DNA of 50,174 bases from Rodentolepis nana (taxonomy: Eukaryota; Platyhelminthes; Cestoda; Cyclophyllidea; Hymenolepididae), in NCBI GenBank assembly GCA_900617975.1, contig UZAE01012255.1, positions 1 through 50,174 of the forward strand. Reading direction: 5' to 3'. Under the pieces are notes generated by a model. That model was not told the DNA's origin and searched no databases. It was given only the letters and a program-made list of their open reading frames with translations. Positions 1-50,174 of this stretch are shown piece by piece. The first letter of the stretch is position 1; every line of letters starts with the position of its first letter. The position numbers and the translations under genes were made by a program.

Positions 1-105
1 AAAGATTAAATTATAAAAATAGGAAGAATCTGAACCCATTCTCCAAAAGCTGTAAACTTGACTAGATTGATCTTCAAAGTCCTTTATATAAGTGCAAAAC
101 ACTCA

Positions 106-6011
<5,906 letters not shown>

Positions 6012-6222
6012 CCCTACCTACTCATGCATCTTCTGCTCGAAGAAACAGCATCCAATCAAAATTATATGCCCATATCCTATAAATCACTCAAAATAGAATA
6101 TTAATTCATAATTTTTAAAAATTAAAAATTAATTTTAGTATTAGAAATAAGGCATTCCGAAGGAATTATAAATTGGTTGTTTTAGAGTATTAATTAATTT
6201 GCACCAATTTCGTTTTCTCACG
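6012..6222. promoter_or_regulatory. Divergent promoter region between the esterase-like gene and eIF3i
   Basis: The two start codons point away from each other and are only 211 bp apart, so both 5' UTRs and promoters must lie here. The stretch is very AT-rich, including runs around 6100-6140, and contains an ATTGG/CCAAT-type word near 6172 and 6050. No TATA box can be assigned with confidence. The bidirectional role is inferred from layout only. Confidence 0.5.
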
Positions 6223-8276
6223 ATGGTGAGTACGCGTTCTGTTTGATCAATTGATTTTTTAGAGACCGATATGTCTTCGTGGCCACGAACGTCCAATTAC
6301 TCAAATAATTTATAACAAGGATGGTGATCTTATCTTTACTGCCGCCAAAAATGAAATACTAAATGTCTGGTTTAGCCAAAACGGTGAAAGATTGGGTTCT
6401 TTTAACGGCCATGATGGCGTAGTATGGAGTATTGATGTTGATTGGACTTCTACTCGACTAATATCTGGTTCTGGTGATTATACGATGAAGCTTTGGGATG
6501 TTTCTAATGGTTTGTTTTGTTATTTTATGATATTTTTGCCTAGGCAAGAAAATTAATGACTTATCCCTGGAGGCATCGGTTCGTGTTTGTAAGTTCTCAT
6601 ACTCTGGAAATCTCATCTTGTTCGCTGTTGAACCATTTAAAAATGCCAATGGTGAAATTAGAGTCATTGATACGCGTGAGAAGAATCAGGTGTGTATCCC
6701 TCTATTGTCTAAATATTTCATTTTCGTAATAGATGAATGGTAGCAAATCCCTCTTTAATCTTCCGGGCACCGAAAGAAGGCGGATCGTTGCTGGTATTTG
6801 GGGTGATTTGGAAGACAATTTTATCGTTGGAAAGGATAACGGAATTCTCGAAGTTATCGAACTGAGAAAGGAAGGGTCTGTTAAGAAGATTGAAGCACAT
6901 AAAAAGAATATCACTGATATTCAAAAGCATGTTGATGGAACAATGTTCCTTACTGCTTCGAAAGACCACACGGCCAAGGTTAGTTTCATTCCTTATTTTG
7001 TGACTTTGTCGTATAATTAATGAGTTTATTGATCACCATTAGCTCTTTGGTATCTACGATTTCGATTGTGTTCGAACCTACACGGGTGAACGTCCTGTAA
7101 ATTCAGCCGCGATGTCTCCGAATCGACCTCACGTACGTTTGCAATCGAATTATCTTATTTTAACTCGCATTTTATTTTCTGTCAATTAAATGACGGATCA
7201 TTTTTTGAATCAGTCAACATTAAGTCCGTTTAGAAATATAGGGGAGATAAGTAGTAGGACGTTGGGTCAGAGGCGAATGTATCAAAGCAGTCTTTCACTT
7301 TTGTGATTTGATGACTTTTGACCTTGTTTTGATTATTGTATTATTATATTGAATGGAATGTTCAGTGCTTTTAGTAATGGTCGGCTATGGTTTTTCCTTT
7401 CGTATTTTTGCCTAAGGTTGAGACTACAGAATGACTTTACACGATATCAGTTTCTTTTAATGATTTTAGCATTAGAAGGTGCTGATTTGCGCTTTGTGTA
7501 TCGGTTAATTTTAATCAAGAATTATTTATTTGCATTATTGCGTAATTGACCATTATGAAAATTTTCCTCACTATTTTGGTATTAATGCATAACTCACTTT
7601 TAGTTCCAAATGGTTTTACTTCGCAGTTATGGGTATCATTGAATTGTTGATTAAATTCGATAGAGTATTTGCAATGTCTTGTTTTGCTTATTCGCGCATG
7701 TGTTTTGTGGTTTTACAAGCATTTTTCACTCGTTGTATTAGTATTCATGCTCAATACTATCTGTTTAGTGTAAGCGTAGATACGTATAAACTTCTAGATA
7801 TTACCATGCTTATGTCAATATGATCAAGATTTACGCCGACTAGTATATATATATATATATATATTATTTATATTTATTTATTATTTAACCGCGAAATTAA
7901 ATAGTTTTTATCGATTTTTTTAATTAGGTCCTTCTCGGAGGTGGCCAAGAAGCGGATGAAGTCACAACTACTGCGGGGGCAGCTGGAAAGTTTGACGCTA
8001 AATTCTTCCACATGATCTACGGTGAGGAGTTTGGAACCGTCAAAGGTCATTTCGGGCCCATTAACTCTGTTGCCTTCAATCCCGATGGTAGTGGGTAAGT
8101 CTCGTTTACAAAATAACTTCTAATTACATTACTTGGGCTATATTAAAATTGTCAATCTTTGCAGATTTGCAACTGGTGGTGAGGATGGTTACGTTCGTCT
8201 GCATAAATTCGATCCTGATTATGATGAAGTTGAACAACGCCTCTTCACCATCCCTTCGGTGGCTGTTAAAGCTTAA
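6223..8276 (+). CDS. EIF3I: Eukaryotic translation initiation factor 3 subunit I (complete, 7 exons)
   Basis: WD40-repeat subunit of eIF3, which helps recruit the 40S ribosome to mRNA in the cytoplasm. Exons: 6223-6225 (ATG only), 6263-6509, 6544-6689, 6733-6978, 7043-7132, 7928-8094, 8165-8276; phases all join to 336 residues, against about 325 in animals generally. The protein begins [16 protein letters not shown] and has WD motifs such as GHDGVVWSI at 50-58 ending in KLWD, the conserved VTTT stretch near 256-259, [16 protein letters not shown] at 283-298 and [10 protein letters not shown] near 304-313, all diagnostic of eIF3i rather than generic WD proteins. Introns 1-4 are 37, 34, 43 and 64 nt; intron 5 is 795 nt and holds only T-rich and (TA)n sequence (near 7842-7863). 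The first coding exon is just the start codon, so either a cis exon ending at ATG or a spliced-leader AUG could start translation. No canonical AATAAA is clear after the stop. Confidence 0.95.
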
Positions 8277-8757
8277 TCTGTGGTGTGAAATATAACAATA
8301 TCTTGTATTTTTTGGTATCTTCATATCTACACATTTTGAATAAGTGAATGGTTAGAGGTCTGGAGTTGTTTGTTTTTTTTTCATTTTGAAGAAAGTATTC
8401 TGTGAAAATGGAATCCAAACTAGAAATAAGTAACAAATCGATCAGTCGAGTACGCGGTAGTGTTGAGTTTTGAGGCCCAAACCGCTAATTTAAGAAGTCT
8501 CAATGGGAAGGTTTACTATTAGCAAATGGTAGTTCAAAATAACTACTGAAATGTTGCGTACAATAGTCAAAATATATCAGTGTCGGTAGGCTCTGGGTAC
8601 CCTAAACACAGAAGCCCAGTCGGCGGAGAGTTAAATTTTACTTTCGAAAACGTAGCAACTGACTATCCTCGAGGGCAGAGGTTGTTTTTTTTCGATGCCT
8701 ATTGGTGCACATCTACACATCAGAATATTCAACAAGATTTGATTAACTTTGGCTAAT
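8277..8757. other. Intergenic, no gene seen
   Basis: 3' flank of eIF3i. I see no coding exon or RNA gene on either strand. It ends in the upstream 14-17 bp target duplication of the element that follows. Confidence 0.5.
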
Positions 8758-8831
8758 AGGGTGTGTGCGATAGACTTACCTCCACGTGGTGCACCCTGGA
8801 CAACGTGTACTCATACGGCGAAAAAGTCTAT
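8758..8831 (+). ncRNA. HDV-like ribozyme, probably impaired copy
   Basis: P1 uses GGGTGTG against CACCC, P2 pairs ATAGACTT with AAGTCTAT at 8824-8831, P3 is ACC/GGT with loop TCCACGT, and P4 is CGTGT/ATACG with an ACTC loop containing a tolerated G-U. The joining strand reads GGACAAC instead of GGGCAAC, and J1/2 has a 2-nt insertion, so activity is doubtful. Confidence 0.65.
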
Positions 8832-9166
8832 CACTCGGCTTTCGTTATATTCATACGGCAAAAAGTCTATTAACTGGCAGTTAACTGTACTCATACGGCG
8901 AAAAAGTCCATTAACTGGCAGTTGACTTCTGACCTCAAACTACCACCACCCCACTGTATGCCGTAATCGACCCAATCCACAGTATTCATCTTTCCTTTTC
9001 TCTGCCTTTTTGCCTGTCTGTCTCTTCTATGTCTTTGAAACACTCTTCCGCCCTCTCTCGACTTTTTGTCACTTTGATGTTCCTCCTCCTCTCTGTGAAG
9101 CCCGATGTCAACTAAATGGCAAATAATATCTATCAAAACGCCTGCCAATTGATATAAATAAATAAA
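8758..9166 (+). mobile_element. SINE-like retroelement with 5' HDV-like ribozyme, internally triplicated
   Basis: Full-length copy. It is bracketed by the direct repeat TAACTTTGGCTAATAGG at 8744-8760 and 9167-9183; placing the boundary at the ribozyme +1 base gives a 14-bp duplication plus 3 bp of chance or shared extension. The 3' half contains the family pyrimidine-rich body (CTGTCTGTCTCTTC), the GTGAAGCCCGA tail block, and an ATAAATAAATAA terminal repeat. The ribozyme 3' segment (CATACGGC-A-rich-AGTCTAT) occurs three times between 8813 and 8912, making this copy longer than its relatives. Confidence 0.9.
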
Positions 9167-9183
9167 TAACTTTGGCTAATAGG

Positions 9184-9837
9184 ACGGTCCAATTCGCTTC
9201 ACTAAGTCTATGGAGCAAAAAATTACTGAACTAATTCATTGCTCGAATAAAATGCCTCAAGCAAACTAGCTCTTACATCACTGACTCAGACGACTTAAAC
9301 TTTTCTCTCTAATAAATGCATATTCTTGTCAACGAACTTACTGTCTATCAGTTTTATTTTCAGTGATTGGAATGACCGATCTCAATTTTTAATTCCGCCT
9401 AAAAGGATGTTGGTCAAATAACGATGTCGCCATTCTAGAATTTGGGCTAGAACCCCATTGACCTTGAACTTAGTTTCTTGATCCATAACTTAAATTAAAT
9501 TTACATATACTTAATGCTGTCTGGTACCTGAGCAGAGCTTAAATTCAACTAACAGACGTGCTGATTGGCTACTAGACAATCAGAGCATGTCTTCCATTTA
9601 GGACAAAAATTATGAAGCTTACTGAGAAGTACATCCAACGGATTTAGACGTCGATACGCACAAAAATTGCATATAAACTAGGTAAGGAAATGCGGAGAGT
9701 GAAAATGCGCACTAACGAAAACATTACCAGTAATTAAAGGAACAAAAACAAAAGTAATGAATCAAAGCATGCAATAGAAAAAATCATCATAATGGAATTT
9801 TTTATTCAAAGCCTCTATACTTCACATCACATGTCCT
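9184..9837. other. Intergenic and 3' flank, no gene seen
   Basis: AT-rich sequence between the retroelement and the polyadenylation signal of the ashwin-like gene. I recognise no exon, RNA gene or repeat copy in it. Confidence 0.45.
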
Positions 9838-9843
9838 TTTATT
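9838..9843 (-). terminator. Polyadenylation signal AATAAA for the ashwin-like gene
   Basis: Minus-strand AATAAA about 80 nt beyond the TGA stop at 9924. Position and hexamer fit a normal animal poly(A) signal. Confidence 0.55.
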
Positions 9844-9923
9844 TTATATGGATAGCGAAGTCACTCAATGGCATGAGATATAATTCGTCTTCGCAATCTG
9901 ACGTAAAAAGACAAGCTGAAATT

Positions 9924-11297
9924 TCAAGAAAATTTATTTTTCCGTAAAAATTTTTCAAGACCCTCGAAATTCCGATTGATTTTGGGTCGTTTGAGAGGGG
10001 ACTGTGAGAGAGAAGATGAGGAGGGAGGGATTTTGGGGGAATGAGGTTCAGAATGGGGGATTGGTCTCTTCCCATTCTCATTGATTTTTGACTCCACTGT
10101 GGCTTCACCACTAGTTGGCCAATTGGGGTTATGAAAAATTATTAAACTGTCAAGATCGCATTCTTTTGGCTTTTTAGAAATATTCAGGGAAGAGTTGAGG
10201 CGTGATCGGTGAACTGCCGCACCTGTTGATTGGCAAGCTTGAACCTGAAGTCGATTGGACAGCTCTTGGGCAGAGAGCGACTTATTGGTACTTTGGTCAT
10301 CACGACAAGGAAGCGGTTGGATGTACTTAATGTATGCTTTTATAAGAGAATCTCTATCCGATCCTACAGTAGGTAACTAAAGGGAGGAAGGAAGGTAGGA
10401 TTACTTAATTTAAAAAGGTTTTAATGAATAAACTGAGTAAATCAAAGTGCCAAATGAGGCGATGAATTAAAACTCAACAAGCGATAAGTAAAATTAAAGA
10501 AACCATTATAACCATATTCTGTAATGAAGATTCGAATGCGAGAACCTTCAATGAGGCATAAATTTCGAAATAGTAACAAACTAATGAAAGAAAAATGTGA
10601 AACCGATATTCTTCAGTGCTGCATTCAAAATATAACTCGAAAGAAATAGGATGATAATTAAAAACCAAGTGCTATCAAATGACCCCAAACCCCTGCCAAA
10701 CCGATTTAAAAGGATAACAATTGAATTAAAAGAAAGAAAATACAAATTATAAGAATGACAACCAGTTGCTAAGTTGGAGGATATTATCTCATTTATAACG
10801 ATTTGAGAGTAAGCTATTTGAAAGCAAATTAACAAATTGTCTGAAGTAAAGAGGCAAAAGTAAATAACCACGAAGCAAAGAACAACGTGTGGAAAATGAA
10901 TCGCTCACACTAGAAAAGCATAATTTTAACATTCATTTCCAATAACATGGAACCGGAAAATTGAAGTTTTATAAGCGAAAAGTGAGACTTAAACATATAC
11001 CAGAAACGATTAACAATAAAACGTAAATGAAGAGCACTTACGAGAGATATAAATCCTCTTTTTTGAAAAATATGAGTAATTTGCTGGTGAGAAAGTAGAC
11101 TAGGTTGAGTAAGATCTACGTATATTCCATCTGCAGGAATGTATTCAAAGAACCCATTACTTTTCTTCCAAAAATCATCCGCATACGCCAATAACTTCTT
11201 TTAATAAAAATTTGGGAAACACAATAGTTTTATTGCTTAAACCTCGCTTTACTCAAATAAAGGATGAAAATAAATATCAACACACCTTCTCAACCAT
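9924..11297 (-). CDS. Ashwin homologue (tRNA-splicing ligase complex subunit)
   Basis: Minus-strand gene. Exon 3, 10376-9924, is 150 codons plus stop with an excellent acceptor (CCTTCCTCCCTTTAG); exon 2, about 11197-11042, 52 codons, ends in a GTAAGT donor. A tentative 4-codon exon 1 (MVEK) lies at 11297-11286 before GTGTGT. Joined, this gives about 206 residues; vertebrate ashwin is about 230. Matches to ashwin: TQPSLLSHQQITHIFQKRGF resembles its LLHPELLSQEFL region, then DRDSLIKAYIKYIQPLPCRD resembles KDSLTDLYVQHAIPLPQRD, followed by DSLIIF (compare PLIVF), a Ser/Pro-rich low-complexity tail and LKRPK. In vertebrates ashwin belongs to the RTCB-DDX1-FAM98B-CGI-99 complex that ligates tRNA exons. 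No long ATG-started frame shows the main exon, so it is easily missed. The start exon is the weak point: the exon 2 acceptor has a poor pyrimidine tract. Confidence 0.75.
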
Positions 11298-11505
11298 GTC
11301 AAGATAAAAAGCGCATTACAATGAATATACCGGTATTATTTTGAAAATTTGGAGAAATTAAAAAAGAGAGCACTAACTGCTTTTGAAAATATTAGTCTTT
11401 TATGGCAAAATTCTAAGTATTGCAAAATTTTGATTGGATATTAATTTTATAATATTATGTGTGCAAGAGAATTTCTTGAAACAAGTCAGGCATTGAATAA
11501 TAATA
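11298..11505. other. Likely ashwin 5' flank
   Basis: AT-rich stretch between the tentative ashwin start and the inserted element; it may hold the ashwin promoter or 5' UTR. No specific site is recognised. Confidence 0.35.
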
Positions 11506-11837
11506 TTTATATTTATTTATTTCAAACGACAGGCGTCTAGATAATTATCATTAGCCCATTAGTTGTCTTCTGGCTTCACAGTGAGTAAGGAATATCATAG
11601 TGAAAAAAAGACGAGAGGAGGAGGAACATAAGAGTGATTCACAGGTATAAAATAGGCAGAATGACACAAAGGCAGAGAAAAGGTAAGGTGAGTACTGTGG
11701 GGTAGTCAAATATGATATATAGTGGGGTGATGGTAGTATGCAGTCAGTAGTCAATTGCCGGTAAATAGACATTTTTGCCGTATGAGTATGCGTTGCCCAG
11801 TGTGTATCACGTGGAGGTAAGTCTATCGCACAACCCT
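11506..11837 (-). mobile_element. SINE-like ribozyme element, diverged copy
   Basis: Reads on the minus strand from a degenerate ribozyme head (11765-11836) through the pyrimidine-rich body to the GAAGCCAGAAG-type tail and a TAAATAAATATAAATA end at about 11506-11522. Flanks show an imperfect duplication (TGAATAATAATAT against TGAATTATAATAT). It lies between the divergent ashwin and RPS27 genes. Confidence 0.85.
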
Positions 11838-12562
11838 GAATTATAATATAATATATTGTCGACTTTTCTGTTTAAAATGATAATTTTTAGATGAGACTAC
11901 TAAAAATCTCCTTACGAATTTAAAAGATCTTATTATTTATTAAGATTGCAGGCAATTAATTATTTTACAAATAGTGTATGCTTCAGTAAATATAATTTTT
12001 TTCTAATTTGTACTCCTTATTTCTGAAGGTTTTTACTGAGCAGATTAGATGTACATGGGCTGTTACTATATCAAGAATTAGGGAGGTGGGGAACAACAAA
12101 TAATGCACAAAATTGGAATATTTTACTAGGATCTTTTTATAATACCGATAAGCAATTATTTTTAACTTTCATATTTCGAACTAACATGGCTTATGTCAAC
12201 TAAATATGTCTAATCTTTCAAACCAATATCAAATACAAATATTGCATTTCTGGGGATATTTGACTAATTCAATTAGGTCTATTAGAAATGTACAACTGCA
12301 TAAAAATAGTTCCCTACTTTAAAAAGTGTTGACAACATAAATAAAATTTTAATACTAGTTATGATGCACATCCAGTAATCATGTATCCGATGATAAATTT
12401 TCTAATACTTTTCAGTTAGTTATATTTTGGTTAAAAATATAGTTCTAGATTTTTTTATAAAACATTTTAGAAAATATTTTGAATTTAAGACATTTTATTC
12501 ATTACCTTTTACTTAATGGTGTTTAAAAATGTCACTTTCTGAGATCGGCTCGTTTACGAAAC

Positions 12563-12930
12563 ATGGTGCGTTTATGGTGCTTTTTTTGCACTCTGGAATA
12601 TCAGTTGTTTCATTTTATAGAAATGTTTTTATACTTTTTGTTAGCTGGCGAGAGATTTACTTCATCCTACTTTGGCTCAAGAGAAGCGAAAGTGTAAACT
12701 TAAGCGTTTGGTTCCCGCTCCAAACTCCTACTTTATGGATGTGAAGTGCGGTGACTGTATGAAAATCCAAGTAGTTTTTAGTCACGCGCAGACCGCTGTT
12801 GTCTGTCCTGGCTGCGATAGAATCCTCTGCACACCAACTGGTGGCAAGGCCAAGCTTACATCTGGTATGTTTTTGATTAAATAACTATCGCTTATCCATA
12901 GGATGCAAGTTCCGACACAAGTCGCGCTAA
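12563..12930 (+). CDS. RPS27: 40S ribosomal protein S27 (complete, 3 exons)
   Basis: Small zinc-binding protein of the 40S subunit. Exons: 12563-12565 (ATG only), 12645-12864, 12902-12930; total 83 residues against 84 in human. The sequence runs [16 protein letters not shown], then [43 protein letters not shown] and finally CKFRHKSR before TAA. The C-x2-C ... C-x2-C zinc finger (KCGDC and VCPGC) is intact. The last intron is a 37-nt mini-intron. The start is inferred: an in-phase ATG directly followed by GTGCGT (donor) precedes the TTGTTAG acceptor. An upstream ATG at 12530 is out of phase after splicing. As with eIF3i, a spliced leader ending in AUG could supply the start codon instead. Confidence 0.94.
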
Positions 12931-12985
12931 ATGGAGCTGGACCTTGTATATACATTTGTCAGCAAATAAGCTCAATTTGGTGATG

Positions 12986-12991
12986 AATAAA
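12986..12991 (+). terminator. Polyadenylation signal AATAAA for RPS27
   Basis: Canonical hexamer 56 nt after the RPS27 stop codon, in TGATGAATAAACCC. Confidence 0.7.
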
Positions 12992-14818
12992 CCCTTTGGT
13001 CAGATGTTGAAATCGTCTTTTATTTGTCACCTGGATGATGTCATTTGAGCTTGATTGAATTTATTTGTACAGGTCATGATATTGCTTTTAATCTTATGTT
13101 AGCTTTATAAAATAATCATTCGCCATTGAATCTTCAAAGTTCATGTTTTGTCTGTAAGCCAACGTTTTAGATTTTCTAATACTATGGTTTTGACAAATTT
13201 ATGCAGTGGATCTTCCGATTATCTGTTCATAATTAAGGATTTTTTTCGTTTGTGGATATTTATTATTTTCATTTGATTTATAGTGCTAAAGTTTGTAATT
13301 AATTTAAGTAGCCTTTGCGTTTGTGCTAGAATTGGAGTTCAACTTAGCTTTTGGTACTTTAATGTATTTTAAAATTAGATTCTGTGATTGCTGGGACGGG
13401 TTTTAATAGTAAACTAGTATTTTAATTTTCGACTGCGTCTGGTGAAATTTTGTTGTTAGTGTATTGCTATTGATTCATATTCCACAACTGAACCCATGAG
13501 TTTAAGTCGTTTATATGGGATAGTTCGTATTGTTAGAACTTTTTTTCAGAGAAGTGAAGCTTTTGTAATAGCTGCTTTTGCTTACTAATCTAGCGGCATT
13601 TTTGAAATAATGACCGTGATATGTATTACCACGTACGAATTTGTATTGTGGAGGTAATATATACTTGCTTGCATCTAATAGCTTTTCTAGCCGGGTTATC
13701 AATGGATTTGCTTGTTTGGAAAAGATTTTTTGACTGATGATGTCCAACCTTGACCATTTTCGTTGGTCTGTCCTACTTGTTTGCCATTGTAACTTTTTTG
13801 ACATTTGCGAACCGGCAACTTAGCTTTTACGTCGCCATTATGTAAATTATTTTTGCTGTTAAAGGATATAGGAATTACTCTTATACACATTTTAGCGACG
13901 CTGGGTGTGAATGATCATACTAGGGGGGGAATTTAAGAGATATAGTGTTTGCAACCTAACTTGGTGTGTGTCAGAAACCGTGGGGAAGAGCAAGAGTATA
14001 GCTGCTTTATTGAATCGAATTTATTGTGTAGTTAAATAAAGCAACTCTTCTAATTGGCTCTTGAGGTCATATGTACAAAGTTCTTATCCGTTGTAGCTGC
14101 CTAGTAATTCTATTTATATAAAGCCTGTGATTGTTGGTGATACCAGAGACCTACCCCGTAATCAGGTGCCAGGTGATGCCCCATTTCACGAATGCAAATT
14201 GCGAATTTATCTTGTGGTAGAAGGGAAGTTAAAAACCGAAGTTGCTTGTTTGGTTGTATTGACGAAATTGCATAGAGTGATGCCAATAGGCGTTAAACAA
14301 TGACTTGAGAATCGTGAGATGTGAAAAAATTGAAAAATTAGAAGCATCGATGTATTCGCTGCCTTGGAATTCTAGGAAGAACTTCTGTTCAGTCGTCTGT
14401 TGACTTAGTAATTATCAAGCACACGCAGCCGATACTACACAAACAGCCTTTTAAGTAAAACTCGGCCATCTTATAGCAAATACAACTGGATGCTTATCAA
14501 TACCATAAGGGTAAAGTCCTCGAGTGTAGAATTGCTCTCAATTTTCAAATTAACATCAGCGAGTACACAGAACTTGTAGACTAAATGAACATGTACCGTA
14601 GATATGGTGAACTTTCATACAGCTTAGTCACTAACTACAGTTAGTACTACAGTACGTGCTGCGGTTGTTGAATTCTGAGAGGCCTCTTCTAAAGCGACCA
14701 CGCTTGCCTCCCATTTCGCAATTAATCACACTTCCGCATGTTTCAGCGCACTATACCTTGCGTGAGATTCCCTTGATTGACCTTGGGATCTTTACGTGAT
14801 CCACGTCCCTCTACTACT
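12992..14818. other. Intergenic, no gene seen
   Basis: The first 900 bases are T-rich on the plus strand, producing lysine/serine-rich minus-strand frames (13511-13804) that resemble no family. The rest is mixed unique sequence with no recognised exon or RNA gene. Confidence 0.45.
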
Positions 14819-14832
14819 ATATAGGTAAGAGT

Positions 14833-14898
14833 GGGGTGCGTGGTAGACTTACCTCCACGTGGTGCAACCTGGGTAACGTATACTCACGGCAAAAAGTC
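14833..14898 (+). ncRNA. HDV-like ribozyme, degenerate copy
   Basis: Keeps P3 with the TCCACGT loop, but P1 (GCAACC for GCACCC), the joining strand (GGGTAAC), P4 (2 nt lost) and P2 are all damaged. Probably inactive; useful because the target duplication fixes its 5' end. Confidence 0.55.
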
Positions 14899-15146
14899 AA
14901 ATAACTGGCGATTAACTTCTGGCTTAAAACTACAATGGCCCAACTGTATGCCATATTCTACCACTTCTGCATTACTCATCCTGCCTTATCTCTGCCTTCG
15001 TGTCTGTCTCCATACAACTGTAAATCACTCTTCCGTTTCCCACCCCTCGACTTTCTGTTAATTTGATGTTCCTTCCCCCTGTGAAGCCCGAAGTCAGCTA
15101 AAGGGCTAATGATAACTATCAAAAGCCTGCCATTTGAAATAAATAA
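14833..15146 (+). mobile_element. SINE-like ribozyme element with exact 14-bp target duplication
   Basis: ATATAGGTAAGAGT occurs at 14819-14832 and 15147-15160, tightly defining the insert. The first base (14833) is the first G of ribozyme P1 (GGGGTGCG). Ribozyme head, pyrimidine-rich body, TGTGAAGCCCGAAGTCAGC tail block and AAATAAATAA-type end are all present. Confidence 0.92.
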
Positions 15147-15160
15147 ATATAGGTAAGAGT

Positions 15161-15537
15161 TTCAGGCAGTTGTAATTAAACTACCAGTGATTTATCTTCA
15201 GGGGACCACTGGTACGCTCTGATTAACCATTAGCAACTAGAGGGAGAGGAGATGCATGTTTCCTCTTACCCGGGTTATGTGATGTCGAATCTTTGACAAT
15301 TTTCATTTGATCCTGAAATGATAATCCCACCAATATCAATTTTGATACACGATCATTAATGCACAATACATTTATACATTGAGTGCGGTGTAGTAATCAT
15401 ACCGTGGCCTGTAGGAAATAAAGAGTACGAAAAAGCTTTCAAAGTCTGTACCTTGTTATTGTGAATAAGGACGTTAGAAACTGATTCTTATTAAAATAAT
15501 ATGTCCTCTTAGCGGATAATAATAATCCATTGGTTGC
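15161..15537. other. Unique spacer between two element copies
   Basis: About 380 bases with no recognised gene, ending in a short (TA)n tract (about 15538-15555) into which the next element is inserted. Confidence 0.4.
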
Positions 15538-15555
15538 AATATATATATATATATA

Positions 15556-15626
15556 GGGGTGTGCGGTAGACTTACCTCCACGTGGTGCACCCTGGGCAAC
15601 GTATATTCATACGGCAAAAAAGTCTA
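15556..15626 (+). ncRNA. HDV-like self-cleaving ribozyme, intact fold
   Basis: Order and pairing match the HDV-like double pseudoknot. P1: 15556-15562 (GGGGTGT) with 15587-15593 (GCACCCT), 7 bp with a G-U wobble at the cleavage-proximal pair. P2: 15567-15573 (TAGACTT) with 15620-15626. P3: ACC 15574-15576 with GGT 15584-15586. L3 TCCACGT offers CC for P1.1 with GG of the GGGCAAC strand (15594-15600). P4: CGTAT/ATACG (15600-15604, 15609-15613) with loop ATTC. J4/2 is GC followed by A residues, C15615 being the candidate general acid. Cleavage is predicted just 5' of 15556, the element's first base. Self-cleavage itself is inferred. Confidence 0.85.
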
Positions 15627-15880
15627 TTAATCGGCAGTGAACTTCTGACTTCAAACTACCATGACCCCACTGTATGTCATATTCGAATAATTCTACAGTA
15701 TTCACCTCACCCTTTTTCTACCTTTGTGTCTGTCTGTCTCTTTTACGTCTGTGAATCACTCTTCTTTTCCCCCTCTCCACTTTTTGCCACTTTGATGTTC
15801 ATCTTCCTTTCTGTGAAGCCCGAAGTCAACTAAAGGGCTAATGATACCTATCATAACGCCTGCCATTTGAAATAAATAAA
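15556..15880 (+). mobile_element. SINE-like ribozyme element, best-preserved plus-strand copy
   Basis: Full-length: intact ribozyme at 15556-15626, pyrimidine-rich body with GTGTCTGTCTGTCTC, TGTGAAGCCCGAAGTCAAC tail block, CTGCCATTTGAAATAAATAA end. It is inserted in (TA)n, so the target duplication cannot be measured exactly. Confidence 0.93.
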
Positions 15881-16681
15881 TATATATATATTCTACAGAA
15901 AATCGTATCCTAGTCAAAATAAATTTGTGATAATTTTATTGAAAATGACATTTCAATAGTTGGGAAAACAGTAACTGGAATTTAATTTGATGCAGTTTGG
16001 AAGGTGGCCTTAGTCCACTATTATTCCGTTTGAAATTTAAACTCAATTAATACACTAATGATTTAATACAATTGAATATGAAAAATAATATTCATGAATG
16101 CTATCCGAGATTACATTTTGACACATTTCCTTGTAAGCGAACTTTATTACGTGGGAAACATTGGGAAGTTTATTCCAGCAGTTTTACCAATTTGCATACT
16201 GAATTGACACTGACAAACACTGACTCAAATTCAGAGGCAAACGAAGTAAAATAAAAATGCAAAAGCGTCAACATAATAAGTTCAGTAAAAAAGCTATATA
16301 TAAGGATATGTCATAAATCGGTAAGCTAAATTCAAGGCAAAACACTGTTTCTGAGAAAGGAAACGCTCCCGAGAGTTATTTTCTTAGAAAATGAAGTAAA
16401 GATATTGGCCGAAATTCTGCTTCAAACGAGATTTTAAGATTCACGCATATATTGAAGAATTGTGATCAAATACGCAAGAAAATTGACTTAACCATATTTA
16501 TAGTAAACTTATTCGATAACGACACAATTTAAATCATAAAAAATAAGAATTTCTAAAAATAGTGATAAATTGAAATATTTTGCAAATATGTCAATATGCT
16601 GTTAACCTGATAAAAGTGTTTGAATGTGTCAACGTCTTTCATGAAAATTAAGCGCACTTTCCGTATGTGGTTATTTCTTGT
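15881..16681. other. Upstream region of the Ig receptor gene
   Basis: AT-rich sequence preceding the ATG at 16682, presumably carrying the promoter and 5' UTR. No specific promoter element is recognised. Confidence 0.4.
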
Positions 16682-19600
16682 ATGATGTTTGGGCGACTTT
16701 TGTGGATTTGCCTACTCAGTTTTGGTTTTGCATCTTCTGGTAATGTCTATAAAATACTATTTATCTCTTTTTTTAGCTTACATAAGTAGAGTTTACCTAG
16801 AACAATTAACACCATTTCCAATTGAACTTGACAGTCCGCTTCGTTGGCGCTTATCGCCAGCAGCTGGAAACTCGTATAACGAGCATAGTGGCACAATGAT
16901 ATACCTCAATGAAGTCATCATCGGTTCTTGGAATCCGAGCTGCGTGTCTTATTTAGATAAAAGAGATCTTGGACTGACTTCTTGTGAAGAAGGAAATGGG
17001 CCTTTCTTGACATTTACCTTTACACCAACACGCGAGCATTTTGGCCAAAATATTCGAATAATATTTTTTCCTGATATTAAGGCATCATTTTCTGGAACTG
17101 GCCAAATTCTTCTCAATACAACAATTCAAGTATGTCTCCCAAAACATTTCTCCTTAATTTTATTTGATGTTTTTCTGTCTGCTTGTTTTTATATATCAAA
17201 TTTTGATTGAAATATATCTCTCTAACTTCTGAAAGGTAACTTTAGATTATCCGTTATTTTCAATTTTGATATCTTAATCTCGTTTTATTCCCATTTTTTT
17301 ATTTATTGTTGAGAGGAGATAATTTTATTACCCGTTTTCTTTCTAATTATGATTTACTTGAATTGCGCGTTCTCTCTGATCATCTTACTTTAATCTAATT
17401 CAAGTAATGGATTGCCAGTTTCATCAGAGTCCTTCGTTGCCTATTCATTTTATGGTTTCATGGTTATGTATAGAGTCTTCTTTAAGGTCTTCTGTTGATT
17501 ATTCATTTTTAATTTTTAGATCTAGTTTATTGCAATGAATAGCTTGTTATGTACGTATGATGATAATAAGTAAAAACCAAAACGACTTTTCCACTTATTA
17601 GTTCATGAGTATCCACTCAGATCTGGTTGAAGTTTATGTTCACTTCTCAAGTTCTTCATGAACTTGATATATTTATGTGATTCATCGGATCGGAATTCAG
17701 TCTTGAAGATAATTAAGTGACGATTGAAGTAGATGCTGGTTTTTAAAAGTGGTTTTGAATCATATTCATTTGGTTTCGGTGGTAAGCCTACACTCATTGT
17801 TGATCCGACTGTTTTAAATTTAGGAATTGGCGCAACTATTAACGCTCGTGTCATTGTTTCCATTTCTTGCTGAAATTAATGTTTTAGAGGTGATACTCCA
17901 AATTTCTGTGTTGGTGCAAGTTAGTCTCTTTTACACTTCGTTTATGAATATTTTGTGGAAAGATCATAGCTTATTGATAATTGCTCTTGTGGTGTTTTCC
18001 TATTTATCTACCCCCTGTATATTGATTCGTCACTCGATATATTTTCTCTTCCATGTGTGCTAAACTATCTGTCCATTTAGTGTTTCTTACTCAAGGCTAT
18101 AATCACTTAGGCTGAATTCCTTATTGTTTAAAAAAGGAGTTATATTTGAAAAAATCATATATCTGAAGATGAGTGGTGTGTAGTAGCTTTATCTCTTAAT
18201 TCATGAGGAAATGGGAAATCGTATTAGATATGCCAGTGGTTCAGCGTCCATTGTGCCCATCTGCCCATTCAGTGGTCATAAGATCAACCCTCATCAGTGC
18301 ACATTCATTGGTAGTTACAAACCATATTTGCTTATTAAAGTTGGTTACAAAGTGGCCCCTCTCTTTAACATTTCAAACGTTAACGTGGATTTGAAATTAT
18401 TCAGTTGATATTGACTAAGCATTTCTTTTTTATTCTATCCTTTAGTTGATAAAACAGCCAAAGTTTCTTGATATCAAAGTCACTCTCGATCGCGCGCCCG
18501 AATACGTTGACCTGGCTCCAAGAGATCTAAATTTATCTCCGCCAGTTTTCTTAGATGGGTCTATGGCCAAAGTGGAGTGTATCACAGACGGTGCTCTGCC
18601 ACCACAGCCCATCACCTTCGACATTGTCTGCAACAATCCTCCACGCGCGGCCGTTGAACAAGAGCGTCAAGCAAAGGCTCAGTTGGGTTTTCCCTATGAG
18701 GTGGCCTTCAGGTACTTCAATTTCCGCTCCCCGCCTACCGATGAAGAGTTAGCCGAACGTATTGCGATTGGCTACGCGCAGAGTATTATGCAGGAGTCGC
18801 GAATCGCTCGTTCGCACGACAATCTTACCCTTTCGGCCACGTTGCCTATCAATTCGAAGGCCCACGACTGTTCACTTTACTGTCGTCTTATGGGCAAGGA
18901 AAGAGAATATCGTCTGACTGTCTATTGTAAGTGTAGTCCCGCTTTTTTGTATCACTTTACGTTACATTGGGATGGTAATATTGGGCCAAAATTTCATCTT
19001 GTCAGTGAAGTATCCATCATTCGATAAGGTTATTTTTTGGCTGTATCAAGTTGTTAATTGGTTATTTTGTGAAAAGAAGACTTACAAGAAGACGTTTGGA
19101 AGGAATTTAGTTACGTTTCGGTTGTTGTGTTAGGGTAACATTTGTACATTCGAATCGATTTTGCAAGCGATTAGAAGGATGGTTGCTTTAAACAGATCTG
19201 TGTCATTTATTACTTAGAATGTTAAGAGTTAGTCTTTTTATAGGAATTTAGAAAGCTATGAGTTGTGCACTTTTTTACAAGGGGATGTGATCCACTTTGT
19301 ACTATCCGGTTTGAAAACTCATTTAGAATGATTGGATCCTTAAATTTTTTGACGAATCTCTATCCGCATTGCTCTTAGAGTTTCTTGAACGGCTCATTTG
19401 TTTGAGTGATTGGTTATATCACTTTCGATCCATTTCTATCCTCCACCTGATCGAGGAAATGAGACTAACGAGGTCGTTTTATTTTCTCAAGGGAATTAAG
19501 TTAAAATTGAGTAATAGTGTTACCTCAATTTACCATGAAGAAGGTTATATTCATGTTAAGTGTACAAATTTGGTAAGGAAGTATATGCAACTGCTGAATA

Positions 19601-22600
19601 ATAGATTTATTTGACTAGAGACCGAAAATGATAGACTTTTTGAGTTTTGGTTGTTTTAATTAGCCTTATCTCTATGCAGTATTTGTTGACGTCAAACTCA
19701 AAATCGAGACCACGTTTTATAGGCTGTAGGGTAGATTTTCACGAATAAGGGTTTCCATTCTTCTGCTATAATGTAATTATCTTATATTGGTTGCCATACG
19801 TATAAATGATTAATGGATGTGGACAACACTTCTACCATTATATTCGCATTGACCATTTATTTATTGTGGGATAATTTTGCACCAGGTTTTAATGAGATTA
19901 ACTTAATATACGGCATGACATGTTTCCTTATAACGAAAATGATTGATGTTCTTTCTTTTAACTGCTCCTTTGATGTTTTCAGAGCCAGCATTTTCATGTC
20001 CCCCTCTATTCATTTTCTCCTTACTGTGTTTCCAGTGTTTTATGACGAAATCTCCTTATTCACTCCATTCTGTCCACACAATGTAGTGGAGGTATATAAT
20101 TTATGAAGAATGCGCTTTTTTCCCTAACCTATTGTTTATCAGCTTTGCCTTTCTCTTGTGTATTTTTTCGCCTTCAAAAGTTTTCCTGTCTTAATCCTAT
20201 ATTACGTGTTGATGTTTATTCTCCCCCTCTCTTGTGCTCTTTGTTTTTTTTCTTCAAATATTTCCATTTTTGTAATATGACCTGAAATCGGTTGAAGACA
20301 ACAGCATACGTTGCTTCATTGCTGCGAATGAGCTATTAGAGGTCATAATTAATTTCCATCGATTAGTGTTAAGTTCAAAGATAGAAAAAATGAAATTCTA
20401 AGTCCATTGGGAGAAGTGTTAACAGCACTTGGTTAGGATTCCGCTATTCTGGAGGTGAATTAGAGTAGGAAACTCACTTCTTCTTGATGAGTAGAGTTAG
20501 CCATTGTGGCTAGCCACATCCGCATCATTGTTTAAGGCGTTTGGATTTGGTGTTTACCTTTGCATTTCATTGTACTTCTATCCGTTTTCTATCGCTACAT
20601 GGTTTATCGCCATTTCAAATTGTCAAGCTGATTTCTCGTGACACATGTCAGGCTTTGATGGCCTTTTGTATCTTTATGATGATGATTCCTAGCACCATTG
20701 TAGGTTGGTACACTCCAACATCCATTGTAGTCAAACGCTTAAGATTTTAGAGCCTCACTCTCTCTCTTTACTGGCGAGTACTTATTAATCAATTTTCCGC
20801 CTCTCGAGCCCTTCGTATGTGCCGTAGAGAACGCTTTTATTGAATGACCACCTCGACGTATTACAACACGCCTAGATATTGAAATTTTGGCTTCCTACGC
20901 CCCTATTCTTTGAAGTACCGTGCTTATTTAAGTATGCTGTTGACCGGATATGCACGTGCTTGTTGGGGGGGGGGGGGGGGGGGGGGGGGGGGAGGGCAGG
21001 GTGGCTATCTTGGTTAATGTGAACAGTGATCAAACAATTTGTCATATATTGGTTCTGTTAGAGTGCAACACCTGCTATTCATTGCCGGGCTTTTCTTGAA
21101 GAGGAAGAAAAATATCCCAATCCCATTATAGAAAGTGGTCACAGTGCTTAATTTGGATTGAGTGTGAAGATATCCAAGAAATTTCCTTATGAGAAACTCG
21201 TATTCGATAACTCGGAATTAGCTAATGGAGGAGCATCGAGGAGGAGGAGGTGGAGGCTTATTCTCGTGTTCCTTAATTGGATGCATGTCCACCTTAATCA
21301 TTGCTCCGCTGGCGTACACTTGGATACAAGCTTCTGGTACTATAATTTCGAAAAGATGATTGAATTATTGATGAACTTAAATTTTGTATCTCTCGTAGCA
21401 GCTAATCATTCTAACGACCTCAAATCTCATATCTATTGACCTGGATCTTTTATACAATCAAGCATATAATTAAACCTGAACACGGTGAAATTCATTTATC
21501 TTAACTGATCATATTTCTAACCTTTTCGGCTAAGGACGTTGCGATTTCTCATGAATGGTTTTTCTTTAATTTTTTGATTTTTTATTTGGCATAGAAATAG
21601 GCTAGTATTTACAAGGCTGAATCACTGTTGCAATGCAACGTATCATTGACACGAAATCAAATTTATCATTGAAAAGTGTTAATTACGAGGCTTCTCTAAT
21701 TAGTTACGTCTCAATTTCTAGGATATGAATTCTATCGACACTCTTTCAACGACTCATTCACAAATATTTGCGAATGGGACCTGGGAGTTTGCAGTTTTAG
21801 TGCTCGTCTGTGAAATAAGAATTCACGGTTAGTGGAGTGAATGCATTTTCAGAATACCTGCTGAGAGTTGAACACGTTTCTTATGAGTTTCGTAATTTTC
21901 TATCCACGGTTAAATTGTCTGTTTGTGAAATCAGAGGTCACGTGCTCGGCTTGCATTGGTACCTACCTAGTGAGTCGAGTTGTATATTGGGCTGTTTAAA
22001 CCCCGTTTGTTTAGCGTAGGTTGCATATTGCCACCATTTACTAACAGTGAGCGCTGAGAAACACCTTAAAATCACCTGATAGAAAATAGTAATAATAATA
22101 CTTATTATATCAAGGGGTCGGCTTTATGATATTTATTAATAACCCCTTTGTTGACTTCGGCCTTCACAAGGGGTGGGGGAGGGGGGGGGGCTGGAACATA
22201 TATACATATTAATAGCAGTTCATAAGGTGACTTCTGGCTTCCAAATATCTCTGGGTTTCTGTCGTTGTCTTTAGGGCTGGACAGGGAATCAAGTGGGTCT
22301 TCTCCATTTCCTCCTGTAGGTTACATAGGGGACATGTTGGTTGAGGGTATGCTCCAATTCCGTGAAGTAGCTTCGCCATGCAATTGTGTCCGGTAAGCGT
22401 TAATTAAAGGTTGGACTCAATTATTTCCTAAGACCGTTTTGTGTTCTTCGCATCCTTGATTTAGTCGCCATCAATGTTAAGAAAATTTTTGGGCTAATGA
22501 TAAATATCATAAAGCCTGCCATTTGATATAAATAAATATTAAGAAAATAGTGGGTCTCTTCCTATTTCACTTCCATGCTGATTAGCTTTTCTCTTTTCGT

Positions 22601-25600
22601 ATCTCCTTTGGTTTTCCTCTTTGGGTCCCTGAAGAGTAATGCCACTTTATGTATGAATGTCTCAAGTTATAATTTAATGGCACTGATCGCCTGGATAAAA
22701 GACGGCCCTCTAACTATATCATTGAAAATAGGCATATTATAAACCGCTCTAGGTGGTATGATTGGTCATTCCACTCACTGCGTATGGGCCGATGGACATT
22801 GAAGTTGCGGTCTCTGATTTCGCAGGCGAGTAAGTTAACAGCCGCACCCCCAGTTAAAATTTCAAGGATTTCAGTTAAACTGTTGAAGGAGGGGGGGGGG
22901 GGGGGGTTCGAATAATGGATTCTGCGGAATTATGTACTGAGAGGTGGCAACTTCCTATGCCTTGATTGGTTCTTCTGTATTATGTGTTTATTAAATCGAG
23001 GTTTTTTTCACTTTGATGTTCCTTCCCCTCTGTGAAGCCTGAATTTAACTAAAGAGCTAATGATAACTATCAAAACACCTGCCATTTGATATAAATGAAT
23101 AAATAAAACTATTTTTACCGTTCTTACATTTTGAAATTTTAGATCAAACAACGGTGGCACATATTCTTCCTCTTCCTACGGACGGTTTGATGCGAGTTGG
23201 TTCCTCAATGACTTGCTACGCCGACGGTTTTCCTGAACCCTCTATTGTCCTCTCATTGCGTCAGCCCATGCATCAGTTTTCCCATCGTCCAATTATCGAT
23301 CCAAGAGAGTACATAGCGACCACATCGCCATTACCTCCACTAGAACAAATCGTCGACACATCCGACATTGCCGCGGCCACAAGAATTGGCCTACGACCCG
23401 ATGAGTACACAATTCGTGGACCACGGTTCACTCTAGCCTATAATGCTACTCCCGGAGTGGAACTTATGCTCATCTGCACTGCGGGAAACGCTCTTCCAAA
23501 TGCAGTCGATTTTCTGGGATACAATAAGACTATTGCTACAGTTAGATTCACTGTTGCTGGTAAGTGGTCCGTTTGGTAACAAAATAATCAGTATTAATGG
23601 TGTGGATTGAACTTGTTGATGTGGAGATTGGGTAATTACACTCTATTTTTTTTCATGAGAGGCTGAAAATAAAATTTGTCAATATCAGGTCAAGTGTATT
23701 TCAAATTTTTCACATAGTACTTAACATTGGCACTCACCATATTATTGAAATATTGATGCGGCGATTTAATCATTGGCCCTCTTACCTATTTGCCCTCTTT
23801 GCGACCTGAGGCATTTGCTGGCCTGTCAGGTTCTGTCGAAGCTCAACTCTGAAGAATACACAGATTTGGACTGGATAAATTATTTTCCATTTGACACTAA
23901 TAATAATAACAATATAATCCTTTGCATACACCGTGGCGCTTTGATTTACGTCAATAACATAAACATTTCTGTTTGTTTTTTTGAATTTAATTGAGATTTT
24001 ATTGCTAATAAGTTTTGCGTAGTTGTCAAGTCCACAACATTCTTCTGCTGCTTTATTAGTCATTATTATTATTATTAACAAAAAATTATGATAGCATCCA
24101 CGCGTTGTCGTTTCAAAGTGATCGTCAACGAATATTATTATTTTTTCAAATGGCAGGCTTTGTGATATTTATCATTAGCTCTTAAACTTTGACTTCAGCT
24201 TCCCCCAAGGGAGGGGGGTACATTTATAGCAGTTAATTAATAGCAGTTCATTAGCCGTCTTCTTGCTTCCCAGTATATCTGGCTTTCCGTCCTTGTCTTT
24301 AGAGCTGGACATCGAATCAGGTGGGTCTTCTTCATTTCCTCATGTAGGTTACATAGAGGGCATATGAGTTGAGTGTATACTCCCAATCTGTGATGTTTTG
24401 CCAAGCAATCGTGTCCGGTACGTAGTCTAAACTCAGCAACAGCTTCGATTCCTGGCCAGTCGGGTGTATCGGAGAGAGATTTGATTTGATTTGACTTCTT
24501 CAACGAATATGTATTTGAATTCTGGGGTAACTAAATTCAATTGCACCTAGTTTGGTGGGTGCTGATTAAACGGGTTTACATATACCTGCCAATACAACTT
24601 TAGGTGCAGTAAAACTGTGATGACGATTAATAAAGTTTTAATGATTTCCAGTGAATTTGAAAACATATTTGCGTTTCGAAAAGATGTTTGGTGCAATTCT
24701 ATGTTTTTACCATTTTACCTTCTCAGAGGGAGAGGCAAATAGCTTAATTTTCTTCTGTGTTTTCAGGTGAAGATGGTAAGTTCTGGTTCACCACCTGTTT
24801 GCCCTCACAATTTCGTTTCGCTTTTTTGTTTAAATTTTGTTTGGCAAGGCTCCTTGATTTTTGACACTATTAAAGCGAGGTTATAAATTCAACTACTTTA
24901 TCTTCTGTGCGCATTTTACCCCCTAATGATTATTATTGCCGTGATTTTTTATCTGACATTATCGAAAAATTTTGAATCAGAATTTTTTTTCGATTCTTTC
25001 ATAGCGTGCATATACAGTCGTTCGTAGATCATGGAAGTGTAACATCGAGGGGAGCACACAGGAATCGTATTTGATCCCGTCCGGGAATTAAGTGTATGCC
25101 AAAGTCATAATGTACCACATTTTGTTAAAGCAAAAGACATTGGGCTGAGTTAACCGACGACGACGATCCATGGAAAGGGGATAGAGAGTGTGCTCCTTAT
25201 CCAGTTGCACTCAGTTGTGTGTGTGGTTCAGTATGAAAGTGAAATCGAACCGGGGGATCTACTCTTTTATTTCAAGACTGTTTCTTAACCGGCATTCGGT
25301 TAGTAGTTACTAAATGGGCTGAGTGCTTTATTGAGCAGGTGGTTAGAACCTCTGGACTAATTAATTCCAATCTGTAACAAGCACTTGTCTACAATTTTGA
25401 AACGGCGGGGGCTATTAGACATTGCCTTAATCGAATCCCATTAGGACTTTCTGAGCAGGCATACATCAAGAGGACACCTCTAATTTGCTTTTATTAAACG
25501 CCTATGTGTACTTAAAGTACACAAGAACGGTTGGTTACTGAGTTAGAATATCAAACAGAATTGGAGAATAGCCTCATTTTTGGCCTATTTGACCTATCAA

Positions 25601-28234
25601 TAGCTCTGATTACAATCACTCAATCAGAGAAGTGTGTTTTGGCCAAGCGCAAAACCCTCTTAATGCCTTTCGCCTTTTTGTCTTTTTTCCCCAATAGCCA
25701 TCTCCTATAGCAGCATTGGAATCGTGGTGGGAATCTGTCTGGTCATTCTGGTCTGTGCTATCATAATCATTCTCTTAATGGTTTACCTTCGGCGTCGACA
25801 GAAGTACACCTCCAATGCAATTCGCACTAGAAATGCAGCTGTAAATGCTGCAGATGGTGCCAATGGCGCAAAAATGGCAGGACATGGAAAGTGAGTCAAA
25901 GATTCTCTTTAGATTGCAGAAATAATGTTTCGTTGAGAATGCAAATTGATTTCATTTACTTAAAATGAAATCAATTTGCTGTTATATTTCAATAAGCCAA
26001 TGAGTATCGAGTTAAGTATACACAGTGAGACCAGCATGGAATTATGATGAAATAAAAATAGTTTCCGCAGATCACTTCTTTACATTAGCTTTCTACTGGA
26101 TGGAAGCTATCTTAAAGTTTATCCTAATTTCAGGGTGGTCTTGGAATTTTTTGGGTTCTATCCTTTTAAGCATCATATTGATTGTTTATCGCCTAAACCG
26201 TGTTCTACTCATGAGAAAGAGTGAATACCGTCTTACCAGAATCTTAATTCTTGTTATGATTATCTACTCGAAGAAGGGTTTGTGTCAAAGGTATGAGTTA
26301 AACAAGGGCGAGGGGGGGGGGAATATATGACCTGCAAGTTCTACTCATATTGGAAACTAGTGGTATTGGCATTTGAAGATTTTATTTCTGAATAGTAAAG
26401 CTTTCTCCTTCAACTTAAGTTGTGACGGACGCGTACTTGAAGCACCCGATGGTGAATCGGTCTTACTATCACTAACAAGTAGAAGAGGTGCCAACATCAG
26501 AGTTTCTCTATATAAAGTCTCCATGACTCTAATTCCCCAGCCAAGATTGATGGTGGAATGATTTTCTAAATGGGTATTTCCTATCTTTTAAACCTTTCTA
26601 GATGGTGTGTCTGAATTCTGCACTGTCTCATTAGTCAAACAGCATGTTCGGAACCAGTACGCATGTATTCACGCGCAATGTCCTTTGTGTTGGTCACAGT
26701 GGTTGAGTTATAGCCCTTCCTCTGTGACTCATTTATTGTCGCTATAGTGGGCGTTACTTCCCCTGCAAGCCTAGTCATAAGCTTAAATAAACGCAATACA
26801 TTGTCTGTTATGGGTTCCCGATTCCAAAGAGCTGGCAATTGTGCTGGCTTGGACTTTGTTTCCTGCGTCTGTAAAACATTTTTCGGCTCCTTTTGATCTT
26901 GCCGACTTCCAACTTAGCTTCTACTGCCAAATTATTTAATTTCTCTTCGTGAAACGTGAACAAGAAGGAATCATCAGGGGTAGGAATTTTCGAGCCTATT
27001 TTGGAACATATATTTATTTGTTTATATCAAATGACAGGCGTTTTGATGGTTATCATTAGCCCTTTAGTGGACTTCAGGCTCCACAGAGGGGAAGGAACAA
27101 CAGAGTGAAAAAAGTCGAGACGGGGGCAGGGTGGAGTAGAAGAGTGTTTCAAAGATGTAAAAGAGACAGACACAAAGGTAGAAAAAAGGTAAGGTGAGTA
27201 CTGTGAAAGTGGTCGAATATTACAGTAGTGTCGAGTCATGGTAGTTTGAAGTCAACTGCCAGATTATAGACTTCTTTATCGTAGGAGTATACGTTGCCCA
27301 GGGTGCACCACGTGGAGGTAAGTCTATCGCACACCCGATATTTTAGAACATTTATCTTCCATAAAAGACTTTGATATTAGCCAGTTGTGTCACTTGAATC
27401 CATAATAATTCTGATAAGTTTCTTTTTGGGCTAATTTTTTCATCATATTTAAAAATAAGATTGTTATACATTCAGTGGGTTTTCATAAATGCCTTCTTAA
27501 TCCATACTGATGTTGGTAAATGAAGTAAAATTATGATTCCTTCATACAGATAGTTCTTGACTCAAACAACCGTAGAAGTGAAAGTTGGGTCTGGTCGAAT
27601 AGGTTCTCTCGTTTCCAAGGCTATTATTCCTAATGCGTCATCGGATCCATTTTGATTTGTGGTGCTTTTCGTCTTAACTTAAGTCCAACTTTTCCTAAGC
27701 CAATATTTTTTAGGTTTAGATAATCGATGGATTGGAAATGAGGAAGAATCTATACGATCGGGACTAATCTTTCCCTTCCTATGAATAATAGTAACTGATT
27801 CTAACTTTGGAGAACAGTAGCATAATCTTTTTAGAAGTCAAGGATTGCGTACTGTTGGTAGACTGGGAAACCCTGTTTGAATATTCCTTTGGTGATCTGT
27901 ATTAAGCAATGGGTTGGCCATTTTGATAAACATATGAGGTCTTAACTCCATTTCAGCTGACGAAGTAGATGTGTATGTTGCTAATTCCATTTATGGAGAG
28001 TATTCTTGTCGTTTCCCAACTTAAATTAACGAGTTTACCTAGCGCTTTTCCTTTCTTGAAATTATGCACATTTTAATGAACTTGAGTATATAATTTTTTT
28101 TTTGAAGTCGGCTTTTAATTTGCGTTTTTATCTGAGAGGCATAAGGCGCTAGTCTCGTGCAGCATATACATGCCTTTATCCATCCAATCACTTTCGCAAA
28201 ACTGCAGCCGTGGCAGGCGTACACACCTCACTCA

Positions 28235-28269
<35 letters not shown>

Positions 28270-31200
28270 AGTATCGCCTGCTCTGCTCTAAAAGCATAGT
28301 TCTATTTCTAGACCCTCTGCATGCTCACTCGAGTGTGTCCGTATCACATCTCTCCCTCTCCCTCTACTGTGGAAAGTGGGTTGCTATGCTCACTCCTCAC
28401 CTTTACCGCCCTTCTATCCCTCCCCCCCACCTCCCACTCCCCCCTAAACCCACTAAACTCTACTCAAATTTACCCAACCAATGAAAATGCAAGCAAAGAC
28501 TGAATGGCTGGTCTGCTTAAAACTGCTGCTGCAAGAGAGATCAATAGTTGCAGATCATCGTGTGGGATCATTCCCAGTCTTTTTCTTCCCCCTTCCCTCC
28601 CCCCCCCCCACTTCATTTTTCCCTCTTTGTGGGGAAAATGCGGAATTTACACTAGTAGTAGGCGGGTTAAAAAGCTGGCTCGGGATGTAATCTAGTTATC
28701 GGTCGGTGGTGGTGGGAAAGGGGGCGGGGCGCTTTTGAGTCGAGTTGGAGATTGGCATACTTGGGTGGAATTAAATTGATGACTTGTGAAATACATCTGC
28801 TAAAAGTTTTGTGTTGGTTAAAAAAGGTAAAAGAAAACCTTGATCTTCGAGTTATGTTAATTATATAACAATGCTTGGTTTAGAGTTGCTAATTAATTCG
28901 AATTGCTATGCGTGCTTAGAAAGGATCTTGTGGTCTCTCATTGAAATAATCGGATTTTCATCATCGTAATTGCTAGTATTCTGAATCATTTAACGCGCAC
29001 CAAGAGGCTAAGCCAACGTGCTCGTACACTCGATTCGTCCACATCGAGTTCTCGATATGATCTATTTATAAGCAGATTTTGTACAAGACCATTTCTGTAT
29101 TGATTTCCACTAACTAGGAAGGTTAAGGAAGTTGTCTTTTAAACACTTGTATTGGAGGGGGGGGGGGGGGAANNNNTTGGAGGGGGGGGGGGGGTAATGC
29201 CATTTTTTGCTTTTCCTGAGCTGCAAATGTGCTCATTACAAGGGCACAATGTGGGGAAGGTTGAAGGCAAAAAAATTGATAAATAATTTGAATAGTTTTA
29301 CACCACAAGGTTATTACTAAAACAGTCACTGAGATATTTGCAATGTAATTGGTACATGTGTGAATTGCGAGTGGATGTGAAGGAAAGTCGCAAAGTCCAG
29401 TGAGTTAGTCTCGTCCAAGTATTCGCTGCCCAGAATACAAGGCCTTGGATATCATAGTTTTGCTTTGTACAACCGCTACTCTACCTTAAGTTTCTCCTTT
29501 AACATGTTTTTCTTTGTTACCTTTTAGACAAGGCGCCGTATCAGCATCCGGTGAATATGTGGCTGGTTCTAAGGTAAGCATTTGCCTTTCTAGTAGTAAT
29601 GAGCTGACAAGTCAAGCATCCATCAATTTCAGTCAGTCGTGTTTATGTCATATATATGATTAGGGAATATATGGGGAAGAATGAAGGGTAGAGGTTAATT
29701 AGGCCCCAGCTATTTGATTTTCTCTACTCGTTCGTCTGAATTTGTATTATGTGTTGTGCTGCCATCCATCCACCTTCACTTTCCCCCACTCGTCCTCTTG
29801 TCCCAATTCTTCTCCCCCCCCCCCCCTTCATCAGCCACACTCCATCAGCGTTCAATTTGCACCTTTCCATGGAAAGGCGTAGTGCAAGAAGAGATTGACT
29901 ATTTTTTATGCATAGATAAGTATTCGGTATTATTATTATTGTTATTGTCACGGTTGCCGCACTTGGAGCTTTGCGTACACAAAATTTTTCCCACCTCGAT
30001 AGAAATATATATGCTCGGATGTATTATGCTAACATCTTCGCCTTTCAATTAAGGCAGTCATTTTAAAGGCAATCAATGCTTTTTTTAAAATTTATCTTGA
30101 TTATATCAAGCGAGCGTTCTTGTTGGCCTTAGGGGTGTACACATTATTTCATGAAATGACTTGAGGCTTATCGTGGTACGTAAGCACAAATAGTGACAGT
30201 GGGTCTAAAATAATCAATTAACCGAGAAGTTTTTCACATTCAACAGCTGAAACGGCGAATGGAAGCCACGTATAGTGGTTACAATGGATTTGGGTCTACT
30301 TGAAAATGATTCCGAAAACCCAGAGGTGATGCGTCTTTATTGGATTTAATCTTAATTTATTGTATCAATTATGAGATATACTTGACAAGTTAGTTATGCT
30401 TGGGTTTTTCAAAGTACCTTTGTCACGTAACCAGCAGCTGTGGGTGTGTCCATTGTGGCAGTCATTTATTTTAATCTTCACAATCATATGGCCACTTATT
30501 ATAAGTCATTGCTTCGCCTTTCTTTACCTCCTAACCATTTTTCTAAAAAACCTCCGGTTTAAGCTTTGCTATAACCTAATTGAACACGATTTAAGAGAAG
30601 TCCTTACACAACTTGTTGCTTATTAATCCTAATGGAATCGCTTGTCACGTCTTCTTTTCGTGTACTCTGATTCTGGCATAATGTCTTAGAAGATACTACT
30701 TTAAAGAAAGTGCTAGTAGTATTTTGAGCACAGTTGAGCCTCTTAGCCGATTGAGTGTGTGATTCGAACTCTCTAATTCAATCATTGTTATGCAGCGGTG
30801 TAAAATTTCACTCTCTCCATCTCTCAATGCTATAGAGATTGGGTCCGCCTCCGAGCGGTCACAATCTTCGGGCCTCAGTGGGGGAGGAATGGGCCCGTCG
30901 TCAAAGTTACTTTGACCCCCCTATGGCATCCTCTTCGTCCTCCTCCTCCTCCTCATCTTCAGGGGCCCCGTCTGTCAAGGACGAACCCACTGAATCTCCT
31001 GTCCCTTCTACAGAGGTCTTCATTCCTGCCCCTGGGATTGCTACTAGTCAAAAGAAGGTATTCTGTAGTATAGTGAGATGTGCAATGGTTCGTGGTTTGT
31101 CCAATTGGCATGGTATTCTGTTTTAGTGGATTTCCTACTTAGCAGTCAATTTTAGCAGTAGAACAAAATCATTTGATCATCGAATGAGCCTAGTTGCATG

Positions 31201-34200
31201 TCTATTGATTCTCAATTTTGTAAATATCAAATTATTTAGCATAATGGGTCTGTCAACACAGAAATTGATCCTAATGAATGCCATTCTTGATTTGCTCTAG
31301 ATGCATGCCTCTTGAATTCTATCTTAATCTGGTATATTAAGCCCCGACCAGTGCATTGCCCTAATTGGCACGGACCTCTTGTTTACATTTAAGTAAAGTC
31401 GGCGGTGTCCGCAATTTTTGGCGAGAATGATATAGTTTGTCTTTGAAATAGTCCAAATCTTTTGTCAACTCCTTTCAAATAGCCCAATTTCGTGTTTGGT
31501 CACTCTCGTAAGGCCTTAAACACAGCACAAAACAGCTTAAAGGAGGAGATCATGGGAGAATGTGTTTTTGTTAATTTTTCAGAATGAGATTTTCTTACGG
31601 TGCTTTCCTTTTAAAAAGTAAGCTTTAGTTGTTGGATATAAAACGATAGGACCAGGCATTGTGAGTTTTTTAGGTTTAGCGCTAAATCGGACTGCGGGGA
31701 AGGCGGGGGGGGGGGGGGGGTAAGCTGAGATAAAGGAAACATTTTAGTCTGGTCTTTGTTGATGCTCTTTCCAACTCTTCTTGAGCAAGGCGGAGCCGTC
31801 CTATATTTCCCTCTATGAGAAACTTGAATGATAATAAGAATAATCGAATCCATAATCTATCGCTTTGCGGGCGAAAAGAGAATGATAAAATGGAAGTCTC
31901 GGAGAGTGGGATACTTGTCAGTCGATTTTGTAAACTTAGGAGGTCTAATGAGAAGTTGATCATTTAAGGTCCCAGAATTGCTTTAAGGCCTCTCCAGAAT
32001 TCAATCGGAGTTTTAAATTTACTTCTCGATTTAGGTGTTTTAAGTTCAAGACTTATATTAAAATGGACAATAAAGATGTATTGGTCTTTGTAAAGCCTTA
32101 CTAAATATGAATATGGCATTATTGTCTCGATAAATTGTTCACCCGAGGGTGACTAAGTTTATCTTGCTTATTGAACACCTGCATGATCACGATTTAATCT
32201 ACTTTTTTTTGCATCGGCCTTGGCGTCAATAGCTCAAGTAATCCACGAGAATTCTTCTGGAATTATTCCGCGTATTTTTTCATATTCTACGCAAATATTT
32301 CCCGATTTTTACTGAATCGGAATGTTCAATTCAAGGGCGCTGATCATCCATCATGTTCATGACGTTATGTGTGCCTTATTCATATTCGATTTTATTGGTT
32401 AGACTTCTTTTCTCGTTTTGAGTTTTTTAAGGGTAAATAAAGCCTTATACGGTTTAGTTTCATGAAGTGGCCTCGTCGGTGATTAGATTTCGTCATTACA
32501 GTGACTTTCGGATTTTCGTGTGATGGAATAAATCATTTAATAAACACCACATGCGTGCTAATTTGTCCTTTAAGGAGATGTGTTGATCCATACTGATCTC
32601 GAACATGCCAGTGCTAATAAGGAGGTGCTCTGGTTGAGAAGCACACATACCGTCATCCCCTTTTTGACTATTGGTTATTCCGCTCGCTAGTTGTGCATCG
32701 GTGAGTATCGAACCGCGTATTGACCACTACGCCACAAAAATACTACCAAGAGCTCACCACTTTCTCCTATTCTGCTCAAATGACGTCTTCAGTCTCCTTT
32801 ACTTCTGTGCTACTTCTTTTAGCTATTTTCATGACAGAGGATAGTGAGTACACTAGTGTTTAACTGTTTACTAAACTGGTATGAATGTCCTACAAATGGA
32901 ACCGCCCGTTCATTTTGGAGTTGGATATCAAGTCACTATGGGATGAACGGAAGCTTTCACAATCTTGCTTTGATAGGAATTTCGATTTATTTACTGATTT
33001 TCGTTCTAAACCGACTAAATGGTTATTAGGCCGGTTAAGTTATTGAGATTTAGATGTGCCAAATTGACGCAGCTTGTATAATCGAATATAAGGGCATAAC
33101 CGAGCATCTTTTTCCATATTCTGTTGTGTTCATCTTAGCCTAAAGGATAGAAAGTGCTTATTTGTTGCAGAAGAATGATTCTCCCAATCTTCCTTTAAAC
33201 TAGTATCAAGTATTATAGTTATTCGCTTCGTTGGTATTGATTTCCTGATATCTGGCTTGGCACCGAAACGCCACCGGTTCCATTGAAACATGGGTGACGT
33301 CGCTTATTCACCATCGGCCTGTCTTGAAATACTATTTGCATCAATTTATCCGTGTTTTAGCTACTATAATCAGTTCTAACTCATTATTATTATTGTCCAA
33401 CATTTGTTCTAAAGACATTTGTTTTAATTCCTCTTCTTTCCTCTTACTCTGTTAACTAAGGTGGATACAATTTTCTACCTCATATTAGTGGGGGGGAGTG
33501 TTCACTTGACTTTCCATTGTCGCTGCACTCATGGACAAATTAGTAGAGTATGTTTTTTTTGCAAAAGTTGCATGAAAAGTGCACTATTTTGGCCATCATT
33601 TCAGTTACTGCCTTTCCACCCAGCCACATGTCTCCTCGCCTCTGACTGGTTGACTTGGAGTTAGCTCTTCCACCTTTTGCGCTCTCTTTCGCCTCTAAAA
33701 ATAACTCCTCTGATTAGCTCTATCGCGCGCGCTCTCACCCTTTCTCTCTCCCCCCTCCCCACCCCCGGGGATCGGTGCGTGGTATGCTCCCTTGTCAATT
33801 ACTGTTTTGTGGGCCTTGTGACTACTCTTTTTTTGTCCCTCATCGATTAGTTGGAGGTAGTCTTTTTTCTTTCTACTTTTCTTGCCAGTTGGAAGGTTTT
33901 TTTGCTGTTGAGACACCCGTTTTTTTTCGGCAAACACCTGTGCCTTAATTCCTCAAGTGTGTAGACTATGTCAACTCAATTTTTTCATATTTGAAATAGT
34001 TAAATATCATCCGCAGTGGCCTACTTCTGGCAGACATGCAAGTGATGTTTACGACGATTATTTTGCGTCTCAAGCTTTTCTACCTCCTATACACAACCAG
34101 GTCTCCCAGCTGGAAGTGGGTGGACGGATTTCTTTCTATTTCACTTGTTGGCGCTCGTATAACAATTTTGATATAGGAGAGATTGTGCTCATCTTATCCC

Positions 34201-36284
34201 ATTCACTTTTATATCTTTCCGGACAAATTCTACCTAATAGGTACTATTAATCAGAGTAATTTACATTTCCTTTTCTCCGTAAACACTAAACGGAAACTGC
34301 TGTCATAAAATAGTTCCCTTTTTACTTTATTATTTTAATAAGTGGTGTATAATTTACTTTTGTCGCCTAGCAGGTAGTACTAATTAACAGAAATTCAGAA
34401 ATTTCATTTATATTGGAAGTGGGGGGAGAGAGAGAGTGGGTGATCACACTGTCGGAAAGACCCCATGTTCCATTATGACAATTTTATCTCGGTCACTCTA
34501 GGCCCGATTTCTATCGATGGGAATTTTTTGCACATCTCACTGTTTCTCTTCATGCATTTATCAGCTAATTAGCGATATTTTAATCATAAGTATCCCAACA
34601 ATGTACAAGAAAATGTGCTATCAGCGCTGGAATAAGGTACATCTAACTTGTCAGACTTGAGTGGTAGCGATTGTGCCACCGACTCATTAATTAGTCTACT
34701 AAAAAGTCCACAAGATCTGCATTGGTGATTAGAGAATTGGTAACCCCCAAGTCACTCGAATAGGAAACTAGAATTTTACCAACCCGTGCGATTGGCCACT
34801 CACACTTCTGGTCTTGCGCCTATAGGCATTGACCTTTTTACATTCACGTTGAACGCTTCGCCATCGATGCTAGGTAGTCGTTAAATCTTTCAAGCCCATC
34901 AGAAGAATTTTTTGCAACACTTACCTTGCATGAGAGGCAATATCCTGTTGTCTCTCTGCCAATTCTCTTCTTGACTAAAATTAGCCAATGCGATTGTCTA
35001 TCCCCCACCCATGCCATTTTAATTGTTTTTGTTTAACACAATTAGTAAACTATAATTAGTGCCCTAAATGGACCACAAATCACGTTCTTCTTGCATCATG
35101 TTGAGGTCCAGTGTCTTAAATTTTTTCCCAAACGCCATCTGGTGTTTATTTAGGAGTTACCCACACCCCCAAATTTGATGGAAGTTGACATGGTCATTTT
35201 TACTTCCAACATGTGATGCGCTTTCCTTAAGACAGAAGGAGAGTGGAAAGAGGATAATCGATACTATTCGCCTTTCATCTCCAAGTCAGAGCTATGGGGT
35301 ACTGGAGATTAAATCCTTAATTAATCTGAGTACTTGGAGAGGAATGGAATACACATTCTAGCCATTTATTCGTCACAAGCCAATTTAGGATTTACATTTT
35401 GCTTTCTTTCCGACGTCATCTAATACGTACGTATTGACCACTATGTCATTTTCCCCAGAACGATCCTCAATCATATATGCTTTGATCACTTTTGAGTGGC
35501 AATATTGGTTATTCTGCTTATTCATTTTGCTCTAATGGGGGTTATATTGGTTCATTCACTTTATCTCCCTATCGGTCAATTATCTATCGATAAAGAAAAA
35601 CCCTATTTAATTCGCATTCCTTTTTCTTAATTCAAGTATTTATGCTTCGAACATTCATCTGCTTGTAATATAATTCGATTATATTATTGTAAGCTAGGTA
35701 AGTATTTTTCTTCTGACTCTCCTAATTACACGAAGCTTGAAAGAATAGGCCAAGACAATATCCAGTGGACACGACATTACTTCGAAACCTGATGGTTGGG
35801 CTCTTTTGCACTAAACCAATGTTGGCTACAAACTTTGGCTAATTTTTCAACTAGTAGATATGAAGTAGATGGTCAATACATCCATTGAAATACGATAACG
35901 CACCCTTATATGTATATTCTTTCAATTTCATTTCTAGGAATCTTTTCACTCGTTTTTATGCCTTCTTCCTTTAGAAATTAGCTTTTGGGAAAAACGCGGA
36001 AGCTATCTTCCGCATTTCCTGTAGTGTCGTTGAGCCAACTTGTTAATTCTCCCATTTGGGACAGATTAAATTAAATATTACATGGCAGCGGGCATTAATT
36101 TCTTTCCGCCGCTTGTCAAGTAGCACCGATTTTGCTGTGACATTCGTGACAACTGCGTTCTTCTTCCGTGACGAGGTGGGGTGGGCGAAAGACGAGAATT
36201 CTGTTCTCCTTTAAAATAGCGTTTGAAGTTGGCGATTGTGTATCGTATTGCTATCTCTATCATATTTAGATCAGTGGAATAACA

Positions 36285-36320
<36 letters not shown>

Positions 36321-39300
36321 GCACACACACACATTTATATTGGCGCTTTTCTATCTGCCAGTTTATAACTGTCTCATTTCTCTGCAAGCTTCCTACTTAG
36401 GCTTAATTTTCCTGGGGGGGGGGTGTGTTAAGTCGTAGTTGCTATGAGGACAACATATGATAAATTGACTTTTCACAAATTAATGACTTTATCGGTTTTA
36501 CGACAAATGCCCTAATCGTTTCGTATTAGTAGTTGGCTATTATTGTGGCTTAACCGTTAAACTAAATGTGTGTTGGGCACATTTATGAATGCAGTTAGAG
36601 ACTCTATTGCATGAGTGGGTGGGTGGGTGGGTGGGTGGGGGGGGGGATATTGTAACTCAGAATTTCGGAGATTATTGGGTGCTCATTGTGCGAAGAGATG
36701 ACTTTTCGGTGTTTTTTCAACAACATTTGGGTTAGGATTGCTATTATATACGTGGCACTGATTAGGTTTTGAGTGAATCTCCCTGATGCAATTGTAAAAT
36801 ATATGTATCTAGGCTTTTGGTTGGTAGATGGATTTGGACATCAAAGGGGGGGGAGTAGATGAAGTGATAATTCATCGAGTTGTTTCCATTTTGCCTTTTG
36901 ATGAGAATGACCCACTTGACACTTTAACACCCGAATTATTTTTTTTTGAAAAATGCGCCCAACCGCTTTCACACGCATGTCTCACAGCAGACCGATGCCG
37001 CTGACGTGATGAGTTTTGGTGCTATCAGACGAAGGTTATGGACGTATAGAATATATATTACTACCAATGGCGCTTATTTTGACAGATCCTAAGTGCGTTA
37101 AAGGGGTTACTGTTCTCATTTTCAGCTTCCTAGATGCACTCTAGGTATTTGAGAGTGAATTCTTGCCAGCGTTGATAAAACGCTATTTGATCGAGGCAGA
37201 AATGACAAGATTTCTGAACTTATTGAATCATAGCTACCTTTTAACTATCCTATATCGATTCTTGATCCATTTTTGCTTGGATTCAAACGTGCATAAGTGC
37301 TTGTCATTGAGAACTTTCTCTGCCACAATCTGCTTTAGCTTCTAACTTGCAACTAATTCCTCATTAATAATTATTAATATTATTTACTCCAATTACCTCA
37401 AAACAACTCCAACTAGTTGGCGGTGAATTATTTTTTGCCAAAGATTATCAACTTTTAATTAGTTTGTTAGTAAAATGCGTTCTGCGCACTTTAGGTGGTA
37501 TAATTTCATCTGATCTTCTTTTGCTCCACTTGTGTTGCATATTTTCGCGGTGATAGGTCATTTCGTAGTTAGAGTTGTCTGGTGGCTATGTGTTACCATG
37601 AGCACAGTAAACTACACTGTAATAATTTGCATCTGCTCAAATGCGTCGTTTCGGTAACTGGGTGAACTTGTATATATGTATGTGTGGTTTTATTATCGAA
37701 CGTTAAACAAATTACAACATTTTCAGCTTATACTGCGAGTTTTAACATCTGTTCGACCGTGTATATGTTTTAGCCAATTTTCAAGCCCTTCTCTAATGCC
37801 TATGTGAAATTGGTAGTGACTATGTTATTACTTTCTTCTAGCAACGTATTGGACTTCGTACATGCTATTTTCAAGTGAAAGAGTATTATAGTTGAAGGGG
37901 AGAGGGTTATTGGTACGATTCCCATCCCTGCGAGCGAATATCTTTTTTCTCTCTTGTGTTTATTGAATTGATGTGGAGGTTATAACTTCATTAATGAAGT
38001 AGCATGTTTTAATGTACTTCTGTGTGTTTGCTTATTTCACGAATTTGTATGGTTGGATGGTCGATCGTTTTTTAAAACTAATTTTCAATTTATTTTCAGG
38101 GTTCTCTTCCATACATGCTTTTAAGCGTAATCCACGTCTCCCTAGTAGTATTTTAAAGTACCCTTGCGTATCCCTGACCATTCAAACAGAAGCGCTTTAA
38201 TTTAGATCTAGATTGTCATTCATTGGCTTAAATATTTGAAGGCTTAAAGGATTTTTTCTTCTCTAATCAATTGCAGTACTTTCTATGTGTCGTCCCAGTT
38301 CAAATCCAGGCAAGCATTGTTTATATAAATGTCCAAACTTTCCCGTTAACGCACTTTCAACCTTGTAAGCGTTCCACTCATTTGCATTATTCAATTTTGA
38401 GGCTAAAAAGAGTGGATTTGTTTAAATTTATACTTACTTTAGTCGCCCTAGGGCAATCTTGCCTGCGATATCGCATATAAATTTCCGGTTAACTTTTTGT
38501 GCATTATCAGCCTTCGTAAAACCACGTTCGTGACAAACTTAGTCATATTGGAAGAAAACTCATTGATATCGCTGACCAATCACATTGAGTAACCATGCTT
38601 AATAAAAAGTGTAGCAGAGTACTAATTTATTATGAGAAGGGCACCAGTGTGAAATCCGTCTATCTAACCGAATTGTTGGCAAGGATTTTTAGGCTTCCAT
38701 TTCTCCACGTTAGGAAGAATACAATACCGTTAGATATTTAATGATGTTTCCGAATTCGTACTTCCAAATTTCTAACCTCAAATGCCATTGTTATCTTAAA
38801 ATTGAAATGCGAATAATCCATATATGTGTATGTTATTTTCCTATTGGCCGGATACCTCTGTTTTAAGTCGTGTTTTTATAATGCTGTTGGGCAAAGAACA
38901 GCAAAAGACAATAGCTCAGCTTACTTAGTAAGGCCAATCAGTGCTCTTGCCTTCTCATACACTGTTATCTGATTGGATATTCCCTGTTAAATTCCATTTC
39001 GAATGTCTAGATAGATCAGTTCAAATCTTTGCATGTGTTTTGGTGTGTGTGTGTGTGTCTGCATCTACCTCTGTTTTACCCTATCTAGTCCTTTTGTATT
39101 TTTCCTCAAAATGATAACCCAATTGTGTTTTCATCGTTACCATAGCGACGTGAATCCATTCCGCCTTTAGTGAGTTTAATTTAGCACCTATCCGTCTAAG
39201 TTTGTGAATTTGACTGAATTTCTGAGCATGCGAAATTCCTATTTACATTTGCTTGTGATTAGCCATAGAGTGCCAAGAATTGATTGTCTTGTCCCGAATA

Positions 39301-42300
39301 GAATTTTTTTCCAATCGGTATTGCCTCTATAGAAGGAGGCCGGGAATGATTTAATTTTTAGCTCTTTTATTCTCTCACGTCTCCCCCCCCCTCCCCGCCC
39401 CCGTTTAGCGCTCGTAAATGTTTTCTACTGTGGAACTGGTTTCTGAGTAACAAGTTGGATCCCTGTAATGCGGTGTCTTCAATTTCAAAATGCGTTCCTT
39501 GAACCGACATTATTTTTGTAATGGAAGAATTGATTTTTTGAAAAATCGTGAAAAGTTTTTGGCGTTTTTGACGAGATCTATTCTTTTGTCTTTAAGTTAA
39601 ATTTGCAGAATTTTTATTGCCCAATTCTGTTCTTCCTCTCTTTATAATTTAATCCGTGATTTTTTGTTCGGAAATCTCGCTTTCTGCCCAGTGAATATTA
39701 TATGCCGGTGTTTAGTGGCATATTTTGAATCCCTCTTACCACCCCTCCTCAATAATCTCATTAGTCAGGAATTCATTTTTTTTTTGAAATTCTTTAATTT
39801 CGTTGAATCTTCTCATTGAGGAATTGCGGCAGATTTCGGTGTTTATTCCAACAGGAGTAAAGGAAACGCTTCAGAGTATCCAATGGACCTTTATCGATTG
39901 TTCGCTATTGGTGGCTAGTAATTTCGCTAATTGACCGTTCATCATTGGTTTTCAAGTCTTCAATCTATAAGGCTGCAGAAACGACTGAAATGAAATATCA
40001 CGCCATATTACCTTTCATAGTTAATCTGCTTTGTTCCTCTTTGTGTTGTTTCACTAAGCAGGTTGTTTGTAAAACTACTAGAACAAAGGCAGCCATTCGA
40101 AATTCAACTCTCATTGGGGCTTTAATGCTTACATTGTCGCAATTATGAAGATCATAACGTTATATAATCTTGATTTTGTTCCAGTAATTTTTGATCTTTG
40201 TTTTTTCTAACTTTGTATTTTTTGTCTCTTCTATTATGTTTCCTCCTCCTCTCAACCAATCCACCTCATCTTCATGATCATCTTTCGATGGCTGCCTTTG
40301 TCTCTCACTTTGTCTTCTTTGGGGTATGGCGAAATCGATATATTGATCGGTCTGTTGTTGTTATGCCTATGCACGTATCTGCATGACCATGTCATATATC
40401 ACTGTACCATACCCCTATGTTCTGCATGCGTTCTCTTTACCACCTCCTCTCTATATATTACTACGACCTTGACCACCTTAGCAATCGCACTATCATCATC
40501 AACACCACCAACAGCAGCGTCAGCTGCTGAACCGAGATTTAACTGTGAAAGGTCCTCCCCCTAATTCGCGGGAAGAGGAGGAGGAAGAGGTGTTGCGTAT
40601 TACTCAGTGCTAATGAGGGATATGTACTTCCACTTCAAATAAGCGAATAGCTAAACAAATGACTTCCAAATACAGACAGAACTAATAGCACCTATGACTC
40701 ACTATCTTACTCACTTGGATCACATGTTACTTTATAGATTATCCGCACATAAACCACCATCACTACCACCATTATCTTCTCATCCTTCTCTATAATGATC
40801 TCCCCCCCCCCCCCCAAACTTCTGCATTTTTCTTGAAACAAAAAACTGCGTATGACAAATTCTTAGATGGTTTTATTGCAATATGAGTACTCAATTATCT
40901 ACCAGTAAGCGATGTTTCAGTGTTGGCATAATAAAGTGAAATACGATATCTCGCTCTCTCTTTATTGCGAGCAGTGTTCTCCTCTCTTGAATGCTCAATC
41001 GGTTTTGGGATCAGAAATTTAATCTCCGAGTCACTTTTGTTTCCGTTAGCTCGCTTTTTTGGCATTTTTTGCTGTTTGCTGCGAGTGAAACGAACATCCT
41101 ACTTCATCCGATTTTCAATTTTTCGTTATATTCTCTATTTCCCCTCTCTCCGTCAAATTGATATCCATTATTATTTGCTCCAAGGGTAAGTTCTGAACGC
41201 CATCATCCAAATTTTCTTGTATGGTTTTCACTTGCTATCCTACCAGTATTGATCAAGATCTCTTATGAACAAATATTTATTTATTTCAAATTGCAGGCAT
41301 TTTGATTGTTATCATTAGCCCCTTAGTTGACTTCGGGCTTCACAGAGGGAAGGTAACATCAAAGTGAAAAAATTCGAGAGGAGGACCAGAAGAGTGATTC
41401 ACAGATGTAAAAGGGACAGACAAAAACGTAGAAAAAGGTGAGATGAGTACTGTGAAAGTAGTCGAATATGACATACAGTGGGGTGATGGTAGTTAGAAGT
41501 GAGAAGTCAGCTGCCGATTAATGCTTTTTTGCCGTATGAGTACACGTTGCCCAGGGTGCACCACATGGACGAAAGTCTATCGCGTACCCCGTAAACAAAT
41601 ATTGAAATCCATTTAGTTTTCATTCAGTTATACGTGTGGGGTTCCTAAGAACCATCAACTCTGTGATACGATGACGAAGGCAGATTGAACCAGCAACTGC
41701 TAGAGAGCCTTAGTCCAGTCGATGGACAATATGGTAGAAGTATGGCTACATAATTAACATGGAATAGTATTATTTAGAATTATTGTAAGAATAAAATGGT
41801 AATGAAAAGGCTCTGGATTCTGGAAAAAATAGGGCTCTGTTGGTTCACCGACTCGACCCGTCTATTTCTGCAAGTTTGGAAGCTATATCAGGACTGAGAA
41901 TTGTTAAGCTGTTCTGCTAATGCAATTGCATAAATAAGGGCTTGCTGCATTACTTATTGAACGAATAGTAGTGTTTCGCATTAAGGTTATGCAAGGAATG
42001 TCTAATCTAGTTCCTTTTCTTCTCCTAGTAGTGCTTGCAAATGCCAACTTTTTCTACACGTGAAATTCGTGAAAAAACACCAATAAAAACATCGTATTTA
42101 TCTACTTGTCACAGCCTCTCCCCCCCCCCCCCCCCCCCCCCCCCCAACTTCGACCGTGACCTCAAAAGGCCACATGATTCAGGCAGGATTTAGCATTTGG
42201 TTACTTACCCTAGCAAAACTTGAGGAAACAAACATGTTTTCTCTTTTCCCCTTTTCTCCTTTGTGTGTGTGTGTGTGTGTGTCTAAATTGTTTGCCACAC

Positions 42301-45154
42301 CAATTAGCTTAACCAAATCGTTTACTACTATCTACATTAATCTTTAAAGGCGTTTTTGTCTGAATTTGCCTTTTAGTTGGAATGTGCGAGCCTTCAAAGT
42401 ACCTTTTTATTGGTTATCACGTTTTAGCGAGTTGGTTTAAATTTCAAGTTGTAGTGATTTTTTGCTTTAACTTTCCCCTTGATAAGTGAGAGGACTTGAA
42501 CTTTCATCCACACAAATTCGGTTAAATTCTTGGTTAACTTGCGAGAGCTCAGGAATTTGGACTTTGTAATTTAATTTGGAGCCCCAAATCCACACTGCAA
42601 TTTATTTATTTTCCTTAATTTTTAAATCTTAAAGTTTCTGCTGTTGTTTTTAGGGTTTTAGAATGTTGAACACTAACTTAACTGAAACCCCTTAAAAAAG
42701 TTCGAAAAACTCAGACAAGCAGATCATTGCCTTGTGTTTATTCAGTCCTTTGTTAACCGACTTTTCTGTTACTTTTAGGGTGCTCGAACTAAGCATTTAG
42801 TTACGAATAAAGTATGCTCTGTATAAAATCCTTTAGTTTAAGAAGGTCGTTGTTCGTCAAATCTCAAAAATAGAGTTTTTTCCCAATATGAACTTTGTCT
42901 CAGTTTTAGTAAATTTCGGCATTGTACAACTAACGATGAGGTGTTAAGATTCCGTCTAATTTGAGTTCGATATTTTTAATTGATTTCATTGCTTTACACG
43001 GAATTTGCATCCTTCTTGTTGGACCCTCTTAAGGTTGTCAAGAGTCGTGTGCGAGGCTTGAAATGCATTCTTTTGAATTAAGGCCACTTTATCGATGCCT
43101 GTTGTCAACTTACACTTAGTGAACTTGATAGCACCACTAGACCCGCCGACCGGTATTCTATTTTCATTTTGTCGCTTTTTTGACGTTTCCACTTCTCCTC
43201 CCTTTGGCTTTCTAGCTTGCCAAAATAAACTCCTTGAACTACTCAACTTCGCAGTCAAGCTCAGTTGTGTTGTGCGTGCTGGTCTTTTTGTGGTGTTAAT
43301 AATGCATGTGCTCTCTACTTTATCTCATATAACGCGCTGCACCCTTGATAGCACGGATCACTCTTCGAAAACTCTCTCTCTTGTTAAATTGTAAACTTCA
43401 GGTTGGCAATGATTTATGCACTTAGACCACCACCACCGCCGCCATAAAAACACTCTTTTCAAAAAAGCAAACGGACTTTTACTAACCGTGGTCAGTAGTT
43501 TATGTCACCGGCTTACTTGGATGCCCAACCAAGCACCGCAGTCGCTATGCCTTCTACTTCCCAGATCAATTTTGTTTATATCAGAAGAACAATCAACGAA
43601 TAGGCAAGGATAATTAAAATATATAATAGGAGGGGCGTTTTCTTAGTTCCTTATTTGAGATACTGAACAGGCAGGTGAGGGTATAAGTGGGCAATTTCAT
43701 TCGAATACCACCACCCTTTCCCTCAACCCCCAGGCAATAATCAATATTCAGTTTTCCTCAACAGATCGTCATGGCATACTAAATCTCCTATTAATTCGCA
43801 AAAACGCCACCCACCCTCCCTTCCACCCCAGTTTAGTAATTTCTAATGCGAATACCATCACCTCATTGTAACTTTTTGCCACTTTTCTCTTCTCCCTTTG
43901 CATCGCAGACGAATCGAAAGTTGCACGAGCTTCGCTCCTCTATAGTGGCTGCAAACAGAGGCGACATGGACCAGGAATCACCTCACCGCGGACTCCTGGC
44001 TCGTTTACCACAATCACTTCCTCCAACAGCTGCCGCCACCAGGGCTAACCAAGGTAGCGTAGAGTACGCCGAGTTGGCGTTCAATCCATCTACTCTGCCA
44101 CCGGGTGGTGGTGGTGCTCCCAGGAAAAACACTGTGGAATTCGCCACCATGGGAAGGACTGGTTCCGCTCCGAAACTCAAGCGTGGACCTGCTCCTGGTG
44201 ATTTGTTTAATACTCATTACTTGCTTAATTATTTAAGTTTGATGTTATTAGATTGGCACACAAAACCTTAGGCTAATTAAAATTCATCTAATCGTTGTGC
44301 TAATTGCGGATGACTACTATAGCACTTATATGTGCTACTATATAGACTATAGACCATTTACTACAGACTACTATATAAGATAAGTAGCTTTTATCTAATA
44401 ATTTGTATTCGTATAAATTGATTAATGCATTGCATGAGAAATACTAGGGTCACCAAATGCCCGATTTCAGTAGTTTAAGCCAAAATGGACCTCGGCAAAC
44501 TGTGATGGCACTGGTAGTGGCCTTGCAGGCGTTTAAGCCCTTATCAAAGAAAACCGATGTACAGTGTCTGTTTGCTTTTGGGTTGGACGTTTTAACTTTA
44601 AAAAATAAAATGAAATTCATCGCCCACAAATGCTATCGAGCAGTTTGTCTACTCAGTGATAGACTTGAAGAGTGCTTTCCTTCAATATGTCTGGACACAA
44701 CCAGATCTCAAACATTTTTAGCTAAAAAAATGTGACTTGCTTTAATTCTTTAAACAATTTTCCTCCAAAAGTTCAGAAGGAATTAGAGATATCGTTTGGA
44801 CTATCCTCTTTGATTTCCCTTCATATTCCTATTGTTTTAATTCTCATGGACATTCATCTAAAAATAAGTGATCTCTAGGGCTAACGCATATTTCTCTATG
44901 TTGTGTCATATTACTCAAATTTATTTAAGTAACAATGATTTTTCTGTTGAAATATAGGTTCTTCCTCAGCATCGATGCAACAGTTACCACGGTCTCACAC
45001 TCAAGGGAGTGAAGAAAGTGAGAACAATTATACTGAGATTATTGGCGTTCTTCAGCCAAAGGCATACACTAGTCAACTTGTTTTGAAACAGCAACAAGAA
45101 GCCACCCAAGCTATATTGGGCATGCACTCCAATTCTCCCTCAGTCTTTGTGTAA
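16682..45154 (+). CDS. Ig-superfamily type I membrane receptor with ITIM and C-terminal PDZ-type motif (11 exons)
   Basis: Unnamed cell-surface protein, 787 residues. Exons: 16682-16739, 16777-17129, 18446-18926, 23143-23559, 24767-24775, 25698-25890, 29528-29573, 30836-31057, 34017-34115, 43909-44197, 44958-45154; all phases join exactly. Signal peptide MMFGRLLWICLLSFGFASS; about 420 ectodomain residues with Ig-like cysteine pairs (KVECITDG...CSLYC and MTCYADGF...LICTAGN) and N-glycosylation sequons (NTT, NLT, NAT, NKT); transmembrane helix 446-470 followed by RRR. The tail is Ser/Pro-rich with a poly-Ser run (exon 8), an ITIM VEYAEL at 677-682, a further Tyr motif NYTEII at 746-751, and ends SVFV. 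ITIMs recruit SH2 phosphatases in animals; SVFV fits a class II PDZ ligand. I infer a signalling or adhesion receptor; the subfamily is not recognised. The exon 9 donor is uncertain (34115, or 34100). Further exons in the 9.8-kb intron 9 cannot be excluded. Confidence 0.85.
20965..20992 (+). repeat. 28-nt poly(dG) tract
   Basis: Uninterrupted G run in intron 3 of the Ig receptor gene, the longest G homopolymer in the window. Confidence 0.95.
22101..22400 (-). mobile_element. LINE 3' fragment with zinc-knuckle end of ORF2
   Basis: On the minus strand a frame encodes GHNCMAKLLHGIGAYPQPTC then PLCNLQEEMEKTHLIPCPAL, ending MNCY and stop, followed by a C-rich 3' UTR and the GTGAAGGCCGAAGTCAAC tail shared with the SINE-like family. 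CPLC...H...C is the zinc-knuckle found at the C-terminus of many non-LTR retrotransposon RT proteins. 5'-truncated, non-functional. Confidence 0.8.
22487..22538 (+). mobile_element. Tail-only insertion with 10-bp target duplication
   Basis: A 52-bp insert holding only the shared 3' tail (GGGCTAATGATAAATATC to ATAAATAAATA) lies between TTAAGAAAAT at 22477-22486 and 22539-22548. It is an extremely 5'-truncated product of the same machinery. Confidence 0.8.
22891..22906 (+). repeat. Poly(dG) tract, 16 nt
   Basis: G homopolymer in intron 3 of the Ig receptor gene. Confidence 0.9.
23003..23106 (+). mobile_element. 5'-truncated element, tail region only
   Basis: Matches the last ~100 bases of the SINE-like family, from CACTTTGATGTTCCTTCC through TGTGAAGCC to ATAAATGAATAAATAAA. 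It ends 36 bases before the exon 4 acceptor of the Ig receptor gene. Confidence 0.85.
24136..24499 (-). mobile_element. LINE 3' fragment with 11-bp target duplication
   Basis: Bracketed by TCAACGAATAT at 24125-24135 and 24500-24510. The minus strand encodes an open 88-codon remnant with DWPGIEAVAEFRLRTGHDC, a CPLC...HLIRC zinc knuckle and the terminal MNCY-stop, then the shared tail. A short GATTT repeat lies at the 5' junction. It is a second, less diverged copy of the 22101 LINE. Confidence 0.85.
24767..24775 (+). other. 9-nt microexon of the Ig receptor gene
   Basis: Sits between TTTTCAG and GTAAGT. It has phase 1 on both sides and adds Gly-Glu-Asp between the last ectodomain residue and the transmembrane exon. 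Skipping it keeps the frame, so it is a candidate cassette exon. It is supported by strong splice sites and phase, not by expression data. Confidence 0.6.
26312..26321 (+). repeat. Poly(dG) tract, 10 nt
   Basis: G run in intron 6 of the Ig receptor gene. The frame spanning it (26025-26330) is not a gene. Confidence 0.9.
27010..27337 (-). mobile_element. SINE-like ribozyme element in intron 6
   Basis: Full-length minus-strand copy from ribozyme (27266-27337) to the ATATAAACAAATAAATA end, flanked by the near-identical TATTTTGGAACAT and TATTTTAGAACAT. It is antisense to the host gene and so presents GAG|GTAAGT on the sense strand at about 27316-27323. Confidence 0.92.
27266..27337 (-). ncRNA. 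HDV-like ribozyme, P1/P2/P3 intact, catalytic strand mutated
   Basis: P1, P2 (ATAGACTT/AAGTCTAT), P3, L3 and the GGGCAAC strand are intact. P4 loses one pair (CTAC for ATAC) and J4/2 reads GATAAAG instead of GGCAAAA, removing the candidate catalytic C. Likely inactive. Confidence 0.65.
28238..28268 (+). repeat. (CT)n microsatellite
   Basis: Uninterrupted CT dinucleotides in intron 6, followed by a C-rich stretch with a G/GC-box-like GGGCGGGGCG near 28722-28731. Confidence 0.95.
29173..29176. other. Assembly gap of 4 N between duplicated flanks
   Basis: The gap is preceded by TTGGA plus a 14-G run (29152-29170) and followed by TTGGA plus a 13-G run (29177-29194). The same short stretch appears on both sides, so the contig ends probably overlap rather than lie apart. 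Confidence 0.9.
31705..31720 (+). repeat. Poly(dG) tract, 16 nt
   Basis: G homopolymer in intron 8 of the Ig receptor gene. Confidence 0.9.
32703..32734 (-). repeat. tRNA-like box A/box B pair, possible SINE head
   Basis: Minus strand reads TGGCGTAGTGGTC, a good box A, followed after about 7 nt by GGTTCGATAC, a good box B. The spacing is too short for a tRNA gene, so this is a degenerate tRNA-derived head rather than a functional tRNA. A related TGACATAGTGGTCAATACGT word lies at about 35429-35448 on the same strand. Confidence 0.35.
36296..36333 (+). repeat. (CA)n microsatellite
   Basis: About 19 CA units with two CG interruptions (GCACGCAC), in intron 9. Confidence 0.95.
36617..36646 (+). 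repeat. (GGGT)n plus G10: predicted G-quadruplex
   Basis: Five GGGT units run directly into ten G residues. Several G3 runs with 1-nt loops satisfy the tightest G-quadruplex pattern. The tract is on the sense strand of the Ig receptor transcript. Confidence 0.85.
40802..40815 (+). repeat. Poly(dC) tract, 14 nt
   Basis: C homopolymer in intron 9. Confidence 0.9.
41278..41593 (-). mobile_element. SINE-like ribozyme element in intron 9
   Basis: Minus-strand full-length copy between AACAAATATT at 41268-41277 and 41594-41603. Its ribozyme head (about 41521-41590) keeps P3, L3 and GGGCAAC, but P1 (GGGGTACGC) and P2 are mutated. The body and the GTGAAGCCCGAAGTCAAC tail are intact. Confidence 0.9.
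41679..41728 (-). repeat. tRNA-like fragment (possible SINE remnant)
   Basis: Minus strand has CCATCGACTGGACTAAGG, resembling a D-arm/box A, and then GCTGGTTCAATCTGCC, resembling a T-arm/box B. The anticodon arm is not intact, so it is not a tRNA gene. Confidence 0.3.
42120..42145 (+). repeat. Poly(dC) tract, 26 nt
   Basis: Uninterrupted C run in intron 9; equivalent to poly(dG) on the other strand. Confidence 0.95.
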
Positions 45155-45587
45155 AATTACCCCCTAATGCTACATTTTCTTCCCACGAGTGTCCGTTTTA
45201 TTTCCTCCCTTTTCCTCCTCATTGAATGTTGTCAATTTTTGCCCCATTATTCCTTTTTCTTTACCCCACCCGTCTCTATTGACACGAACTATCTCTATGT
45301 TTCTAAGTCTAAGAGCGCATTTATTATCTGTGATGTCTGTCAAAGCAAGTCTTGGGACAAAAGCAATTCCTTCAGTTTACCAGCTAGTCAATCAATCAAC
45401 CAAAACTTATGAGGGGAGGGGGGGGGAGGAGGAGAAAACAAAGGCACCCAAGATGACCATCCGAGCTGTCCATTTCTCTTCATTATTTATTTCTTATGAC
45501 CTCTATTTCCTGACCCCCGTTTTTTTGCCACTGTAACGCCTCCCTACAATCATGTATTCTCTCCTCAATTTACAGACGAGTGAAATC

Positions 45588-45593
45588 AATAAA
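45588..45593 (+). terminator. Polyadenylation signal AATAAA for the Ig receptor gene
   Basis: First good AATAAA after the TAA at 45152-45154, implying a 3' UTR of roughly 450 nt. Confidence 0.55.
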
Positions 45594-46130
45594 CTAGTCG
45601 AAGTGTACACCTTGTTTCCCTCCTAACTGGATCTTTCATTAACGAACCTTTGATAGATTTCTTTATTGCGAGGAGAAATCATCACTTTACTATAATTTCT
45701 AATTTATTATAGATTCATTGCTAGAGTTTTAGTTTTTTGGGCTTAAACAAAGTAAATGGTTTGCACACAAGTCAAGAAAATGATGAGGTTGCATTTATTG
45801 TTAAATCACTCAAAGGGAAATGTGGAATCGATCACGAACTCGAGGTTTCAATACTTGTTGGCACACAAGTTTTGTGTTTCATAATCTTTATTTATTTATA
45901 TCAAATGGCAGGCGTCTTGATGGTTATCATTAGCCATTTAGTTGACTTCAGGCTTCACAGAGGGGAAGGATCATCAAATTGAAAAAGTCGACAGGGGGGG
46001 GAGCAGAAGAGTGTTTCAAAGATGCAAGAGACAAACACAGAGGTAGAACAAAGGTGGGGTGAGCACTGTGAAAAATATTCGAATATGGCACAGAGTGAGG
46101 TGATGGTAGTTTGAAGTGAGAAGTCAACTG

Positions 46131-46588
46131 CGTCAATGGGGTGATGGTAGTTTGAAGTGAGAAGTCAACTGCCACAATGGGGTCATGGTAGTTTGAAGTT
46201 AGAAGTCAACTGCCTTTAATAGACTTTTTTGCCGTATGAGTATACGTTGCCCAGCGGTTTATAGACTTTTTGCCGTATGAGGTCTGTTGCCCAAATATGA
46301 CATACAGTGGGGTCATGGTAGTTTGAAGTCAGAGGTCAACTGCCGGTTTATAGACTTTTTGCCGTGTTAGGGTTAGATCAACTGCCGGTTTATAGACTTT
46401 TTTGCCGTATGCGCATACACAATGACATACAGTGGGGTGATGGTAGTTTGAAGTGAGAAGTTGTGACATATAGTGGGGTGAGGGTAGTTTGAAGTCAGAA
46501 GTCCACTGCCGGTTTATAGACTTTTTGCCGTATGAGTATACTTTGTAACATACAGTGGGGTCATGGTAGTTTGAAGTCAGAAGTCAAG
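46131..46588. repeat. 458-bp segment, first copy of exact duplication
   Basis: Identical by eye to 46835-47292 over its whole length (offset 704). Flanks differ immediately outside (GGCATACAG against ATGTCAACTG). Confidence 0.85.
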
Positions 46589-46834
46589 GCATACAGTGGG
46601 GTCATGGTAGTTTGAAGTCAGTGGTCAACTATACAGTGGGGTGATGGTAGTTTGAAGTGAGAAGTCAACTACCAGTCAATAGACTTTTTTCCGCATAAGT
46701 ATACGTTGCCCAGGGTGCACCACATGGAGGTTGTAAGTACACGTTGCCCAGGGTGCACCACGTGGAGGTATGCCGTTTGAGTATACGTTGCCCATTGGTT
46801 TATAGACTTGTTTGCCGTATGAGTATACGTTGCC

Positions 46835-47292
46835 CGTCAATGGGGTGATGGTAGTTTGAAGTGAGAAGTCAACTGCCACAATGGGGTCATGGTAGTTTGA
46901 AGTTAGAAGTCAACTGCCTTTAATAGACTTTTTTGCCGTATGAGTATACGTTGCCCAGCGGTTTATAGACTTTTTGCCGTATGAGGTCTGTTGCCCAAAT
47001 ATGACATACAGTGGGGTCATGGTAGTTTGAAGTCAGAGGTCAACTGCCGGTTTATAGACTTTTTGCCGTGTTAGGGTTAGATCAACTGCCGGTTTATAGA
47101 CTTTTTTGCCGTATGCGCATACACAATGACATACAGTGGGGTGATGGTAGTTTGAAGTGAGAAGTTGTGACATATAGTGGGGTGAGGGTAGTTTGAAGTC
47201 AGAAGTCCACTGCCGGTTTATAGACTTTTTGCCGTATGAGTATACTTTGTAACATACAGTGGGGTCATGGTAGTTTGAAGTCAGAAGTCAAG
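46835..47292. repeat. 458-bp segment, second copy
   Basis: Second copy of 46131-46588 inside the mosaic array. The unit contains body modules and partial ribozyme modules. Confidence 0.85.
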
Positions 47293-47868
47293 ATGTCAAC
47301 TGCCGATTAATAGACTTTTTTGCCGTATGAGAAGTGATAAGTCAACTGCCGGTTAATAGACTTTTTTGCCGTATGAGTGGGTTGCCCAGGGTGCACCGCG
47401 TGGAGGTAAGTCTATCGCAACAACTGCCGGTTAATAGACTTTTTTGCCGTATGAGTATACGGTGCCCAGGGTGCACCACGTGGAGGTAAGTCTAAATATA
47501 CATTGCCCAGGGTGCACCACGGAGGTAAGCCGAATGAGAATACGTTGCCCAGGGTGCACCACGTGGAGGTAAGGTGTAGTATACATTGCCCAGGGTGCGC
47601 CACGTGGAGGTAAGATAGCTTGAACTCAGAAGTCAACTGCCGGTTTATAGACTTTTTTGTCACATGAGTATACGTTGCCCAGGGTGCACCACGTGGAGGT
47701 ATGTCACATGAGCATACGTTGCCCAAGGTGCACCATACTGGCTTTACTATTTAACAGGAGAGGAGCTGTAGAGGACTATTTCCATATCTAAATCGGCCCA
47801 CCTTTTGCCCGTGATGACAGGCTCATGGATTATGCACTATGCTTTTTAGTTACACCTAACTGAGACAT

Positions 47869-48202
47869 ATATTTATTTATTTATTTCAAATGGCAGGCGT
47901 TTTGATAGCTATCATTAGCCATTTAGCTGACTTCAGGCTTCACAGAGGGAAGGTTCATCAAAGTGGAAGAAAGTCGAGAGAAGGAGGGGTACAGAAGAGC
48001 AATTCACAGATGTAAAAAAGGCAGACAGACACAAAGGTAGAGAAAAAGGTAAGATATGTACTGTGAAAGGGGTCGAATATGGCAAGCAGTCGGCCATGGT
48101 AGTTTGAAGTCAGAGGTCAACCGCCTGTTAATAGACTTTTTTGCCGTATGAGTATACGTTGCCCAGGGTGCACCACGTGGAGGTAAGTCTATTGCACACC
48201 CT
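47869..48202 (-). mobile_element. SINE-like ribozyme element with exact 14-bp target duplication
   Basis: CCTAACTGAGACAT at 47855-47868 and 48203-48216 exactly brackets a full-length minus-strand element. The 5' boundary (48202) is nucleotide 1 of the predicted ribozyme; the 3' end is AAATAAATAAATAAATAT. Confidence 0.95.
48131..48202 (-). ncRNA. HDV-like self-cleaving ribozyme, intact fold
   Basis: 72 nt, numbered 5' to 3' from 48202. P1 1-7 (AGGGTGT) pairs with 32-38 (GCACCCT). P2 11-18 (ATAGACTT) pairs with 65-72. P3 19-21 pairs with 29-31. L3 22-28 (TCCACGT) offers C23-C24 for P1.1 with G39-G40. J1.1/4 is GGGCAA, 39-44. P4 45-49 (CGTAT) pairs with 54-58 around loop ACTC. J4/2 starts GC (C60) then A residues. 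All helices of the HDV-like double pseudoknot are complete. The first pair is A-U rather than G-U, which may reduce activity. Confidence 0.85.
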
Positions 48203-48216
48203 CCTAACTGAGACAT

Positions 48217-50174
48217 CGACGCAACCAAACTCATAACCCGTTTTTTTCGCCACAATGTATTTACAGTTTGTGACTAACAGTAGTACGGTTACTCTGACCA
48301 TACCAAGGAGGGGGGGGGAGACTTTTTTGACAGGGTTTGTATACAAGGCCTTACCTATTTGATTGATTACAGTTTCACCCAATTTGAACACCATGATTGC
48401 AAAAAAATTTGCAGTTTGTGTTAATTTATTAGGTTAAATTATTTAGTTTAGATGTGATTACTGTCGTTCTGCCTATATTTCTTCAAATACTTTTTAAGTT
48501 ACAAATGACTGTTCTATATTTTGGATAGGACTCTAATTTTAGAACCCTTGATAAATGCTGCAGTATTGAGGTCAAATTCATTTCCCCTGTCAACAAACCT
48601 TCCCCATTTGGATTCACTTGATTGATAGTGATTGACTACTAACCTATTCGTATTTGTGAACATTTACTTATTGCTGGTAAAAAGCGCATTTAACCATGTT
48701 CACCCACACCATCACTGCACTCACCCTCGGTTTCCCACTTTTTGTCTTCCTTCTCTGTTTGTTAAGGTAGGAGCTATAGTTACTATGGCAATCGTCCATC
48801 AATTTCACCCCTTCGAAAAGGCTTTCACTTGCTAACCTTGAGTGGCATAGTTCCGAATAATCACATTTTACTAACCATGCTTATTTGCTGTCGTGAATTC
48901 CATTGGATTAGCATTGATCAATGCTGAATATACGACTATTGATTTGACGTCACTGTCAAATAAGCTTGTTCAATATTATGCCAATTATTGAGAGTTGGAG
49001 CAAAAGTCTAACACGCCTTATCTAATTTACGTCTTGATTAATTGGGAAACTTGTAACTGTGGGAGACAATTATAGGCAATTGTATTGTACGTGGGGTATG
49101 TCCTTAAACATTATAAATACGCAAAAACTGAACCTTCTGAATTTTTTGACGAGAAATGTTTAAAGAACGTGCTTTCAAAGCTGTTTTTCATTTTCATATG
49201 ATCTTCATCTAGTACTCCTGTTGATCCGGTGAGGCATTACTCTTCCAGATAACATCTTGTTCTCTTGAACTGAGTTGCAATGGTACTTACAGAACTGTGC
49301 CACTCTAGACAATGAGAAATACTTTTGATACTTGCCTTATCAAAGCCCTGTGGCACTAAACCACATTAATATGAGCTTAATTGAATGGAATGAAATGTAA
49401 AACTCTAGAATGGAGAGGTTTTCCGGCGGTTTTGCTTGCACCAAGTTCTGTGTTTTATAGCAAGCCTACTTCAACTGGCAAAAAGAAAATAAAATAATTT
49501 CAAATCGCTCAAAATTCTGAATTATCGGAAACTTTCATTTTATTGGTGCATGGGAAAAAATTGACTATTTTTCCCCAACTATGGGTAGAAAAGAGAATTT
49601 TGCGCCTGATTATGTCAATGCTGATAAAGTCACTTAGAACTTATGGCAAGTGGATGTTTTCTCTCACTATAGTTCCCTTAGGGCTCTCATGGACCTGCAA
49701 ATCCTGTCATTCCATCTTGACCCTTATCTACGAAAGGATTCAATCAGATTTTTACCTTTATCCATGTTTAAAACACCCCAGGAAAAATACCGAAAAGTTG
49801 CATTTGCTAAAACCCCTGTAGCGGATTGCTACGCTAGTAAAGCCTGACTGACTCAGAAATCTCTATGGCAGATTCTCCTACATCTAGCTAGACTCCCAGA
49901 ACTAGCTAAGCTATAGCCCAGCTATAAAGGAAACAGATGTGTAGCACGGAGCACGTTTATTCAGTAAGTATATTGCGGATCAAGTGTACACGCAGGGAGC
50001 TACTCATGATCAGGATGGGGGATTAGGTTAAACAAACAGAGGTTGATGATTGGTCACTGTTTGTACGGTCGCTGCATACAGAGTTGTACGGCCGCACCTC
50101 CCAATCCTGGCGAGCAGACATGCAGGCATACGATGACGCACACACCGATAACTTGTCCCACACCCCAAAGCATA
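48217..50174. other. Gene-free right end
   Basis: No recognised exon. From about 49820 the composition becomes less AT-rich, with CTAGCTAG/AGCTA-rich short repeats, a TATAAAGG word at 49923 and a GC-richer end. It might be the edge of a further repeat, but nothing identifies it. Confidence 0.35.

Follow-up and report, generated by a model that had tools for sequence, protein, structure and literature searches.

An HDV-like ribozyme sequence at the 5′ ends of a SINE-like family and its partner LINE in the tapeworm Rodentolepis nana

A SINE-like element of ~330 bp in R. nana starts with a 72-nt sequence of the HDV-like ribozyme type, base 1 of the ribozyme being base 1 of the element, and a LINE of the same genome with endonuclease, reverse transcriptase (RT), and RNase H domains has the SINE's ribozyme at its own 5′ end. 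The fold with its key bases, the flush ends, the ribozyme at the LINE 5′ end, the 3′ tail that SINE and LINE share, and the occurrence of the 72 nt in thousands of copies are all direct observations. Reading from these sequences, we consider it very likely that the 72-nt fold cuts the element RNA out of read-through transcripts at base 1, and that the partner LINE copies the clean-ended RNA. A preliminary description of the window (the whole stretch of 50,174 nt analyzed here, contig C2453) had placed an HDV-like ribozyme at the head of a SINE-like family. Its observation of such a sequence in the window is confirmed and its interpretation supported, but it had overlooked the partner LINE, which shares both ribozyme and tail.

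Results

Fold of the two intact copies

Two copies of the element in the window, A and B, have a ribozyme in which every helix is complete (Table 1), with P1 (7/7 pairs), P2 (8/8), P3 (3/3), P1.1 (2/2), P4 (5/5), and a C at position 60 in J4/2 in each. The 5′ strand of P1, GGGGUGU in copy B and AGGGUGU in copy A, pairs with GCACCCU, and the opening pair is thus G-U or A-U. All the pairs of the HDV-like fold that had been claimed for the two copies, with the helices in HDV order, are present, and both copies are complete in spite of the sequence differences pointed out earlier, in the first pair, J1/2, and L4; the end of the second copy lies at 15627 and not, as had been given, at 15626.

Table 1 Ribozyme features and SINE-like copies in the window
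Feature	Position	Strand	Remarks
HDV-like ribozyme, copy A	48131..48202	-	RF02682 44.6 bits; every pair formed
Copy A P1	48202-48196 with 48171-48165	-	7/7 pairs
Copy A P2	48192-48185 with 48138-48131	-	8/8 pairs
Copy A P3	48184-48182 with 48174-48172	-	3/3 pairs
Copy A P1.1	48180-48179 with 48164-48163	-	2/2 pairs
Copy A P4	48158-48154 with 48149-48145	-	5/5 pairs
Copy A candidate catalytic C (position 60, J4/2)	48143	-
Copy A predicted cleavage	between 48203 and 48202	-
Copy A 5′ target-site duplication, 14 nt	48203..48216	-	abuts ribozyme base 1; 14/14 match to 47855-47868
Copy A 3′ target-site duplication	47855..47868	-
HDV-like ribozyme, copy B	15556..15627	+	RF02682 44.4 bits; every pair formed
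Copy B P1	15556-15562 with 15587-15593	+
Copy B P2	15566-15573 with 15620-15627	+
Copy B candidate catalytic C	15615	+
SINE-like copy A	47869..48202	-	5′ ribozyme, 3′ AAATAAATAAAT tail; 83.8% identity with copy B along its length
SINE-like copy B	15556..15884	+	within (AT)n stretch
SINE copy	14833..15151	+	ribozyme decayed (P2 4/8, P4 2/5); duplication flush with base 1; RF02682 26.1 bits, RF00094 32.3 bits, both below cut-off
SINE copy	27004..27337	-	ribozyme nearly complete, position 60 = T; RF02682 35.0 bits
SINE copy	11503..11836	-	ribozyme partly decayed (P1 5/7, P3 2/3); RF02682 31.2 bits
SINE copy	41273..41590	-	ribozyme decayed (P2 5/8, P3 1/3); no Rfam match at E ≤ 1
SINE copy with internal 5′ repeat	8756..9168	+	ribozyme 35.3 bits, below cut-off
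Rearranged SINE	45870..47735	-	5′ part of tandem pieces of the ribozyme core and the segment after it; sub-threshold RF02682 matches at 46679, 47434, and 47647

The tandem expansion in the window has a unit of ~41 bp (46099-47735), and 5′ expansions of the ribozyme core or the next segment also occur at L002 2404-2964, L019 1265-1430, L028 954-1120, and L040 1-821, the tandem pieces of L019 and L028 beginning at or near ribozyme base 1. Elsewhere in the window, ORFs at 3209-3664(-), 5667-6017(-), 18446-19027(+), and 23103-23579(+) resemble, by eye, carboxylesterase/neuroligin-type and Ig-type adhesion exons.

Covariance-model matches

We compared the window with the 4227 families of Rfam release 15. 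The covariance-model search proposed in the preliminary description gave matches to HDV-F-prausnitzii (RF02682, cut-off 44 bits) that lie just above the cut-off at both intact copies (48200-48131 on the minus strand, E = 4.2e-5; 15558-15627 on the plus strand, E = 4.8e-5). These were the only two above cut-off among 12 window matches at E ≤ 1, of which nine hit RF02682 and the other three RF00094, the latter reaching 38.3 bits at best and 36.8 bits next (cut-off 50). The RF02682 model starts P1 two bases late (48200, 15558) relative to the element start; by its duplication, copy A starts at 48202, and by the family duplications, copy B starts with the GGGG at 15556. HDV-F-prausnitzii, the best-scoring model, has the same fold and core motifs and is named for a bacterium; we know of no report of it as a repeat.

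When the genome (107 Mb, 4701 contigs) was searched and 61 of 25212 candidates were scored, RF02682 gave at least 59 matches at E ≤ 1e-3, at least 37 of them above cut-off (best E = 1.1e-7). None of 14 control genomes, prokaryotic as far as named, had an RF02682 match, and RF00094 had no match at E ≤ 1e-3 in the whole R. nana genome (86 of 18786 candidates scored). SINE loci fetched by their body alone also contained the ribozyme: 20 of the 29 such loci outside the window were scanned, with five RF02682 matches above cut-off, and 18 of the 20 had some RF02682 match at E ≤ 1.

Two other classes of element were considered and rejected. At E ≤ 1, neither the window nor the 20 scanned SINE loci matched a tRNA, 5S, or 7SL family, so that the element, lacking a 5′ part of such derivation there, is not a classic pol III SINE. 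It is not a hammerhead retrozyme either, no hammerhead family having matched at E ≤ 1 in the window, the 20 SINE loci, or 20 LINE 5′ ends.

Conservation of the fold across copies

All strict HDV-like features were found in 33 of 55 SINE copies and 14 of 19 LINE copies, with one or more missing in 22 of the 55; among the SINE copies from body-fetched loci, 21 of 36 were complete. The LINE rows leave out the rearranged L074, and the strict-feature figures, as well as the SINE/LINE identities below, also leave out L065. Excluded from the alignment were first the SINE row L019:1429 (a 5′ repeat fusion) and then 13 rows with indels, namely window:14833, L024:747, L021, L038:1430, L033, L026, L022:1269, L003:1129, L005, L077, L081, L085, and L089.

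The alignment without gaps has 61 rows, 58 of them distinct; in it, 93.9% of the cells of the proposed helices were paired, vs. 27–49% when slid by 1–3 columns, and position 60 was C in at least 90% of the rows, with T or A in a few copies. Shuffled partners paired as well as real ones in the same rows. The compensatory changes looked for since the preliminary description did not appear: variation was one-sided only, with no double change among the 58 distinct rows. Because the rows are ~94% alike per column, such a test has little power and little covariation is to be expected, but it lends the fold no support; the likeness probably reflects young copies that mutated after insertion.

Between SINE and LINE (300 sampled pairs), the ribozyme was 86.4% identical and the next 42 nt 57.5% (shuffled: 48%), compared with 89.6 and 81.1% within the SINE and 93.2 and 87.2% within the LINE; the ribozyme was thus held while its neighbor drifted. 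A chance resemblance of the repeat to the HDV fold would agree with the lack of compensatory change and with above-cut-off matches that come from one Rfam family alone and barely pass in the window. We nevertheless regard it as extremely improbable, given the best E value in the genome, the start of the fold at the very first base of the element, and the constraint on the 72 nt relative to the neighboring segment.

Target-site duplications and the 5′ end

Target-site duplications (score 9 or more) were present in 37 of 54 full-length SINE copies, the other 17 having no convincing one; the 55th copy, without a recognized tail, was left out. Relative to base 1, the duplication ended at 0 in 25 copies, -1 in seven, -2 in one, -3 in two, and +1 in two (n = 37), and when flanks of different copies were mispaired as a control, a duplication was scored in only 5 of 270 cases. 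Base 1 had been shifted by one by hand in L007, L010, L015, and L020 to fit the P1 strand, and L007 (at 0) and L010 (at +1) are among the 37. So is copy B (at -1), whose duplication is uninformative because the copy sits in an AT microsatellite.

As the duplications end at ribozyme base 1, the predicted cleavage site is the 5′ end of the element. They fit cleavage directly 5′ of P1 but are not cleavage itself, and flush 5′ ends are also compatible with an internal promoter that has a fixed start, which is the main rival explanation. The 72 nt would then act mainly as DNA, as a promoter starting at base 1 in the manner of Pr77, with the fold secondary or lost. A fixed transcription start would yield fixed 5′ ends, Pr77 is described as promoter and ribozyme in one (PMC4035085), and, since the Rfam scans of the window and of the 20 SINE loci revealed no part like a pol III gene promoter, some source of transcription is needed. 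A promoter, however, has no need to preserve five helices together with P1.1 and the J4/2 C, nor would it be expected to score with models built from unrelated ribozymes, and we consider this explanation unlikely.

No pair of 20-nt upstream flanks reached 70% identity (0 of 1485 SINE pairs, 0 of 171 LINE pairs). The elements are accordingly not R2, their upstream flanks being mutually unrelated and not one 28S rDNA site.

The partner LINE

The domain set of the LINE was pieced together from two copies, neither complete: Pfam domains for endonuclease (PF14529/PF03372) and RNase H (PF00075) were found in L094, and for RT (PF00078) and RNase H (PF00075) in L065. In L065, an open frame starts ~25 nt past the ribozyme, and the endonuclease starts ~100 nt past it, by likeness to L094. 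AP endonuclease, RT, and RNase H together make up the L1Tc/ingi-type set, a likeness in domain content. Among the 120 protein matches listed for the LINE, the best by name were R. nana proteins (12 entries, 42–92% over parts); Hymenolepis microstoma had two (66 and 77%), followed by arthropod proteins (34–48%). Contig C3787 matches residues 1-147 of an R. nana protein at 99%. COX1, translated with the flatworm code, groups the host with cyclophyllidean tapeworms, Pseudanoplocephala crawfordi being its closest named relative (86%).

The LINE 5′ stretch without the ribozyme was used as a query; 40 matches of 565 candidates were scored, and 20 of the 40 5′ ends were fetched. The ribozyme was recognizable by eye in all 20, and in 19 it began beside an unrelated flank, L074 being rearranged. 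Rfam matches at E ≤ 1 were obtained in 19 of the 20 (best 42.9 bits; L087 had none), with none of the 20 above cut-off; the common LINE type has U-U as its last P4 pair. A LINE subfamily with T, not A, at position 25 (loop L3) is represented by L080, L084, L089, L090, and many LINE-form places.

At the other end, 30 loci were obtained by RT search, and in 11 of them the RT is followed, in the same orientation, by the SINE 3′ tail, ten times over 49–75 nt at 79–90% identity and once over 37 nt. A scan of 20 of these 30 loci for HDV-like matches turned up a single one (E ≤ 1), which stays under the cut-off and belongs to a SINE beside the L041 RT; the flanks were at most 1.5 kb, and the 5′ ends of other LINE families were therefore mostly out of reach. 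A tRNA gene (L051 102-174, 62.5 bits) lies within 1.5 kb of a different RT match.

One LINE copy on contig C4530 (L075 and L094, neighboring stretches) is bounded by matching duplications that directly abut ribozyme and tail, but it has lost its internal RT. Both L094 and L065 (contigs C4530 and C4476) belong to LINEs shortened inside that keep ribozyme and tail, with exact duplications in C4530, which suggests that deleted LINEs were mobilized in trans.

The 5′ 97 nt of the SINE are 86.6% identical to the LINE L075, and both SINE ends (these 97 nt and the 3′ tail) are common to a LINE of the same genome whose autonomy is putative. By sequence, the 5′ likeness is clear over the ribozyme and weak after it, and no counterpart of the SINE middle was found in the LINE. 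We therefore interpret the SINE as a LINE derivative of the NARTc kind that was shortened and joins a LINE-like 5′ end and the LINE 3′ tail around a middle without such a counterpart.

Copy number

Within three mismatches, the full 72 nt occurred at 3572 places in the SINE form and 136 in the LINE form, and the 31-nt core occurred exactly at 3579 and 286 places, respectively; the reversed patterns gave 0 throughout. These are counts of the ribozyme stretch alone, tandem arrays included, and the two forms overlap slightly within three mismatches; the reading of SINE bodies covered the window and the fetched loci. By these pattern counts, ribozymes of the SINE type are far more numerous than those of the LINE type.

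A ribozyme active in a founder LINE and now a fossil in dead copies would agree with the lack of at least one strict feature in 22 of the 55 SINE copies and with the partial loss of the coding region in both LINE copies examined there. Against this, the thousands of near-identical 72-nt copies and the exact duplications suggest a recent spread with the ribozyme intact, and 33 of the 55 SINE copies are complete; we rate a fossil ribozyme as very unlikely.

Discussion

We favor self-cleavage of the element RNA at base 1, which may proceed as follows. The element would be transcribed within host transcripts or from an internal promoter, and the ribozyme would fold co-transcriptionally, with C60 of J4/2 helping to cleave 5′ of base 1 and leaving a 5′-OH. 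The LINE protein would bind the common tail and, at a nicked target site, reverse transcribe the RNA as far as its cleaved 5′ end. Because the cleavage lies upstream of the ribozyme, each full-length new copy would retain it. In the LINE, the ribozyme may also aid cap-independent translation, as has been proposed for other LINEs. A further proposal, which we put forward tentatively and at somewhat less than even chances, is that the ribozyme is the whole 5′ machinery of the SINE, which would have no promoter of its own and ride host transcripts, and that LINE and SINE form an independent animal counterpart of L1Tc/NARTc. If this were true, the element could ride any host transcript and cut itself free, and thousands of self-cleaving sites able to cut host transcripts would thus be sown across the genome.

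The closest precedent is found in trypanosomatids, where L1Tc/NARTc and ingi/RIME are described with the Pr77 HDV-like ribozyme (L1TcRz) at the 5′ end (PMC4035085; PMC8256844). Like the tapeworm LINE, L1Tc combines AP endonuclease, RT, and RNase H with an HDV-like ribozyme at the very 5′ end, and NARTc, like the tapeworm SINE, is a short non-autonomous partner with both LINE ends (PMC4035085). The tapeworm pair differs in having an animal host, in the SINE middle without a LINE counterpart found, and in the large excess of SINE-type over LINE-type ribozymes.

In insect RTE-type LINEs, the ribozyme likewise occupies the 5′ position. Insect LINEs with HDV-like 5′ ribozymes, e.g., RTE types, were reportedly described by Ruminski in 2011. 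By domains they are another LINE type than the tapeworm LINE, and we know of no SINE partner for them.

The preliminary description had named R2 and RTE as precedents; R2 derivatives do provide a second one, but L1Tc/NARTc, the closest, was missed. In R2, the ribozyme is described as making a precise 5′ end from a cotranscript, and short non-autonomous derivatives exist (PMC3414825, PMC3774820). HDV-like ribozymes occur in R2 and other LINEs, with proposed roles in processing and translation (PMC7761336). R2 resides in 28S rRNA genes, whereas the tapeworm elements have mutually unrelated flanks, and the domains of the tapeworm LINE, an AP-type endonuclease and RNase H among them, set it apart from R2.

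Sm-alpha-type flatworm elements are grouped with the hammerhead non-autonomous elements. Hammerhead retrozymes are, like the tapeworm SINE, non-autonomous animal elements with a self-cleaving ribozyme, but the ribozyme is of another class and they are described as spreading via circular RNA (PMC7761336).

By title and start of abstract, the matches listed in our literature search, with subscription papers and preprints outside its range, included no report of an HDV-like ribozyme in a flatworm SINE, and no literature was found on a ribozyme in Hymenolepis. An animal R2 survey (2026) that includes flatworms mentions ribozyme and HDV in the title of a work it cites (PMC13188248). As far as searched, a very abundant LINE/SINE pair of the known HDV-like-ribozyme arrangement is thus new to flatworms. 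The earlier expectation of a distinct case holds to that extent, but the arrangement itself is known from L1Tc/NARTc.

With the flatworm LINE/SINE pair, one more lineage is added to those whose retrotransposon 5′ ends are attributed to an HDV-like ribozyme. Its copies carry readable duplications, which makes the model in which the ribozyme sets the 5′ end testable statistically, copy by copy. The abundance of the ribozyme does not readily fit a published description of cyclophyllidean tapeworms in which their retrotransposons are inactivated (PMC12471100). If thousands of sites in the parasite genome can self-cleave, this would matter for the processing of its transcripts and for the annotation of its genes.
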